From positions 1 through 64,000 of the forward strand of contig NZ_JACJPY010000010.1 of NCBI RefSeq assembly GCF_014696345.1: DNA of 64,000 nucleotides. The letters run 5' to 3'. This document shows, one piece after another, positions 1 through 64,000 of this stretch. Under the pieces are notes generated by a model, which searched no databases, was not told the origin of the DNA, and saw only the letters and a program-made list of their open reading frames with translations. Position numbers and translations under genes: made by a program. This DNA is from Pseudanabaena cinerea FACHB-1277. GTDB lineage: Bacteria; Cyanobacteriota; Cyanobacteriia; Pseudanabaenales; Pseudanabaenaceae. The first letter of the stretch is position 1, and each line of letters opens with the position of its first letter.

Positions 1-104
1 TATTGAAACTAGCTCCCAATAAGTTAACCTACTATCAACGAGGTAAGAGGGCTATGCAGCTTGTCACGGCTACGTTTTAGATGTCTTTGTCACCCCCTCA
101 GTGC
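1..104 (+). mobile_element. Right end of an insertion sequence, cut by the window edge
   Basis: The first 104 bases look foreign to the gene next to them. Positions 3-80 on the plus strand read as the open C-terminal end of a protein. About 24 bases of untranslated end follow, finishing near GTCTTTGTCACCCC. Immediately beyond this the minus-strand membrane-protein gene is cut off in mid-helix. A transposase tail, a short terminal stretch and an interrupted gene are the usual signature of an inserted IS. The IS family and exact terminal repeat cannot be set because the other end is outside the window. Confidence 0.5.
3..80 (+). CDS. C-terminal 25 residues of a probable transposase (partial)
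   Basis: The frame starting at base 3 is open from the window edge to TAG at 78-80. It reads LKLAPNKLTYYQRGKRAMQL and then VTATF. The basic, Tyr/Arg-rich end next to an interrupted gene resembles the C-terminus of DDE transposases of IS4-like elements. That assignment rests on composition and context only. No catalytic residue is in the window, so the family stays open. Confidence 0.4.
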   Translation: MKLAPNKLTYYQRGKRAMQLVTATF

Positions 105-584
105 CAAGATACTCATAGTTGATAGGAGATCTAGGTTAGCGCGGACGATCTGCTCGATCGCTGCGAAATAGGGTAAAGCGGTAGGAAGTTCTAAAATTGT
201 TACAGACATTCCTAACAGAAAAGTTTTTGCCAAGTTTAATTTTTGCGGTGCTTTTACTGGTTCAGCTTGAGTAGGAATTCGGAGAGTAACGCCTACTATC
301 AATAGAATTATGCCAGTCAGAAATTGAATTATATAAAATAAAGATGTGGACAAAGAGAATCCAGAGTTTGCAATTACGGTCTGAATTAATCTATCTAAGC
401 CTAATACAGCCAATAATCCCGATGTCCAATAGGCGAAAAATATGCCAATTACAAAGGCGATTGATCGCGGAACTGGTTTTGTCGTTCCTAGCAAATAGAC
501 TTGTAAAGCGATCGCCGATGGATTAAGGCTATCGAGCGCCGCGATCGCTATTAGCGATGGAAGTAAGGCTGACATAAAGTTCAA
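90..584 (-). pseudogene. GAP/Sap-family membrane protein, truncated by an insertion
   Basis: The N-terminal 164 residues of a polytopic membrane protein start MNFMSALLPSLIAIAALDSL. This resembles the GAP family (Sap, sulfolipid-1-addressing-like; LysE/DsbD-like fold). Hydrophobic segments lie near residues 5-25, 38-62, 72-102 and 118-142. Family members usually have about 220 residues and six helices. Here the reading frame runs through ILAL and then ends at RG-stop, exactly where the foreign sequence begins at about base 104, so the last helices are missing. It lies 20 bases downstream of devC and probably belonged to that transcription unit. A substrate cannot be inferred. Confidence 0.6.
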
Positions 585-604
585 GCATCAAGTTCAAAAA
601 ATGA

Positions 605-1777
605 TTAGAAAATATCAGCAGGATCGGCGGTTTGGAGTTTTCGCATGGCGATCGCCCCTGAAGTTACGCACATGATTACAGTCATCACAAATACGGAAGT
701 GGCACGTTCTACTGTCATTTTGATCGGTAGCATGGTGGCAGTGTAGGTCACTTGATAGAGTCCCACAGAAAGTAAGAAACTGGGCAGAAATCCCAAACAG
801 GCTAATAGAATTGCTTCCTGAAAGAGAATGCTCAAGAGAAAGCGATCGCTGTAGCCCATCGCCTTGAGAGTGGCATATTCCGCAAGGTGATCGGAGACAT
901 CGGAATAGAGAATTTGATAGACAATCACAATACCGACAATAAAGCCCATCGCCACGCCCAAACCAAAGATGAAGCCAATACTAGTTCCCGTTTCCCAATA
1001 ACTTTTTTCGACACCTGCCCATTCTTCGGTAGTCAGCACGCGCATATCATCAGATAATAGACTAGCAAGTTCCCTTTTGACTTGCTGCACGTCGGCTCCT
1101 TCTTTAAGATGAATTAATCCCATCTCAATGCGATCGCTGCGTCGGTCTGGAAATAAACGTAAAAAAGTCGCGTCACTGGTGATGATATTGCCATCGGCAG
1201 CAAAGGAAGAACCAACTTCAAATAGTCCACTTACCTGTACTAATTTATTATTTAGTTGAGCTTCTAATTCACCCTTTTGCATAAACATATTCGCCACATC
1301 GCCATATTCAGGACGACCAGCGCGATCGAAGAGAACGCGATCGAGTTGTTGAATCTGGGGAATTTGCTGAGCAGGATCGGGTAGCCTGACGCTAGGATTA
1401 CCCGCATCGACTCCCCAGATAAGAATGGCGCGATTTTGGCGAGTTTCAGGATTGCGCCATTGACCAGCAACGGAAATGTAGAGGGGAGAAACAGATTTAA
1501 CTTGAGGATGGGCAAGGGTTTGATAAAGGCGATCGCGTTGAAAATTAGGAGTGGAGATGAGAGTTTGAAATTGTGTACTAGCGATCGCTAAATCCGCCTG
1601 AATCAGTTCGCGATAGGGCTTCATCGCTGAATCATAGAGCGCTCCTTCAAAACCCATCTGCACGAACATCAAGATATCGGCAAAGGCAATACCTGATAGC
1701 GCCACAATAAAGCGAACTTTATTACGAGTCAGTTGGAGCCAAGCAAGGGGAGTTTTTCGCAGCAATTTACGAAGCAT
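605..1777 (-). CDS. devC: DevC-type ABC exporter permease
   Basis: This is a 390-residue inner-membrane permease of the DevC/MacB-FtsX class. A first membrane helix lies near residues 22-44, then a large periplasmic domain of about 210 residues, then three helices in the C-terminal FtsX-like domain. In the family DevC works with a membrane-fusion protein (DevB), an ATPase (DevA) and an outer-membrane TolC to export glycolipids or other substrates. An upstream in-frame extension to 2029 is rejected because it overlaps the GNAT gene. The chosen ATG at 1777 has a strong AGGAGG six bases ahead. No devA is visible downstream. The next gene is the truncated GAP-family protein and then the IS. Confidence 0.88.
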   Translation of the reverse strand: MLRKLLRKTPLAWLQLTRNKVRFIVALSGIAFADILMFVQMGFEGALYDSAMKPYRELIQADLAIASTQFQTLISTPNFQRDRLYQTLAHPQVKSVSPLYISVAGQWRNPETRQNRAILIWGVDAGNPSVRLPDPAQQIPQIQQLDRVLFDRAGRPEYGDVANMFMQKGELEAQLNNKLVQVSGLFEVGSSFAADGNIITSDATFLRLFPDRRSDRIEMGLIHLKEGADVQQVKRELASLLSDDMRVLTTEEWAGVEKSYWETGTSIGFIFGLGVAMGFIVGIVIVYQILYSDVSDHLAEYATLKAMGYSDRFLLSILFQEAILLACLGFLPSFLLSVGLYQVTYTATMLPIKMTVERATSVFVMTVIMCVTSGAIAMRKLQTADPADIF

Positions 1778-1791
1778 AGATCCTCCTGATA

Positions 1792-2475
1792 TTAAACTTG
1801 AGGCGATCGCATCATCATCCATAGTGGTGGTGCATCGTTGAGAACTCGCAGTTCCTCTCGCACCACAAATCCATGTCGTTGATAGAACTTGACAGCGCGA
1901 TCGGTGGAAGTAAAGAGATAACAAATCTCCCCTTGGCGATCGGCTTGCTGCAAGACGGGTTGCAACAGCAAACCGCCAATTCCTTGACCTTGAGCCTTTG
2001 GCGATACACCCAATCCTTCTAGATACCAATGGGGTGTCGGGCAGTCATGCAAGCGATAGGCTTCCGTTTTTGTCAGTGTGTTGAGAACTCGTTTTGTGGA
2101 AAGGAATCCATTCTTTAGGAAAATCTCCAAAATCAGGGGTAGCGATCCTAGCAATGAAGCGGACTTGGCGTTAGGTGGCAACCAAGCCGCGATTCCTAAA
2201 ATGGGAGAGTTGCCAACTGAATCAGAAATATCATCATTGCCTTGATAGCCGCAATAGACGTGACCTAATGGAAAGTTATGATTTATTGTCTTACTCCAAG
2301 CTTTTTCGAGAATTCCTAAGCGATCGCGTTCGTTGGGAATGAGATAGCAGGACAGGGGATCACCGAAAAATGTATCCGCCATCATTTTGGTAGCATTGGA
2401 GATTTGTGATTCTGGAAGGGAGATAATTTGTGGTTCTTCTTTGCTAATAACCATTGTATCATGATCAATATTCAT
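1792..2475 (-). CDS. GNAT-family N-acetyltransferase
   Basis: The 227-residue protein has the GNAT acetyl-CoA fold in its C-terminal half. Motif A is seen around residues 153-171 (LGVSPKAQGQGIGGLLL, with the QGQGIG pyrophosphate loop). The typical FYQRHGF motif B element is at 197-203. The first 120 residues resemble the extended N-terminus of acetyltransferases with unknown acceptors. An AGGAG lies ten bases before ATG. The gene is wedged between devB and devC with 14-19 base gaps, so it is co-transcribed with the exporter and may modify or detoxify the exported compound. That role is inference. Confidence 0.85.
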   Translation of the reverse strand: MNIDHDTMVISKEEPQIISLPESQISNATKMMADTFFGDPLSCYLIPNERDRLGILEKAWSKTINHNFPLGHVYCGYQGNDDISDSVGNSPILGIAAWLPPNAKSASLLGSLPLILEIFLKNGFLSTKRVLNTLTKTEAYRLHDCPTPHWYLEGLGVSPKAQGQGIGGLLLQPVLQQADRQGEICYLFTSTDRAVKFYQRHGFVVREELRVLNDAPPLWMMMRSPQV

Positions 2476-2494
2476 AAATGGAACTCCTGATTAG

Positions 2495-3676
2495 TTAATT
2501 TAGAGAAGTAGGTTGAATCTTGCCTTGAACTTGTAAATTTGTGAGCGCTGCAACAAGGCGGCTATCTTCAGGATTCAGGCGTACTGTGACCTCGATAATG
2601 CGGCGATCGAGATTCTCGCCTGGTTGGTTGCCAGCAATTCGTTGGCGTTCCACCTGTAAGCCAATTTGCGAAACAATGCCCCGCACTTCGCCTTGAAAGG
2701 CTTGCCCCGTAATCGTTGCCGCTTGCCCAACCCGCACCCGCTCAATCTCCGTTTGATAGACTTCCAATACCGCAACCATGCGATCAGTTGCTCCCAATTC
2801 AACGATGCCCTCACTGCCCACCTTTTCGCCTAGTTTGGTATGGATTTTGAGAATCTGTCCATCCCTAGGGGCGCGGATATAGGCTTGGGCGAGGTTGGTT
2901 TCCGCAAGTTTGAGAGCCGCGATCGCACTGTCTACTTCTCTAGCTTTGGTGGCAATATCCACAGGGCGCACTTCAGCGATGCGATCGCGTGTACTACTTG
3001 CTTCAAGGATTTGGGCTTGGAGCGTATTAGCAAGGCGATCGCGGGTACTCAGAGCTTCTTGTAATTGGGCGCGGGTTGTCTCCGCCGCAAGACGTTTCGC
3101 ATCCAAAACTGAAGCAGAGACTGCACCTTGGGCATAGAGTTGTTGAAAACGTGCCAACTCTGCCTCCGCAGTACGAACCTCTGATTGCCAACGGGAAATC
3201 GTCGCCGATTGAGAAGCTTCACCACCGCGTAAATCCGCTTGCAGTCTCAATATCGATGCTTCTTGGGCTTGAATTTCCGACTGTTTTGCACCAGCCTGAA
3301 CCCTTGCAAGTTCCGCTTGAGCAATTTCCACCTGAGCCTTAGCTTTAGTCACTTCATCGGCAAAGCGATCGCTAGCATCTAGTACCGCGATAATTTGACC
3401 CGCTTTCACCCGATCGCCAACTTGGACGCGCAATTCCTTTAAGCGATCGCCATCTAGGGCAACGGGAGCCGCCAAACGCATGACTTCTCCTTCTGGTTCC
3501 AATCGACCCAGCGCCGTTATGGGTAGGGGCGCACTGGCGATCGCGGCAGAATTATTGGCAATATCGGGCTTGCTAGAAGATATAACGCTATAAATAGAAA
3601 GCCCTGTAGCTAGAGTCGCAAGGACAATTCCCCCAAGCCAAAGATGGCGGGAGTTAAAGAAAGATTGAGATGTCAT
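2495..3676 (-). CDS. devB: DevB-type membrane-fusion protein of an ABC exporter
   Basis: The 393-residue protein is an HlyD-family periplasmic adaptor. A single N-terminal membrane anchor (about residues 12-34) is followed by the start of the lipoyl half-motif with the LGRLEPEGEV signature typical of DevB. A long coiled coil covers about residues 105-255. The second lipoyl half follows (YIRAPRDGQILKI, near 267-279), then a beta-barrel domain. It would bridge DevC to an outer-membrane channel. First of three exporter-type genes on this strand and 176 bases downstream of tetR. The gap holds a palindromic mobile element. Confidence 0.88.
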   Translation of the reverse strand: MTSQSFFNSRHLWLGGIVLATLATGLSIYSVISSSKPDIANNSAAIASAPLPITALGRLEPEGEVMRLAAPVALDGDRLKELRVQVGDRVKAGQIIAVLDASDRFADEVTKAKAQVEIAQAELARVQAGAKQSEIQAQEASILRLQADLRGGEASQSATISRWQSEVRTAEAELARFQQLYAQGAVSASVLDAKRLAAETTRAQLQEALSTRDRLANTLQAQILEASSTRDRIAEVRPVDIATKAREVDSAIAALKLAETNLAQAYIRAPRDGQILKIHTKLGEKVGSEGIVELGATDRMVAVLEVYQTEIERVRVGQAATITGQAFQGEVRGIVSQIGLQVERQRIAGNQPGENLDRRIIEVTVRLNPEDSRLVAALTNLQVQGKIQPTSLN

Positions 3677-3708
3677 ATTTTACTAATCCATTTCAAAAAG
3701 GTTTGGAG

Positions 3709-3853
3709 ATCCCCCTCAATTCCCCTTATACCAATTTAAAAAAGTGTTGTCATACTTTTTAAATTGAAAACCAAACCCAGTAAGGTTTTTAATCAAGAAA
3801 TGGCGTAGCCATTTCTTGATTTGGTATTAAAAAGGGGGAAGAAGATAATTCTC
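3709..3853. repeat. GATCCCCCTCAATcCCCCTT repeat, split by an inserted element
   Basis: Bases 3709-3728 and 3827-3853 are the two halves of the dispersed repeat also seen at 8522-8570, 56104-56294 and 60740-60823. The left half reads GATCCCCCTCAATTCCCCTT and the right half AAAAAGGGGGAAGAAGA. In the intact copies the two halves are separated by only a few bases. Here a 98-bp palindromic element sits between them. Confidence 0.7.
3729..3826. mobile_element. 98-bp MITE-like element with TTA target duplication
   Basis: The element starts TACCAATTT and ends TTTGGTA (terminal inverted TACCAA/TTGGTA). It is flanked on both sides by the trinucleotide TTA (3726-3728 and 3827-3829), as a 3-bp target-site duplication would be. 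Inside, 3791-3804 and 3808-3821 form a perfect 14-bp inverted repeat around GTA, giving a strong hairpin. It has no coding capacity, so it would depend on a transposase elsewhere. The family is not identified. Confidence 0.6.
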
Positions 3854-4427
3854 ATTCATCGGCGTAGGTCATTCGTATTAGCTCCTCAACTATCCGCGAT
3901 CGCTCCTGATCTGAAACACAGTTAGTCCCCAGCAAGATGTTTAGAGACAACCCATCCATTGCTAAGAGAATGATTCCTGCTTTTACTGGTGCAATTCCAC
4001 AATTAAATGCGTCTTGCTGCCATTTTTGATAGACATCTCGAAGCGGTTGCAGCAGTCGGCTATCCTTCGATACCGCCGCTAACAATCCTGACTGAATGGC
4101 TGCATTCTCGCGATCAAATAGGTCTTGAGCGCGGATGTAAGCCCTCAACCATGCGCCTTTGATGGTGCGATCGCCTTGGCGAGTCAGTTCTATTTCTAGT
4201 AACTGCTCGAACTGCGCGATCAGGTTTGCCACCATGCCTATGAGCAGAGCCTCTTTATTAGGAAAGTGATAGAGCAGGCCGCCCTTACTTACGCCTGCCT
4301 CTTTCGCAACCGCATCAAGGGTCAAAGCATCAGCCCCAAACCGCAAAACCACTTCACCCGCCGCATTGAGCAGCGATTCTTTGGTTGTTGATTGCGATCG
4401 CTTGCCTACCTCTAACGCTTCTGCCAT
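3852..4427 (-). CDS. TetR/AcrR-family transcriptional regulator
   Basis: This 191-residue repressor-type protein has an N-terminal helix-turn-helix at about residues 33-62 (LTLDAVAKEAGVSKGGLLYH, then FPNKEALL). A divergent ligand-binding and dimerisation domain with the TetR_C-type helical pattern follows. It is the first gene of the tetR-devB-GNAT-devC strand. Two perfect or near-perfect palindromes lie in its own upstream region (4452-4504). Autoregulation and control of the exporter are therefore likely. The inducing ligand is unknown. Confidence 0.88.
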   Translation of the reverse strand: MAEALEVGKRSQSTTKESLLNAAGEVVLRFGADALTLDAVAKEAGVSKGGLLYHFPNKEALLIGMVANLIAQFEQLLEIELTRQGDRTIKGAWLRAYIRAQDLFDRENAAIQSGLLAAVSKDSRLLQPLRDVYQKWQQDAFNCGIAPVKAGIILLAMDGLSLNILLGTNCVSDQERSRIVEELIRMTYADE

Positions 4428-4451
4428 TTACTTCTACCTGAATACTAAAAA

Positions 4452-4476
4452 TTTAAGACAATTGACTTGTCTTAAA
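4452..4476. promoter_or_regulatory. Perfect 10-bp inverted repeat upstream of tetR
   Basis: Left arm TTTAAGACAA (4452-4461), spacer TTGAC and right arm TTGTCTTAAA (4467-4476). It lies 25-49 bases ahead of the tetR start and beside a second, different palindrome. It could be an additional operator or part of the promoter (TTGAC-like core). Confidence 0.5.
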
Positions 4477-4480
4477 AATA

Positions 4481-4504
4481 ACTATACCGTCCAGACGGTT
4501 TAGT
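4481..4504. promoter_or_regulatory. Probable TetR operator (ACCGTC-CA-GACGGT)
   Basis: The core ACCGTCCAGACGGT at 4486-4499 is a perfect palindrome. It extends to 24 bases (ACTAT... on the left, ...TTAGT on the right) with one mismatch. Operators of this shape, with ACCGTC arms, are common for TetR/AcrR regulators of exporters. Its position 53-76 bases before the tetR start fits autorepression. Confidence 0.65.
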
Positions 4505-4543
4505 GTCAATAGGCAAATTACTAACTCCACCTAAGCAGTAAAC

Positions 4544-4637
4544 GTAGGGTGCGTTAGCGCCAGCGTAACGCACAAATTTTTAACATTAGATGAGGTGCTT
4601 TACATTCCATTAACGCACCCTACCAGATCGGCGATCG
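4544..4637 (+). repeat. 94-bp direct repeat, copy 1
   Basis: Begins GTAGGGTGCGTTAGCGCCAG. It holds the inverted end TAACGCACCCTAC at 4611-4623 and continues through CAGATCGGCGATCG. The same sequence recurs at 7423-7516 in the same orientation with only a few substitutions. The GTAGGGTGCGTTA/TAACGCACCCTAC ends make it MITE-like. The two copies bracket the 3-kb TA and restriction module. Confidence 0.75.
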
Positions 4638-4760
4638 TGCTTGTGTTTGCTTGCAGCGAATAAGTTTTATATTAGGCGATAATCGCTTAAATCATTTGGT
4701 CAGCGATCGCCATATAACTAAGTGATGAGGTTATATCGTGATGAACAAGGCACTAGAGCA

Positions 4761-5000
4761 ATGATCACTGTAGAAACAATTGTAAATGAATTAAATTCAT
4801 TGCCAGAGCCTCTATTAGCGGAGGTACTCAGCTTTATTCGGGGTGCTAAAAATAAATTTGTGCAACCATCTCAACAATTAGGGTTTCAGCGTGTTGCTGG
4901 GTTGCATGAGGGACAAATCTGGATGAGTGATGATTTTAATGAGCCTTTATCAGATGAGTTTTGGTCAGTAATCGCTATTCTGATCAAACAAAAAGTCTGA
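4761..5000 (+). CDS. DUF2281-like antitoxin, apparently orphan
   Basis: The 79-residue product starts MITVETIVNELNSLPEPLLA, the helical start of VapB-like DUF2281 antitoxins. It then has the family's GLHEGQIWMSDDFNEPLSDE stretch, which normally ends FWLG and is followed by a PIN toxin. Here the end is FWSVIAILIKQKV and no toxin follows. The next genes run convergently. I chose the ATG at 4761 over one 39 bases upstream because the homology starts there. Probably a remnant of a VapBC pair. DNA binding is inferred from the family. Confidence 0.6.
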   Translation: MITVETIVNELNSLPEPLLAEVLSFIRGAKNKFVQPSQQLGFQRVAGLHEGQIWMSDDFNEPLSDEFWSVIAILIKQKV

Positions 5001-5013
5001 GTCAATGTAGCCC

Positions 5014-5388
5014 CTACCTAACAGGTAATTTACGGATGCGAATACTTTCATCTTGAATTGTAATTGCAGAACCTTCTTGTAAGGCTTCTTCTATTTGAGG
5101 CAATACATCTAACAGTTTTTGGGTCACGATGTCGGGTTTTGCTGATGAAAGGCGCAAGGTGATTAAGCTGGGCTGACTGTATCTGCTAAGTGCTACTAGC
5201 ATTGAGAAGTCTAGATCTTGAGTCAATACAACCCAGTTGTCAGTTCTGGCAAATTCTAAGATATTGATGTCTGGGGCGTTGGCAGGTAAGACTTCTGAGC
5301 TACGCATAATTTCATAGCCTTGTTTTTGTAAGTCTGCAACTGTTTTGGGTGAGATATGGACATCTGCAAGTAAACGGATATTTTTCAC
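5014..5388 (-). CDS. DUF5615 PIN-like toxin
   Basis: The 124-residue protein begins with GTG at 5388, whose bases overlap the stop of the upstream DUF433 gene (GTGA), indicating translational coupling. The start KNIRLLADVHISPKTVADL carries the first acidic residue of the PIN-like fold. WVVLTQDLDFSMLVAL follows with the conserved D-x-D-F. DUF5615 proteins are putative nucleases paired with DUF433 antitoxins. An upstream in-frame ATG at 5424 would lie entirely inside the antitoxin and is rejected. Confidence 0.78.
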   Translation of the reverse strand: MKNIRLLADVHISPKTVADLQKQGYEIMRSSEVLPANAPDINILEFARTDNWVVLTQDLDFSMLVALSRYSQPSLITLRLSSAKPDIVTQKLLDVLPQIEEALQEGSAITIQDESIRIRKLPVR

Positions 5389-5618
5389 GCGAGAACACCG
5401 TGAGTTTGATCTGAGACTGCCCAAGCTGCATAGTTGAGGACTTGTCTAATGTCTTCAAGTTCTAGTTCAGGATAGGCTTCTAGGATTTCTGGGACGGATA
5501 GGTTGCTGGCTAAGAGTTTGAGGACAAAGGCTACAGTAATCCTCAATCCTCTGACGGTTGGCTGTCCGAGACAGACATCGGGTTTAATGACAATTCGATC
5601 TAATCCTATAGTTTTCAT
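5385..5618 (-). CDS. DUF433 antitoxin
   Basis: The 77-residue protein has the full DUF433 pattern: RIVIKPDVCLGQPTVRGLRI, then VLKLLASNLSVPEILEAYPE and LELEDIRQVLNYAAW. The domain is a small winged-helix-like fold. It is the upstream gene of a coupled two-gene operon with the DUF5615 toxin, the normal antitoxin-first arrangement. Together they form the first of three DUF433 modules in the window. Confidence 0.82.
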   Translation of the reverse strand: MKTIGLDRIVIKPDVCLGQPTVRGLRITVAFVLKLLASNLSVPEILEAYPELELEDIRQVLNYAAWAVSDQTHGVLA

Positions 5619-5708
5619 TTTTGTTTCCTAATGATTAGCTTTCTAGTGGTTACTGATATATTTAAAAGATTTGGAATGGAAAAATAAGTTTAATACTAAA
5701 AAAAGATT

Positions 5709-6899
5709 TTATCGCAGACTAAAATCTGCAACTATGTTTGGTCGTGAAGCCAGAATCTTTGAGAGATGACTTTCTGCCCACATCTCTATTCTCAAAGCTG
5801 AATCAGAGCGATTATAATTTTCAACAAAACTGACCGCATCTGCTGTAAAACTGCCTGATGTAGCAATTATTAGAACATCTACCCTTTCAGGTTCCCAAAG
5901 TTTTATTTGGTCTTTCAATATGCTAATGTCTGTTAAGGAAATGCCTTTATCTCTCCAATGTTTGCATTGTAAAATAACCCTGTTTCGTATTGTACCACTT
6001 AACCCATCTTGACTAATTCTATAAGCAGAAATATCACGTCCACGATCTGGTGCATTAACATTAGTCAGTAATTGAGGATTTTCATAATTTTGTTCTGATG
6101 CAACTAGTGTAAAGATCAAACGTTCAAAATCCCCAGGACTAAGTTTTTCCCAGTTTAATTTTGTTAAAACACCTCCTGATGGATTTGATGCAACCAAATC
6201 ACCTAAATCATAAGTTTTTACTGGAATTGGCTCATGAGTTATTAAGAGAGACTTTGTAAGTCCTTCTTTAACTGAAGGATAATCTGAATTAATAATATCT
6301 CTAAGGTCATTCGTCTCCTTGAAAGAAAGGTGACGGTGTAAATCGCTCCATCTAGGAGGACGAGGAACACTACTACCAAGCAATATATCTATCTGCTTTA
6401 TTTTGTCAGAAAGCATTTGCCAATTTGGATGATCAATTTTTTTGTACCCAAAATCTTCGTCTTCTATAGGAAAAGCCTTTCTCAGTTCATTGAGAAGATT
6501 TTCAATTTCATTAAAAGACTGAAATACTATTTTTTGAATAAGATGCTTCCTTTTTAGATTGAACTTAAATCTATACTCTCTCAATTCTTTGCCAGGTTGT
6601 TCAATAGAACGATCTACTGCAATTTGAGCAGCTAGTTCTCCAACATCAATCGCATCTGAACGAGACAATGCTATTTCATCAAGACCCAGAGGTAGTGTAT
6701 GTGGCTTCCAACCATCAATATATGGCAAGCCTAAAAGGAACTGTTCATATGAACGACATGCATCTTCATAAACAGGATTTACAGCAAAAGAAACACTTTT
6801 AGGAGTATGTTTTTGCAGCAAAACCCACAATTTTTCAAGCTTAGCAAGATTCGCTTCTGATGCTTCAAATTGGCGTAACGCTTCATCTAAATGACTCAT
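5709..6899 (-). CDS. Restriction endonuclease-like protein (Mrr-type catalytic domain)
   Basis: The 396-residue product is a long, mostly helical N-terminal region (1-245) joined to a C-terminal nuclease domain. The nuclease region has LSPGDFERLIFTLVASE, then an acidic residue in DRGRDISAYR (about 286-295) and VILQCKHW (about 308-315). This is the D...QxK version of the PD-(D/E)XK site of Mrr_cat/type IV restriction enzymes. No methyltransferase is adjacent. It probably cleaves modified or foreign DNA, but the N-terminal domain is unrecognised. A TTG at 6905 is an alternative start. ATG at 6899 is preferred. It sits inside the repeat-bracketed module. Confidence 0.7.
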   Translation of the reverse strand: MSHLDEALRQFEASEANLAKLEKLWVLLQKHTPKSVSFAVNPVYEDACRSYEQFLLGLPYIDGWKPHTLPLGLDEIALSRSDAIDVGELAAQIAVDRSIEQPGKELREYRFKFNLKRKHLIQKIVFQSFNEIENLLNELRKAFPIEDEDFGYKKIDHPNWQMLSDKIKQIDILLGSSVPRPPRWSDLHRHLSFKETNDLRDIINSDYPSVKEGLTKSLLITHEPIPVKTYDLGDLVASNPSGGVLTKLNWEKLSPGDFERLIFTLVASEQNYENPQLLTNVNAPDRGRDISAYRISQDGLSGTIRNRVILQCKHWRDKGISLTDISILKDQIKLWEPERVDVLIIATSGSFTADAVSFVENYNRSDSALRIEMWAESHLSKILASRPNIVADFSLR

Positions 6900-6987
6900 A
6901 AACAACGAGCCTCTAAAAATTCTTCTGATTCAAAGCTAGGATCATTAAAAGCGATCGTAAATTTAATGCTGGAGTTAGAAGCCATAA
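6896..6987 (-). pseudogene. Short frameshifted remnant upstream of the nuclease gene
   Basis: An ATG at 6987 opens MASNSSIKF. If one T of a five-T run at 6959-6963 is skipped, the frame continues TIAFNDPSFESEEFLEARCL. Its stop then overlaps the nuclease start at 6899 (ATGA). That would be a typical coupled upstream gene now broken by a one-base insertion. The rest of the protein is missing. I do not recognise the family. Confidence 0.3.
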
Positions 6988-7089
6988 GGGACTCAACGAG
7001 TTATTTATTTTTTTCGCTAATCGAAGCAAATTATATCATTAAGCAACCTTTAATTTTTCATGCTGACAAACCTTGTATTTACCCCGCTC

Positions 7090-7330
7090 TTAGCAACTGT
7101 CCTGCATATGATCGTCTGAAAGTTTTATTAAACCTGCCTTTTCCCATTCATCTATGAGCATTTCACCAAATTGTAATTGCGTATGGATTTGGCTGGTGAC
7201 TGCAATTAAAAGAATATCTAGCTTTTGTTGGTCATAGGCATTTGAGCTAATACAATACTTCGGACAGTTTTAAAGATTGAGCCAAAAAAGCTATTCATCG
7301 GATAAGGTGCAAGTAGTGAACCAAAGCACC
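7090..7330 (-). pseudogene. Degraded PemK/MazF-type toxin gene
   Basis: Two frames on the minus strand join into a PemK/MazF-like sequence. The first is LLAPYPMNSFFGS...KTVRSIV. After a one-base deletion near 7250-7253 comes ISSNAYDQQKLDILLIAVTS, then QIHTQLQFGEMLIDEWEKAG and LIKLS. The IPYP and ISSNAY motifs and the spacing to the ITSQ strand match the toxin fold. After KLS the sequence diverges and ends at TAA (7092-7090), so the last strands are lost. No antitoxin is recognisable upstream. The 94-bp repeat covers that position. Confidence 0.6.
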
Positions 7331-7422
7331 AAATGAATAGCATTAGCGACATAATACCGAAAGTAGCAAGCAAAGTACAACAGAGATTTCTGACCATCCT
7401 GTTTTCGACAATCATAGTAAAT

Positions 7423-7516
7423 GTAGGGTGCGTTAGCGCCAGCGTAACGCACAAGTTTTCAACATTAGATGAGGTGCTTTACATTCCATTAACGCACCCT
7501 ACCAGATCGGCGATCG
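7423..7516 (+). repeat. 94-bp direct repeat, copy 2
   Basis: Second copy of the element at 4544-4637, same orientation and same length. The copies differ only at isolated bases such as AAGTTTTCAAC for AAATTTTTAAC. Identity stops after GGCGATCG, a HIP1-like site, and on the left after GTAAA. It ends 16 bases from the 3' end of gpsA. Confidence 0.75.
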
Positions 7517-7531
7517 CACTGCTTTCACAAC

Positions 7532-8503
7532 TCATGAGTGTTCCTGTAAACTTTCGGCTTTGAGATCTCGATCCATTAAGCCTTCGACTGCTTGCTGCAA
7601 GGTGATCTCGCCCCGCAGTAAGCGATGCACATAACGCGATACAGGTACGCTAATTTGGGCGCGATCGCAGATTTCCATTAAGACATGGGCTGTATTTACA
7701 CCCTCGGCAGTGCCGACTGTACTGGCGATCGCCGCCTCCAAGCTTTTACCCTGCGCGATCGCATAGCCTACTTGATAGTTGCGACTGAGGCTGCTATTGC
7801 AGGTTGCTAAGAGATCCCCTAGTCCAGACAAGCCCCAAAAAGTCTCAGGTTGCGCCCCAAAAAATACCCCCACGCGAATAATCTCAATCAGGGATCTGGT
7901 AATTAAGGCAGATTTGGCATTAGTTCCCAAATTTAAGCCATCGCAAGCACCAACGGCGATCGCAATCACATTTTTGAGCGTGCCGCCCAGTTCCACACCG
8001 ATGGGATCGGGATTGGTATAGACCCGAAAGTTACGTGAAGCAAAGATATTCTGCACCAATTGGGCGGCGTGAGGATGCTCACTTGCTACGACTGTGGCGG
8101 TTGGTTGTCCTGCCATAATCTCTTTAGATAGGTTGGGACCCGACAACACCACCAATGGATAGACTGGTAAGAGCGATCGCCAAATTTGCGAAGGAGTGGC
8201 AAGGGTGGCAGGCTCTAAGCCTTTGGTGGCGCTGACTAAAATGACATCGGGGCGCAGGTTTGCGGTTTGTAACTGGGTGGCGATCGCCCTGACTCCCTTA
8301 ATTGACACCGCCGAAATAATTACATCACTATCCGCAACCATTGCCGATAAAGGAACTTCACTTTGGCGCGACCAGATCTGCACCTGATGATGGTTTTGGT
8401 TTAACAAAAAAGCGATCGCCGATCCCCAAGCGCCAGCGCCAATCACCGTAATATTTTGCGGCACATATTCGCTTGGGCGATCTGGATTGGATAGTAAATT
8501 CAT
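7532..8503 (-). CDS. gpsA: Glycerol-3-phosphate dehydrogenase [NAD(P)+]
   Basis: The 323-residue cytoplasmic enzyme reduces dihydroxyacetone phosphate to sn-glycerol 3-phosphate, the backbone of membrane lipids. The Rossmann loop is VIGAGAWGSA (GAGAWG at 22-27). The SGPN element is at 121-124. The catalytic lysine lies in GGTLKNVIAIA (Lys177), followed by the substrate-binding C-terminal helical domain with GLSGLGDLLATC. Length is normal for the family. It lies 69 bases downstream of the GST gene on the same strand, with a palindromic repeat between them. Confidence 0.95.
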   Translation of the reverse strand: MNLLSNPDRPSEYVPQNITVIGAGAWGSAIAFLLNQNHHQVQIWSRQSEVPLSAMVADSDVIISAVSIKGVRAIATQLQTANLRPDVILVSATKGLEPATLATPSQIWRSLLPVYPLVVLSGPNLSKEIMAGQPTATVVASEHPHAAQLVQNIFASRNFRVYTNPDPIGVELGGTLKNVIAIAVGACDGLNLGTNAKSALITRSLIEIIRVGVFFGAQPETFWGLSGLGDLLATCNSSLSRNYQVGYAIAQGKSLEAAIASTVGTAEGVNTAHVLMEICDRAQISVPVSRYVHRLLRGEITLQQAVEGLMDRDLKAESLQEHS

Positions 8504-8521
8504 ATTTGCCGATTTTTAATG

Positions 8522-8570
8522 GGGAGAATTTTCTTCTTCCCCCTTTACAAGGGGGATTGAGGGGGATCTT
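8522..8570. repeat. CCCCCTCAATCCCCCTT palindromic repeat
   Basis: Short dispersed repeat with inverted TTCCCCCTTTACAAGGGGGA core next to TTGAGGGGGATC. Related copies lie at 3709, 56104, 56201 and 60740. Placed between the GST gene and gpsA, it can fold as a hairpin in the transcript. Confidence 0.7.
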
Positions 8571-8572
8571 AT

Positions 8573-9775
8573 TTAATGCCGAAACTTAGCAGGATCTTGA
8601 TCGCGGCGGTGGCGGGTGGGAATCGGTTCGCCTTGGCGATCGCCGACTAATGCCGCCGTTGATTCTAGGGCAGAACGTAGACGCTTAGCGGCGTAAATTG
8701 ACATATCGCGGGGAACACTAATGCGATCGCGCAAATACCTCAAGGCTATGTCCGTGTCCTTAGGCGGAGGGCAAGCTGCACCTGTCATCATCTGCGTTAA
8801 GGCACAACGCATTGCCAGATCAATCATTTCGGGTTCCGCAGGATTTGCTTTGATAATATTTTCGCGATGCTTAAGGACGCGGTGCAAAGCCTCTTGACGG
8901 GAATTAGCGGGTTCAGGATAACCCACATCGGGCAGCCCAAACCAATCGCCATGATCCACCCTTGCCTGATTAATTCGCATTTGCGGTTCCCCATTTTCAT
9001 AGCAACCGCCCATTTGAGGGGGCAAATCATGGGCATGGGTGTGGAAATCGCTTTGAGTGCCGCGATAGGTGGGGCGAGTTTCCATGGCTTCAAACCAAGC
9101 TGCCATGCGTGGGTGCGATTCTCTCAGGGAATAGCCTTTGTAATAATAGAGACTGGCATTCATCCGTTCCACATAGGGCGTAAAAATGACATCGGCTGTA
9201 CCAAATTCTTCTAAAAAGTAAGGGCTAGGCGTATTCGCTAAGGTGGATTCTACCGATCGCATCACTTCGATAAACTGCGATCGCAAACGCTGCTCCTGTT
9301 GAATGGAAACCATCGGGCGACAGAGCCATTCGCACCATGCCCGAAACAGAGTTCTTTCCAACCTTCTAATGGGCATTACCTTTGCCTCAGTCATGCTGTG
9401 CTGCAAAGCGCCATAGACCTTTTCGAGGGCAATGAGAATGTCATCACTTTCCGTAATGATTTTGCCATCAAGGGCGATCGCAGGTAGCATTCCTGAAGGG
9501 ACAACGCGCTTGTACCATGCTTCCTTTTCGCCATAGCAAAACATTGTCACCTTCTCAATGCGATAGGGAATTTGTTTTTCTTCGAGCCAGAGCCAAATCT
9601 TTTGACAATAGGGACACCAAGCATGATAATCGCGGTAGAGTGTGACCCTGACTTCCGTTTCTGAATGCCCAAATAGCCGCAATCTCGCTTGAGAATTAGT
9701 TGCACCATTGACAGGATCAATTTGGAAATCAGTAAGCGCTGCTAATTCTGTCCATGTTAAGGGGGCTGTAGTCAT
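8573..9775 (-). CDS. Glutathione S-transferase family protein with glutaredoxin-like N-terminus
   Basis: This 400-residue protein is about twice the normal GST length. A thioredoxin-fold domain at about residues 40-115 carries WCPYCQK (a CPYC dithiol) and the cis-proline segment PSGMLPAI. A helical GST C-terminal domain at 125-250 follows. A further 150-residue tail of unknown fold ends in a basic stretch ([11 protein letters not shown]). In cyanobacteria such long GSTs are conserved but not well characterised. Redox or glutathione-linked chemistry is inferred. Upstream gene of gpsA. Confidence 0.85.
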
Positions 9776-9860
9776 GCTCTAAATATCCTAAGATCTGGAT
9801 CGATTAACTTAATTCAATAACTGGGATTTTACCGCAAAGCCACAGGATCATCGCGTCATT

Positions 9861-10937
9861 ATGCCTAAACCTAAAACCAAAATTCTGCTCAACCCCAAAG
9901 CCCATGCTCAAGTTACCCTTAGCGAATATGTCACCGCGATCGCTTGGTCGCCTCAAGACAAGAGCTTAGCGGCAGCCACCGCTTCGGGCGAAGTGGCGAT
10001 GATTAACACCGCGATCGCCTCTAGCAATTTGCAGACTCTCCAAGAACCCACAGAACTAGCTGTGAATTGCTTAGCATTTTCGGCGGATGGGCGCTGGCTG
10101 GCAGCAGGGGGACAGAGTGGCAAAATTCAGGTTTGGGACTTAGCAGCTAACCCAAGGGCGATCGCCGCCACGATCGATGTGGGCAATACATGGATTGAAC
10201 ATATCCAATGGCATCCCACCCGTCCCGAATTTGCCTTTGGCTTAGGTAAATATGTCCAAGTTTGGAGCGCGGCAACCCTTGATATTGTCACCACTTTGCA
10301 TTTTGAACAATCAACGGTTTTAGCGATCGCTTGGCATCCCAGTGGCGATTATTTAACCATTGGCGGCGATCGGGGCGTTAAAAATTGGTCCTGCGCGGAC
10401 TGGTATGAAGATCCAATTATTTTTGAGTTTCCCACCGCCGCCGCCAAGATTTTATGGAACAGTTCAGGCAATTACTTAGTTTGCAGCACCCTCGATAATT
10501 TGGTGGTGGTCTTGCAATGGCTAGGTACGGACTTCGACCCTTCGCCTTGGCGAATGCAGGGGTTTCCTGGGAAAATCCGCAGCTTTGACTGGTCAACCCA
10601 TCCATCCCCCCTACTTGCTTCTGCTAGCGGCGCAGATGTCGTCATTTGGGAGCGCCACGCCGACCTGAATGTGGGTTGGGAAGGCGAGGTGATCAAGGGA
10701 CATAACAATATGGTTGGTCATGTTGCCTTCGACAGCACATCTAATTATCTTGCCTCTGCCGATGCCAATGGGCGCGTGGCGATCTGGCACAATAATGGGG
10801 AATGGCTACAGGCTTTAGAAACCCCCATGAGCGAAATCACTGCGCTGCAATGGCAGGGCAGAAAATTAGCCGCCGCCAATGGCGATGGCGATGTGATGAT
10901 TTGGACAGAATCATCGCAGGGTAAAGGCTTTCGCTAA
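9861..10937 (+). CDS. WD40 repeat protein
   Basis: The 358-residue protein is made of about seven WD40 blades and little else. Repeats end in the usual hydrophobic-Trp pairs: IQVWDL, VQVWSA, VKNWSC, VVIWER, VAIWHN and VMIWTE. It has no signal peptide or enzymatic domain, so it is probably a cytoplasmic scaffold. In many cyanobacteria a similar protein lies near metal-chaperone or GST genes, but the context here does not define a partner. Transcribed divergently from the GST gene. Confidence 0.88.
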   Translation: MPKPKTKILLNPKAHAQVTLSEYVTAIAWSPQDKSLAAATASGEVAMINTAIASSNLQTLQEPTELAVNCLAFSADGRWLAAGGQSGKIQVWDLAANPRAIAATIDVGNTWIEHIQWHPTRPEFAFGLGKYVQVWSAATLDIVTTLHFEQSTVLAIAWHPSGDYLTIGGDRGVKNWSCADWYEDPIIFEFPTAAAKILWNSSGNYLVCSTLDNLVVVLQWLGTDFDPSPWRMQGFPGKIRSFDWSTHPSPLLASASGADVVIWERHADLNVGWEGEVIKGHNNMVGHVAFDSTSNYLASADANGRVAIWHNNGEWLQALETPMSEITALQWQGRKLAAANGDGDVMIWTESSQGKGFR

Positions 10938-10971
10938 AAATTTTAAAATACCTACCAAATAACGAAAATTT

Positions 10972-11652
10972 ATGAATGTTAGTGAGCCAAATTCCGAATC
11001 AAATTCCGAATTAAATTCTGAGCCAAACTCTGAACTAAACCCTGAGCAAATGGCGGCGATCGCCTCAGATAATGCCGACAATGGCGATAGTGTGATCATG
11101 CCTACAGTGCCGCAACCAACTCCGTTACAAAGCCTAGGTATATTTTTAGATCGGCTCTATGGGACATTGTTTTTACCTAGGGATACCTTTGCCAATATCA
11201 AGGCTAAGCCTTCATTTTGGCAAGGAGCAAGCGTCATTGCTTTAGTTAATATTCTGGAAATAACTCGCCTTGAGCAATTGAGTGTATTTAGAGCCATTGT
11301 CGCGATCGCTAGCAGTCTAATTGGTTGGCTATATTTTACGTTTCTGCTCAAACAGTTAGCAGGGGTATTTCAAAAAAATGTCAAAATGTCTGAACTGCTG
11401 ACCCTAACTGGATTTGCTAGTCTGCCTTGGCTATTTATGGCTCCTGCTCTCAGTTTGCCGCCCAGATTTCGCACCATCAGCGCGATCGCTGTGATCCTCT
11501 GGTTTATCTTTTGGCAGGTGTGGAGTGCCTCTATCGCCCTTAATATCAAAAGTTGGAAAACCCTAGCAATCATTCCTCTAGCGATCGCTGGTGGCGTAGT
11601 TGCTTTGATTTGGCTGAGCAATGCGATCGGATTAATTGTTAGTATTTTGTAA
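10972..11652 (+). CDS. Yip1-family membrane protein with NSEx repeat tail
   Basis: The 226-residue protein has a cytoplasmic N-terminus of about 50 residues built from five copies of a four-residue NSEx/NSEL unit (12-bp DNA repeat at about 10989-11048). A Yip1-like domain of five hydrophobic helices follows (about residues 82-226), entered through DRLYGTLFLPRDTFANIKAK, the family's hallmark. Function in bacteria is unknown. It follows the WD40 gene by 34 bases and may be co-transcribed. Confidence 0.75.
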   Translation: MNVSEPNSESNSELNSEPNSELNPEQMAAIASDNADNGDSVIMPTVPQPTPLQSLGIFLDRLYGTLFLPRDTFANIKAKPSFWQGASVIALVNILEITRLEQLSVFRAIVAIASSLIGWLYFTFLLKQLAGVFQKNVKMSELLTLTGFASLPWLFMAPALSLPPRFRTISAIAVILWFIFWQVWSASIALNIKSWKTLAIIPLAIAGGVVALIWLSNAIGLIVSIL

Positions 11653-11759
11653 AAGCGGCATCTGCTAAAATTATTAACCTGTCATCTGAGTCGACAGGGA
11701 AAATGCAGTAGGAGATGTACACTCTCATTAGTCGATAATTTTACTAGATATAAAATTTG

Positions 11760-14700
11760 ATGATCGCCAATAAGCTCGAACCTAAGCAAGCATTAAATAA
11801 GTCCTATAAGTCCTATTTAAAACTTAAGCCTGATGCTGAGAATATTCGGGATTTTAAGGCTGAGTTGGCGCGGTTGCTAGAGCTTTGTGATGAGAAAAAG
11901 GATGAGGAATTTAACAAAAATCTGTTGAGTGATTTTTTAAAAAAGAGTTTCTATGACGATCGCTACTTCATTAATACCAAAGATATGAGCGATCTGGTCA
12001 TTCATAATGACAAGGGGGCAGATAGTAAGGTTGGGGTAATTTTTGAGACAAAGAAGCCCACAAAAATTAGTAGTGCAGAGATGCCGAGGGTTGATGCTCT
12101 CAATCACAAGGCTTTTCAGCAGTTGGTTTTATATTTTTTGCGGGAAAGGGTGACGCATCGCAATTTTGCAGTAAAGCATTTGATCGTTACAAATATTTAT
12201 GAGTGGTTTATTTTTGATGCGAAACTGTTTGAGGAGTTGTTTGTTAGAAATCACGATTTAGTTAAGGAATTTGAAGAATTTGAAGCTAAGCGCCTGAGTG
12301 GTACTAAGACAGATTTTTTCTATAAGCAGATTGCGGAACCTGCGATCGCTTCTGTAATTGATCAGATTAAGTTTACGCATTTTGATCTGCGCGATCTTGA
12401 GAATCTAGATTTAATCGATCTTTACAAGATTTTTTCGCCTGAGCATTTGTTGAAATTGCCCTTTGCTAATGACAGCAATAGTTTAAATAAGCCTTTTTAT
12501 AATGAGTTGCTGTATATCATTGGCTTGACGGAAGAGAAGGATAAGGGCAAGAAGTTAATTAGACGGATGAAGGAAGGCGATCGCCAAGATGGTTCGCTAA
12601 TTGAGAATGCGATTAGTCGTTTGGAGAGTTTGGGTAAGCTGTCGCGTTTGTCTAAGCCTGAAGAGTTTGGGGATAATGATGAGGAGCGACTTTTTAATGT
12701 GGCGTTGCGGTTGTCGATTAATTGGATTAATCGCATTTTGTTTTTGAAGTTATTGGAGGCGCAGTTAATTAAATATCATCAAGGCGATCGCGAATATGCT
12801 TTTCTCAATTTAGAAAAAGTACAGAATTATGATGATCTTGATAGTTTGTTTTTTGATGTGTTGGCAAAGGAACAGGATAAGCGCGAGGCAAAGGTTAAGG
12901 CTGTTTTTGCAAATGTGCCTTATTTGAATAGTTCGCTATTTGAGCCAACGGAAACGGAGCAGGAAACGATTGTGATCGGCAACCTCAAGGATCGGGATTT
13001 GCCAATTTTTGGTGCGACTGTTCTTACGGATAGCAAAGGTAATAAGCGATCGGGTAAGTTGAATGCGTTGGCTTATTTGTTTGAATTTTTGGGAGCTTAT
13101 AGATTTGATCGCGATGAGTTTGAAGACTCGCAAGATGATAGTGAGAAGTTAATTAATGCGGCGGTGTTGGGGTTGATCTTTGAGAAGATTAATGGCTATA
13201 AGGATGGGTCTTTTTATACGCCGAGTTTCATTACGATGTATATGTGCCGCGAGACGATACGGCGGGCAGTGGTGCAGAAGTTTAATGAGGTAAAAGGATG
13301 GAATTGCGAGACGATCAAGGATTTGTATGGAAGAATTGAAGATAAAAAGGAGGCGAATACTATTATCAATAGTCTCAAGATTTGCGATCCTGCGGTGGGT
13401 TCGGGGCATTTCTTGGTTTCAGCTTTGAATGAAATTATTGCGATTAAGAGCGAGTTGCGGGTTTTATTAGATAAAAAGGGATGGTCGTTAAGGGATTATT
13501 ATGTAAGGGTTGTGAATGATAAGTTGGTTGTCCGTGATGATGAAGAAAATTTATTTGTATACAAGCCTAAAAATTACGAGAGAACGAGGGTGCAGGAAGC
13601 ACTTTTTCATGAGAAGCAGACAATTATTGAGAGTTGTTTGTTTGGGGTGGATATTAATCCCAATTCGGTGACGATTTGCCGTTTGCGGTTGTGGATTGAG
13701 CTTTTGAAGCACGCTTACTATAGACCAGATGGCAATTTGGAAACTTTGCCAAATATCGACATTAATATCAAGTGTGGAAATTCTTTGATTAGTCGGTTTG
13801 GGTTGGATGTGGATGTGAAGCAGGTTTTGCAGAAGCAGAAGTTTAGTATTGAGCAGTATCGTGATGCGGTGCAGACTTATCGCAGTGCGGAAAGTAAGGC
13901 GCAAAAGCGAGAAATGGAAGGTTTAATCGCGAAGATTAAGGCTGGTTTTAGTTCGAGTTTGTTGGCGGGTGATCCGAAGAAGGTGAAGTTACGGCAGTTA
14001 CAGGCGGAGCTTTATGGTGTGGAAAATCAGATGTTGTTGTTGGAGGAGAGTAAGGCAGAGATTAAGGCTAGGGAGAAGCGGGTTAATAAGTTAAATAATG
14101 AGATTGATAAGTTAAGTGCAGAGATTGAGGATATTGAAAGTGGTCGGCTATATGAGAATGCTTTGGAATGGCGGTTTGAGTTTCCTGAAGTTTTGAATAA
14201 GGATGGTGATTTTGTTGGGTTTGATATAGTAATTGGTAATCCGCCATATATCAGACAAGAAGAAATTAAGGAACAAAAACCACATTTACAGGCTAATTTT
14301 ACAACCTATTCGGGAACTGCTGATTTATATGTATTTTTTGTTGAAAAAGGATTTGAAATCTTAAAAAATAAAGGTCAATTTTCTTACATCATGCCTAATA
14401 AGTGGATGCAAGCAGGTTATGGAAAAGAATTAAGAAAATACTTTTTAGGAACTCAATTACAAGCGATTATTGATTTTGGTGATTTACAAGTATTTGAAGA
14501 AGCAACTACTTATCCTTGTATTCTCAACGCTTCAAAACAAATGAGCAATACTAATTTTATTTCTGCTGCGGTGAAGACACTTAATTATAGCAACGGATTT
14601 GGAGCGTATATAGAAAGCATCTCTAATGCAATAACATCCGAATCGTTAAATAAGGAAACTTGGATGATTTCCTCTAGTGATGATCAGGAATTACTTTTAA

Positions 14701-15533
14701 GAATAAAAAAGATATGTATTCCATTAGTTGAATATACAGAGATTAAAAACCCCTTAGAATTTCTCTTTGATAACCCTATTGGTAATGAAGCTCACTATGG
14801 CGTAAAAACAGGATTAACTGAAGCTTTTCTTGTTAATGATGAACAAAAAGATCGAATGCTAGAGAAAGATTCTAAAAGTTCAGAATTATTAAAACCTTTA
14901 CTGCGTGGTAGAACTATTAAAAAATGGTATGCAGAACAGGATAACCTATGGTTAATTGGAACTTTTCCTGCATTAGATATAGATATTGATGACTACCCAG
15001 CAATTAGAGATCACTTACTTAGTTTTGGGAAAGAAAGACTTGAACAATCTGGTAAAAAAGGAAGTCGCAAAAAAACAAGTGGTAAATGGTTTGAGACTCA
15101 AGATAATATTGCTTATTGGCAAGAGTTTGAAAAACCTAAGATAATGTATCAAGTTTTTCAAGTAAATCCCTGTTTTATTTATGACGATCAAGGGCTTTAC
15201 TGTAATAACTCTATGTGGTTTATTTCAAAAGATGACAAAGTTCTTTTAGCAATTCTTAACTCAACTATGGGTTGGTGGCTAATTTCAAAATATTGCACCG
15301 CTATTCAAAATGGTTATCAATTAATTTGGAAATATTTTGGACAAATCCCAATTCCAAAAGCAACCCAAAAACAAGCAAAACTAATCACCTCAATCGTTGA
15401 TGAAATTCTCACTGCTAAAAGAGGCGATCGCCATGCTGATACGACAAAAGAAGAAAAGGCGATCGATGATTTGGTTTATCAACTTTATGGGTTGACAGAA
15501 GAAGAGATTAAAATAGTAGAAGGAGAGAGGTAA
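11760..15533 (+). CDS. Type IIG restriction-modification enzyme (Eco57I/TaqI-like)
   Basis: A 1257-residue single-chain restriction and adenine methylation enzyme. The N-terminal nuclease region carries DLVIHND near residue 78 and VIFETKKP near 94 (PD-ExK type). A helical connector follows. The methyltransferase has motif I CDPAVGSGHFL near 541 and motif IV IVIGNPPYI near 823, so N6-adenine. A coiled coil (about 755-800) lies between the motifs, and a TaqI-like target-recognition domain forms the C-terminus. It should act alone on its own recognition site. ATG at 11760 is preferred to TTG at 11757. Three TA cassettes follow, separated by copies of such a gene's tail. Confidence 0.88.
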   Translation: MIANKLEPKQALNKSYKSYLKLKPDAENIRDFKAELARLLELCDEKKDEEFNKNLLSDFLKKSFYDDRYFINTKDMSDLVIHNDKGADSKVGVIFETKKPTKISSAEMPRVDALNHKAFQQLVLYFLRERVTHRNFAVKHLIVTNIYEWFIFDAKLFEELFVRNHDLVKEFEEFEAKRLSGTKTDFFYKQIAEPAIASVIDQIKFTHFDLRDLENLDLIDLYKIFSPEHLLKLPFANDSNSLNKPFYNELLYIIGLTEEKDKGKKLIRRMKEGDRQDGSLIENAISRLESLGKLSRLSKPEEFGDNDEERLFNVALRLSINWINRILFLKLLEAQLIKYHQGDREYAFLNLEKVQNYDDLDSLFFDVLAKEQDKREAKVKAVFANVPYLNSSLFEPTETEQETIVIGNLKDRDLPIFGATVLTDSKGNKRSGKLNALAYLFEFLGAYRFDRDEFEDSQDDSEKLINAAVLGLIFEKINGYKDGSFYTPSFITMYMCRETIRRAVVQKFNEVKGWNCETIKDLYGRIEDKKEANTIINSLKICDPAVGSGHFLVSALNEIIAIKSELRVLLDKKGWSLRDYYVRVVNDKLVVRDDEENLFVYKPKNYERTRVQEALFHEKQTIIESCLFGVDINPNSVTICRLRLWIELLKHAYYRPDGNLETLPNIDINIKCGNSLISRFGLDVDVKQVLQKQKFSIEQYRDAVQTYRSAESKAQKREMEGLIAKIKAGFSSSLLAGDPKKVKLRQLQAELYGVENQMLLLEESKAEIKAREKRVNKLNNEIDKLSAEIEDIESGRLYENALEWRFEFPEVLNKDGDFVGFDIVIGNPPYIRQEEIKEQKPHLQANFTTYSGTADLYVFFVEKGFEILKNKGQFSYIMPNKWMQAGYGKELRKYFLGTQLQAIIDFGDLQVFEEATTYPCILNASKQMSNTNFISAAVKTLNYSNGFGAYIESISNAITSESLNKETWMISSSDDQELLLRIKKICIPLVEYTEIKNPLEFLFDNPIGNEAHYGVKTGLTEAFLVNDEQKDRMLEKDSKSSELLKPLLRGRTIKKWYAEQDNLWLIGTFPALDIDIDDYPAIRDHLLSFGKERLEQSGKKGSRKKTSGKWFETQDNIAYWQEFEKPKIMYQVFQVNPCFIYDDQGLYCNNSMWFISKDDKVLLAILNSTMGWWLISKYCTAIQNGYQLIWKYFGQIPIPKATQKQAKLITSIVDEILTAKRGDRHADTTKEEKAIDDLVYQLYGLTEEEIKIVEGER

Positions 15534-15560
15534 CAAGGAAAAATTAGAAAGAAAAAAGTA
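15408..15560 (+). repeat. RM-gene tail, copy A (native 3' end)
   Basis: The last 40 or so codons of the type IIG gene (LTAKRGDRHADT..., then DDLVYQLYGLTEEEIKIVEG) plus the bases after its stop (TAACAAGGAAAAA). This sequence is repeated wholly or partly at 16266-16435 (B), 17177-17305 (C) and 18079-18140 (D). Copies A and C are almost identical over the last 90 bases and past the stop. Confidence 0.75.
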
Positions 15561-15593
15561 GAATCAATTTATAAATACCCAATTCAAAAAACT

Positions 15594-15920
15594 ATGACAC
15601 TTAAAGAACTAGAACCTCAACTACTCGCACTCTCACCCACAGAAAAATCTCAAGCAATTCAACTAATGCTGAACAGCCTACTAAATAGTTGGCACGGAAT
15701 TGAGAAAACCTTAAACGTATGTGGCGGCGATGCTTGTATTCGTAGCACCAGAATCCCCGTTTGGCTATTAGTCAGCTATCAACAACAAGGGCTTAGCGAC
15801 GCAAAAATATTAGAAGCATATCCAACCCTAAACGCCGTTGATCTAGCAAATGCTTGGATATATGCCGAAAGCCATCCCCAAGAAATTGCCACAGCAATCC
15901 TTGAAAACGAGGCAGATTAG
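15594..15920 (+). CDS. DUF433 antitoxin with N-terminal helical extension
   Basis: The 108-residue protein has an extra 30-residue N-terminus (ELEPQLLALSPTEKSQAIQL), the antitoxin-type dimerisation helix often fused to DUF433. The DUF433 domain follows: CGGDACIRSTRIPVWLLVSY, QQQGLSDAKILEAYPTLNAV, then DLANAWIYAESH. First gene of a pair with the DUF5615 gene three bases downstream. It begins 61 bases after the RM stop codon. Confidence 0.85.
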   Translation: MTLKELEPQLLALSPTEKSQAIQLMLNSLLNSWHGIEKTLNVCGGDACIRSTRIPVWLLVSYQQQGLSDAKILEAYPTLNAVDLANAWIYAESHPQEIATAILENEAD

Positions 15921-15923
15921 GCA

Positions 15924-16265
15924 ATGGTCAAACTCTATGCAGATGAGCAATTTCCATTGCCTGTCATCAAAATTTTGCGGACATTAGAATATGACATTCT
16001 GACTGTACAAGAGGCAGGAAAAGCAGAACAAAAAATCCCCGATCCTGAAGTCCTGCACTATGCCATTAGTCTCAATCGAGCCGTTTTAACTATGAATCGC
16101 CGAGATTTCATTCGTTTACACGCACAAACACCCCAACATAAAGGCATCGTGATTTGTAGAAGCAGCACCAATTGGGAAAAAATCGCCCAAGCTATACATA
16201 ATCATCTCTCTCAACTTGAAACTATAGAAAAACAACTCATTAGAATCAAATTACCATCGTTGTAA
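15924..16265 (+). CDS. DUF5615 PIN-like toxin
   Basis: The 113-residue protein begins MVKLYADEQFPLPVIKILRT, with the LYADE(Q)FP acidic start typical of DUF5615. It continues AVLTMNRRDFIRLHAQ with the second conserved acidic segment. Paired with the DUF433 antitoxin three bases upstream. Its stop codon TAA directly abuts the next copy of the RM tail, so the cassette end and the repeat start coincide. Predicted RNase-type toxin by family, not proven. Confidence 0.83.
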   Translation: MVKLYADEQFPLPVIKILRTLEYDILTVQEAGKAEQKIPDPEVLHYAISLNRAVLTMNRRDFIRLHAQTPQHKGIVICRSSTNWEKIAQAIHNHLSQLETIEKQLIRIKLPSL

Positions 16266-16435
16266 AAATTCTCACTGCTAAAAAAGGCGATCGCCATGCT
16301 GATACAAGCGAATTAGAAAAGGAATGCGATCGCTTAGTTTACAAACTCTATCAACTCACCTATGACGAAGTAAAAATCATTGATCCAGAATTTGAACTAA
16401 CAGAACAAGAATACACAGCAATTAAAATAGAGTAG
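16266..16435 (+). pseudogene. RM-gene tail fragment, copy B (different C-terminus)
   Basis: A 56-codon open fragment without start codon reads ILTAKKGDRHADTSELEKEC, then DRLVYKLYQLTYDEVKIIDP and EFELTEQEYTAIKIE-stop. The first 12 codons match copy A closely. The rest is the alternative, longer tail found in other Eco57I-like methyltransferases. It is thus a piece of a second, different RM gene, not a simple duplicate of the neighbour. Confidence 0.75.
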
Positions 16436-16491
16436 AGCCTGTGATATAGATAAAAAAATCCCAAAAACAAAAAACAATAGGAGTAATCATC

Positions 16492-16764
16492 ATGTCAGAC
16501 AAAGAACAACTAATTAATGAACTCGATCAAGCCCCAGACTTTCTAGTGCGTGAAGTCTTAAACTTCTTACTGTTCATCAAAACCCGAACCAACGAAATCT
16601 CCAAACAAGAGCCTATTCAAAAAGCTAAAGAATCGAATATTCCAGATTTTTTGAGCTTTATCGATCAAGTCAATTCTGAAACACCAACAGAAACAAATAT
16701 TCCCAAAGACCTTGCCAAAAACCTAGATCATTATCTTTACGGCACACCCAAAGAACAAGCATGA
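16492..16764 (+). CDS. VapB-type antitoxin (DUF2281-like)
   Basis: The 90-residue protein starts with a helical antitoxin domain, EQLINELDQAPDFLVREVLN, then FLLFIKTR. A flexible middle follows. It ends with NIPKDLAKNLDHYLYGTPKE, a toxin-binding tail seen in antitoxins of PIN toxins. Its stop overlaps the toxin start by four bases (ATGA). An AGGAG lies ten bases ahead of ATG. It begins 56 bases after tail copy B. Confidence 0.8.
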   Translation: MSDKEQLINELDQAPDFLVREVLNFLLFIKTRTNEISKQEPIQKAKESNIPDFLSFIDQVNSETPTETNIPKDLAKNLDHYLYGTPKEQA

Positions 16765-17171
16765 AGAAAGTATTTGCAGACACAGGCTATTGGATCGCCT
16801 TGCTCAACCCCGAAGATGACCTACATCAAAAAGCCCGACAAATATCAGTTACCTTAATCTCAACTCCTATAGTTACCAGTGAAATGGTATTTACGGAACT
16901 ACTCAATGCCTTCTCTGGCAAAGGTAAATCCTATCGACAAAAAGCCGTTAGATTTATCAAACACGCCTTTACAAATCCTGAAATCGAAGTGTTTTTGCAG
17001 ACTGATGCACTATTTCAAAATGCTCTTGAGCTATACGATCAACGTCCCGATCAAGCTTGGAGTCACACAGATTGCACATCATTTCAAATCATGCGGCAAC
17101 AAAACATATTAGAAGCGATCGCCTATGACAAACATTTTGAGCAAGCAGGATTTATAGCTTTGCTGAGATAA
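16761..17171 (+). CDS. vapC: PIN-domain toxin (VapC-like)
   Basis: The 136-residue protein is a PIN ribonuclease. The first catalytic aspartate is in KKVFADTGYWIALLNPEDDL. An acidic residue follows in TSEMVFTELLNAF. The third acidic cluster is DQAWSHTDCTSFQIMRQ, followed by LEAIAYDKHFEQAGF. Translationally coupled to the antitoxin. By family it would cleave RNA when free of the antitoxin. It ends six bases before tail copy C. Confidence 0.87.
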   Translation: MKKVFADTGYWIALLNPEDDLHQKARQISVTLISTPIVTSEMVFTELLNAFSGKGKSYRQKAVRFIKHAFTNPEIEVFLQTDALFQNALELYDQRPDQAWSHTDCTSFQIMRQQNILEAIAYDKHFEQAGFIALLR

Positions 17172-17176
17172 ACCTA

Positions 17177-17305
17177 ATGAGCGATCGCCATACTGATACG
17201 AGCGAATTAGAAAAAGCGATCGACGATTTGGTTTATCAACTTTACGGGTTGACAGAAGAAGAGATTAAAATAGTAGAAGGAGAGAGGTGACAAGGAAAAA
17301 GGAAA
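17177..17305 (+). pseudogene. RM-gene tail fragment, copy C
   Basis: ATG at 17177 opens 37 codons, MSDRHTDTSELEKAIDDLVY, then QLYGLTEEEIKIVEGER and TGA at 17288-17290. It matches the true RM end (copy A) almost base for base from the HIP1 octamer GCGATCGC (17181) to beyond the stop (ACAAGGAAAAA). The match begins at the HIP1 site. It is too short to be a functional protein and is best read as a duplicated gene tail. Confidence 0.75.
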
Positions 17306-17358
17306 AAGATAAGTGTTGATTTTTGTGAAAATGTTCAGCTTATATAAGGAAATAGATT

Positions 17359-17601
17359 ATGAAAAAAAGCATACTAACTGATGTAATCACCATTGACAAC
17401 GAAATCCAACATAGTAAACCCGTACTAAAAGGAACTCGTCTTCCGATCTCCATAATTATCGGCTCCCTCGCTGGGGGCATGACCTATGACGAAGTAATTC
17501 AAGAATATGCAGTTACCCGCGAACAGATTCTTGCCTCACTTGCTTACTTTTCCGAGCTTTTAAACTATGAAACAGTCTATTCAATGGAGAAAGTAAGTTG
17601 A
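17359..17601 (+). CDS. DUF433 antitoxin, partner toxin broken
   Basis: The 80-residue protein shows a complete DUF433 domain: VITIDNEIQHSKPVLKGTRL, then PISIIIGSLAGGMTYDEVIQ and EYAVTREQILASLAYFSELL. Its stop overlaps a TTG start of a DUF5615-type frame (TTGA), the normal coupling, but that toxin is cut after about 15 residues. The antitoxin itself looks intact and could still bind related toxins in the cell. Confidence 0.8.
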   Translation: MKKSILTDVITIDNEIQHSKPVLKGTRLPISIIIGSLAGGMTYDEVIQEYAVTREQILASLAYFSELLNYETVYSMEKVS

Positions 17602-17642
17602 AATTACGTTTTCTAATCGATGAAGATTGCCCATTAAGTATT
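17598..17642 (+). pseudogene. DUF5615 toxin, first 15 codons only
   Basis: The frame from TTG at 17598 reads LKLRFLIDEDCPLSIE, the LIDEDCPLS start of DUF5615 toxins. It then runs directly into the start of a different PIN gene at 17641. The junction looks like a deletion that removed the remainder of this toxin and joined it to its neighbour. Confidence 0.65.
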
Positions 17643-18074
17643 GAGAGTAGTCATAGATACAAATATTTGGATTCGCATCCTGTTAAAAGGGCGCGTTACA
17701 CTCCCAGTCTTAGAAGCATTTAATCAAGATAAATTCCAATTAGTCATGAGCCAAAATCTTTTGATGAACTACATGAAGTATGGAACCGACCACGATTAAG
17801 CAAATATATCGACCGAAACCAAGCCATACGCCTAGAGCAACAGTTAAAAAATCGCGCTATCTGGATTGAACCGAAAACAATCCCCCCTTATTGTCGTGAT
17901 CCCAAAGATTTACCCGTATTAGCTACCGCCATTGACGGCAAAGCAAAAATCATTGTATCGGTCGATGACGACTTACGCACCGATGAAACATTGAGAGAAG
18001 CAATGGCATTATATTCCATCGAATTATTAGGAGTTAATTCTTTTCTGAAATATTTAGAGGAATCTGAAGAATAA
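17641..18074 (+). pseudogene. PIN-family toxin (COG1569-like) with a frameshift
   Basis: From TTG at 17641 the sequence reads LRVVIDTNIWIRILLKGRVT and continues to LVMSQ, the start of COG1569-type PIN toxins. One base is missing near 17755. The next frame continues SFDELHEVWNRPRLSKYIDR, then DPKDLPVLATAIDGKAKIIV and SVDDDLRTDE to a stop at 18072. All acidic PIN residues survive on one or other side of the break. A sequencing error could produce the same picture, since the break is a single base. Confidence 0.7.
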
Positions 18075-18078
18075 GCCT

Positions 18079-18140
18079 CATCTGCTAAAAGAGGCGATCG
18101 CTATGCTGATACGAGCAAATTGGAAAAGAAGTGCGATCGC
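18079..18140 (+). repeat. RM-gene tail fragment, copy D (shortened)
   Basis: CATCTGCTAAAAGAGGCGAT and the following 40 bases match the start of copies A and B (SAKRGDRYADTSKLEKKCDR in translation) and then stop. It contains two HIP1 octamers. The repeat closes the TA array and lies 7 bases from the 3' end of the convergent gene at 18148. Confidence 0.65.
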
Positions 18141-18147
18141 CCTATAT

Positions 18148-18873
18148 CTAAAACCAAAAGAAGCTGGCGATATTAAAGCCAATCATTAGATTGATTAATA
18201 GCCCTAACACGATCGCCCCACCAATCAAGTTAGTTTTTACAGAAGTTGGCAAATAGGCAGGCTTGAGCCAAAATCGTAATTTTTGGGCAATGACGGGCAT
18301 CACCACGATGCTTAATATCGTTGAAGTGACCAGATTGTTAACTAGCATTGAGTTGGCTAGTGACCATGACTGCATAATTCCCAACTTCGTGAATAGAAAA
18401 GACTGCAACATCACAATCGGATAAAGCCCCAATACTACCGCCAGAATTTGCTTCCAGCGTGGGGGACCTAAACCTGCATATTCACTATTGCCAAACTGTA
18501 AAGAGAACCAACCTTCTAGTCCTGTGGTAAAGGATTTAAAACGATAGGCAGAAAATACATCCTGACCCGAAGCTAATAACCGTTGCCGCTCACCAGACTC
18601 AATCCATTGACTTAAATGCATGGGTGAATCAAAGTGAATGATGTTGTAACACTTGATGACGCGATCGCGACATGGCAAAGGCTCCGATAGATCGCAGCGC
18701 AAAAAACCTGCGTAACCCTGCGCCAACTCCACTAATTCCCCTTGCCATTGCTTAAAAATCAGTTCATTCTCTTTAGGGACAATATGTTCAGTCACTAAAC
18801 TAGAATAGAAAATATCTGCGGATTGGCGATCGGGTGAGTCTTTGGGAAAGAGATTGGGCAAAGATTTAGGCAT
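18148..18873 (-). CDS. Antibiotic-biosynthesis-monooxygenase-like domain protein with membrane tail
   Basis: The 241-residue protein starts with an ABM/dimeric alpha-beta barrel-like region: VTEHIVPKENELIFKQWQGE, then a HFDSPMHLSQWIES segment. Three hydrophobic helices follow at about 145-168, 177-200 and 214-238. The combination of ABM domain and short membrane tail is common in bacteria, but no substrate is known. It lies 16 bases downstream of the peptide-binding lipoprotein gene and is likely co-transcribed with it. Confidence 0.7.
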   Translation of the reverse strand: MPKSLPNLFPKDSPDRQSADIFYSSLVTEHIVPKENELIFKQWQGELVELAQGYAGFLRCDLSEPLPCRDRVIKCYNIIHFDSPMHLSQWIESGERQRLLASGQDVFSAYRFKSFTTGLEGWFSLQFGNSEYAGLGPPRWKQILAVVLGLYPIVMLQSFLFTKLGIMQSWSLANSMLVNNLVTSTILSIVVMPVIAQKLRFWLKPAYLPTSVKTNLIGGAIVLGLLINLMIGFNIASFFWF

Positions 18874-18889
18874 GAATTTTTCACTAAAC

Positions 18890-20698
18890 TTATTGCAAAA
18901 CTAGCTGATCGACATTCCATAATGCCCCTGCCACCCCCGTGCTACCAGCAAGAGATTTAGGTTGAGCATTTTGGACGCGATCGCGCACTGCCACCAAATA
19001 AAGCGGAATCGTCAAATGAATGAGCGGCAATTGTTCCTGTACTAATTGTTGATATTCGGCATAAATAACCTTACGCTTAGCTTCATCAATTTCCTGCGCT
19101 CCTTTTACCATGATTTCATGAATCTTTTTCTCCCAATCGGCAACCTCGCGCCCTGGGAAAGGTGGTTCATCGCCAACGGGTCCCTTATTAAACATATGAG
19201 AATCGCCATCGGGAGCCCAAAGATTAATCGCGCTATTGGGTTCGGCTCCGCCTGTAAAGCCGAGAATAGTGGCATCCCATTGTTTAGAATTATCCAATTT
19301 GTCGGTAATGATCCGAAAGTCAACGGGATTTAAATCGACAGTGATACCAATGGCATCAAGATCCTTTTTAATCAAGGCAGCTAAAGCCACCCGCGCCCCC
19401 GCAGGAACCATCATCGTAAATCTTACAGGATTGCCTTGAGCGTCTAATAGTCTGGGCTTACTCTCCGTATTGTATTTGTATCCCGCCTGTTGCAAAATCT
19501 GTTTCGACTTTTCAGGTTGATAGTCATAGACCTTCAGTCCTTGTTCGGGAGAGAAGTAATAGGGGCTAGGAATGGAAACGGGAGAGTTTTGGGTTTGTGC
19601 CAATCCCCGTGAGAGGTTGTTGATCATTGCTTCGCGATTGAGGGCATAGGCGATCGCCCGACGGAAGTTGACATCATTAAACCATTTTGATTTTATCGGT
19701 TCCACAAAGGGTTCATTGGTTTTAGGATTGCGCCCTTTATTGAGGTTGAACATGATGAAAGACTGCCCTGTAGCAGGTCCTGCGTTATAGATGGTAAAGC
19801 GATCGCGCTTCTCAAAACGCTTCATTAATTGGAAGTCTTCACCGCGCAACCGATACATATCCAAACCCTGCGATCGGAAGTTGAGCAGCGCCGTGTCTGG
19901 AGACTCCACTATCTGCATGACTAGCTGCTTGATTTTGGGGTGATCTTTTTTCCAATAGTAAGGATTGGGTTTATAAATAATGCGCTGAGAGGGACGATAT
20001 TCTTGAATTAAATATGCGCCACTGCCCACAAGCTGATTGACGGGAGTGCCTAATGTCCAAGTTTCCAGAAATTTGAGTTTCTTATCCTTTTGCTGTGGAT
20101 CTTCTTGAATAGTCGGCTCAAAAATATGCTTAGGTAAAATACTCAATCCGCCAATGCTACGCAGAGCAGGGGCAAATGGTTCGCTCATGAGAAAGGAAAT
20201 GCGGCGATCGTCTAGCTTTTCGAGCTTTGGTAAGGTTTGCGCCTGTCCGATCCTTAAAATATCGCGATTACCTGTGGGAATCTTCTCGTTAAAGATTACC
20301 TTTTCATAGGTAAAGAGAACATCATCAACGGTGAGGGGCTGACCATCCGACCATTTCAAATCGGGGCGCAGGGTAAAAATCAATTGCTTGCCATCTTGCT
20401 GAAACTCCCATTTTTCGGCGAGTTCAGGTTCAAACATTTTTGTAAGCGGATTTTCGGCTATTAGCCCTGAAAGCGTGAAGCCGATCGCAATACCGCTATA
20501 GGCATCACCAATTAATACGGGATTAAAGGTTTTGATATCGCTATCCAAAGGAATTACTAGCCGATTTTTGGCAGCTTCAGGTTTAACCGCACAGCCCCAT
20601 AGCATTAACGAACAAATGCTAATCAGGATTAATAATACTAATGCTTTCCAGCGTTTGACCTTGACCCGTCTTTGGATGCTTTTTCTCACGATCGCCAT
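18890..20698 (-). CDS. ABC transporter substrate-binding lipoprotein, family 5 (peptide-type)
   Basis: The 602-residue protein has an N-terminal basic stretch and a hydrophobic helix ending in the lipobox LWGC (about Cys37), so it is a lipoprotein in the periplasm. The body is a bacterial extracellular solute-binding protein family 5. It includes the YEKVIFNEKIPTGN region and the usual DVNFRRAIAYALNREAMINN helix. Family members bind oligopeptides, nickel or other small solutes. No permease or ATPase genes are adjacent, so the transporter partner must be elsewhere. Confidence 0.87.
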   Translation of the reverse strand: MAIVRKSIQRRVKVKRWKALVLLILISICSLMLWGCAVKPEAAKNRLVIPLDSDIKTFNPVLIGDAYSGIAIGFTLSGLIAENPLTKMFEPELAEKWEFQQDGKQLIFTLRPDLKWSDGQPLTVDDVLFTYEKVIFNEKIPTGNRDILRIGQAQTLPKLEKLDDRRISFLMSEPFAPALRSIGGLSILPKHIFEPTIQEDPQQKDKKLKFLETWTLGTPVNQLVGSGAYLIQEYRPSQRIIYKPNPYYWKKDHPKIKQLVMQIVESPDTALLNFRSQGLDMYRLRGEDFQLMKRFEKRDRFTIYNAGPATGQSFIMFNLNKGRNPKTNEPFVEPIKSKWFNDVNFRRAIAYALNREAMINNLSRGLAQTQNSPVSIPSPYYFSPEQGLKVYDYQPEKSKQILQQAGYKYNTESKPRLLDAQGNPVRFTMMVPAGARVALAALIKKDLDAIGITVDLNPVDFRIITDKLDNSKQWDATILGFTGGAEPNSAINLWAPDGDSHMFNKGPVGDEPPFPGREVADWEKKIHEIMVKGAQEIDEAKRKVIYAEYQQLVQEQLPLIHLTIPLYLVAVRDRVQNAQPKSLAGSTGVAGALWNVDQLVLQ

Positions 20699-20746
20699 TT
20701 CCTACAATTAAACGATAGGATTGGCAGCACAAATTGCCACCTCATC

Positions 20747-21223
20747 CTATTTTACTAATAAAACCACAGCATGGACAGCGATCGCTTCCTTTTGACCGAT
20801 CGCATCCATCCCTTCATTGGTGGTTGCTTTGACACTAACACAGTCAATGGTTAGGTTCAAGGCAGCAGCAAGGCGATCGCGCATCGCTACAATATGAGGT
20901 TTTAGTTTAGGCGCTTCAGCGATTACCATTGCATCAAGATTATTCACCCGCCAACCCTGCTCACCGATTAATTTCTGCACCTGTTGCAATAACACAATAC
21001 TGTCGGCTCCTGCCCATTGTGGATCGTTAGGGGGGAAATAATGCCCAATATCGCCTAGGGCAAGCGCTCCCAACATGGCATCCATAATCGCATGGGTGAG
21101 TACATCGGCATCGCTATGTCCCAATAGCCCTTTTTCGTAAGGGATTTCGACACCACCTAAAATGAGGCGGCGATCGCGCACTAGTCGATGCAGATCATAA
21201 CCATTGCCAATACGGATATTCAT
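20747..21223 (-). CDS. ispF: 2-C-methyl-D-erythritol 2,4-cyclodiphosphate synthase
   Basis: A 158-residue enzyme of the MEP isoprenoid pathway converts CDP-ME 2-phosphate to MEcPP and CMP. The zinc-binding GYDLHRL (Asp10, His12) and the [19 protein letters not shown] loop are visible. So are [13 protein letters not shown] and the C-terminal [13 protein letters not shown] 36-residue upstream in-frame extension is rejected because the domain begins at [13 protein letters not shown]. The ATG at 21223 gives the normal family length. Upstream lies the UPF0182 gene on the same strand. Confidence 0.95.
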
Positions 21224-21331
21224 AGATTGTTTTGAGATTGTTTTGAGATTGCTTTGGGATTGTTTTGGATAGTGATGCAAAGTAATGGTAAAGCTGTAAA
21301 GTGGAATAGTCAACGCTAGTTGATCGATCAA

Positions 21332-24235
21332 TTAAGGAACTGCGGCAGGAGCCTCAACGGGGCGAATAATTGGCGGGGCTGTAGTGGTTTCGGGTTGAAA
21401 AATGGCAGCGATCGCCTGTTGCAGAGTTTGCGCCATCACAATGCGATTTTCGTAAGCCACGACCACGCGCACAAGGGTTGGCAATTTATTTTGCGTGGAT
21501 TCCAGATAAATTGGTTCCACATATAACAAAGACTGCTCAATGGGAATGATGAGCAGATTGCCTTGAATTGCCCTTGAACCTTGGCGATTCCAGAGGGAAA
21601 TTTGTTGCGAAATGATCGGATCTTGATTGATTCTTGCTTCAATTTGTTCAGGACCATAGACCAAAATTTGCTTGGGAAAGGTATAGAGTAATAATTTGCC
21701 ATAATTCTCGCCATCCGATCGCGCCGCTAACCATGCCACGAGATTAGGGCGTTCATTGGGAGTAAAGGGAAGTAAGAGAATAAACTCTTCAAAGGAAACA
21801 TTGGGAAGACTGGTAATGAGATAGTAGGGCTTAACTAATAGGGATTTATCATCATAGACCTCATTGGGAATTTGCCATAGATCCTCACGGTTATAGAATA
21901 CCTGCGGATCGGTCATGTGATAGATCATCAAACGCTCTGACTGAATCTTGAATTGGTCAACGGGATAGCGCAAATGCTGTTGCAGTTCGCTAGGCATCGC
22001 GCTTAAGGGTTGAAATAGAGCAGGAAATATTCTCGACCATGTGTTAATAATCGGATCTCGGACATCGGCGATGTAGAAGTTAACATTGCCGTGATAGGCA
22101 TCCACAATCACCTTCACCGAATTGCGAATATAGTTCAATCCCTCATTGCCAATGTCAGAATAGGGATAGCGATCGCTAGTAGTATAGGCATCAATAATCC
22201 AGAAGAGTTTACTGGGATCATTGACATCATTTTGAGCATTAGCCGCCACTAAATAGGGATCGCTGTCATATTGCAAAAAGGGGGCGATCGCCTTGACCCG
22301 ACTGAGAATATTGCGGCGAAATAAGAGCTTGGTATCAGGGAGAAACTCTGGTGTCACCGCCATGCGCCAATCATGGAGATAGACCGCAAACATTAGCCTT
22401 TGCCAAAACGAACTAAGCCGCACACCGCCCCGACCATCATAAATGTTGTAAACATTATCATTGTCGCTGGGGTAATCTAGCTCTTTAACCTTTGTCCCCG
22501 TCATCACATAGGTATTCGTATTCTCGCCATAGTACAGGCGTGGCTTGCCAATGGGAATACTATCGCGGATATCTTGACTGGAGGTTGTGAGGGGTGTGCC
22601 TGCGGTAATGCCAATGTCTTTGATGAAGTATTCGGGCAGACCACCAGCCCCCACCCGATTGACAGGGCTAAGGGTGAAGCCATAACCATGGGTATAAATT
22701 AAATGCTTGTTTACCCAAGTTTGTGCCTCTGATGGCACGGCGCTATAGTCCAATTCACGGGCAGCGATAATCGTTTGCTGTTGATTGGAACTTTGTCGAT
22801 TGGCGGTCTTACCAAAACCAATGCGATAGCGATCGATATCTGCATCAGGAAAACTGTAATAGAGACGAATTTGTTGCAGTTGCCGATTGGTGGCGAGCAG
22901 TGGTTGCTGATCCCAGAGGCGAATATTGCGAATTGTTAGCTCATTGTTTTGAATTGATTTTTCCGTGAGTTTCCCTTCAGGATTAAATACCTGAGCATCA
23001 ATGACATCTAGCCCAAAGGCAGCGCGGGTGAGGGCAATGGTGCGCTCAATATAGGGACGTTCCCGCTCTAGTTCATTAGGCTGCACGATCAATGATTGGA
23101 CGGCATTGGGCAGGAAAATACCTAAGCCGATCGCCATGATTAAATAAATAATTACGGCGATCGCCACGGGCTTACGACTGGCGGCTTGACGGGGCAGTTT
23201 CCAAGTTCTTGCCAATAAAAAACCAGCGATCGCCAAAGCTAAAACACTCAGCCCCGTATAGACTGGCAACTGCACCACAATATCGGTATAGCTGGCTCCA
23301 TAGGAAATGCCCCTTGGTGAATAGAGCAGTTCGTAGCGATTGAGCCAATAGCTAAAACTGACCACTAGCATAAATACGCCGCCCAAGCCGTAGAGGTGGC
23401 GCTGTTGCTGACGGGAAATGCCCCTAAATTTGCCATCACTCAGGCTATTGCCCGAAAGCAGATAGGTGAGCAGGACTGCCAAAAATCCATAGAGGCTAAT
23501 CCCTGTGATCGCAAACTCCAATACCTCAAGGGCAGGCAAATTAAAAATATAGGCGCTGATATCTCGAGCAAAAACTGGCTCCGTACTTCCAAAGCTAGTG
23601 GGCTGTAAACTCGGCAAAATCCTAATCCATTGCCGCGATAACACCCATGCTGTACTACCACTCAACCATATCGCGATCCCCCGCAATAGCCAACGCGGAT
23701 AAATTATCATGGCGATCGCCGCCACAATCACCACAATACTCACATTGCGCTCTTGCGTAATTGTCATCACTAGTTGCCACAATGACAATGGGCGAAATAA
23801 TGTCGGCGAATCGGACAAGGTTCGCACCTGCGCGATCGCCACCTGCCCATAATGCAACACCAGCAAGCAAATCAATAGACTAAGACCGAGGCTCAAAGGC
23901 AGTAACCACCGCAATCTCAAGGCACTGGGTATATACTGCGAACCATGCTGCTCATATAGAGAGTCATGACTGCCCCCATATTTTAATCTTTGGGCAATTT
24001 GCAAATTCTTAAATAGATAGAATAGGGCGATCGCTAAAGTAACTATGCCCAACCCCAACTGTACTACGACCCGCAATAAATAAATTGGCAAATAGCCCAA
24101 CTCTTGAAACCAGAGGATTTCACCACCTAAGCGCGAGATTCCCTCAATTGCAATAACGCTAACAGCTAATCCAATTCCCAAATTTCTATAGGTTTGTGGC
24201 GATATCGCATTGAAATTAGGAAGCTTGAATTTCAT
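21332..24235 (-). CDS. UPF0182-family large membrane protein
   Basis: The 967-residue protein has about seven hydrophobic helices in the first 340 residues. A large extracytoplasmic domain follows, recognisable by [40 protein letters not shown] and [20 protein letters not shown]. Length and pattern match UPF0182 (COG1615), found in cyanobacteria and actinobacteria. Function is unknown. The last 30 residues are Pro/Ala-rich. Transcribed toward ispF with a 108-base gap. Confidence 0.9.
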
Positions 24236-24300
24236 GGCTGCTGCTTAGGGAAGTGGTTTGCCATATTATAGGGCTTACACAACAGCAAAAACACAACAGC

Positions 24301-24338
24301 AAAAAGTAGGAGCAATTCATGAATTGTCCCTACTTTTT
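24301..24338 (-). terminator. Hairpin terminator after the beta-barrel gene
   Basis: AAAAAGTAGG and CCTACTTTTT pair around GCAATTCATGAATTG, itself a palindrome, giving a long stem flanked by A and T runs. Placed 49 bases after the stop of the gene at 24387 on its strand. Confidence 0.7.
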
Positions 24339-24386
24339 AATTAGCTAGGCATATCAACTTTCGCAAATTGGCATAATCACATTACC

Positions 24387-24899
24387 TTAGAACTGGACTC
24401 CCACCCCTGCCTGCACAGAAGCGCCAGCAGAACCATTATTTTGTCCATTAAAAGGAATTACAGCATTGCTGTAAAGTAAGACTCTGCGATTGAGGCTAAC
24501 TTCAACGCCTGGTTGAATTGCAAAGGAATTGCGATCGCCTGTTAGAGAGCTTTCGCCACCAACCTTAAAGGAACCACCAGCACCTAAATAAACATTGGTG
24601 CGATCGCCAACGGGTAGATCATAGGAGACAGTTGGCACAACGGAGGCTCCACCATTGCCAAAGATTACGGAACTACGGGCAGAGAGCGGAACTCCCTCAA
24701 ACTTATAACGACCCGCCAAGTTTGCACCAATTACAGAAGGATTCGTCGCAAAGCTTTGAAGAGAGATACCTGCGCCCACATAGCTACCAGGTAATCGAGG
24801 GGTCTCTGCCGCAGCGATCGCACTGAAGGAAGTGACTACAGAGGCGGCGATAACTGCACCGAGAGAAAGCTTGGTAGAGAAATTAATTAGAGATTGCAT
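24387..24899 (-). CDS. Secreted beta-barrel-like outer-membrane protein
   Basis: The 170-residue product has a signal peptide (LSLGAVIAASVVTSFSAIAA, cut near AAAE). It then has alternating strands with glycine turns: GSYVGAGISLQSF, LPVGDRTNVYLGAGGSF, then a C-terminal strand ending VGVQF, the aromatic outer-membrane signature. A close relative lies at 49089. AGGAG eight bases before ATG at 24899 supports this start over one 36 bases upstream. Likely a small outer-membrane or surface protein. No specific function known. Confidence 0.7.
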   Translation of the reverse strand: MQSLINFSTKLSLGAVIAASVVTSFSAIAAAETPRLPGSYVGAGISLQSFATNPSVIGANLAGRYKFEGVPLSARSSVIFGNGGASVVPTVSYDLPVGDRTNVYLGAGGSFKVGGESSLTGDRNSFAIQPGVEVSLNRRVLLYSNAVIPFNGQNNGSAGASVQAGVGVQF

Positions 24900-24988
24900 G
24901 GAATTCACTCCTTTAATGGATTTGTTGCTTAACATGACTCATTTGACTGGAGAGAATTGGCATTGTTCCCATTAGGTTGCACCATAAA

Positions 24989-25031
24989 AAAAGGTCTAAG
25001 AAGCTTATAAATCAAGCACCTTAGACCTTTT
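24989..25031 (-). terminator. Hairpin terminator after the Gfo/Idh/MocA gene
   Basis: AAAAGGTCTAAG (24989-25000) and CTTAGACCTTTT (25020-25031) are perfect 12-base arms around a 19-base loop, bordered by a T-rich tract. It lies 76 bases beyond the stop at 25107 on the same strand. Confidence 0.72.
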
Positions 25032-25106
25032 AATTGATTTCTATCTCTTTAAACTCATGCTAACGGGTGAGAAGATTGTTAAGTTGATTTTTGGCGAAGC
25101 CAAAAA

Positions 25107-26147
25107 TTAGCTTAACGTTGCAACTTCCCGTAATTGCAAATCGCAACTGCGCCATACTTGACCATCGATCGCCGTTTGTTCGATCAGACTTGCCAACCGC
25201 AGGGTCTTGAGTGCCTGTGCGCCACCCACCGAAGGCTGAGCGCGATCGCGTACACAGGCGACAAAATGCTCTAGCTCTGCGTGCAGTGGTTCAATATTAC
25301 TGGTATGCACCTTCTCGATAAAACCATCTTGGCGATATAAAACTTGACCATAATCCGTTGTCCAGTTGGCGGTTGTCTGGCGATGGATCAAGATTTCATT
25401 ATTTAAAAAATTGGACTCCGTGAGGGAGTTAGTGCAGTGCGCTGTAATTTTGCGCTTTTTGCGATGGGTAACTTTGCTGGCGGTCAGGGTGGCAATTATG
25501 CCACATTCAAACCCAATCGTTGCGGTCACATAGTCGAGATATTTAGATTCGGGTGAGACGCAATTGCCATGTGCCGATACCCGTACAATTGTTGATGGTA
25601 CAAGCTCTAGCACCAGATCGATATCATGGATCATCAGATCAAATACCACCGAGACATCATTTGCCCTTTGGGAATAGGGACTCATGCGATCCGCTTCGAT
25701 CGCCAAAATCGTCTCATGCTTTAAAACCTTGCTCAATTCTTGGAAGGCAGGGTTAAAGCGCTCAATATGACCCACCTGCAAAATGCAATTTTGATCGGCG
25801 GCAAGTTGCACTAAAGATTCAGCCTCGGCGATCGTCGCAGCGATCGGCTTTTCGATCAAAACATGAATGCCTGCCTTGAGACAGGTCGTGCCGACATCGT
25901 AATGCAGACGGGTTGGCACAGCGATACAGACCGCATCAACCTTGGGCAGCATTTCTCGATAGTCTTCAAAAAAAAGGACTCGATGCTTACTAGCAGTGTC
26001 GCGCCCCCTCTCAACATTCACATCTGAGACTCCCACAAGTTCGGCATCCTTGAGCAGGCTCAAAACTCTGGCATGATGCTGCCCCATATTGCCTATACCG
26101 ATGACACCAACCCGAATGGGATCGTGGAAATTGCGACTGGGGCTCAT
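25107..26147 (-). CDS. Gfo/Idh/MocA-family NAD(P)-dependent oxidoreductase
   Basis: The 346-residue enzyme has a Rossmann domain beginning VGVIGIGNMGQHHARV (GxGxxG). It has the EKP dinucleotide/substrate motif in HVLIEKPIAATIAEAE and a C-terminal alpha-beta domain with the DLMIHDIDLVLELV metal-free active-site histidine region. Such enzymes oxidise or epimerise sugars and, in some lineages, act in biliverdin or inositol metabolism. The substrate is not determined here. The ATG at 26147 follows GAGG closely. A GTG nine bases upstream is an alternative. Confidence 0.85.
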   Translation of the reverse strand: MSPSRNFHDPIRVGVIGIGNMGQHHARVLSLLKDAELVGVSDVNVERGRDTASKHRVLFFEDYREMLPKVDAVCIAVPTRLHYDVGTTCLKAGIHVLIEKPIAATIAEAESLVQLAADQNCILQVGHIERFNPAFQELSKVLKHETILAIEADRMSPYSQRANDVSVVFDLMIHDIDLVLELVPSTIVRVSAHGNCVSPESKYLDYVTATIGFECGIIATLTASKVTHRKKRKITAHCTNSLTESNFLNNEILIHRQTTANWTTDYGQVLYRQDGFIEKVHTSNIEPLHAELEHFVACVRDRAQPSVGGAQALKTLRLASLIEQTAIDGQVWRSCDLQLREVATLS

Positions 26148-26252
26148 ATTCCTCACACACGCTCAGTAAATCGCTAAATAAATGCGCTCAATTTGTCAAA
26201 AATCCTAGCATGGATATAGATCTGTTACTAGTTTTGTTACAACACAAACTAG

Positions 26253-26283
26253 ACAAAGGGCGGCGCAATGCGCTGCCCTTTGT
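26253..26283 (-). terminator. Hairpin terminator of ppc
   Basis: ACAAAGGGCGGCGCA pairs with TGCGCTGCCCTTTGT as a nearly perfect stem starting four bases after the ppc stop codon. There is no long U tract, so efficiency is uncertain. Confidence 0.6.
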
Positions 26284-26286
26284 TGA

Positions 26287-29223
26287 TCAGCCTGTATTTC
26301 GCATCCCTGCGGCAATACCATTGATGGTCAACAATGCGCCGCGTAATAATTCGTTTTTAGAATAGCGCGATCGCAGGTCAACGGTGTCGGCACGATGCTG
26401 GCGCAAGCGCTTGAGCAGTGAAGCTTGAATAAAGCCAAGGGGGACAATCGAGCCGTTGCGGAGTTGCACAGAGCGTTGCAAGTCGCGATCACTATCAAGG
26501 ATATGCTTATTGCCAGTAATCATCTGCATGACATGGCGGGTACGCTGAAACTCTTCTAGAATTTCAGCAAAAATACTGATGAACTCCTGCTCATAGCCCT
26601 CCTTTGTCAGTTCGCGCATATAGTGGTGAGCGATCTGTAAATCGGCTTTAGCAAGGGTCATTTCCACCCGTGAGATCACGGTTTTAAAGAAAGGCCATTT
26701 GCTATAAAAATATTGCAACAGCGACAAATGCCCCTCTGGATTTTGTTGGAGAAATTCTTCTAGAGCCGCGCCGATGCCATACCAAGATGGCAACAAAAAT
26801 CGGCTTTGTGTCCAGCTAAATACCCAAGGTATAGCGCGTAAACTACCAAGGTCGCGTTTACCAGCCCGCCGCGCAGGACGTGAGCTAATCTGTAGCTGAC
26901 TAATTTCTTCGATGGGTGTAACTTGATGAAAAAACTCGACTAAGCTAGGCTTTTCATAAATGAGGTCGCGATAAACTTGGCGCGATCGCACCGAAATTTC
27001 TTCCATCGTATCTAGCCAACAGTCAAGGGTATCAGTGCTGCTTGGTAACAGCGATGCTTGAATTACGGCAGTGGCGATGGTTTCCAGATTATAAAGCGCA
27101 ATTTCGGGCAGCGAATACTTAGAGGCTAAGACCTCACCCTGTTCTGTAATTTTGATCCTGCCTTCAATGCTGCGCCCTGGCTGTGCCAAAATCGCCTCAT
27201 AGGTCGGACCACCGCCGCGCCCGACTGAGCCACCCCGCCCGTGAAACATCCGTAAATCCACATTGTATTTTTGGCAAACATCCTGCAATGCTCTCTGAGC
27301 CTTATAAATCTCCCAATTACTACTCAAGAAACCTGAGTCTTTGTTGCTATCGGAATAGCCTAGCATCACCTCTTGTAGATGATCATGATTTTCGAGATAA
27401 GCGCGGTAAAGCGGTAGTTCAAACAGCTCTGTCATAATGGGCGGGGCGCTTTGCAAATCTTCCACCGTTTCAAATAGAGGCGCAATACTAAGCGAACCCT
27501 TACCTGTTGCTGGGTTATAGAGTCCTGCTTCCTTGGCTAAGAGCAGTACCTCTAGAATATCGCTGACGCTGCGGTTCATGCTGATCACATAGTTGTGACA
27601 AATCGCCGTTGAAAATTCCTGCTGTACCTTGGCAACCATCCGAAAAGTTTCAATAATTTCGTTGGTTTTGGCACTGAAATTGAGTTGAGCAGGGATCATC
27701 GGACGACGAGTTTTTAGCTCTGTGGTCAGCCATATTACTTTTTCAGGTTCTGATAGTTCATCATAGGGGCGCTCTAATAGTTGCAGCGTATCAGCTATTT
27801 CGGCGATCGTATTGCTATGTTGGGTGCTTTCTTGCCGAATATCGAGATGCGCCAAATGGAATCCATAGACATCAACTTGACGAATTAAGTTTTCGAGAGG
27901 CTTAGGATTAAGATTTGTCTCGATCAGGCTGGACTGGATTAATTTTAATTCTGTTAAAAAGTCCGCAACATCGGTATAAAGACGATGCTCTTGACCTTTG
28001 GTGGACAAGTCCATTTCTGAGGCTTGCCAACCACTATGGCGCAGTTTTTGGTTGCGATCGCGGGTACGCACTAGCCGTTCGCGCACATATGCCAATTTGA
28101 GACGGTAAGGTTCTTGACGAAATTTAATCGAGTTTTTTTCGTAAATTTCGGGCAGATGAATCTGATCGTCACCAAGGGAGTCGAGCAAGTCTTGAGAAAC
28201 GTCACTGAGACTTTGAGAGAGCGACAGCATGCGGCTGAGATGCTCAACGGACTTGATGTATTTATTGAGGACGAGATTGCGCTGATAGCAAGCAGTTTGC
28301 CAAGTGACTTCGGGGGTGACATAGGGGTTGCCATCGCGATCGCTGCCCACCCATGAGCCAAATTTGCAGAAGTTGTAGCTGGGTAACTGCATTTTGGGGA
28401 AGGTGATGGCGATCGCTGAGGCAAGGCGATCATACAAAATAGGGATCGCATCAAACAAAACCTCTTCAAAATAATGCAGCGTATAGTCTGCCTCATCAAG
28501 TACCGTTGGCTTAATTTGGTTGAGTTCATCGGTGCGCCACCAGAGCCGAATTTCTTCAGCAATTTGTTCTTGCAAAGCCGCAGATTCCCAGTCCAGGGCG
28601 ATCGTTTGTGGTGCAACATCATCACCGCGGAAACCGATCAACCGATCAAGTTCCTTGAGCATTTTGGCAATCATCCTCTGTTTTTCACGGATCGTATGAC
28701 GGACGATCTCGGTGGGATGGGCGGTGAATACAAGGCGAATATCAAGATTGTCAAGAACCTTCTGGATCTGACGGGTTGGCACATTCAGCTTTTTGAGGAC
28801 AGGAAACAGCCAGCGAAACGTGCCATTGGCATATTCAGGTTCGCTATTAACACTACTTAGGGGGCTGACACGCTGAATGCTGGTTTGCTCCTGCTCGTGG
28901 TCCTGTTCGACAATATTGATCAACTGAAAAAACAAGGCAAAAGCTCTGGCGGCAGTGGTAGCTTGGTGTAAGTCTAGGCTTTCGACCAGCTTTAGCACTT
29001 CTTCGGCAGGATATTCAGGGGCTTGACCTTCAGGGGAGCACATGGCGCGGAGTTGCCGCAATAGATCCACTAGGTCTTGACCACTTTCCCTCAATAAAAC
29101 TGATTCCCACAGATCCACAACTAACTTAAGCCGAAATCGCAGACGAGAATTGGCGGCACGCAGATCGCTCTCGATATTTACCATTTGGACTAATGACGCT
29201 GACAGTGCTGCTGGGGAACTCAT
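26287..29223 (-). CDS. ppc: Phosphoenolpyruvate carboxylase
   Basis: A 978-residue anaplerotic enzyme adds bicarbonate to PEP to make oxaloacetate. Catalytic landmarks are [17 protein letters not shown] (His near 173) and [16 protein letters not shown]. The mobile glycine loop is [20 protein letters not shown]. The C-terminus is GMRNTG, the family's invariant end that feeds the allosteric site. Length is typical for cyanobacteria. It carries the extended N-terminus of that group, without a plant-type phosphoserine motif. Confidence 0.96.
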
Positions 29224-29790
29224 CCAACTTTCTCCAAAATTTTCTTGCTAATCCCAAATCTTCTCATTATAAGGTTATCTAGTCTTTTGCTAAGTTATCA
29301 ATTGATACAATTAATAGTTGTTTTTGACAAAAGACCTATAACTTTTTGTAGGATGCCATCGTAGGATTTATATAGTTTCTATACCATATCAGCTAGACGA
29401 TCGCCTTACATTGATTGCCACAGAATTAAAAATTTCCTAGGGACGCTACACCTTCAAGCAACCTGTTAAGAATTTATTAAAAATGCCTACAATCCTGCAA
29501 TATTTCTTTACAAATTGTTGATAATAGTAAGCATATGTCTGCCCAAAAATAGCCTGTCAGCTCAATCCATACAAGTATCACAATACTTGTATGAATTAAA
29601 ACTAAAATCAAGTAGATTTTTGGCTTAATCTAGCTTGATTTAGATTAATAAAGTGCGATCGCCATTTTTGGGGCTGATGTCGCGTGATGACGCGATACAG
29701 CACTTGGCACTAAGTCAAAATTTTTCTGTGCTACTCAAAGCTTCCATAGACTGTAATTGATTTAATTCTTAATTTGATGACCTTTAACCT
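29224..29790. other. 567-bp divergent promoter region between ppc and the UbiH-like gene
   Basis: No coding frame is convincing here. It holds AT-rich promoter-like sequence, the palindrome TATCAATTGATA near 29297 and two tandem inverted repeats at 29568-29593 and 29605-29641. The side near 29670-29730 contains a HIP1 octamer and GTCGCGTGATGACGCGA. Confidence 0.5.
29568..29593. promoter_or_regulatory. Perfect 11-bp inverted repeat upstream of the UbiH-like gene
   Basis: CATACAAGTAT and ATACTTGTATG flank CACA. A perfect 11-base palindrome with a four-base loop could be an operator or a transcript hairpin. A second inverted repeat, AAATCAAGTAGATT / AATCTAGCTTGATTT, follows at 29605-29641. Confidence 0.45.
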
Positions 29791-31014
29791 ATGTTTGATG
29801 TCTTAATTGTTGGTGCGGGAATGGTGGGGGCAAGTCTAGCCTGTGCGCTAGGTGCTAAGAATGGTGTGCTTGATCGTAATTTGCGCGTGGGCATCATTGA
29901 GAGCAACCCTAATTTTGGACATGGCGAATTTACCGCCGATGGTCGAGCTAGCGCGATCGCCTATGGCTCAAGCCAAATCTGGCAAAATATCGGTGTGTGG
30001 GCAGGAATGCAGCGCCGAGGTGTGACCCCCATGCATAGGATTAAGGTGTCAGAGGGGGATCTGCCCTATCAGGTGCAATTGTGTCGCGAGGATGCTGGTA
30101 AGGAGGCGCTAGGCTATATTGTCGAAAACTCTGTTACTTTAGCGGCATTGTGGGAGTTTGCAAAGGAATGTCCCAATATCGAATTGCTATGCCCTGCCCA
30201 AGTTGTGGATCTTGACTATGCTAGCGATCGCTCAGGGGTGATGCGCGTGAAAATCAGTTCGACGATCGGTGAGCAGTATTTGGAGACAAGGCTATTGGTG
30301 GCGGCGGATGGTGGGCGATCGCAGGTGCGGCAATTGGCAAATATCGAAATCGATGCATTAAATTACGAGCAAACCTGCATTGTCACCACCATTCAAAGCG
30401 ATCGCCCCCATGAAAACTTTGCCCATGAGCGCTTTCAGCCCAGTGGTCCCTTTGCGGTACTGCCCTTGGGTAGCGATCGCGCCTGTGTAGTTTGGACTGC
30501 CACCAAAGCGGAAACACCGCAGCTACTTGCCCTTGACGACACTGCCTTTCTCCAAGAGTTAGCCCAACGTTTTGGTAAGCCCTTGATGGAGCAACTAGGC
30601 AATATCCGCGTAATTTCCCATAGCCGCGCCAACTATACTCCCCGATGGATGCACACCAAAACCTATATCCAACCCCGCCTAGCTCTCATTGGCGATGCCG
30701 CCCACACCACCCACCCGATCGCAGGACAAGGTATGAACTTAGGCATTCGTGATGTGAATGCACTTGCCCATGTGCTGAAGACCGCCCATCAAAACCATGA
30801 GGATATTGGCTCATTAGCAGTTTTGAAAAGGTATGAGTCCAAGCGCAAATGGGATAACCTCGGCGTGATTTTGTTAACGGATATTTCTAATCGGCTGTTT
30901 TCCAACCATAATTGGTTCTTTAAAACTGTGCGGCGCTTAGGCTTGCTGATTTTGCAAATTTCTTTGTTTAAGCGTTTATTAATGCACTTTATGATGGGAA
31001 TGCACCAAATCTAA
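29791..31014 (+). CDS. UbiH/Coq6-family FAD-dependent hydroxylase
   Basis: The 407-residue flavoprotein has the FAD-binding VLIVGAGMVGASLACAL (GxGxxG at about 8-13), the mid-domain VAADGGRSQVR (DG motif) and LALIGDAAHTTHPIAGQGMN, the second FAD contact. This is the class that hydroxylates aromatic rings in ubiquinone synthesis. In cyanobacteria, which make plastoquinone, the substrate is probably a quinone precursor or another aromatic. Near the C-terminus a short hydrophobic stretch may touch the membrane. ubiX lies 7 kb away. Confidence 0.88.
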   Translation: MFDVLIVGAGMVGASLACALGAKNGVLDRNLRVGIIESNPNFGHGEFTADGRASAIAYGSSQIWQNIGVWAGMQRRGVTPMHRIKVSEGDLPYQVQLCREDAGKEALGYIVENSVTLAALWEFAKECPNIELLCPAQVVDLDYASDRSGVMRVKISSTIGEQYLETRLLVAADGGRSQVRQLANIEIDALNYEQTCIVTTIQSDRPHENFAHERFQPSGPFAVLPLGSDRACVVWTATKAETPQLLALDDTAFLQELAQRFGKPLMEQLGNIRVISHSRANYTPRWMHTKTYIQPRLALIGDAAHTTHPIAGQGMNLGIRDVNALAHVLKTAHQNHEDIGSLAVLKRYESKRKWDNLGVILLTDISNRLFSNHNWFFKTVRRLGLLILQISLFKRLLMHFMMGMHQI

Positions 31015-31048
31015 ATTCTTCTATCTAAATTCTTCCAAGAGCTTGTCC

Positions 31049-31549
31049 ATGAGTGCCACTTCCCAGCTTTTACCCGTTCAAAATATTACTCCCCAAAGCT
31101 TTCAGCCCTATGGACAGCTAATCTTGCCCTCCAACGACGGCAAGCTTTTTGATCAGGATGATGCTCAGCTATGTTTAGAAGGGATACCACGTTTTTATAT
31201 CATGCGATTAGCCAAGACTGGGATCAGGTTTCAAAGTTTGGCACGTCATCAAAAATGCACACAATGTCTTGGCTCCGTGGGTGGTCAAGATTGGTTCATG
31301 GCAGTTGCCCCTGCATCTGGAAGTGAACTCGATGGCGATCGCCTTGATCTAGACCAACTTGCTGCTTTCAGAATTTCTGGCAGTTGCTTGATCAAGCTCA
31401 ACTTAGGCACATGGCACGCTGGCCCCCTATTTATGGCGGATAGTATGGACTTTTATAACTTAGAACTTCACGACACTAATATTCATGACTATGGGGTTTA
31501 CAACTTACGCAAGCTGCACAATACAAGCTTTGAGCTAGATCTAAATTAG
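31049..31549 (+). CDS. Ureidoglycolate lyase-like cupin protein
   Basis: The 166-residue protein has the AllA-like cupin pattern: PQSFQPYGQLILPS at the start, FQSLARHQKCTQCLGSVGGQ (His and Glu/Gln of the site region) and INLGTWHAGPLF-like LNLGTWHAGPLF. Ureidoglycolate lyase releases urea from ureidoglycolate in purine degradation. Cyanobacterial relatives may have other substrates. Start ATG at 31049 is preferred to TTG at 31043. It overlaps the 3' end of the convergent gene at 31541 by nine bases. Confidence 0.75.
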   Translation: MSATSQLLPVQNITPQSFQPYGQLILPSNDGKLFDQDDAQLCLEGIPRFYIMRLAKTGIRFQSLARHQKCTQCLGSVGGQDWFMAVAPASGSELDGDRLDLDQLAAFRISGSCLIKLNLGTWHAGPLFMADSMDFYNLELHDTNIHDYGVYNLRKLHNTSFELDLN

Positions 31550-33058
31550 TTCTTCAGTAACTACTCGCCGCAAAATTTCGGTGACGGTGGCAGCCATACG
31601 CGAATCAATTTCTAGGGCTTCACGGGCAGGATTTTGTAAATCTAGAACAGCTCTTAAGGTCATGTTGACCGAGCGAAATTTGGGCGTGGGAACATCTTGA
31701 TTTGTAGCAAGGTGATCGACAAACTGGATGCAGGCAGTATAGGTCAATTCGCTGCGTTTACGTTGATCGCTATAGCCAAAGCCCATTTTAGAGATGACAA
31801 CGGGATCACTCATGAAATAGGTCAGACCCAAGGCAGCGATCGCCACATCGACATATCTGGCGGTGTCATGAGCCATTGCATTGATCAGGGCGCTGAGACT
31901 ATGCCACTGGGCAGATGCGAGGCGATCACTAGGAGGAATATGGCGATGCCATGCAATTTGGGAGACAAGGCGGGTGAGGTCGTAGGCGGAGATCAGGTTA
32001 TCGCCACGATGGGGTTCTTTGACCCCTGTGACCAAGGTTTTGCCAGTAATGTCCTTGAGATACGGCTGCTCAATATAGGGAACTTCACCATAGCGCCCCA
32101 TAAACGATAGTTGTTGATTACCTGTGATCTGTTTGAGCCAGTTTTCGAGATTTTGTGGGGTTGTGAATTGCTTAAACATTGCCGCTAAGCCGTTGGAACT
32201 AATGTCCTTGGTTTCGTAATAGCCACAAATGCGCTGGGCCAATTCCGAAAAGGTGCGCGGACTTTTTCGATTATTCGGATCGGCAATCTGACAAACGGCG
32301 ATCGGTTGCTTAAAATCTGCTTGATTGGCTTGGCAGATGGTGTATAGCAGGGGAATAATTTTGGTGGAACTCCAAAACTGCACATTGTGTAAGGCATTGC
32401 GTCCGATCCATCGAGCAAACATCTGCCCATTGACCACCGAGCCTACACAAATACAGGCTTCATAGATGCTGGGATCAAGAAATTCTAAACCGATATCTTC
32501 AATGTTAGGAATTTCACCAAGTTTGGGATAGGGGCGAAACCTTACCCTGATTTGCGAACCCGATAGCATCGCCACTTCACCATAGGAAACGACATTGACC
32601 CCATCGGGCAGCTTTGCTAAACGCTCTGGATAGCTGGGCACATGGCTCAAAAGTGGTGATTGGGCAAAGTTGCGGTTGGGTAGATCCTTAATCGAGCCCA
32701 CAATAGAGCCATTAAGTCCCCGATCTAAAAAGCCTAAGTGATTGGAGTCTGCTTGTCCCATGTTCACAAAAATGCGTTGGGAGTTAGTAAATTTCTGAAA
32801 GAGGCGATCGCCACTGCCAAGTAATTCCAATAAATGTCTAACCACGGATGGCATTTGCAAAAGTCGATTGGTGAGATCCTGCGATCGGGCATCAAGGATC
32901 GTATCAATACTAAGGGCGTTGGCAAACTGGACAAAGGCTGCCTCTGTCAATTTGCCATAGACGTTATCGACTTTGCCATCGTATAAACCCAATTGCTGCA
33001 AATAAGTTTGCGCTTGGGATAGCTCACTCAGTGCAAATTTCGCTTCGATCACCGCCAT
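31541..33058 (-). CDS. Peptidoglycan-binding and serine-hydrolase-like protein
   Basis: The 505-residue protein begins with a domain like peptidoglycan-binding domain 1 (LSQAQTYLQQLGLYDGKVDN, then YGKLTEAAFVQFANA). The large remaining part includes VQFWSSTKIIPLLYTICQAN. There SSTK has the SxxK form of penicillin-binding proteins and class A beta-lactamases, and later ISAYDLTRLVSQIAWH resembles their helical region. It has no signal peptide, which is odd for a cell-wall enzyme. The specific activity is not known. Confidence 0.6.
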   Translation of the reverse strand: MAVIEAKFALSELSQAQTYLQQLGLYDGKVDNVYGKLTEAAFVQFANALSIDTILDARSQDLTNRLLQMPSVVRHLLELLGSGDRLFQKFTNSQRIFVNMGQADSNHLGFLDRGLNGSIVGSIKDLPNRNFAQSPLLSHVPSYPERLAKLPDGVNVVSYGEVAMLSGSQIRVRFRPYPKLGEIPNIEDIGLEFLDPSIYEACICVGSVVNGQMFARWIGRNALHNVQFWSSTKIIPLLYTICQANQADFKQPIAVCQIADPNNRKSPRTFSELAQRICGYYETKDISSNGLAAMFKQFTTPQNLENWLKQITGNQQLSFMGRYGEVPYIEQPYLKDITGKTLVTGVKEPHRGDNLISAYDLTRLVSQIAWHRHIPPSDRLASAQWHSLSALINAMAHDTARYVDVAIAALGLTYFMSDPVVISKMGFGYSDQRKRSELTYTACIQFVDHLATNQDVPTPKFRSVNMTLRAVLDLQNPAREALEIDSRMAATVTEILRRVVTEELI

Positions 33059-33384
33059 TTATATACTCTTCCCAAAAGCCCTATAAAAAAAATGCCACTT
33101 ATACGTGTCCTTAATTTTATCGGTATAACGGGCGATCGCTATGTTCTGTCAGCTACGATTCTGGAAATTTTAACCAAACCTTAAATACAACCATATTCAA
33201 AAAACATGGAACACACTACATATTGTCTCCATACAGCCTGTTGCGGACTCACTTTATTTTTGCCTTTTATAAAAATATAGCTTATGTAAAATCTTATTAT
33301 TCATCAAGACCCGCCAAGGCTATGCGAAAGTATCCTCAAACTGGTGGGTTACTATTTTTTATGGGTATAGATGTATTGCTACGA
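33059..33384. other. 326-bp intergenic region between two minus-strand genes
   Basis: AT-rich, with one HIP1 octamer near 33132. An unrecognised 30-codon plus-strand frame at 33092-33184 (MPLIRVLNFIGITGDRYVLS...) has no clear ribosome binding site. The 62-codon plus-strand frame at 33223 lacks coding features. I assign no gene. The minus-strand promoter for the gene ending at 31541 should be at its left side. Confidence 0.4.
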
Positions 33385-34155
33385 CTATTTGGCAAAATTG
33401 CCGACCCCTAGATATAACTCGGCAACTTCGGGATCGTTTAATAGATCTGCACCCTTGCCTGTAAACTCATCCTTACCAAGGTGCATCACATAGCCGCGAT
33501 CGGCGATCGCCAGCGCTTTGCGTGCATTCTGCTCCACCAAAATTATTGAAGTCCCTGACTGGTTAATCGTCTGGATCAAGTTAAAAATATCCTGTACCAA
33601 AATTGGCGACAATGCCGCCGATGGCTCATCTAAAATTAACAGCTTCGGCTCTAGCATCATTGCCCTTCCCATTGCCAACATTTGGCGCTCACCGCCCGAT
33701 AGAGTTCCCGCCCTTTGGTGACGGCGCTTTGCTAAAGCGGGGAATATGTCATAGATTTTATCCTTGAGCGCTTGGATATTGCCTTTGCGAATGTATGCCC
33801 CCATTTCTAGATTTTCGGCGATGATCAAGGATGGGAAGACATTGGCTATTTGCGGCACATAACTAATGCCTAAGCGCACAATTTCTTCAGGTTTCAGTCC
33901 GATTAGAGGGCGATCGCCAAATAATATCTCGCCCGATCGCACAGGCACTAAGCCAAATATGGTTTTGGCAAATGTCGATTTACCCGCACCGTTAGAGCCA
34001 ATCACCGTCACAATCTCCCCTGCATAAACCGCAAGATTTGCGCCCTGAAGAATATCCACCCCTTCAACATAGCCAGCGACAATATCACGGGCTTCGAGAA
34101 TTAGTTTTGCAGAAATCTGCCGATCGGCTTGGGGTTGAGATGAGTTGGCGTTCAT
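33385..34155 (-). CDS. livF: LivF/NatE-type ABC transporter ATPase
   Basis: The 256-residue cytoplasmic ATPase has Walker A GSNGAGKST (about 54-62), signature LSGGERQML, Walker B LLILDEPSAALSP and switch VEQNARKALAIADRGYVM. The LivF-type pattern GLKPEEIVRLGISYVPQ with VFPSLIIAENLEMGA marks it as the second ATPase of branched-chain or neutral amino acid importers (NatE in cyanobacteria). The other transporter genes are not nearby, as is common in cyanobacteria. The start ATG is 80 bases from the divergent gcvT. Confidence 0.88.
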   Translation of the reverse strand: MNANSSQPQADRQISAKLILEARDIVAGYVEGVDILQGANLAVYAGEIVTVIGSNGAGKSTFAKTIFGLVPVRSGEILFGDRPLIGLKPEEIVRLGISYVPQIANVFPSLIIAENLEMGAYIRKGNIQALKDKIYDIFPALAKRRHQRAGTLSGGERQMLAMGRAMMLEPKLLILDEPSAALSPILVQDIFNLIQTINQSGTSIILVEQNARKALAIADRGYVMHLGKDEFTGKGADLLNDPEVAELYLGVGNFAK

Positions 34156-34235
34156 GGATGAGCAAGGAGACTAGGTTTTAAAAAAATGCAGAAAACGATA
34201 AGACTGCATAATTATAGATGTAATTTATTTTTTGA

Positions 34236-35330
34236 ATGGCAATCATGAGCAATTCTCTCAAACGCACTCCTTTATACGATCTCCATGTGGCTGCGGGGGC
34301 GCGGTTAGTGGAATTTGGCGGATGGGAAATGCCTGTGCAGTACAAGGGGCTAGTGGCTGAGCATCAAGCGGTACGATCGCAGGTGGGGATGTTTGATGTG
34401 TCGCATATGGGTAAACTGGCGATCGCTGGTGCTGACGTTTTGGAGACTCTGCAACAACTTGTCCCTTCTAATTTAGGGCGGTTAAAGGCTGGACAGGCGC
34501 AATATACAGTACTCCTCAATGAAGAAGGCGGCATCATCGATGATGTAATTTTTTATCGCCATGACAACGATGCTGCTAATCAAGAGAATTGGTCAGTAAT
34601 TATCAATGCGGCTACGACAGCTAAGGATATCGCTTGGTTGCAGCCATTTTTGGGCGATCGCCTCATCGATCATTCAACTTCCCAAACCCTAATCGCAGTC
34701 CAAGGCAAAACCGCGATCGCCACTTTGCAAGCGATCGTTAATATTGATCTGTCGCCATTACCCAAATTTGGACATACTAGGGCTGAGATTTTCGGCAAGT
34801 CCTGCTTTATTGCGCGTACAGGCTATACAGGCGAAGATGGCTGTGAAATCATGAGCGACATTGAGACGGGGCAGGCGCTCTGGCAAAAGTTAACCGACTT
34901 GGGGATGGCTGCTTGTGGGCTAGGTTGCCGCGACACCCTGCGCCTTGAGGCAGGAATGCACCTCTATGGACAGGACATGAATGATCGCATCACTCCCCTC
35001 GAAGCCGATCTCGGTTGGCTAGTGCATCTCAAGGAAAAGGGGGATTTTATAGGGCGGTCAGTTTTGGAAAACCAGAAAAAAAATGGACTGTCCCGTAAGC
35101 TGGTGGGGCTAGAACTAGCGGGGCGCAACATTGCCCGCCATGATTATCCCATTGTTTACGAAGGGGCAGAGGTGGGTATTGTCACCAGTGGCACGATGTC
35201 ACCTAGTTTAGGCAAAGCGATCGCCTTTGGCTATGTGCCGCCCCATCTCGCCAAAATTGGGCAGACGGTACAGGTACAAATTCGCAATAAAGAATTTCCC
35301 GCCCAAGTAACCAAGCGCTGCTTTCTGTAA
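34236..35330 (+). CDS. gcvT: Aminomethyltransferase, glycine cleavage system T protein
   Basis: The 364-residue enzyme transfers the methylene group of glycine to tetrahydrofolate, needed in the photorespiratory glycolate route. Typical elements are [34 protein letters not shown], the folate-binding [33 protein letters not shown] and the C-terminal barrel [17 protein letters not shown]. Length is normal. No glycine riboswitch is evident in the 80-base upstream gap. Downstream gene is convergent with a five-base gap. Confidence 0.94.
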
Positions 35331-35335
35331 TGACA

Positions 35336-36061
35336 TTACCAATTTACGTTGGCGGCAGCCCCAATCGCGATGGGATGCAGCCAACGGAATAAAACTACAG
35401 TAATCGCCACCCCAATATAGGCGGGGCGCACAAATTCTGAGAATACTAATTGCTGACGACCTTGGGCGATCGCCACAAAGGGCAGGATCGAGGTGCGGGC
35501 TTTAACCGCCAGAAATGCATCACCATAGCGCTTAAACAAACGGCGATCGCCATGCCACACAGCAAACAAATGGTAAATCACCAAAGCGATCGCGGTTGTC
35601 ACGGTAAAGGAAGTACCCAACCATAGGGCATGGGCGATCCCCCATAGGCATTGACCGATCATTTGGGGATGGCGACAAATGCGGGTGATGCCAGTTTCAA
35701 ACAAATGCACTTCAGGCTTTTTAATAGCTGCTACTTCCGTGAGGTTGAACGTAGCAGGATAAAGAAATAAAAATGAAATTGCGGATAGAACTAATACAAA
35801 TTCATTGACTCCTGATATTCCCTGCACATTCCATAGCTGCACCCCATCGTAGCGATGATTAAAAAAGTAAATCAGCAGCACCACGGCGAGCGGGATACTA
35901 ACCAATGCAAAAATCACCCGATATAGTCGCGCTCCAATTTTGGCTTCTGCCGCCATTCGCAAAGAGGCTAAACCGCTATGGGCGATCGCAAAGGTTAAAA
36001 TCAAGCCCATCATTACAAAATGGCTATTGTAGTTGGAGAAAAAGTCACGAAAAGAGGGCAT
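35336..36061 (-). CDS. NnrU-family membrane protein (Z-ISO-like)
   Basis: The 241-residue membrane protein has six or so hydrophobic helices. It has the NnrU signature HLFETGITRICRHPQMIGQC with the conserved RHPQ, then a histidine-containing IYHLFAVWHGDRRLFKRYGD. NnrU relatives include the plant 15-cis-zeta-carotene isomerase Z-ISO, a heme enzyme of carotenoid synthesis. In cyanobacteria photoisomerisation and CrtH can serve this step, so the role is unproven. Lies next to the AT-rich restriction pair. Confidence 0.78.
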   Translation of the reverse strand: MPSFRDFFSNYNSHFVMMGLILTFAIAHSGLASLRMAAEAKIGARLYRVIFALVSIPLAVVLLIYFFNHRYDGVQLWNVQGISGVNEFVLVLSAISFLFLYPATFNLTEVAAIKKPEVHLFETGITRICRHPQMIGQCLWGIAHALWLGTSFTVTTAIALVIYHLFAVWHGDRRLFKRYGDAFLAVKARTSILPFVAIAQGRQQLVFSEFVRPAYIGVAITVVLFRWLHPIAIGAAANVNW

Positions 36062-36205
36062 AGTTGCTGAATTCCGAGAGTTGATTGATAATCACAAAGA
36101 TAAAAAGTGCAATTGTGATATTGTATCATTAAGTAAAGACTTATATCTGCAACTTCAAAAGGCGATCGCAATCAATATTTAAACTTTATCTAAACGAGAT
36201 TGTAT

Positions 36206-37405
36206 ATGATAAATAGCAACAAAAATAACAATAAGAATAATTTTAAAGTTTGCTCTCTTTTTTCTGGTTGTGGTGGCTTAGATCTGGGCTTTAAGGGAGG
36301 GTTTACACACAATAACAATCAACTTAAATCACTACCTTTTGATATTGTATTTGCCAATGATGTAGACAAAGATGCTGTTAATATCTACATGGAAAACATC
36401 AAGTATTTTGGTAATCATAAAATCTTGCTAGATGATATTAGGAATGTAGATCCTCAAGATGTAGGTGATTTTGACGTTCTTCTGGCAGGGTTTCCTTGTC
36501 AACCTTTCTCCAATGCAGGTAATCGCAAAGGGGTTTATGATTCCAGAGGCACATTATTTGAAGAAGTATTTCGCTTCATATCCTCAAAGCCCCCAGAAAT
36601 AATCATCATGGAAAATGTGAAAGGTATTTTATCTACCAAAATGCAAAATGGCAACAAGGTATGTACTGAAATTATTGATAGATTAAAAAGTGTTACTACG
36701 AGATGGGGAGAACAAGTTTCCTATAACGTTTCCGAGCCAATGTTAATCAATTCAAGTCATCTTGGTGTACCTCAAAATAGAGAAAGAGTTATTATAATCG
36801 CCATTAAATCTATCTACGGCTGCACACCATCGAAGTCAGATTTATTTAAATTCTCAATTAAATTTAGCCAATCAGATCTATTAGTAAAAAATATACTAGA
36901 CTATCCAACCAATATGCCCAATGTGGATGATGTTTGGGCATTAGCTCCACAGCAAGAAAAGTTAGTCCCACATATAAAAAGATCTTGGAAAGATATCCCT
37001 TATGATCTATTGCCAGAACGATTGAAACGTATCAGAAATAATATGAAAGAATATCGCTCACCTAATTTCTTTCGCAGATTTAATGTGAATGAAATTAATG
37101 GGACTATTACAGCCTCTGCTCAACCTGAAAACTGTGGAATACTCCACCCCTATGAAAATCGCAGATACAATGTTAGAGAAATTGCTAGGATTCAAAGCTT
37201 TCCAGATGACTTTACATTTAATAATGCAAGTATTTCTCAGAAGTATAAAGTGATAGGCAATGCAGTACCACCTGTTCTTGCATATACAATAGCCTCCTAT
37301 TGTTCAGCAATGTTAAATAATCAGCTTACAAGTAGCACAAATCAGATTCAAGACTCTAAACAGCTATCCATATTTAATTTTTTACATGAGTTACAAATTG
37401 CTTAA
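36206..37405 (+). CDS. DNA (cytosine-5) methyltransferase
   Basis: The 399-residue enzyme shows the m5C motifs in order. Motif I is VCSLFSGCGGLDLGF and motif IV is GFPCQPFSNAGNRKG with the catalytic cysteine. Motif VI is ENVKG and motif VIII is PQNRERVIII. The target-recognition region follows, then motifs IX-X with RIQSFPDDF and GNAVPPVLA. It is followed after 17 bases by an HNH endonuclease gene. Both are clearly more AT-rich than neighbours and lack HIP1 octamers, suggesting recent transfer. ATG at 36206 is used; TTG at 36200 is less likely. Confidence 0.92.
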   Translation: MINSNKNNNKNNFKVCSLFSGCGGLDLGFKGGFTHNNNQLKSLPFDIVFANDVDKDAVNIYMENIKYFGNHKILLDDIRNVDPQDVGDFDVLLAGFPCQPFSNAGNRKGVYDSRGTLFEEVFRFISSKPPEIIIMENVKGILSTKMQNGNKVCTEIIDRLKSVTTRWGEQVSYNVSEPMLINSSHLGVPQNRERVIIIAIKSIYGCTPSKSDLFKFSIKFSQSDLLVKNILDYPTNMPNVDDVWALAPQQEKLVPHIKRSWKDIPYDLLPERLKRIRNNMKEYRSPNFFRRFNVNEINGTITASAQPENCGILHPYENRRYNVREIARIQSFPDDFTFNNASISQKYKVIGNAVPPVLAYTIASYCSAMLNNQLTSSTNQIQDSKQLSIFNFLHELQIA

Positions 37406-37422
37406 ACTTTAAGGTTATTACT

Positions 37423-38001
37423 GTGAAATATGTGTATTTGTCTTCTCAATATCCAATTACAGATGAAATAGAGATAAACGATGTTGGAATAATACTAAGC
37501 GAGGAGTTGGATCAACAAGGTCGATTAGAAGTAAATTTTTTACGAATTGGTAAAGCATTTTGGCTAGAAAGTCATTACTTCTCGTACTTTGTGATTGAGG
37601 AAACTGGCGATAGATTTGAATTTAAGATATGCGATCGATGTTTCAAATTACTGCCTACAGACATACATTTTTCGGGTAATAGACTCAAAAAAGATAATAT
37701 TATTACAAACCGCCCTTCTTGTAAGTTATGCCGAAAAAAGAAGGATGGAGTACAAGTATCTAGAGCAGAGAAGAAAGAATGGGAAGCTAAACGTCCACAG
37801 GACTACACTTCGTTCATATGCCCTATTTGTCGAAAAAACTTAATTGTTGGGATTAGCAAAATAGTTTTGGATCATGACCACTCAAACGGAAAAGTTAGGG
37901 GATGGCTTTGTGAAAGCTGCAATACTGGTATTGGACGCTTTGATGATGATCCTGAGATTGTATATAAAGCCGTTGAATGGCTCAAGAAAGGGCGCAAATA
38001 A
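37423..38001 (+). CDS. HNH/endonuclease VII-like nuclease, probable restriction partner
   Basis: The 192-residue protein has a C-terminal ENDO VII/HNH motif: CPICRKNL, then LDHDHSNGKVRGWLCESCNT and GIGRFDDDP, with two Cys pairs for zinc and the DHDH catalytic stretch. Two further CxxC pairs occur in the middle (about 67-70 and 93-96). The N-terminal 60 residues are unrecognised. The GTG start is preceded by AAGG at nine bases. The position after a DNA methyltransferase makes a type II restriction enzyme likely, but this is inference. Confidence 0.78.
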   Translation: MKYVYLSSQYPITDEIEINDVGIILSEELDQQGRLEVNFLRIGKAFWLESHYFSYFVIEETGDRFEFKICDRCFKLLPTDIHFSGNRLKKDNIITNRPSCKLCRKKKDGVQVSRAEKKEWEAKRPQDYTSFICPICRKNLIVGISKIVLDHDHSNGKVRGWLCESCNTGIGRFDDDPEIVYKAVEWLKKGRK

Positions 38002-38040
38002 AAAGTCACAAATCTAGAAATTCATTTTTGAAAAGACCCA

Positions 38041-38664
38041 ATGCAAAATCAAAAGGCTATCGTGTTAGGAGTATCTGGGGCATCAGGCATGATCTATGCT
38101 GTACGATCGCTGAAGTTTTTGCTCAATAATCATTACAATGTCGATCTCGTGGCTTCTAAGGCGGCGATGATGGTTTGGCAATCGGAAAATGATGTTGCTA
38201 TGCCAAGTAACCCGCGATCGCAGGCACAATTTTGGCGCGATCGCTGTGAAAGCGAAACAGGTCAACTCACTTGCCATCAATGGGCAGATGTGGGCGCAAC
38301 CATCGCCAGTGGCTCCTTTCGGACTCTGGGAATGTTGATAATTCCCTGTAGTATGGCAACGGTTGCCAAGATTGCCCATGGGCTTAGCTCTGATTTATTA
38401 GAACGCGCTGCGGATGTACATCTCAAGGAAGGGCGGCGTTTAGTAATTGTGCCAAGGGAAACCCCCTTTAGTCTGATCCATTTACGCAATTTGACCGCCC
38501 TTGCTGAAGCAGGGGCGCGAATTGTGCCAGCGATTCCCGCTTGGTATCATAATCCTCAAACCATAGAGGATCTAGTTGATTTTGTGATTGCCCGCGCCCT
38601 TGATCAATTAGATATTGATGCCGATTTAATTCAACGCTGGCAAGGGCGAAAATCAATAGAATAG
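38041..38664 (+). CDS. ubiX: Flavin prenyltransferase
   Basis: The 207-residue UbiX/Pad1-type enzyme makes prenylated FMN, the cofactor of UbiD decarboxylases of quinone synthesis. Visible motifs are VLGVSGASGMIYAVRSL (FMN loop), VGATIASGSF with the SGSF signature and IIPCSMATVAKIAHG. ETPFSLIHLRNL carries the catalytic acid region. Length is normal. Lies 39 bases downstream of the restriction pair, which probably inserted between it and its former upstream neighbour. Confidence 0.93.
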   Translation: MQNQKAIVLGVSGASGMIYAVRSLKFLLNNHYNVDLVASKAAMMVWQSENDVAMPSNPRSQAQFWRDRCESETGQLTCHQWADVGATIASGSFRTLGMLIIPCSMATVAKIAHGLSSDLLERAADVHLKEGRRLVIVPRETPFSLIHLRNLTALAEAGARIVPAIPAWYHNPQTIEDLVDFVIARALDQLDIDADLIQRWQGRKSIE

Positions 38665-38700
38665 TTGGCGCAAAGCGCTGTAATACTAGAGGAAAAAATT

Positions 38701-39285
38701 ATGACGCGATCGCCAGATAAGCCCAAAGCTAAAACCAAATCCGACAATCAGCTAATTATCCAATTGCTAATTTTAGGATTAGTAATTACGCTCATAGCAT
38801 TGTTAGTTGTGCAGAATCTTCAGCCTTTAGTCGAGATCTTTTTCTTAGGACAGAAGACCCTGCCGATTCCCTTGAGCGTGACGATGCTAAGCGCTTTTGT
38901 GATCGGTGGCTTAATTGCCTATGTGGTCAATGCGATCGCCGATTGGCAACTAAACAAAATCATGCGCCGTGCCGCCGCTAGTGAAAATCGCCCCAGCAGC
39001 GCTACAAATGCTCAGAGTCAGCCCACAAATAAGTCTACAGAACCTCAGAATCCTGCTGTTTCCCATCAGCAAGATAATAGTCAAGACTTTATAGAAGATG
39101 ATGAATATTACGAAGATGATGAGTACGATGATGAGGACGAATATTATGAAGATAATGACCTTGACGATCTAGAAGTCCTTGATGATGATCCTGACACAAT
39201 CCCCTATGGCGATCGCCTCAAGTACAAAAGCAAGCGATCGCCTCATAGCGATCGTCCACCATTAGAAGCAAAATATATCAAATAA
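38701..39285 (+). CDS. LapA-domain-like membrane protein with acidic tail
   Basis: The 194-residue protein has two hydrophobic helices at about 17-39 and 55-80, the latter with SVTMLSAFVIGGLIAYVV like LapA/DUF1049 proteins. A Gln/Ser-rich linker and a strongly acidic cluster rich in Asp, Glu and Tyr (about 128-158) follow. ATG at 38701 with GAGG nine bases upstream is chosen over TTG at 38665. Possibly co-transcribed with ubiX (36-base gap). Function unknown. Confidence 0.7.
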   Translation: MTRSPDKPKAKTKSDNQLIIQLLILGLVITLIALLVVQNLQPLVEIFFLGQKTLPIPLSVTMLSAFVIGGLIAYVVNAIADWQLNKIMRRAAASENRPSSATNAQSQPTNKSTEPQNPAVSHQQDNSQDFIEDDEYYEDDEYDDEDEYYEDNDLDDLEVLDDDPDTIPYGDRLKYKSKRSPHSDRPPLEAKYIK

Positions 39286-39321
39286 ACAGCATCAAATAGT
39301 TGATAGGAAAAGCTACTGCAA

Positions 39322-40803
39322 ATGGATGTTTTACTAGCACAATTAAGCAAAATATTTACCATAGAAATTTTAGATATTGGTGGCGTAAAATTTTCCATCG
39401 CGACGATTATATCCCTAGTTATTTCAATTATTCTTGCCTTTTTTATCTCTAAAGTTGTTAGTGAGATTATCCAACATTCAATCCTAGAAAGACTCAAGCT
39501 TAATCGCGGACTACAGGCAGCAGTAACTGTATTTATCAAATACTTTTTGATTACCATTAGCAGCATTATTATTCTCCAAACCGCAGGGGTTAACCTCAGT
39601 TCCCTAGCAGTGATTGCAGGGGTAATTGGCATCGGTATTGGCTTTGGTTTACAAAATATTGCTAGCAATTTTATTAGTGGTTTAGTCTTGCTCTTTGAGC
39701 AAACGATCAAGGTTGGCGATTATATTGAAATTGGTAATCTCAAAGGCGTAATCGAAAAAATTGCCATTCGCTCCACGATTCTTCGCACCGATGATGATCT
39801 ATTTGTAATTGTGCCTAATCAGCGTTTTTTAGAAAATGATACTGTCAACTGGAGTTATGGCGGTCATACCTGCCGTATTCACATTCCCATTGGCGTTAGT
39901 TACGATACCGATGTTTTGGTTTTGACAGAAGCTCTACTCACTGCTGCCCGCAATGAGCCGCGTGTCCTTACCAATCCTGCTCCAGAAGTTTGGTTTGACA
40001 AATTTGGTGAGCATTCTCTCAATTTTGAGCTTTTAGTGTGGATTGATGAACCCGATGCTAATGAACCAATTCGCAGTTCTTTAAACTTCAGAATTGCCTA
40101 CGAACTACGTCAACAAAATATTAAAATTCCCTATCCTACCCGTGAAATTATCTTTCAAAACCCTGAAGCGATCCAACAACTTATTAATCAAAAATCTTAT
40201 CAATACAATTTAGCAACACCCAATCCATCTACCACATTTAGCCCCGAATCTAGCCCTATTACTAAGAATACTAACTATGTAAATAATCGCAGTTTACATG
40301 ACTTATTACGCAGGGTTTCTTATTTTGAAAGATGTACTGAGGTTGAATTATTTGCCTTAGTCGCCAGAGGCTATCGTAAACATTTTCGAGAAAATGAGAT
40401 CATCTTCCATGAGGAAGCACCTAGCGAAAACTTCTTTATTATTTTGTCAGGCAGTGTTGAAGTCTTTTCTGAGAAGAATAATCAAGTTATTGCGACTTTG
40501 GGAGAGGGCGAATTTTTTGGTGAAATTTCTTTGCTTACAGGTACTCCCCGCACCGCCACTGTGCGATCGCTTGCTGCGGATACTTTGCTATTTGTGGTAG
40601 AGAAGCAACAGTTACAGAAGCTTTTAAATGAGCATCGTGAATTAGGCGAACAAATTGCCATCAAGTTATCAGAAAGGCAACAGATATTAATTAGTTTAGG
40701 ATTGTTGAATGAGGAAGAATTGCAAAAAGCGCAGTATGTAGCTCTCTCATGGGTGCGCGATCGCCTCAATAATCTATTTGGCATTAGTTTGGGCAGAGGA
40801 TAA
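39322..40803 (+). CDS. MscS-type channel with C-terminal cyclic nucleotide-binding domain
   Basis: The 493-residue membrane protein has three N-terminal helices. The pore helix has the MscS signature VIAGVIGIGIGFGLQNIASN. The beta domain starts VGDYIEIGNLKGVIEKI. A linker of about 50 residues leads to a cNMP-binding domain (about 335-450) with GEGEFFGEISLLTGTPRTAT, the phosphate-binding cassette. Such fusions form the bCNG class of channels, gated by cyclic nucleotide and poorly by tension. In cyanobacteria cAMP is the likely ligand. Confidence 0.9.
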   Translation: MDVLLAQLSKIFTIEILDIGGVKFSIATIISLVISIILAFFISKVVSEIIQHSILERLKLNRGLQAAVTVFIKYFLITISSIIILQTAGVNLSSLAVIAGVIGIGIGFGLQNIASNFISGLVLLFEQTIKVGDYIEIGNLKGVIEKIAIRSTILRTDDDLFVIVPNQRFLENDTVNWSYGGHTCRIHIPIGVSYDTDVLVLTEALLTAARNEPRVLTNPAPEVWFDKFGEHSLNFELLVWIDEPDANEPIRSSLNFRIAYELRQQNIKIPYPTREIIFQNPEAIQQLINQKSYQYNLATPNPSTTFSPESSPITKNTNYVNNRSLHDLLRRVSYFERCTEVELFALVARGYRKHFRENEIIFHEEAPSENFFIILSGSVEVFSEKNNQVIATLGEGEFFGEISLLTGTPRTATVRSLAADTLLFVVEKQQLQKLLNEHRELGEQIAIKLSERQQILISLGLLNEEELQKAQYVALSWVRDRLNNLFGISLGRG

Positions 40804-40804
40804 C

Positions 40805-40835
40805 ATCCAAATTAAAGCGCTACTCTAATTTGGAT
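40805..40835 (+). terminator. Hairpin terminator after the MscS-type channel gene
   Basis: ATCCAAATTA and TAATTTGGAT are perfect ten-base arms around an 11-base loop, starting two bases after the stop codon. No poly-T run follows directly. It may also serve the convergent gene at 40843. Confidence 0.6.
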
Positions 40836-40842
40836 GCTGAGA

Positions 40843-41052
40843 TTATGGGCGGGTAACGACCGCTTCAACTTGAGCAATTTTCTTAACTTCAGCCGTAACA
40901 GCATCAACCTGTTCATTAATAGCTGTAATTGCCCAACGCAATGGCTCACCTTCTGCGGCTAAGGTTTGCTCGATCGCCTGCTCAAGATTTTGGGCGATCG
41001 CCTCTTGGTTGGCATTGATTTCGACTTCAGCAGTGATGAAATGGGTGGTCAT
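40843..41052 (-). CDS. Conserved small cyanobacterial protein of unknown function
   Basis: The 69-residue protein has an unbroken alternating pattern, FITAEVEINANQEAIAQNLE, then GEPLRWAITAINEQVDAVTA and a VEAVVTRP end. It suggests a small alpha-beta domain. I recognise the pattern as a conserved cyanobacterial hypothetical, with no assigned role. No good ribosome binding site is present. Lies between the channel gene and the atpC terminator. Confidence 0.55.
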   Translation of the reverse strand: MTTHFITAEVEINANQEAIAQNLEQAIEQTLAAEGEPLRWAITAINEQVDAVTAEVKKIAQVEAVVTRP

Positions 41053-41129
41053 GGTTTTTAGTTATTTTTTTAATTATTTTTTTTAATTATTTTAAAGTTA
41101 ACTGCGGTTCAAGTTTTGCATTGTAAAGC

Positions 41130-41161
41130 AAAAGAGGTGGCACTTTGCGCCACCTCTTTTT
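41130..41161 (-). terminator. Rho-independent terminator after atpC
   Basis: AAAAGAGGTGGC and GCCACCTCTTTT form a perfect 12-base stem around ACTTTGC, with a T run on the plus strand and an A run that becomes T on the minus strand, so it works in both directions. It lies 31 bases beyond the atpC stop. Confidence 0.85.
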
Positions 41162-41191
41162 ATTAAACTACTTTAATTTCAATGCTTGAAA

Positions 41192-41596
41192 CTAAATAGA
41201 AGTCGTAGCTTGCAATCTAGCGCGAGCCGTCCGCAAAGCTTGCTCAGCCTGAATCTTACCTTGCTTATCTTCAGCCTTAATACCAGCCAAAGTTTGCTCA
41301 GCCTCTTCCAACTTCTTGCGAGCATCATCAGGATTAATCGCACTGCCCAACTCGCCACTACGAACTAAAACTGTGACTTCGTTTTCTTCGACTTCAGCGA
41401 AACCACCTGTTAGAGCGATCGCAGCCCAAGCCTTATCTTTACGAAAGCGCAGTACACCAGTTTCGAGTGCCGAAATCAGAGGAGCGTGATCGGTCAAAAT
41501 ACCAAGCTGCCCCGTAGCACTAGGCAAAATCACTTCCTCCGCGACAGTATCCAGAATTGTTTGATCTGGAGCAATTACTTTTACAGTTAGGGTCAT
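41192..41596 (-). CDS. atpC: ATP synthase epsilon subunit
   Basis: The 134-residue F1 epsilon subunit has an N-terminal beta sandwich (MTLTVKVIAPDQTILDTVAE, EVILPSATGQLGILTDHAPL). The C-terminal helical hairpin is EEAEQTLAGIKAEDKQGKIQ... It couples rotation and inhibits ATP hydrolysis in the dark. Length is typical. It follows atpD on the same strand, as in all cyanobacteria, but the gap is widened to 131 bases by a heptamer repeat array. Confidence 0.95.
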   Translation of the reverse strand: MTLTVKVIAPDQTILDTVAEEVILPSATGQLGILTDHAPLISALETGVLRFRKDKAWAAIALTGGFAEVEENEVTVLVRSGELGSAINPDDARKKLEEAEQTLAGIKAEDKQGKIQAEQALRTARARLQATTSI

Positions 41597-41636
41597 TTTA
41601 AAATTAACAATTAATTTTTAGCTATTAGTTAGGGAG

Positions 41637-41725
41637 GCTGTTAGCTGCTAGCTGTTAGCTACTAGCCGTTAGCTGTTAGCTTTTTCAGGAGCTAAACGCT
41701 AACAGCTAAACGCTAATAGCTAAAC
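41637..41725. repeat. GCTAANN heptamer array with inverted arms (atpD-atpC gap)
   Basis: The right arm at 41691-41725 is five heptamers GCTAAAC, GCTAACA, GCTAAAC, GCTAATA and GCTAAAC. The left arm at about 41637-41680 is six reverse-complement units (TTAGCTG, CTAGCTG, TTAGCTA, CTAGCCG, TTAGCTG, TTAGC). The two arms can pair as a long imperfect hairpin in the atpD-atpC transcript. Confidence 0.75.
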
Positions 41726-41727
41726 AT

Positions 41728-43491
<1,764 letters not shown>

Positions 43492-45003
43492 ATGACAAGT
43501 TTTGATTGGAAAAAGCTGCAAAATGGGTCAGATATTCGTGGTGTGGCGATCGCAGGGGTTCCCAATGAAGATGTAAATTTAACAGCCACGATCGCGCTGA
43601 CCCTAGGACAGGCCTTTGCAACTTGGTTATCACAACAGCAAAATAAACCAACTGCGGCATTAATTATTAGTGTCGGGCGCGATAGTCGGTTGTCGGGATC
43701 TGAATTAATGCAAGCTGTGATGGAAGGAATTAGTTCTCTGGGCTGTCAAGTATATGATTTTGCGATCGCCTCGACCCCAGCAATGTTTATGAGTACGATT
43801 ACCGATGGCTTTAACTGTGATGGCGCGATCATGCTTACTGCCAGTCATTTGCCCTTCAATCGCAATGGCTTAAAGTTTTTTACCGCACAGGGTGGTTTAG
43901 AAAAAAAAGATATTACCGATATTCTGGCATTGGCAGCAAGAAATGAATTTGACACCACTAATGCTGTTGGCAAAATTACTGCACATGATTTTATTTCTAT
44001 TTATGCTCAGCAATTTGTCGATAAGATCCGTGCTGCCGTTAGCCATCCCGATCACTACGAGCAACCCCTGAAGGGCTTAAAAATTATTGTGGATGCAGGC
44101 AATGGCGCGGGTGGATTTTATGCTAATAAGGTCTTGGAGCCTTTGGGAGCAGATACTACTGGCAGTCAATTTCTCGATCCCGATGGCACTTTTCCCAATC
44201 ATGTTCCCAATCCTGAAGATAAAGTCGCAATGGCTTCTATTTGTGAGGCTGTCATTAGGCATCAGGCAGATTTCGGGATTATTTTTGATACGGATGTCGA
44301 TCGCAGTGCGGCGGTGGATCAATTTGGTAAAGAGCTTAATCGTAACCGTCTAATTGCCTTAATTTCGGCGATCATTCTTAAGGAGCATCCCCAATCAACG
44401 ATTGTCACCGACTCTATTACTTCCGATGGCTTGGCTAAGTTTATTACCGCAGATTTGGGCGGGACACATCATCGCTTTAAGCGCGGTTACAAGAACGTCA
44501 TTAATGAGGCAATCCGTCTCAATCAATCTGGACAAGAATCTTGGCTGGCGATCGAAACTTCTGGGCATGGGGCTTTGCGCGAAAATTATTTTCTAGATGA
44601 TGGGGCTTATTTGGTCAGTAAGCTATTGATCGAGTTGGCTAAATCGAAATTGGTGGGTAAATCGCTGACGGATCTAATTGCGAATTTGCAAGAGCCGATG
44701 GAAAGTCAAGAGTTACGGATCAAGATTAAGGGCGAAGATTTTCATGCTATTGGCGATCGCGTCATCCAGCAATTAAAAGACTTTGCCGCCATTCAAGCCG
44801 ATTGGCAGATCGTTGCCAATAATTATGAAGGGGTGCGCGTAGCCTGTACGGATGCGGCTGAGGATGGCTGGTTTTTATTAAGGATGTCGCTCCATGATCC
44901 TGTGATGCCTCTAAATATTGAGTCCAATGTTCAAGATGGGGTTGCGAAGATCACGCAAAGATTATTGGATTTTGTCAAAACCTTTGATGATCTGGCGGTC
45001 TAA
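43492..45003 (+). CDS. Phosphomannomutase/phosphoglucomutase-family enzyme
   Basis: The 503-residue alpha-D-phosphohexomutase has the phosphoserine loop as MLTASHLPFNRNGLKFF and the metal-binding loop as DTDVDRSAAVD. The sugar loop is ETSGHGALRENYFLDDGAY and the phosphate-binding C-terminal loop is NYEGVRVACT. Both loops deviate a little from the usual TASHNP and DGDGDR, as in a cyanobacterial branch of the family. It should interconvert hexose 1- and 6-phosphates for glycan or glycogen synthesis. Confidence 0.85.
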   Translation: MTSFDWKKLQNGSDIRGVAIAGVPNEDVNLTATIALTLGQAFATWLSQQQNKPTAALIISVGRDSRLSGSELMQAVMEGISSLGCQVYDFAIASTPAMFMSTITDGFNCDGAIMLTASHLPFNRNGLKFFTAQGGLEKKDITDILALAARNEFDTTNAVGKITAHDFISIYAQQFVDKIRAAVSHPDHYEQPLKGLKIIVDAGNGAGGFYANKVLEPLGADTTGSQFLDPDGTFPNHVPNPEDKVAMASICEAVIRHQADFGIIFDTDVDRSAAVDQFGKELNRNRLIALISAIILKEHPQSTIVTDSITSDGLAKFITADLGGTHHRFKRGYKNVINEAIRLNQSGQESWLAIETSGHGALRENYFLDDGAYLVSKLLIELAKSKLVGKSLTDLIANLQEPMESQELRIKIKGEDFHAIGDRVIQQLKDFAAIQADWQIVANNYEGVRVACTDAAEDGWFLLRMSLHDPVMPLNIESNVQDGVAKITQRLLDFVKTFDDLAV

Positions 45004-45011
45004 GTTCATCA

Positions 45012-46157
45012 TTACAAATAGGCAGCAGGATCGATCGGTTCGCCATTGGCACGTAACTCGAAATGTAAATGAGGTCCCGTTGAGAAGCCTGTAGAACCAA
45101 CTGCGGCGATCGGTTGCCCCTGCTGCACAGCATCGCCATCACGGACATACAACTCGCTACAGTGAGCATAGAGCGTGGTGATGCCATTGCCATGATCGAT
45201 GATGACCGAGTTGCCATAGCCACCATACCAATCGGCATAAATTACGCGCCCACTCTGACTAGCATAGATTAGACTGCCGTAGTCTGCCCCAAAGTCTATG
45301 CCTGCATGGAAGCGCTCTGTACCAAGGATGGGATGTATACGCCAGCCAAAGGAGCTAGTAACTTCGCCGATGGTGGGGTACATCAGTTGCCCTGAACCAG
45401 GGGGCAAGATTAAACCTGAGTAAGGCTGAACTTTGGCAATAATAATTTGAGACAAGCGGCGGGAGTCCTCGGCAAGGCGATCTTCGGCGAGGGCAAGGGC
45501 TTGGCGATCGCTTTTGAGACGATCGATCGCATTTTGCTGAGCCACCACTTCAGCCTCAATATTTGACTTTTGATATTTGAGCTTTTGGGTTAACAAGTCT
45601 AGTTCATTTTTTTGGGTCGCAATTTGTTGACGTTGCTTATCTATCTGTGTCGATCGCTGGGTTAGTTCCGCTAGTAATAGGCGATCGCTGTTATAGATCC
45701 GCTCAATTTGACGGCGGCGATCGGCAAATTGATTGAGATCTTTACTACTGAGCAATGTCACCCACCATCTTTGCAACTGTTGCCTTTGTAAATAGCGCAA
45801 CCTTGCCGAGGTCGCATCCTGCCTTTTATTGAGGTCATATTCTAGCTCTTGCAGTCTCAACCCCAGTTTTTGCAACTGTTCCCTAGCAAGGCGAATCTTC
45901 TTTTCATTGTCTTTGATTTGCGTATCGGTCACACGTACATTGCGCCTGAGCGCTTCCAATCGATCTTGGGCTGGTTTGGAGAGCGCGTTAATTTGTGCCT
46001 GCTGTTTTTGAATAATTTGACGCTGTTGGTCGACATAGTTTTGATAATTTTTTAGCTCGTCCACAGACTGCGCCTGAACTGGCATCGCAAAAAAGCAGCC
46101 GATCGCGATCGCAATCATCAGCGAACAAATTGGGATTAACCACTTAGGTCGAGTCAT
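45012..46157 (-). CDS. EnvC-like M23 metallopeptidase with coiled coil
   Basis: The 381-residue secreted protein has a signal peptide (about residues 8-29), a long coiled coil (30-245) and a C-terminal LytM/M23 domain. The zinc site is seen as HAGIDFGADYG (HxxxD) and HLHFELRANG (HxH). The pattern of coiled coil plus LytM matches EnvC/NlpD-type activators of amidases in cell division. With both motifs intact it could also be an active endopeptidase. Confidence 0.9.
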   Translation of the reverse strand: MTRPKWLIPICSLMIAIAIGCFFAMPVQAQSVDELKNYQNYVDQQRQIIQKQQAQINALSKPAQDRLEALRRNVRVTDTQIKDNEKKIRLAREQLQKLGLRLQELEYDLNKRQDATSARLRYLQRQQLQRWWVTLLSSKDLNQFADRRRQIERIYNSDRLLLAELTQRSTQIDKQRQQIATQKNELDLLTQKLKYQKSNIEAEVVAQQNAIDRLKSDRQALALAEDRLAEDSRRLSQIIIAKVQPYSGLILPPGSGQLMYPTIGEVTSSFGWRIHPILGTERFHAGIDFGADYGSLIYASQSGRVIYADWYGGYGNSVIIDHGNGITTLYAHCSELYVRDGDAVQQGQPIAAVGSTGFSTGPHLHFELRANGEPIDPAAYL

Positions 46158-46170
46158 GGGGCTATTCTTG

Positions 46171-46210
46171 AGGCAATTTCAAGGCGATTTCAAGGCGATT
46201 TCAAGGCAAC
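46171..46210. repeat. 11-bp tandem repeat upstream of the M23 gene
   Basis: AGGCAATTTCA, AGGCGATTTCA, AGGCGATTTCA and a partial AGGCAAC sit in a row 14-53 bases ahead of the peptidase start, in its untranslated leader. Copy number may vary between strains. Confidence 0.6.
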
Positions 46211-46256
46211 TTATTCTACAGCGCTTTGCACTCAAACCCGCACCAAAAAGAGCTAG

Positions 46257-46281
46257 AAAGCGCTGCAAAGCAACGCTTTCA
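46257..46281 (-). terminator. Hairpin terminator of purH
   Basis: GAAAGCG and CGCTTTC pair around an 11-base loop, with AAATTTTTT on the gene-proximal side and a T-rich stretch (CTCTTTTTGG on the minus strand) beyond. It lies 19 bases after the purH stop. Confidence 0.6.
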
Positions 46282-46299
46282 AATTTTTTAATGCAAGAA

Positions 46300-47895
46300 T
46301 TAATGCAAGAAATGACGCACACCCGTGAATACCATGACTAAGCCTAGTTCATCGGCGGCTTTGATCGAATCGGCATCACGCAGACTGCCGCCAGGTTGGG
46401 CGATCGCGACAATACCTGCGGCGGCGGCAGTTCGCACTGTGTCATCAAAAGGAAAGAAGCCATCACTGGCAAGACAGGCTCCTTGAGTATTTTCACCTGC
46501 TTGCTCGATCGCAATCTTAGTGGAGCCAACCCGATTCATTTGTCCAGCGCCGATGCCAAGGGTGGTGAAATTTTTGGTGATAGTGATCGCATTGGATTTG
46601 ACATGGCGGCATACTTTCCAAGTAAAGGCAAGTTCTTTTAACTGTGCAGGGGTGGGTTGCTTTTGAGTAACAATCTGCCATTTTTCAGGGTTTACGGCTT
46701 CATCATCTGCCCTTTGCACCAACATTCCCCCCGCGATCGTCTTTACAGTTTCCGCAGAGCCATGTTTGAGATCCGACAGCACTAGGACTCGTAGATTTTG
46801 CTTCTTACCTAAAATCGCGGCAACACTCGGCACACAGGCAGGTGCAACCACACATTCCAAAAAGGTTTTGGTTAGGAGTTTGGCAGTTTCTTCATCAATG
46901 GCACGATTTAGCGCCACAATGCCACCAAAAGCCGATGTGGAATCAGCATCAAAGGCTTTTTGATAGGCTTCGGCAATGGTGGGGGCGATCGCCACGCCGC
47001 AGGGGTTGTTGTGCTTGACGATTACCGCACAGGGTAGATCATCAGCAAATTCAGCAATAATTCTTCTTGCAGATTCTAGATCCAATAAATTGTTATAGCT
47101 CAGTTCCTTCCCTTGCAATAATTGTGCGGCTGACCAACCCTTAGGGGTTGCGCCCACCTGATACCAAGTTGCAGGTTGGTGGGGGTTTTCGCCATAGCGG
47201 AGGGGTTTGGGATTGTTGCAGAGTAAGGTGTAGGAAGAGGATAGATTGCTGGTTAATGGCTCAGACGGTTCCGCATCGGCAACAGTGCTAGGAATAGGGG
47301 CGGAAATAGTTTGTTGATTGAGATAGTTGGCGATTGCGAGGTCGTAGGCTTGAGTATGTTGGAAGGCAGCGATCGCCAATTTTTGTCGAAATTCTAAGGT
47401 GGTTGCCCCATCATGCGCTTGCAATTCTGCCAAAAAATCGGCATATTGGCTAGGGCTAGACAATACAGCAACGTGCTGATAATTTTTGGCAGAAGCCCGA
47501 ATTAGGGTGGGACCACCAATATCAATATTTTCGATCGCATCGGCAAGGGTGACATCAGATTTGGCGATCGTCGCTTCAAAGGGATAGAGATTCACCACCA
47601 CAATCCTAATGGGTTGAATCGCATTGTCTTCAAGATCCTGCTGATGCTCAGGCAGTTCTAGTCTTGCCAAGATGCCCCCATGAATGCGTGGGTGCAAAGT
47701 TTTTACCCGACCTCCCAAAATTTCAGGAGCGCCCGTATAATCAGAAACCTTGGTAACATCTAATTCGGCTGCCTTGAGCGCCTTGGCAGTACCGCCACTA
47801 CTAATCAACTGATAGTTATAGACGGTCGAGAGTTCACGCGCAAGTTCAAGTAAACCAGCTTTGTCGGATACACTCAAAAGGGCAAGGGGTTTCAT
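46300..47895 (-). CDS. purH: Bifunctional AICAR formyltransferase / IMP cyclohydrolase
   Basis: The 531-residue enzyme performs the last two steps of purine synthesis. The N-terminal MGS-like cyclohydrolase domain (1-200) has ALLSVSDKAGLLELAREL, SSGGTAKALK and KTLHPRIHGGILA. The transformylase domain has NPKPLRYGENPHQPATW, ELSYNNLLDLESA and VIVKHNNPCGVAIA with the catalytic Lys-His. The C-terminus is VVFTGVRHFLH. Length is normal. Confidence 0.95.
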   Translation of the reverse strand: MKPLALLSVSDKAGLLELARELSTVYNYQLISSGGTAKALKAAELDVTKVSDYTGAPEILGGRVKTLHPRIHGGILARLELPEHQQDLEDNAIQPIRIVVVNLYPFEATIAKSDVTLADAIENIDIGGPTLIRASAKNYQHVAVLSSPSQYADFLAELQAHDGATTLEFRQKLAIAAFQHTQAYDLAIANYLNQQTISAPIPSTVADAEPSEPLTSNLSSSYTLLCNNPKPLRYGENPHQPATWYQVGATPKGWSAAQLLQGKELSYNNLLDLESARRIIAEFADDLPCAVIVKHNNPCGVAIAPTIAEAYQKAFDADSTSAFGGIVALNRAIDEETAKLLTKTFLECVVAPACVPSVAAILGKKQNLRVLVLSDLKHGSAETVKTIAGGMLVQRADDEAVNPEKWQIVTQKQPTPAQLKELAFTWKVCRHVKSNAITITKNFTTLGIGAGQMNRVGSTKIAIEQAGENTQGACLASDGFFPFDDTVRTAAAAGIVAIAQPGGSLRDADSIKAADELGLVMVFTGVRHFLH

Positions 47896-47984
47896 GGCGT
47901 TTGGTTCTTACACAATTTTCAAATTATCCTACAGCCTAGTGTGCGTTAACATAGCGCAACATATCGATTAACCTTCCAAACTTA

Positions 47985-48701
47985 ATGGCAATTGTACATA
48001 CATACCCCGAACTGAGCAAAGGGCGACTGGTCAGCCGCTACAAGCGTTTCTTTGCAGATATTGAATTAGAAAATGGGACATTAATTACTGCCCACTGTGC
48101 TAATACGGGGCCAATGACGGGGGTATGTGAGATTGGTAGCCCTGTACTGGTGTCTTATCACCCAAGTCCTAAACGCAAACTTGCCTATAGCTGGGAAGCA
48201 ATCTATCTTGACAATCAATGGATCGGTATTAATACCAGTTTGCCCAATCGCATTATTGGCAATATGCTTGAGCGCCATCTCATTCCAGAGCTAGAGCCTT
48301 ATACCACTGTCAAAGGTGAGGTGTCCTATGGTCTGGAGAAGAGTCGCATTGATTTTTTATTGACCGATGCTGCAACCGATCGCCAAATCTATGTGGAGGT
48401 CAAAAACACCACTTGGGCGATCGCGAATTTAGCTTTATTTCCTGACACCGTGACCACACGCGGGCAGAAGCACTTACGGGAGTTAATGGCTGTCATGGAC
48501 AATTCTCATCAACCAACTGAGGCAGCTTTGATATTTTTTATCAATCGTGGTGACTGCGATCGCTTTGCTTCGGGGGATCAAGCCGATCCAGAATATGGCA
48601 ATTTACTAAAAACCGCGATCGCCAAAGGCGTGAAAGTATTACCCTGTCGTTTTGCGATCGACCCGCCGCAAGTAATTTATCTGGGGCTAGCAAGCCTCTA
48701 A
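47985..48701 (+). CDS. sfsA: SfsA-family nuclease
   Basis: The 238-residue protein matches SfsA along its length. The OB-like start is GRLVSRYKRFFADIELENGT, followed by AHCANTGPMTGVCEIGSPVL. The PD-(D/E)xK-like segment is KSRIDFLLTDAATDRQIYVE with VKNTT. Originally named for sugar fermentation stimulation, SfsA is now regarded as a DNA/RNA nuclease. Divergent from purH, and followed by a clear terminator. Confidence 0.9.
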   Translation: MAIVHTYPELSKGRLVSRYKRFFADIELENGTLITAHCANTGPMTGVCEIGSPVLVSYHPSPKRKLAYSWEAIYLDNQWIGINTSLPNRIIGNMLERHLIPELEPYTTVKGEVSYGLEKSRIDFLLTDAATDRQIYVEVKNTTWAIANLALFPDTVTTRGQKHLRELMAVMDNSHQPTEAALIFFINRGDCDRFASGDQADPEYGNLLKTAIAKGVKVLPCRFAIDPPQVIYLGLASL

Positions 48702-48703
48702 AA

Positions 48704-48740
48704 AACCTTAAAAGTGCTGCACAGCAACACCTTTAAGGTT
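48704..48740 (+). terminator. Hairpin terminator after sfsA
   Basis: AACCTTAAAAGTG pairs with CACCTTTAAGGTT (one mismatch) around CTGCACAGCAA, starting two bases after the stop codon. It may also stop the small convergent frame at 48774. Confidence 0.7.
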
Positions 48741-48773
48741 AATCGAGACATCCTCAAGAGTTTTGTCAAGTCT

Positions 48774-48860
48774 TTATATAGTTCCAAACGAAGTGACAAT
48801 TTTCCAAAAAGTGTATGGCACGCCAACACTTAGAACGACGTAAATTGCTAGTTCTGCCAT
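48774..48860 (-). CDS. Candidate 28-residue single-helix membrane peptide
   Basis: ATG at 48860 with AGGAA four bases upstream opens 28 codons: MAELAIYVVLSVGVPYTFWK, then IVTSFGTI and TAA. One predicted membrane helix of about 17 residues is followed by a Lys. Size and shape resemble the small subunits of photosystems, cytochrome b6f or NDH-1, but I cannot match it to any named one. It ends close to the sfsA terminator. Confidence 0.45.
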   Translation of the reverse strand: MAELAIYVVLSVGVPYTFWKIVTSFGTI

Positions 48861-49088
48861 AGTTTCCTGATTTGTTATACAGCGATCGCCTATAGACGCG
48901 ATCATTAATTCACAGCATTATTATCTTACAGTTTTTGAAATTGATATAACTATATCCAGTAGGTTGATATAAGTATTTATTATCAAATAAATGTCTCAAA
49001 TATGCCGACTTGTGCTAGTCTGTCTGCCTGAAGGATTTAATCCAATCCTGATGGTTTGAGCTATCCCTCACGCAAGGAAGTGATATTT

Positions 49089-49613
49089 GTGAAAAACTTA
49101 TTTAACCTAGCTACCACTTTACTAAGCTCTGCGGCACTCGCATCTTTCGCCGCGATCGCTACACCTGCCGTCCAAGCCCAACCAGCCTATGGTAGCTATT
49201 TAGGAGCAGGTGCGAGTTTCGGTTTTACCAGTGGCAACACTAACATGGGCGAAAATTCGCGCACCTCGGCACTTGTATCTGCTCGCTATAAATTTTTGGA
49301 ATTTCCGATCTCCTTGAGAACCCAAATTTTGATTGGCAGTAGCACGGCGGTTGTGCCAACAGTCTCTTTTGACGTGCCACTAAACTTTGATACTGATATT
49401 TACATCGGAGCAGGTGTTTCCCTCGCAAATACCATTGATACAACCCCTGTGGGCAACAAAAATGCCTTTGTGATTCAACCTGGTATTGATTACACATTAC
49501 CTAACAGTAATCTAGTTCTATTTGGTAATGTCATTTTCGCCTTTGATGCCTATCGCAATTCCGCAGGCACATCGGCGACTTCTTTACAGACTGGTCTGGG
49601 CATTAGGTTTTAA
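49089..49613 (+). CDS. Secreted beta-barrel-like outer-membrane protein, paralogue of the gene at 24387
   Basis: The 174-residue product has a signal peptide (NLFNLATTLLSSAALASFAA to the AVQAQ cleavage region). Its barrel-like body tracks the paralogue: YGSYLGAGASFGF, ARYKFLEFPISLRTQILIGS, FDTDIYIGAGVSL, NAFVIQPGIDYTL and a TGLGIRF end. The start is GTG at 49089 with AAGGAAG eight bases upstream. A TTG start 33 bases earlier is less likely. Probably outer membrane. No specific role known. Confidence 0.7.
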   Translation: MKNLFNLATTLLSSAALASFAAIATPAVQAQPAYGSYLGAGASFGFTSGNTNMGENSRTSALVSARYKFLEFPISLRTQILIGSSTAVVPTVSFDVPLNFDTDIYIGAGVSLANTIDTTPVGNKNAFVIQPGIDYTLPNSNLVLFGNVIFAFDAYRNSAGTSATSLQTGLGIRF

Positions 49614-49706
49614 TAGGGAGGGAATTTATTTGCCAGCTCACTTCCATCTCGCCACTCATCATTGGCAATCCATAGAGTGCGGGGTTCCCCGTTTGCATTA
49701 GCTAAA

Positions 49707-50354
49707 ATGTCTAAGCCAATTCTTTATTCATTTCGCCGATGTCCCTATGCGATTCGGGCGCGGCTTGCCCTTGCCTATGCCGCAATTGATTATGAATTGC
49801 GAGAAATTTCCTTAAAAAATAAGCCGCAGGCGATGTTAGATATTTCGCCCAAGGGTACTACGCCTGTATTGCAAATATGGGATGGGTTTCCATCCCATCA
49901 GTCTTGTACGGTGCTAGAAGAAAGCCTAGATATTATGTATTGGGCATTGCAGCAAAATGATCCTGCGGGTTGGCTGAACCTATCCAAGGATGATTTGCCG
50001 ATCGCCCAACAATTAATTGTCACAAATGACGATCAATTTAAGAAAGCCCTCGATCGCTACAAATATGCCAATCGTTTTCCAGAGCGATCGCCGCTAGATT
50101 ATCGCCAAGATGCCGAGAATTTTTTGCAAATTTTAGAGCTGCGCCTAGCAGCAATGGATTTTTTATTTGGCGATCACCCCACTATTGCGGATATGGCAAT
50201 TTTTCCATTTATCCGTCAGTTTGCCTATGTTGACTTTGACTGGTTTCAGACTAGCGCCTATGTACATTTGCAAAAATGGTTGGCTGGGCATGAAGCCAGT
50301 AATTTATTCGAGTGCGTCATGATCAAAGTACCGCTATGGCAAGCCGTAAGCTAA
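49707..50354 (+). CDS. Glutathione S-transferase family protein
   Basis: The 215-residue GST has a thioredoxin-like N-terminus, LYSFRRCPYAIRARLALAYA, with a single Cys in the SFRRCPYA site. The TTPVLQIWDG cis-proline loop and a helical C-terminus with GDHPTIADMAIFPFIRQF (N-capping ADMAIFP) follow. An upstream in-frame extension of 15 residues is dropped because the fold starts at MSKPILYS. The last four bases overlap the convergent rnhB. Confidence 0.88.
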   Translation: MSKPILYSFRRCPYAIRARLALAYAAIDYELREISLKNKPQAMLDISPKGTTPVLQIWDGFPSHQSCTVLEESLDIMYWALQQNDPAGWLNLSKDDLPIAQQLIVTNDDQFKKALDRYKYANRFPERSPLDYRQDAENFLQILELRLAAMDFLFGDHPTIADMAIFPFIRQFAYVDFDWFQTSAYVHLQKWLAGHEASNLFECVMIKVPLWQAVS

Positions 50355-50965
50355 ATTTTTTTGAGTGTGAAAGATCGGCGATGCATTTCGCTGTAACCAA
50401 TTTGGGCGATCGCCTCTCGGTGTTTTGCCGTGCCGTAGCCCTTATTGGTGGCAAGGTCGTAACCCCTATAGACTTCCGCAAGCTCCACCATGCGTCGATC
50501 GCGCCATACCTTGGCGACAATGCTAGCAGCAGCAATGGAAAGGCAGAGTGCATCCCCCTTGATTACCGTGGTTTGCGGGATCGGCGCGATCAATTGAAAC
50601 CTTAATTTTTGATTGCCATCCACTAAACAATGCTGCGGTTGCGGCTTTAATTGGGCGATCGCCCGTTCCATCGCCAATAAACTCGCCGCTAAGATATTCA
50701 TCGCATCAATTTCGCTAACTGAGGCTATACCAATTTCGCAAGCGATCGCCAATGCGCGGATCGCCTGATCAAGATTTTCACGGCGGCTTGCTGATAACTT
50801 TTTGCTATCGGTTACGCCCAGATTCTCTAGCATAGCCAGTTGATCGAGGGGCAGAATTACGGCGGCGGCGACCACCTCACCAAATAATGCGCCCCTGCCC
50901 ACTTCATCAACCCCTGCTACAGGAAAACACTGGATTTCTAGCGCTCTAATTTCGGCTTGGTTCAT
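50351..50965 (-). CDS. rnhB: Ribonuclease HII
   Basis: The 204-residue enzyme removes ribonucleotides from RNA-DNA hybrids. The catalytic acidic pairs are seen in VAGVDEVGRGALFGEVVAAA (Asp-Glu), HCLVDGN and AAASIVAKVWRDRRM. The conserved YDLATNKGYGTAKHREAI C-terminus is present. Length is normal. Divergent from psbE. Confidence 0.94.
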   Translation of the reverse strand: MNQAEIRALEIQCFPVAGVDEVGRGALFGEVVAAAVILPLDQLAMLENLGVTDSKKLSASRRENLDQAIRALAIACEIGIASVSEIDAMNILAASLLAMERAIAQLKPQPQHCLVDGNQKLRFQLIAPIPQTTVIKGDALCLSIAAASIVAKVWRDRRMVELAEVYRGYDLATNKGYGTAKHREAIAQIGYSEMHRRSFTLKKI

Positions 50966-51028
50966 CTTGATCTTAAAAAAACTGTGGCAATTGCGAATGG
51001 AAGCAGCACTATTGCTATTAAAAGTTGG

Positions 51029-51034
51029 TACAAT
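51029..51034 (+). promoter_or_regulatory. Possible -10 element of psbEFLJ
   Basis: TACAAT lies 58 bases ahead of the psbE start, in the divergent rnhB-psbE gap. No good -35 element is found at the right distance, so the call is tentative. GAGG at 51082-51085 is the probable ribosome binding site of psbE. Confidence 0.3.
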
Positions 51035-51091
51035 ACTAAACTATTATTTTAGATAAAGATTTTCATACATTACTTAATTTAGAGGACTGTT

Positions 51092-51337
51092 ATGGCAGGC
51101 ACTACTGGAGAAAGACCATTTTCCGACATTATTACTAGCGTGCGTTATTGGCTCATCCATAGCCTGACGATCCCAGCCTTATTCTTGGCAGGTTGGCTAT
51201 TTGTCAGCACAGGCTTAGCCTATGACGTATTTGGCACACCACGCCCCAATGAGTACTACGTCCAAGACAATCAGGCTGCACCGATTGTCACCGATCGCTA
51301 CAATCCTGCCAAAGATATCCCCTCTATGGGCAAATAA
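51092..51337 (+). CDS. psbE: Cytochrome b559 alpha subunit
   Basis: The 81-residue thylakoid protein is a core subunit of photosystem II. It begins [20 protein letters not shown] and has the heme-ligating histidine in [18 protein letters not shown] within its single membrane helix. The lumenal part is [15 protein letters not shown]. Heme is shared with PsbF. First gene of the psbE-psbF-psbL-psbJ operon. The usual upstream neighbours rubA and ycf48 are not here. Confidence 0.98.
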
Positions 51338-51387
51338 TTCTCTTTGTCTTTTAAATCAACGCATTAACCACACAATATTTAACGCAT

Positions 51388-51522
51388 ATGGCAAGCAATA
51401 ACCCTAACGAACCCATTCAATATCCAGTATTTACCTTCCGTTGGTTGGCAGTACATGGTTTAGGAGTCCCCACTGTATTCTTCATCGGCGCGATCGCCGC
51501 GATGCAATTTATTAGCCGCTAG
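51388..51522 (+). CDS. psbF: Cytochrome b559 beta subunit
   Basis: The 44-residue single-helix protein reads [20 protein letters not shown], then [20 protein letters not shown] and FISR. The His in [11 protein letters not shown] binds the shared heme with PsbE. Second gene in the operon, 50 bases after psbE. Confidence 0.97.
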
Positions 51523-51630
51523 TCAATTCGCTTACTGTGGCTGAATGTTGCAATAATTAGTTTGCAATAATTGATTTGCTAATGAATTGTTTGATCTATC
51601 TAAAAAAATTACCTAAAGATCTAATTAACT

Positions 51631-51747
51631 ATGGCTCCTAAGAATCCTAACAGCCAACCCGTAGAGTTAAACCGTACCTCTCTATATTTGGGTCTGTTAT
51701 TAATTTTCGTAACTGTTTTGCTATTTTCTAGCTATTTCTTCAACTAG
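51631..51747 (+). CDS. psbL: Photosystem II protein L
   Basis: The 38-residue single-helix protein has the family's [20 protein letters not shown] signature and an SSYFFN end. It is needed for the PSII dimer interface and the quinone-acceptor side. Third gene in the operon, 108 bases after psbF, a longer gap than usual. Confidence 0.97.
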
Positions 51748-51796
51748 TTTTTTGCTTTTACTCCTGTTCATTTTTATTATTTTTGAGGCTTAATTC

Positions 51797-51916
51797 ATGC
51801 TTAAAAACGGACGTATTCCTCTTTGGCTAGTCGCTACCGTGGCTGGTACTGGTGTATTGGTTGTAGTTGGCTTGTTTTTCTATGGCTCTTATGTTGGCTT
51901 AGGGTCTGCAAGCTAG
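51797..51916 (+). CDS. psbJ: Photosystem II protein J
   Basis: The 39-residue single-helix protein is [20 protein letters not shown], then [19 protein letters not shown]. The [10 protein letters not shown] start and [10 protein letters not shown]-like end are diagnostic. It helps assemble PSII and controls plastoquinone exchange. Last gene of the operon. Confidence 0.97.
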
Positions 51917-51928
51917 AAATTTATTCTT

Positions 51929-51962
51929 AAAAAAGGGAGGTGCTTTGCGCCTCCCTTTTTTA
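51929..51962 (+). terminator. Rho-independent terminator of psbEFLJ
   Basis: AAAAAAGGGAGG and CCTCCCTTTTTT form a perfect stem around TGCTTTGCG with a T tail, 12 bases after the psbJ stop. The A-rich side also allows use by the convergent pseudouridine synthase gene. Confidence 0.88.
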
Positions 51963-51970
51963 TTGGCTAT

Positions 51971-52699
51971 TTATTGCTTTTTTAGCATGATGACTTCTTG
52001 ATTGGTTAATAGGCGATACTGTCCCGATCGCAGTTGATCGAGATGAATATCAGCGATTGCCAGTCGATGCAGCTTGCTCACAGGATGCCCCAGTTGCTCG
52101 GCAATACGGCGAATTTGACGATTGCGCCCCTCTGATATGGTGATTTGTAAATGGGTGCAGTCTTGTTCAACTTTAAGCAAATTCTCAATCACATTAATAA
52201 TTGCGGGTTTGGTGATTTTGCCATCGAGCATTACCCCTGTCCGCCACAAATTTAAAATGCGATCACTAGGAATGCCACGCACCCAGACGCTATAGGTTTT
52301 GGGGACATGGTGGCGCGGGTGCATCATCTGATTTGCAAATTCGCCATCATTGGTGAGGATCAATGCACCACTGCTGTGATAGTCCAGTCTGCCCACGGGA
52401 TAAAGGTGTTGATATTGGGGGGGCAGAATATCGATGACGGTCTTCCTGCCTTGGGGATCATCGCAGGTACAGACAATGCCTAGAGGTTTATGCAGTAATA
52501 GATAAATAAACTTTGGGGCGGCGATCGCTAAAATTTTGCCATCAACGGCAATGCGATCGCTGCTGGGATCAGCCCTAGTCCCCAATTCTATGATCTTAAT
52601 TCCATTCACCTGTACACGACCTGCCAAAATCATCTGTTCGGCTTCGCGACGTGAAGCGATGCCATAGCGAGAAAGAATTTTTTGTAAGCGATCGAGCAT
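51971..52699 (-). CDS. Pseudouridine synthase, RsuA/RluB family
   Basis: The 242-residue enzyme has an N-terminal S4 RNA-binding domain (MLDRLQKILSRYGIASRREA). The catalytic domain has GIVCTCDDPQGRKTVIDILP, VGRLDYHSSGALILTNDGEF with the catalytic Asp in GRLDYHS and ISEGRNRQIRRIAEQLGHPV. It modifies rRNA; 16S versus 23S cannot be settled. An upstream in-frame extension of 37 residues, made of translated tandem repeats, is rejected in favour of ATG at 52699. Confidence 0.9.
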   Translation of the reverse strand: MLDRLQKILSRYGIASRREAEQMILAGRVQVNGIKIIELGTRADPSSDRIAVDGKILAIAAPKFIYLLLHKPLGIVCTCDDPQGRKTVIDILPPQYQHLYPVGRLDYHSSGALILTNDGEFANQMMHPRHHVPKTYSVWVRGIPSDRILNLWRTGVMLDGKITKPAIINVIENLLKVEQDCTHLQITISEGRNRQIRRIAEQLGHPVSKLHRLAIADIHLDQLRSGQYRLLTNQEVIMLKKQ

Positions 52700-52700
52700 T

Positions 52701-52753
52701 GATGAAAGGGATGAAAGGGATGAGAAAGCATAAATGGCATAAATGGCATTTAT
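52701..52753. repeat. Short 9-bp tandem repeats in a gene leader
   Basis: Two copies of ATGAAAGGG are followed by two copies of CATAAATGG and a small palindrome (AAATGGCATTT). They occupy the leader directly upstream of the pseudouridine synthase start. Likely slippage-prone. Confidence 0.55.
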
Positions 52754-52896
52754 GAATATACAGCGCTCAGATCCAAACCAAGCAACATGATTGAAAACGG
52801 CCATTGACAAATAAGGCTAGATCATGAGTTGTTCCTATAGCTCAATGCATTTATTGCATAATCTGGTTGCATTTATTAAATAAAGGTTAAAAGTAT

Positions 52897-52938
52897 GTAT
52901 CTTGTGATACGAATTACTGTCAAAACGTTAAGTAACGT
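52897..52938 (+). promoter_or_regulatory. NtcA-activated promoter of nirA
   Basis: GTA-TCTTGTGA-TAC at 52897-52910 is an exact GTA-N8-TAC site for NtcA, the nitrogen regulator. TAACGT at 52933-52938 fits the TAN3T -10 box 22 bases further on. This is the spacing of class II NtcA promoters. Transcription should rise when ammonium is scarce. The start codon of nirA follows after about 140 bases of leader. Confidence 0.8.
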
Positions 52939-53081
52939 AAACCTATACAAAGTTATATTTTCCCTTACAACAAAATTCTAAGTTGGGAATTTGAACTTGG
53001 TGACTAATCCAAGTGGCGATCGCCAAATGCGATCACTAGAAATGAGAATTAATTCCCAAGGTTGAGCCAAGGATAAATTGC

Positions 53082-54647
53082 ATGGCAAACAAAATTGAAA
53101 CCCTAAAAGCTGCAAAGGATGGCTTAGCTGTTAAGGCTGAAATCCAACGCTTTGCTGAAATTGGCTGGGAAGCGATCGATGATGACGATTTGCAGCATCG
53201 CTTGAAATGGCTAGGCGTGTTCTTTCGCAAAAGTACCCCCGGACGCTTCATGGTGAGAATGCGAATTCCCAATGGTTTGCTCAATAGCGATCAAATGCGG
53301 GTACTTGCTGGGGTCGTGGAAAAATGCGGTGAACAACATGGGGTTGCCGATATCACTACCCGTCAAAACATTCAGATCCGCAGCTTTCCCATTGAAGATG
53401 TTCCCGAAATGTTCGAGAAATTCCGTTCAGTGGGCTTAACTAGTGTGCAGTCAGCGATGGATAATATTCGCAATATCACAGGTTCACCTGTGGCGGGGAT
53501 TGATGCCAATGAGCTATACGATACCCGTGAACTGGCGATTCAAGTGCAAAATTTGCTGACTAATAATGGTGAAGGTAATCCCGCTTTTACAAATTTACCG
53601 CGCAAGTTTAATATTGCGATCGCTGGTTGTCGGGACAATTCCACCCATGCCGAAATCAATGATTTAGCCTTTGTGCCAGCTTTTAAAGACGAGAACAAAG
53701 AAACCTTTGGCTTTAACGTTCTCGTGGGTGGCTTCTTCTCTGCCAAACGGATTGCCGCCGCAATTCCTCTTAATGTATGGGTTGCTCCCGAAGATGTGGT
53801 TGCCCTTTGTGAAGCCTTACTAATCGTATTTCGCGATAATGGTTTGCGCGAAAAGCGGGACAAAGCCCGTTTAATGTTCTTAATCGATGAATGGGGAATT
53901 GAGAAATTCCGCGAGGAAGTAGAAAAGCAAATGGGTAAGCCCCTTGCCTCTGCTGCCACTAAGGACGAAATCGCATGGGAAAAGCGCGATCACATCGGTG
54001 TACATCCGCAAAAGCAAACAGGTTTGAACTATGTGGGCTTGCAGATTCCTGTCGGTCGGATGTATGCCTCTGATATGTATGAATTTGCTCGTCTCGCTGA
54101 CAAATATGGTAATGGCGATCTGCGGCTCACCGTTGAGCAGAACCTGATCATTACCAATATCCCCGATGCACTTGTACCTGAACTTCTCCAAGAACCTTTA
54201 TTAGAAAAGTTCCCAGCTTTTCCCGATAACCTCATGCGCGGTCTGGTTTCCTGCACGGGCAACCAGTTCTGTCCTGTGGCGATCGTGGAAACCAAAAATC
54301 GCTCCCTTGCCCTCACCAAGCAACTCAGCGCCGCCTACGACTTACCAAAGACAGTAAGGATTCACTGGAGTGGTTGCCCCAATTCTTGCGCCCAGCCACA
54401 GGTTGCCGACATTGGCTTTACGGGTTGTAAAGCGCGTAAGGAAGGCAAAGTCGTGGATGGCGTGGACATTTACATGGGTGGCACGGTGGGCAAAGATGCT
54501 CATCTTGGCACTTGTGTAATGGAAAAGGTTCCCTGTGAGGACCTGTACGAGGTCGTCGGCAAATTGCTTGTCGAGCGCTTCGGTGCTATTCCCAAACAGA
54601 ATGGCACAGTGCTAACTCACTCCGCCGAGTTAGTTGCTGTGGGCTAA
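53082..54647 (+). CDS. nirA: Ferredoxin-nitrite reductase
   Basis: The 521-residue enzyme reduces nitrite to ammonium with six electrons from ferredoxin. The siroheme/[4Fe-4S] ligands are CTGNQFC (near 391) and CPNSC (near 432). The repeated ferritin-like halves start FMVRMRIPNGLLNSDQMRVL and TGLNYVGLQIPVGRMYASDM. TTRQNIQIR is the siroheme-binding stretch. First gene of the nitrate cluster, driven by the NtcA site at 52897. Length is slightly above the usual 510. Confidence 0.96.
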   Translation: MANKIETLKAAKDGLAVKAEIQRFAEIGWEAIDDDDLQHRLKWLGVFFRKSTPGRFMVRMRIPNGLLNSDQMRVLAGVVEKCGEQHGVADITTRQNIQIRSFPIEDVPEMFEKFRSVGLTSVQSAMDNIRNITGSPVAGIDANELYDTRELAIQVQNLLTNNGEGNPAFTNLPRKFNIAIAGCRDNSTHAEINDLAFVPAFKDENKETFGFNVLVGGFFSAKRIAAAIPLNVWVAPEDVVALCEALLIVFRDNGLREKRDKARLMFLIDEWGIEKFREEVEKQMGKPLASAATKDEIAWEKRDHIGVHPQKQTGLNYVGLQIPVGRMYASDMYEFARLADKYGNGDLRLTVEQNLIITNIPDALVPELLQEPLLEKFPAFPDNLMRGLVSCTGNQFCPVAIVETKNRSLALTKQLSAAYDLPKTVRIHWSGCPNSCAQPQVADIGFTGCKARKEGKVVDGVDIYMGGTVGKDAHLGTCVMEKVPCEDLYEVVGKLLVERFGAIPKQNGTVLTHSAELVAVG

Positions 54648-54726
54648 ATCCATTCTTTCTAGCATCCTGCTAGGCAAAACAAATATTTAAAACACCAAAA
54701 CAAACCAAAAAATCAGGAAATCAAAC

Positions 54727-56073
54727 ATGGGTATGTTCTCTCGCCGTAAATTTTTAACCACTGCTGGACTCTCAACCGTTGGCGCGATCGCCCTCAATGC
54801 CTGTACTAGCGAAACCCCGACTGCAACTACAACAACCCCTGCCGCCACCAGTGCCGCAACTACGGCTGCCACCACTGCTGCTGCCCCTGTCAATGCCGCC
54901 GATGCGCCCGAAACTACCAAGGCAAAGCTAGGATTCATCGCTCTTACTGATGCTTCGCCTCTAATCATTGCCTTAGAGAAAGGCTACTTCAAGAAATACG
55001 GCATGACTGATGTGGAAGTACTCAAGCAAGCTTCTTGGGGAACCACTCGCGACAATATTGTGCTTGGCTCGGATGCAGGTGGTATTGATGGCGCTCACAT
55101 TCTCACACCCATGCCTTATTTGATTGCTGAAGGCAAGATTACCAACGGCAATAAAGTGCCAATGTATATCTTGGCAAGGTTGAATACCAATGGACAGGGG
55201 ATCTCAGTTGCCAATAATTTTAAAGATGACAAAATTGGTTTGAAGAGTGACGTACTCAAAGAAACCTTTGCTAAGCAGAAAGCCGCAGGGAAAGACCTTA
55301 AATGTGCGATGACTTTCCCAGGGGGAACCCATGATTTGTGGATTCGTTATTGGCTATCAGCGAATGGCGTTGATCCAGACAAAGATGTTTCCACAATTGT
55401 AGTTCCACCAGCACAAATGGTTGCCAACATGAAGGCTGGCAATATGGAAGCATTCTGTGTGGGTGAGCCTTGGAATGCGCGTCTAGTTGCTCAAAATTCA
55501 GGCTATTCCGCCCTAATCACAGGCGAACTTTGGAAGGATCACCCTGAAAAAGCATTCTCATTGCGTGCTGATTGGGTGGACAAGAATCCTAAAGCGGCGA
55601 TGGCTTTGCTCAAGGGTGTTCTTGAGGCACAAGTATGGTGTGAAGATCCTGCCAATAAAGAAGAGATGTGTAAAATCGTTGGTGCAGATAAATGGCTAAA
55701 AGTCCCTGCGATCGAAATTTTGGGCAGACAGCAAGGCAAGGTCGATTACGGCGATGGACGCACCCTTGACAATCCCGATCTATCGATGAAGTTCTGGAAA
55801 GACAATGCTTCCTATCCCTTCAAGAGTCATGATCTCTGGTTCCTGACCGAAGATATCCGTTGGGGATATTTTGATGCAACCCTTGACACCAAAGCGCTAG
55901 TCGATAAGGTGAACCGTGAGGATCTATGGAAGGAAGCAGCTAAGGCAATCGGCAAGGAGGCTGATATTCCTAAGAGTACTTCTCGTGGTATTGAGACTTT
56001 CTTCGATGGCGTGAAGTTCGATCCTGAAAATCCTAAAGCCTATTTAGACAGTCTCAAGTTCAAGAAGGTTTAG
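54727..56073 (+). CDS. nrtA: Nitrate/nitrite-binding lipoprotein
   Basis: The 448-residue periplasmic binding protein of the NrtABCD importer begins MGMFSRRKFLTTAGLSTVGA, with a twin-arginine start and a lipobox LNAC (Cys26). A Thr/Ala-rich linker follows. The CmpA/NrtA fold begins KLGFIALTDASPLIIALEKG. Later signature stretches are GGIDGAHILTPMPYLIAEGK and FCVGEPWNARLVAQNSGYSA. Nitrate rather than bicarbonate (CmpA) is inferred from the nir/nar context. Confidence 0.94.
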   Translation: MGMFSRRKFLTTAGLSTVGAIALNACTSETPTATTTTPAATSAATTAATTAAAPVNAADAPETTKAKLGFIALTDASPLIIALEKGYFKKYGMTDVEVLKQASWGTTRDNIVLGSDAGGIDGAHILTPMPYLIAEGKITNGNKVPMYILARLNTNGQGISVANNFKDDKIGLKSDVLKETFAKQKAAGKDLKCAMTFPGGTHDLWIRYWLSANGVDPDKDVSTIVVPPAQMVANMKAGNMEAFCVGEPWNARLVAQNSGYSALITGELWKDHPEKAFSLRADWVDKNPKAAMALLKGVLEAQVWCEDPANKEEMCKIVGADKWLKVPAIEILGRQQGKVDYGDGRTLDNPDLSMKFWKDNASYPFKSHDLWFLTEDIRWGYFDATLDTKALVDKVNREDLWKEAAKAIGKEADIPKSTSRGIETFFDGVKFDPENPKAYLDSLKFKKV

Positions 56074-56103
56074 AAACTCTCAGATTTGCTTTCGGCGGTC
56101 AAA

Positions 56104-56294
56104 GGCTCGAAGAGATCCCCCCCAGCCCCCCTTGTGAAGGGAGGAGAACTTTCTTACTCCCCCTTTGTAAGGGGGATTGAGGGGGATCAAAACCTGAAAA
56201 GGCTCGAAGAGATCCCTCCAGCCCCCCTTGTGAAGGGAGGAGAGCTTTCTTACTCCCCCTTTGTAAGGGGGATTGAGGGGGATCAAAACTTTAA
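56104..56294 (+). repeat. Two tandem copies of a 97-bp G/C-run repeat (nrtA-nrtB gap)
   Basis: Units at 56104-56200 and 56201-56294 both start GGCTCGAAGAGATCCC and contain CCCCCCTTGTGAAGGGAGGA and CCCCCTTTGTAAGGGGGATT, so each unit folds into two stems. They differ at about five positions. The frame of nrtB is open through the repeats, but this is chance translation, not an N-terminal extension. Confidence 0.8.
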
Positions 56295-56385
56295 GACACC
56301 GATAGAGAGTCAATCAACAAGGGGCTTAAGCCCCTTGTCATCATTGCAAATAGTCATCTTTAACGTTTTAGGAGATATCTACATA

Positions 56386-57315
56386 ATGGCGACAAGTAGT
56401 TTAAGTTCTCGATTTAGTCCCAATAAAATTGCTGAATGGTTTCAACAACAGGCAAAATTTATTATCCCTCCTGTAATTGCCTTGGTATTCTTGCTAGGCA
56501 TTTGGCAGATTCTCTGCTCTGGCACAAAGCCACCACTGCCAGCCCCAGCCACAGTTTGGAAAGAGACTCAAGAATATATTTGGCATCCATTTTTTGATCG
56601 CGCCAGTTTTGATGTTAATACAGCCGAAAAAATCGACAGCCCCGCTCGCAAAGCCCTCAAAGAAAAGCTAACCATTGAGCAAGGGCTGGGCATAAAAACG
56701 ATGACCAGCTTGCGCCGTGTGGCTGTTGGCTATACCGCTTCGGCAATTATTGGTATTTCCCTTGGCATAGCGATCGGCACTAACGCCTTTTTGTACCGTG
56801 CCTTTGACCCAATTTTCCAAGTATTACGCACGATTCCCCCCCTAGCATGGCTACCGATCGCTATGTCCGCCTTCCAAGGCGTTAACGAATCTCTCAAATC
56901 AGTGGGCTTAGATGTTACTGAAGCCGCCGCTCTATTCGTAATTTTTGTAACTTCCATTTGGCCGATCCTGATGAATACGGCGGTGGGAGTGCAGCAAGTC
57001 CCCCAAGACTATCGCAACGTATCGCGGGTACTGCGTTTGAGCAAATTTGATTATTTCATCACCATTCTCATGCCATCGGCAGCACCTTACATTTTCACTG
57101 GTTTACGGATTGCGGTTGGTTTATCTTGGCTAGCGATCGTGGCGGCAGAAATGTTAACTGGTGGTGTTGGCATTGGCTTCTTTATTTGGGATAGTTACAA
57201 CAGCCAAAAGAGCAGCGAATTGATTTTGGCTCTGTTTTACATCGGCGTAGTTGGCTTTTTCCTTGACAAATTGATCTTTTATATCAGCAAGTTCACAGTT
57301 CAGTCAGATTCTTAG
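56386..57315 (+). CDS. nrtB: Nitrate ABC transporter permease
   Basis: The 309-residue membrane protein has about six helices (the first near 28-46) and the BPD-transporter EAA-like loop, EAAALFVIFVTSIWPILMNT and VPQDYRNVSRVLRLSKFDYF, which contacts the ATPases. The true start is ATG at 56386 (MATSSLSSRF) with GGAG ten bases ahead. An open frame reaching back to 56086 is repeat sequence. Third gene of the nitrate cluster. Confidence 0.95.
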   Translation: MATSSLSSRFSPNKIAEWFQQQAKFIIPPVIALVFLLGIWQILCSGTKPPLPAPATVWKETQEYIWHPFFDRASFDVNTAEKIDSPARKALKEKLTIEQGLGIKTMTSLRRVAVGYTASAIIGISLGIAIGTNAFLYRAFDPIFQVLRTIPPLAWLPIAMSAFQGVNESLKSVGLDVTEAAALFVIFVTSIWPILMNTAVGVQQVPQDYRNVSRVLRLSKFDYFITILMPSAAPYIFTGLRIAVGLSWLAIVAAEMLTGGVGIGFFIWDSYNSQKSSELILALFYIGVVGFFLDKLIFYISKFTVQSDS

Positions 57316-57553
57316 TTGGCTTTTAGCTTTTGGCTTTTAGCTTTTGGCTTTTAGCGATTAGCTTTTAGCTTTTCAAGTAATTTCTTAGTTTAAGTAAATA
57401 CAGAATTTGCTAAAGATTATGAAATTAGACCTATGTATTTACTCTATATGTAACATCCAAAAGCTAACAGCTAATCGCTAACAGCTAAAAGCTAACGGCT
57501 AACGGCTAACAGCTAATCGCTAACGGCTAACAGCTAACGGCTAATCGCTAAAA
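57316..57553. repeat. GCTAANN heptamer array with inverted arms (nrtB-nrtD gap)
   Basis: The right arm at 57463-57553 holds 13 uninterrupted heptamers GCTAANN, where NN is CA, TC, AA or CG. The left arm at about 57316-57373 is the reverse complement (TTAGCTT / TTGGCTT units, about eight). The arms can pair over more than 50 bases. The unique middle (57374-57462) is AT-rich without features. Confidence 0.85.
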
Positions 57554-57596
57554 GCCCTCCCTCTCTCCTAAATAACCCCAAATACCACTTTCCCCT

Positions 57597-58433
57597 ATGC
57601 AAACCCTTGACATTACCGACAATCAACAACCTAGAAATCAAGATCCTTTTTTGGTGATTGATGGTGTATCTAAGGTCTATCCCACGCCCAGAGGTGCTTA
57701 CACAGTTCTCCAAGATGTGAACTTGACCGTGTATGAGGGTGAGTTTATTTGTGTGATTGGTCACTCTGGCTGTGGCAAATCGACTTTGTTAAATATGGTT
57801 GCAGGTTTTAATCGTCCCACTAGTGGCGAAATCTGTTTGCGATCAAAACCAATTTTGCGCCCAGGCCCCGATCGCATGGTGGTATTTCAGAACTATTCCC
57901 TATTGCCTTGGATGACAGCTTTTGAAAATGTGTTACTGGCAGTCAAACAGGTATATAGCGACAAAAGCAAAGAAGAAAAAATTAAAATTGCTAAGGATAG
58001 TTTAGCAATGGTGGGCTTGACCGAAGCAATGCACAAAAAGCCGAAACAGCTTTCGGGTGGGATGCGTCAGCGCGTATCGATCGCCCGTGCCTTGTCAATC
58101 CGTCCTGAAGTGCTGATTCTTGATGAACCCTTTGGCGCATTGGATGTGATGACCCGCGAAGAGTTGCAGGAAGAACTACTGGCAATCTGGCGCGAGCATA
58201 AAGTGACAGCGCTAATGATTACCCACGAAATTGATGAGGCATTATTTCTAGCCGATCGCATCGTGATGATGAGTAATGGGCCTGCCGCCAACATTGCCGA
58301 AATCATTGAAGTTCCCTTTGCCCGCCCCCGCAATCGCAAAGCGATCGCCGATGATCCTCGCTATTACTCACTCCGCAATTATATTCTCGAATTTCTCTAT
58401 AGCCGTTTTGCCCTTGCTGATGATGCTGAGTAG
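57597..58433 (+). CDS. nrtD: Nitrate transport ATPase without regulatory domain (NrtD type)
   Basis: The 278-residue ATPase has Walker A GHSGCGKSTLLNMVAGF, signature LSGGMRQRVSIARAL, Walker B VLILDEPFGALD and ITHEIDEALFLADRIVMM. It lacks the NrtA-like C-terminal domain, so by architecture it is NrtD, although it stands in the usual place of nrtC. It pairs with NrtC at the membrane to drive NrtB. The gap to nrtB is filled with heptamers. ATG at 57597 lies 44 bases after the array. Confidence 0.9.
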   Translation: MQTLDITDNQQPRNQDPFLVIDGVSKVYPTPRGAYTVLQDVNLTVYEGEFICVIGHSGCGKSTLLNMVAGFNRPTSGEICLRSKPILRPGPDRMVVFQNYSLLPWMTAFENVLLAVKQVYSDKSKEEKIKIAKDSLAMVGLTEAMHKKPKQLSGGMRQRVSIARALSIRPEVLILDEPFGALDVMTREELQEELLAIWREHKVTALMITHEIDEALFLADRIVMMSNGPAANIAEIIEVPFARPRNRKAIADDPRYYSLRNYILEFLYSRFALADDAE

Positions 58434-58638
58434 TTAATAGCTATTAGCTTTTAGCTTTTAGCTTTTAATGCAAATGATCAACGATTCTATAAAAAACAAA
58501 TTATTCACCTCATTGGAAAGCCAATAGCTAGCCGCTAACCGCTAAAAGCTAACCGCTAAAAGCTAAAAGCTAATAGCTAACCGCTAACCGCTAACCGCCA
58601 ATCCCCAATCCCCAATCCCCAATCCCCAATCCCCAATT
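58434..58638. repeat. Heptamer array GCTAANN passing into CCCCAAT before nrtC
   Basis: The right arm at 58520-58638 comprises 17 heptamers in one 7-bp phase. There are eleven GCYAANN-like units, then GCCAATC, then CCCAATC four times and CCCAATT. The second part equals the STRR CCCCAAT repeat. The left arm at 58434-58467 has TTAGCTT units in reverse. The array ends four bases before the nrtC ATG, so there is no room for a ribosome binding site. Confidence 0.85.
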
Positions 58639-58642
58639 CATC

Positions 58643-60667
58643 ATGTCAACAACTTTCCTCGAAATCGATCACGTCAGTCGTGTTTTTAAAAATGATAAAG
58701 GGCTGCCCTTTGTGGCGATTAAAGATGTCTATTTTGAAATGAAGGAAGGCGAGTTTGTCTCAATTATTGGGCATTCTGGCTGTGGTAAGTCAACGGTATT
58801 AAATATTCTGTCAGGATTAGATCGCGCCAGTGAAGGCGGGATTGTTTTGGAAGGTCGTGAAGTACGTGAGCCAGGACCCGATCGGATGTTGGTATTTCAA
58901 AATCATTCCCTATTGCCTTGGTTAACGGTGCGTCAAAATATTGGCTTGGCGGTAAACCGAGTAATGCGGCAATTACCAAAGCAGGAAAGAAATCGGATTA
59001 TTCAAGAGAATATTGATTTAGTTGGGTTAAGTCATGCCGCCGATAAATATCCCAGAGAAATTTCGGGTGGGATGAAGCAAAGAGTTGGGATTGCCAGGGC
59101 TTTGGCAATTAAGCCAAAGATTCTCTTACTTGATGAACCTTTTGGAGCGTTAGATGCTTTGACTAGAGGACGCTTGCAAGAAAAGTTAATGCAGATCTGC
59201 GATGAGCATAAAATCTCGGCGGTGATGATCACCCATGATGTGGATGAAGCATTATTACTTAGCGATCGCGTTGTAATGATGACCAATGGACCTGAAGCCA
59301 AAATCGGTCAAGTTCTCACGGTCGATCTGCCCCATCCGCGCAAGCGCTTGGAAACCGTCAATCATCCTAATTATTACCGTTTGCGTGGTGAAGTTGTGAA
59401 CTTCCTCGATCGCCAAAAGCAGATCAAACTAGATCGTCTGAAGATGAAGAGCAATGCCGTCATCAGTATGGGCAGCATCGAGAAAACCAATCTCACCATT
59501 GGTTACATTCCACTCACGGACTGCGCTCCCTTTGTGGTGGCTCAGGAAAAGGGACTATTTGCCAAGTATGGTTTAGATGTTACTCTCTCTAAAGAAACTA
59601 GTTGGAACGATCTCGCTGAAGGTATTCGTGAAGGTCGCCTTGATGCCGCGCAAATGGTAACAGGACTCCCCCTTGCCATTACTTTAGGCATGGGAAATAA
59701 AATCCCTGTGCCTGTGGTCACATCCCTCACCCTCAGTCGCAATGGCAACGCGATTACTCTCAGTAAAAAGCTCCAAGAAACGGGAGTTCATGATCTTGCG
59801 TCTTTAAAGACCTATATCGATAGTTGCCAAGATGCCTACAATCCTGCTTTGGGCATGGTACATCATGCTTCGATGCACAACTTTATGCTGCGGCATTGGC
59901 TGGCGAGTGGTGGCATTCAGCCCGATCAGGATGTGGATGTAATCGTGATTCCACCACCGCAGATGGTGTCGAACTTGATGGCAAATAATATTATTGGCTA
60001 TTGTGTCGGCGAACCTTGGAATGTGCGGGCTGTGGATAGCAATGTCGGTTTTGTGGTTGCCACTGACCTAGATATTTGGCGCGGACATCCTGAGAAAGTG
60101 TTAGGAGTTCGCAAAGAATGGGCGGAACAATATCCCCATACGCATTTAGCACTGGTGAAAGCTTTGCTAGAAGCAGCACAGTTCTGTGAACCCCTAGAAA
60201 ATCGCGATGAGATTGTCTTGATGCTGTCACAGCCGCAATATTTGAATCTATCCCCCGTTTACATTCGTCCAGGATTTGCGGGTCCCTATCGCGTGAATAC
60301 GATGGAAGCAAAGTATTACAAAGACTTCTGCCAATTTGGTGTGGGGAATATGCCCTCTCGCAAAGAACAGTTATGGATACTCACACAGATGGCGCGGTGG
60401 GGTTTAGTTAATTTTCCTGAGAATCATGCGGAAGTGATCTATAACCTTTTGGCAACCGATGTCTATCATCAAGCGGCAAAGGAATTAAACATTGAGGTTA
60501 CAGAAGAAGATCGCGAAGCGATCGCCTTGGCTGATGGCTCCACCTTCGATGCTAACGACCCGATCGCCGCTTTAAGTGCCATGCCCTATTCCCAATTCAC
60601 GGAACCTGTACATTTTGACTCTGTAAAAGGCTTCGCCAGCAAAAAAGTTGCCACAGCAAGGCATTAA
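58643..60667 (+). CDS. nrtC: Nitrate transport ATPase with NrtA-like regulatory domain (NrtC)
   Basis: The 674-residue fusion protein has an ABC ATPase at 1-260 (GHSGCGKSTVLNILSGLD, ISGGMKQRVGIARALA, LLLDEPFGALDAL). An NrtA-like domain follows from about 275 (LTIGYIPLTDCAPFVVAQEK, GYCVGEPWNVRAVDSNVGFV). In Synechococcus this C-terminal domain mediates inhibition of transport by ammonium. It lies after nrtD here, against the usual order. The start codon directly follows the STRR array, with no Shine-Dalgarno. Confidence 0.94.
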   Translation: MSTTFLEIDHVSRVFKNDKGLPFVAIKDVYFEMKEGEFVSIIGHSGCGKSTVLNILSGLDRASEGGIVLEGREVREPGPDRMLVFQNHSLLPWLTVRQNIGLAVNRVMRQLPKQERNRIIQENIDLVGLSHAADKYPREISGGMKQRVGIARALAIKPKILLLDEPFGALDALTRGRLQEKLMQICDEHKISAVMITHDVDEALLLSDRVVMMTNGPEAKIGQVLTVDLPHPRKRLETVNHPNYYRLRGEVVNFLDRQKQIKLDRLKMKSNAVISMGSIEKTNLTIGYIPLTDCAPFVVAQEKGLFAKYGLDVTLSKETSWNDLAEGIREGRLDAAQMVTGLPLAITLGMGNKIPVPVVTSLTLSRNGNAITLSKKLQETGVHDLASLKTYIDSCQDAYNPALGMVHHASMHNFMLRHWLASGGIQPDQDVDVIVIPPPQMVSNLMANNIIGYCVGEPWNVRAVDSNVGFVVATDLDIWRGHPEKVLGVRKEWAEQYPHTHLALVKALLEAAQFCEPLENRDEIVLMLSQPQYLNLSPVYIRPGFAGPYRVNTMEAKYYKDFCQFGVGNMPSRKEQLWILTQMARWGLVNFPENHAEVIYNLLATDVYHQAAKELNIEVTEEDREAIALADGSTFDANDPIAALSAMPYSQFTEPVHFDSVKGFASKKVATARH

Positions 60668-60668
60668 G

Positions 60669-60709
60669 ACCCTCACCCCTAGCCCCTCTCCCAAAAGGGG
60701 AGAGGGGGA
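60669..60709. repeat. CCCTCTCCC / GGGGAGAGGGGG palindrome after nrtC
   Basis: ACCCTCACCCCTAGCCCCTC followed by TCCCAAAAGGGGAGAGGGGG. This is a common cyanobacterial dispersed palindrome that folds into a hairpin directly after the nrtC stop codon (60665-60667). It may reduce read-through into narB. Confidence 0.55.
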
Positions 60710-60739
60710 CAAGTTATTTGCTATAGCATGAGTTACTAA

Positions 60740-60823
60740 TGATCCCCCTCAATCCCCCTTGAGAAAGGGGGAAGAAGAAAATTCTCCCCCCTTTCTCAAG
60801 GGGGGCTGGGGGGGATCGAAACT
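60740..60823. repeat. CCCCCTCAATCCCCCTT double palindrome (nrtC-narB gap)
   Basis: GATCCCCCTCAATCCCCCTT, then GAGAAAGGGGGAAGAAGAAA and the inverted half with CCCCCCTTTCTCAAGGGGGG ending CTGGGGGGGATC. It is the longest copy of the family also seen at 3709, 8522 and 56104. Confidence 0.75.
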
Positions 60824-60864
60824 TTGAACCGTAAATGGCAAATAAGCCATCAGATAATAACAAT

Positions 60865-60892
60865 CCCCAATCCCCAATCCCCAATCCCCAAT
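60865..60892 (+). repeat. CCCCAAT heptamer (STRR type) before narB
   Basis: Four exact copies of CCCCAAT end eight bases before the narB start codon. The same heptamer stands before nrtC. The heptamers can be read in the narB frame, but this is not evidence of translation. Confidence 0.85.
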
Positions 60893-60900
60893 TACCAATC

Positions 60901-63069
60901 ATGTCCACTTCCCTCGAAACTATCAAAACTCTCTGCCCCTATTGTGGAGTTGGCTGTGGTTTGGAGGTGGTAGAAACTGGTAAAGAACCAACACTCAAAT
61001 TTCCCGATCGCTTTAAAGTGCGAGGCGATCGCGCCCATCCATCGAGTCAGGGCATGGTTTGTGTGAAGGGGGCGACCATTGCCGAATCAATTCAGAAGGA
61101 TCGCTTACTGCATCCAATGATGCGCGATCGCTTGGGTGATCAGTTCCGTCAAGTTAGTTGGGATGAGGCTTTCGATAGAATTACGCAACGAATTCAGGAA
61201 GTCTTAGCGACCAAGGGAGCCGATGCTCTCTGTATGTATGGTTCGGGACAGTTCCAAACCGAAGACTATTACACCGCCCAAAAATTATTTAAGGGCTGTT
61301 TAGGAACCAATAATTTTGATGCTAACTCACGGCTCTGTATGTCTTCGGCAGTGTCGGGCTATGTCAAAAGCTTCGGCTCCGATGGTCCTCCCTGCTGCTA
61401 TGAGGATTTTGATTTAACCGACTGTTTATTTGCGATCGGTACAAATACCGCCGAATGTCATCCCATTATTTTTAATCGGTTTCGCAAGCGCCATAAAAAG
61501 GAAGCTCACGTTAAGCTAATCGTGGTTGATCCGCGCCGTACTCAAACTGCGGAAGTTGCCGATTTACATCTAGCAATTCAACCAGGAACAGATATTGATT
61601 TATTAAATGGAATCGCGCATTTACTATTACTTTGGGGGAAAAGCGATCGCGCCTTCATTGAAAATCACACCAATGGCTTCACCGAATTTCAAGAACTGAC
61701 TCAACATTACACCCCCGAATTTGTGTCGCGGCGCTGCGGTATCAGCATTGAGGAGCTAGAACTAGCGGCAAAATATTGGGCAGAATCGCCACGAGTTCTC
61801 TCCATTTGGTCAATGGGTATCAATCAATCAGTCCAAGGCACTGCCAAAGTACAGTCGATTATTAATTTGCATTTACTCACAGGACAGATAGGCAAAGAGG
61901 GTGCAGGTGCTTTTTCGCTGACAGGACAGCCCAACGCCATGGGCGGACGCGAAGCAGGCGGATTAGCGCATTTACTACCAGGCTATCGCTTTGCCACCAA
62001 TCCCGATCACCGTGCTGAACTAGAAGCATTTTGGCAATTGCCCAAGGGCAGTATTTCGCCGCAGGTTGGGCGCACTGCTTGGGATATCGTGCGTGGTTTG
62101 GAATCCGATCAAGTGGCTTTTCTCTGGATTGCTGCCACAAATCCTGCGGTGAGTTTTCCTGATTTGGTAAGGACTAAGGCAGCTTTGAGGCGATCGCCCT
62201 TCACCGTTTATCAAGATGCCTATTTTCCCACCGAAACCTCTGAGTTTGCCCATATCTTATTACCCGCCACCCAATGGAGCGAAAAGACTGGCACAATGAC
62301 CAATTCTGAACGATGCGTTACTCTCTGCCAAGCCTTTCAGCCCCCCCTTGGCGAAGCCAAAGCCGATTGGGAAATCTTCGCTGAAGTTGGTCGCCGCCTT
62401 GGATTTAATGCCCAATTCCAGTTCCAAAATTCCGCCGATGTCTATGCAGAATTTGCCCAAATCACCCGCGATCGCCCCTGCGAAATTACAGGTATCACCC
62501 ATGCCAAACTCGCCGAACTAGGTGCTATCCAATATCCCTGCAAAGATAGCGCCCCCGAACTTGATCAAGTCCATAACAAGCGCCTCTATACCGATCGCCA
62601 ATTCCACACCAGCGATCGCCGCGCCAACTTCGCTGCCTACCATTCCCAAGGTGTATTTGAAGTTCCCGATCAAGCATATCCATTTATCCTCACCACAGGC
62701 AGACTTTACGGACATTGGCATACCCAAACCCGCACAGGACGTATCGACAAAATTCGCCAAATGCACCCCCATCCCTTTATCGAAATCCATCCTCAAGATG
62801 CCGATAAGTTGGGAATTAATGACGGCGATCTGGTGGAAGTAAAATCAAGGCGCGGTGCTTCTAAATTCCCTGCAATGGTAACTAAGGCGATCGCCCCTGG
62901 TGTTGTCTTTGTGCCGATGCACTGGGGCGCACTCTGGGCAGACAATGCTGAAGCCAATGCTCTCACCCATGCCGAAGCCTGTCCTGACTCAAAACAACCA
63001 GAGTTAAAGGCTTGTGCGGTGGCGATCGCCTTTTTCTCCATCACCCTTAACTCGTCCAAAATATCTTAG
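60901..63069 (+). CDS. narB: Ferredoxin-nitrate reductase
   Basis: The 722-residue molybdenum bis-MGD enzyme reduces nitrate to nitrite. The N-terminal [4Fe-4S] cysteines lie in CPYCGVGCG (Cys12, 15, 19) with the fourth in [10 protein letters not shown]. It has the molybdopterin domains [40 protein letters not shown] and the C-terminal [23 protein letters not shown] at 60901 is used. A 22-residue in-frame extension upstream is translated heptamer repeat. The last 15 residues are encoded by the 56-bp repeat shared with 63740 and may not be the original end. Confidence 0.95.
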
Positions 63070-63077
63070 GCTAATGA
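63022..63077. repeat. 56-bp direct repeat, copy 1 (in the narB 3' end)
   Basis: Begins with HIP1 GCGATCGCC, continues TTTTTCTCCATCACCCTTAA and ends TAGGCTAATGA. It spans the last codons and stop of narB. A second copy with one mismatch (CTCGTCC/CTCTTCC) is at 63740-63795, on the other side of the nucleotidyltransferase pair. Confidence 0.9.
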
Positions 63078-63110
63078 AAGAAAGTCAGTAGCGATCGCTT
63101 ACTCAATCAA

Positions 63111-63548
63111 CTAGCAAAGGTTCTCTAAATCTGCTAGGTCTTGCAGTCTGCCAGATGCTAATTTGTTTTTTTTGAGGTTATCAAGATCGATGAATTTAAC
63201 GGCTATATCGTCAAGCATTACTTCTATTTTGGAATCGTAACAGGTTTGGAAGTCGATGCCATCTGGACTGGTGATTAGGTCAATGCGGTTAGGTGGATAG
63301 CCAAGTTGAATGATTTGATGTGGTTCTTGAAAGTCTTTGGCAGTCAATCCTAAGCTGCCAAAGCCAAATTCAGTTAATGCGGTAATTATTTTTTGTGAGT
63401 TTTCTTCGCTGATTTCGATCCAGATATCAATATCTTTGGTATATCGTGGATGTCCATGTATCGCGACTGCATAGCCGCCAATGACAAGATAGTTAACTTG
63501 GTTGTCGTTTAATAATTGTATAAACTCTTTGAAGTCTTGGTTGAGCAT
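63111..63548 (-). CDS. Nucleotidyltransferase-fold protein (DUF6036/MntA-like)
   Basis: The 145-residue protein has the nucleotidyltransferase core YLVIGGYAVAIHGHPRYTKD, with GGYA and the KDIDIWIE metal-binding aspartates (D-x-D). A C-terminal part has FIDLDNLKKNKLASGRLQDL and ADLENL, as in TA or AbiEii-like nucleotidyltransferases. The upstream gene overlaps it by 56 bases. It probably transfers nucleotides to RNA or a partner protein. Toxin or antitoxin role is not settled. Confidence 0.8.
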   Translation of the reverse strand: MLNQDFKEFIQLLNDNQVNYLVIGGYAVAIHGHPRYTKDIDIWIEISEENSQKIITALTEFGFGSLGLTAKDFQEPHQIIQLGYPPNRIDLITSPDGIDFQTCYDSKIEVMLDDIAVKFIDLDNLKKNKLASGRLQDLADLENLC

Positions 63549-63681
63549 TGTATTTATATTGATGATATTCTTGGCGAATTTGTTCGAGGGTTTCTAGGCG
63601 TTTTTTGGGTGTTTGTTGTTGCCAGTATTGAAAATCGCTTGTTTGTTGTTTGATGTTAGTTTTGATGATTACTTTTTCCAT
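63493..63681 (-). CDS. Small partner protein of the nucleotidyltransferase
   Basis: The 62-residue basic protein, WQQQTPKKRLETLEQIRQEY and PRLQRVYTIIKR, is of the kind that is regularly found directly upstream of DUF6036 nucleotidyltransferases. It may be the antitoxin or an adaptor. It overlaps the nucleotidyltransferase by 56 bases, which suggests coupling. Unknown structure. Confidence 0.65.
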   Translation of the reverse strand: MEKVIIKTNIKQQTSDFQYWQQQTPKKRLETLEQIRQEYHQYKYNAQPRLQRVYTIIKRQPS

Positions 63682-63739
63682 GTTGTTTCTCTTCGTTGTA
63701 GTCTCCTTATTCTATCGGTAAATCTCGCAGGTAGTAAAA

Positions 63740-63795
63740 GCGATCGCCTTTTTCTCCATCACCCTTAACTCTTCCAAAATATCTTAGGCTAATGA
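63740..63795. repeat. 56-bp direct repeat, copy 2
   Basis: Same as 63022-63077 with one mismatch and also starting exactly at the HIP1 octamer. It lies eight bases beyond the stop of the PIN gene at 63803 and 59 bases upstream of the nucleotidyltransferase partner gene. The reading frame for the narB C-terminus ([15 protein letters not shown]) is repeated here without a gene in front. Confidence 0.9.
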
Positions 63796-63802
63796 GAAAA
63801 TG

Positions 63803-64000
63803 TTAATCCCAAATACGCGAAATTGGATAAGAATCAAAAGTGGTATCTTTGCTTACTAAGTTGAAGGAATGGTTTATTGCTTGGGCAATTAATATGCGAT
63901 CGAATGGATCTCGATGTTTTGTCGGTGTGTTTGGTAATGGAAGGCTAGAGTATATCTCAATATCCCTAATCGTAATTGGTAGAATTTGGATATTCATATA
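63803..64000 (-). CDS. vapC: PIN-domain toxin, C-terminal half (cut by window edge)
   Basis: The frame is open to the right edge. The visible part, LPNTPTKHRDPFDRILIAQA then INHSFNLVSKDTTFDSYPIS, has the HRDPFDRxLIAQA signature and the final acidic and DxxF elements of Sll0205-like PIN toxins. The start and the antitoxin lie outside the window. It is the next TA-type gene behind the second 56-bp repeat. Confidence 0.8.
   Translation of the reverse strand, partial: YMNIQILPITIRDIEIYSSLPLPNTPTKHRDPFDRILIAQAINHSFNLVSKDTTFDSYPISRIWD

Follow-up and report, generated by a model that had tools for sequence, protein, structure and literature searches.

Heptamer arrays in the nitrate assimilation operon

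The window (the whole stretch of DNA analysed, 64,000 nt) belongs to a Pseudanabaena genome of 4.77 Mb in 179 contigs, and the region considered here is a nitrate assimilation operon with the gene order nirA-nrtA-nrtB-nrtD-nrtC-narB, in which profile hits to known families back the nitrite reductase and transporter genes. The gene order up to nrtC is kept in relatives, and NrtC is 98% identical to that of Pseudanabaena sp. ULC187bin1. The gap between the nrtD stop codon (58431-58433) and the nrtC ATG at 58643 and the two flanking genes comprise the following features, those of the core and of the unit blocks by direct reading.

57597-58433, + strand: nrtD-type nitrate ABC transporter ATP-binding gene, the upstream neighbour (TIGR01184, NCBIfam 7e-116)
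58438-58467, - strand: left arm of inverted GCTAAAA-type heptamers, (TAGCTTT)n on the + strand, starting 4 nt past the nrtD stop
58468-58519, no strand: unique core (loop region) of about 52 nt
58520-58596, + strand: right arm of 11 GCYAANN-like units, two degenerate and nine GCTAANN, pairing with the left arm
58520-58533, + strand: the degenerate right-arm units GCCAATA and GCTAGCC
58534-58596, + strand: the nine GCTAANN units
58597-58603, + strand: junction unit GCCAATC
58604-58638, + strand: tail of four CCCAATC (58604-58631) and one CCCAATT (58632-58638), unpaired in the predicted RNA fold
58639-58642, + strand: CATC, the 4 nt from the array to the nrtC ATG, without a Shine-Dalgarno (SD) motif
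58643-60667, + strand: nrtC, encoding 674 aa with an NrtA-like domain joined to an ABC ATPase, and with a start position conserved in relatives

Thus 17 heptamers run through 58520-58638 in a single 7-nt phase: eleven GCYAANN-like (GC-type) units, GCCAATC, and the five CCCAATC or CCCAATT (CC-type) units. An earlier note on this DNA had described the eleven GCYAANN-like units, their common phase with the tail and the 4-nt spacing to the nrtC ATG, all of which are borne out by direct reading of the sequence; it had overlooked the left arm, and the array is one half of an element with inverted arms. Both blocks of the gap are scored by Tandem Repeats Finder. The whole gap is predicted to fold into an imperfect hairpin (RNA minimum free energy -50.7 kcal/mol, z -7.2, with 0 shuffles equally good), in which the entire CCCAAUC tail and the nrtC AUG are unpaired. 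The core has no copies elsewhere among the fetched arrays, except for short heptamer-like matches. Neither an intrinsic terminator (G+C-rich stem and T run) nor a sigma-70-type promoter was found in the gap, and Rfam 15 gave zero matches above gathering score at 57200-61000.

Enterobacterial REP/BIME palindromes are likewise intercistronic inverted repeats that are likely to fold in operon mRNA. They differ from the present element in that they are not tandem arrays of heptamers and carry no tail toward a start codon. Another parallel in build is the P6b stem-loop of the Nostoc tRNA-Leu(UAA) intron, both stem arms of which are heptamer arrays that change in 7-nt steps, with two heptamer classes replacing each other (PMC4476775). 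However, P6b lies inside a self-splicing intron, its classes replace rather than join each other, and its motifs are TDNGATT and NNTGAGT (PMC4476775). No tRNA was found in the window, so the array lies outside any tRNA-Leu group I intron.

Further heptamer elements are present in the same window:

57314-57369, - strand: left arm of the nrtB-nrtD element, directly next to the stop codon of nrtB
57370-57455, no strand: core of the nrtB-nrtD element, common to Pseudanabaena sp. ULC187bin1
57456-57553, + strand: right arm of this nrtB-nrtD element, made of 14 units with no CC tail and separated by 43 nt from the nrtD ATG
41637-41725, no strand: third inverted heptamer element (left arm 41637-41681, right arm 41691-41725)
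60866-60900, + strand: pure CCCAATC-type array, 0 nt from the narB ATG at 60901

The RNA fold predicted for the nrtB-nrtD gap reaches -92.2 kcal/mol (z -8.2). In addition, a repeat element of some kind is present in each of the nrtA-nrtB, nrtB-nrtD, nrtD-nrtC and nrtC-narB gaps. The nrtA-nrtB gap (56101-56289) holds a tandemly duplicated 96-bp unit with CCCCCC...GGGGGG palindromes (96% match), a family different from the heptamers, and the nrtC-narB gap (60740-60815) holds a long palindrome, GATCCCCCTCAATCCCCC...GGGGGGATC.

Turnover of the gap and distribution of the arrays

The nrtD-nrtC gap turns over fast, with lengths between 12 and about 209 nt in the relatives read. In two of them (L086 and L094) it measures 12 nt and has no repeat, so the array is not required at nrtC. 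Inverted GCTAANN arms occupy the gap in L085 and L095; six other relatives (L080, L081, L082, L083, L091 and L092) carry another inverted heptamer pair, AATTACG/CGTAATT, and the core inside this pair is conserved among the three compared (L080, L082, L091). Simple palindromes are found in L087 and L096. In the closest relative (L078), the gap is just 36 nt without a hairpin, and GCCAATC CCCAATC CCCAAAA precedes the nrtC ATG; its nrtB-nrtD gap has the core in common, with about half as many units per arm. When the nrtD-nrtC core was compared with those of relatives, none matched convincingly; the lowest P, before any correction for multiple testing, was 0.046 (L095).

Of the 26 Pseudanabaena genomes, 22 carry arrays of four GCTAANN units, as against one of 12 genomes from the rest of the family, and the five-unit pattern was met in five of 117 sampled cyanobacteria, counting the own genome. 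The exact hybrid pattern (GC-type units passing into CC-type units) was confined to the own genome among 292 cyanobacteria, and a looser form of it is present in 9/26 Pseudanabaena genomes. The hybrids examined in other genomes occupy five gene positions and all run from GC-type to CC-type toward the start codon, four of them at 0-21 nt and one at 68 nt. Upstream of a gene that we take from its sequence to be kdpC, the hybrid is found in five genomes, the own included, with a similar CC tail and a varying GC block. Before one other gene, 20 GCTAAAA units in one genome correspond to three GC-type units in the next, and the tail is identical; at one locus, the L110 and L116 arrays are 17 GCTAAAA-type units apart.

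The orthologous nrt gaps and hybrid loci of these relatives show that array copy number does vary from strain to strain. The earlier note proposed that copy number could tune NrtC translation and that the two families interconvert by point change. The position of the array beside the nrtC ATG and the strain variation fit this proposal, as does the existence of expression-tuning repeat tracts in the Moraxella uspA genes (described in PMC4679880). Nevertheless, we regard it as unlikely, since two relatives manage with the 12-nt gap and no array, the genes bearing hybrids (e.g. nrtC and kdpC) are unrelated, and the junction units between the families are order-specific (19/22 against 0/5, see below).

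Genome-wide arrangement of the two families

In the whole genome, the three-unit GCYAANN pattern has 382 places, compared with 22 for the reversed pattern, and three-unit CCAATCC has 51 compared with 0; these counts rule out that the arrays arose by chance. The statistics below come from the window plus 37 stretches that surround arrays located by pattern search, with 89 arrays of at least three units. The stretches were picked for holding arrays, so the figures describe arrays and not genes. Gene starts were taken from a simple in-house caller, and the assignment of arrays to genes was set by hand for three (L055 10014, narB and L048 5306).

Neighbouring GC-type arms are arranged minus-then-plus in 23 cases and plus-then-minus in 0. 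GC-only arms face starts in 23 cases and stops in 31, whereas hybrid arms with a CC tail face starts in 12 and stops in 0 (Fisher 2e-4 against GC-only); for all CC-ended arrays, pure CC included, the count is 23 toward starts and 0 toward stops (p 4e-7). The median distance of the outermost GC-type unit is 33.5 nt for starts and 1 nt for stops (Mann-Whitney 4e-8). Some GC-only arms come within 4-5 nt of an ATG. GC-type arms often overlap the stop codon, since TAG or TAA turns up in whichever frame a unit is read. Paired arms differ more at unit positions 6-7 than random pairs do (likeness 0.113 versus 0.200, P 0.011; a single test with a modest P value), frequently with GCTAAAA in one arm and GCTAACN in its partner. 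Perfect palindromes thus appear to be avoided, and tight stem pairing is not maximised.

Slippage in unconstrained intergenic DNA might by itself expand such arrays up to the coding sequence, with nothing regulated, and the bias would then mean that only harmless forms remain, GC units having stops in all frames and CC units none. In favour of this neutral explanation are the arms that abut stop codons (median 1 nt), the 12 to about 209 nt range of the gap among relatives, the 17-unit difference between L110 and L116, and the presence of CC arrays within predicted coding frames, in which GC arrays seldom occur. However, on its own it leaves unexplained the 23/0 arm polarity, the 23/0 facing of CC ends and the conservation of the kdpC tail in five genomes, and we consider it possible, though short of probable. 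In one predicted reading frame (L055 2992-3110), CCCAATC, ACCAATT and ACGAATT units follow each other in one 7-nt phase, so that a third heptamer family has the common register. GCTAATC GCTAATT ACCAATC repeats as a higher-order block at L059 6895-6985 (- strand), which shows that mixed units slip together.

The constant inverted layout could also be that of a miniature mobile element with heptamer arms inserting into gaps, and two copies (L065 and L077) do have a 12-nt core in common. Yet when the cores were compared by BLAST with the array stretches of the own genome, the others were unrelated beyond short heptamer-like matches and no single element was recognisable, which makes a mobile element with a shared core very improbable.

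The phase common to both families, on which the earlier note had built, recurs elsewhere: it is identical in nine of nine independently located junctions from GCTAA to CCAAT with a spacing of at most 28 nt. In the reverse order, from CCAAT to GCTAA, the phase is equal in 4/7 junctions. The intermediate unit GCCAATC, also foreseen by the note, is recurrent as well; GCCAATY stands at 19 of 22 junctions from GC-type to CC-type and at none of five in the opposite order, where ACCAAAA or ACTAAAA is found in four of five (some of these 22 and 5 junctions are orthologous, and hence not all are independent). Each such junction unit is a chimera with its beginning from the left-hand family and its end from the right-hand family. 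Free point mutation would yield intermediates independent of order, so the order-specific chimeras speak for joining in register and against point changes during slippage as the source of the families, which the note had suggested. Judged from the sequences, joining by template switching or unequal recombination, with the arrays aligned on the common C.AA core, is favoured rather than proven, and a T-to-C bias at position 3 within GC arrays could contribute. The boundary of the kdpC hybrid is stable across five genomes. A strict order of the families, with CC-type never before GC-type, had come from an over-strict pattern and is ruled out by the five junctions in that order.

The heptamers here share with the short tandemly repeated repetitive (STRR) sequences of cyanobacteria the organisation in tandem 7-nt units, in several copies and at many genomic places, and the STRR unit CCCCAAT or a close variant makes up 58604-58638 only; the GCTAANN arm is built from a different unit. 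To our knowledge, such heptamer repeats have been known in cyanobacteria for decades without an agreed function.

CCCAATC is the complement of GGGGATT, and in being 7 nt long, intergenic and variable in copy number, the CC block resembles the STRR or GGGGA(T/C)T repeats of Nostoc and Xanthomonas (PMC4692102). In Nostoc 7120, the GGGGATT repeats precede ORFs by no more than 50 bp and lie on the antisense strand, the same strand preference as that of the CCCAATC arrays here, and few of them are paired as inverted repeats (PMC4692102). Unlike the Nostoc repeats, CCCAATC here is a tail fused in phase to the GCTAANN hairpin arm, and many tails (ACCAATC) lack the G-tracts of a quadruplex. A template-strand G-quadruplex of (GGGGATT)n acting on transcription or replication might nonetheless be considered at nrtC itself, where five C3+ tracts are present, a quadruplex taking at least four G-tracts on one strand (Rehm 2015), and (GGGGATT)4 forms a quadruplex in vitro (PMC4692102). 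However, only 8 of the 23 start-facing CC-ended arrays have that many tracts; the other 15 (many of them ACCAATC) lack four C-tracts and have the same facing bias. A quadruplex role for the block is quite improbable, and as a general cause of the facing bias it is rejected for most loci.

Translation starts and a possible role of the arrays

An SD-like motif is missing in 17 of 19 nrtC orthologues, whatever the gap content, as well as in nrtD and narB of this operon, which contradicts the suggestion of the earlier note that the array has replaced the ribosome binding site. Among 110 predicted starts (in-house gene calls), an SD-like motif precedes 17%, compared with 6% at a control position. 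When CC tails were swapped for GC units in silico, the predicted openness of the -20..+13 region fell at 10 of 13 independent loci, from 0.68 to 0.55 (p 0.006). The native unit order was better than a random one at seven of the 13 loci, a weak effect (p 0.11), with no gain at nrtC itself. Previous work has established that prokaryotic genes without SD sites rely on a local lack of structure for initiation (PMC3121790).

We give an even chance to the reading that an intercistronic heptamer hairpin fills the nrtD-nrtC gap, with the array as its start-facing arm, and that the array is selected for compatibility with initiation and not for copy-number switching. In the nrtD-nrtC mRNA, the GC-type arms would pair into a long imperfect stem, and the CC-type heptamers, lacking both G and a left-arm partner, would form an unpaired C/A-rich spacer over the ribosome-docking zone. 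With the spacer unpaired, the start could be used without an SD site, and translation of nrtC, which lacks one like its orthologues, would begin at an AUG left accessible. The array would grow, shrink and recombine in the 7-nt register through slippage, with GC-type units tolerated up to the upstream stop and mostly about 20-50 nt away from starts, and CC-type units tolerated right up to the AUG. The role of the array is most likely passive, the GC units providing a stem and the CC units an unpaired spacer that may keep the SD-less start open, and access to the start codon is the probable reason why the arrangement recurs across the genome and the genus. More speculatively, and in our view somewhat doubtfully, the two families could make up a two-letter grammar, with a GCTAANN stem after the stop and a calibrated single-stranded CCAATN landing strip before the start; genome-wide selection would keep the grammar, which would thereby set the relative translation of operon neighbours, and copy number would drift.

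A translational role has also been proposed for the TAACTGA direct repeats of Beggiatoaceae and cyanobacteria, which show 7-nt indels between strains (PMC4679880). Like the arrays described here, these heptamers stand a few nt before the starts of genes mostly without canonical ribosome-binding sites (PMC4679880). The unit is a different one, however (MacGregor 2015), as the present arrays consist of GCTAANN and CCCAATC, and the TAACTGA repeats are direct (one indirect repeat was reported), have no predicted structure of their own and, unlike the array here, are described without a second in-phase family (PMC4679880); the two systems would at most work alike. Our literature search, which covered mainly freely accessible papers, returned no description of inverted GCTAANN arms or of hybrids passing from GC-type to CC-type.

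The CCCAATC block is of an already known type, and the strongest part of the finding is the set of genome-wide rules, not the single array. These amount to a quantitative rule (CCAAT-type ends at 23 starts and 0 stops, hairpin units held off starts and not off stops, and one arm polarity) that can be tried out locus by locus, for example at nrtC or kdpC, and gives a concrete reason for the coexistence of two heptamer families in one phase. If the rule holds as we read it, repeat turnover would be linked to SD-independent translation.

Two minor observations concern the start of narB. The narB frame is open over 60835-60900, through the CCCAATC array, where it encodes PQSPIPN peptide repeats, and an automatic gene caller may thereby lengthen NarB by 22 residues. 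In addition, nrtC (58632-58670) and narB (60889-60925) have a similar start context, CCCCAATT...ATGTCMAC..TTCCTCGAAA.
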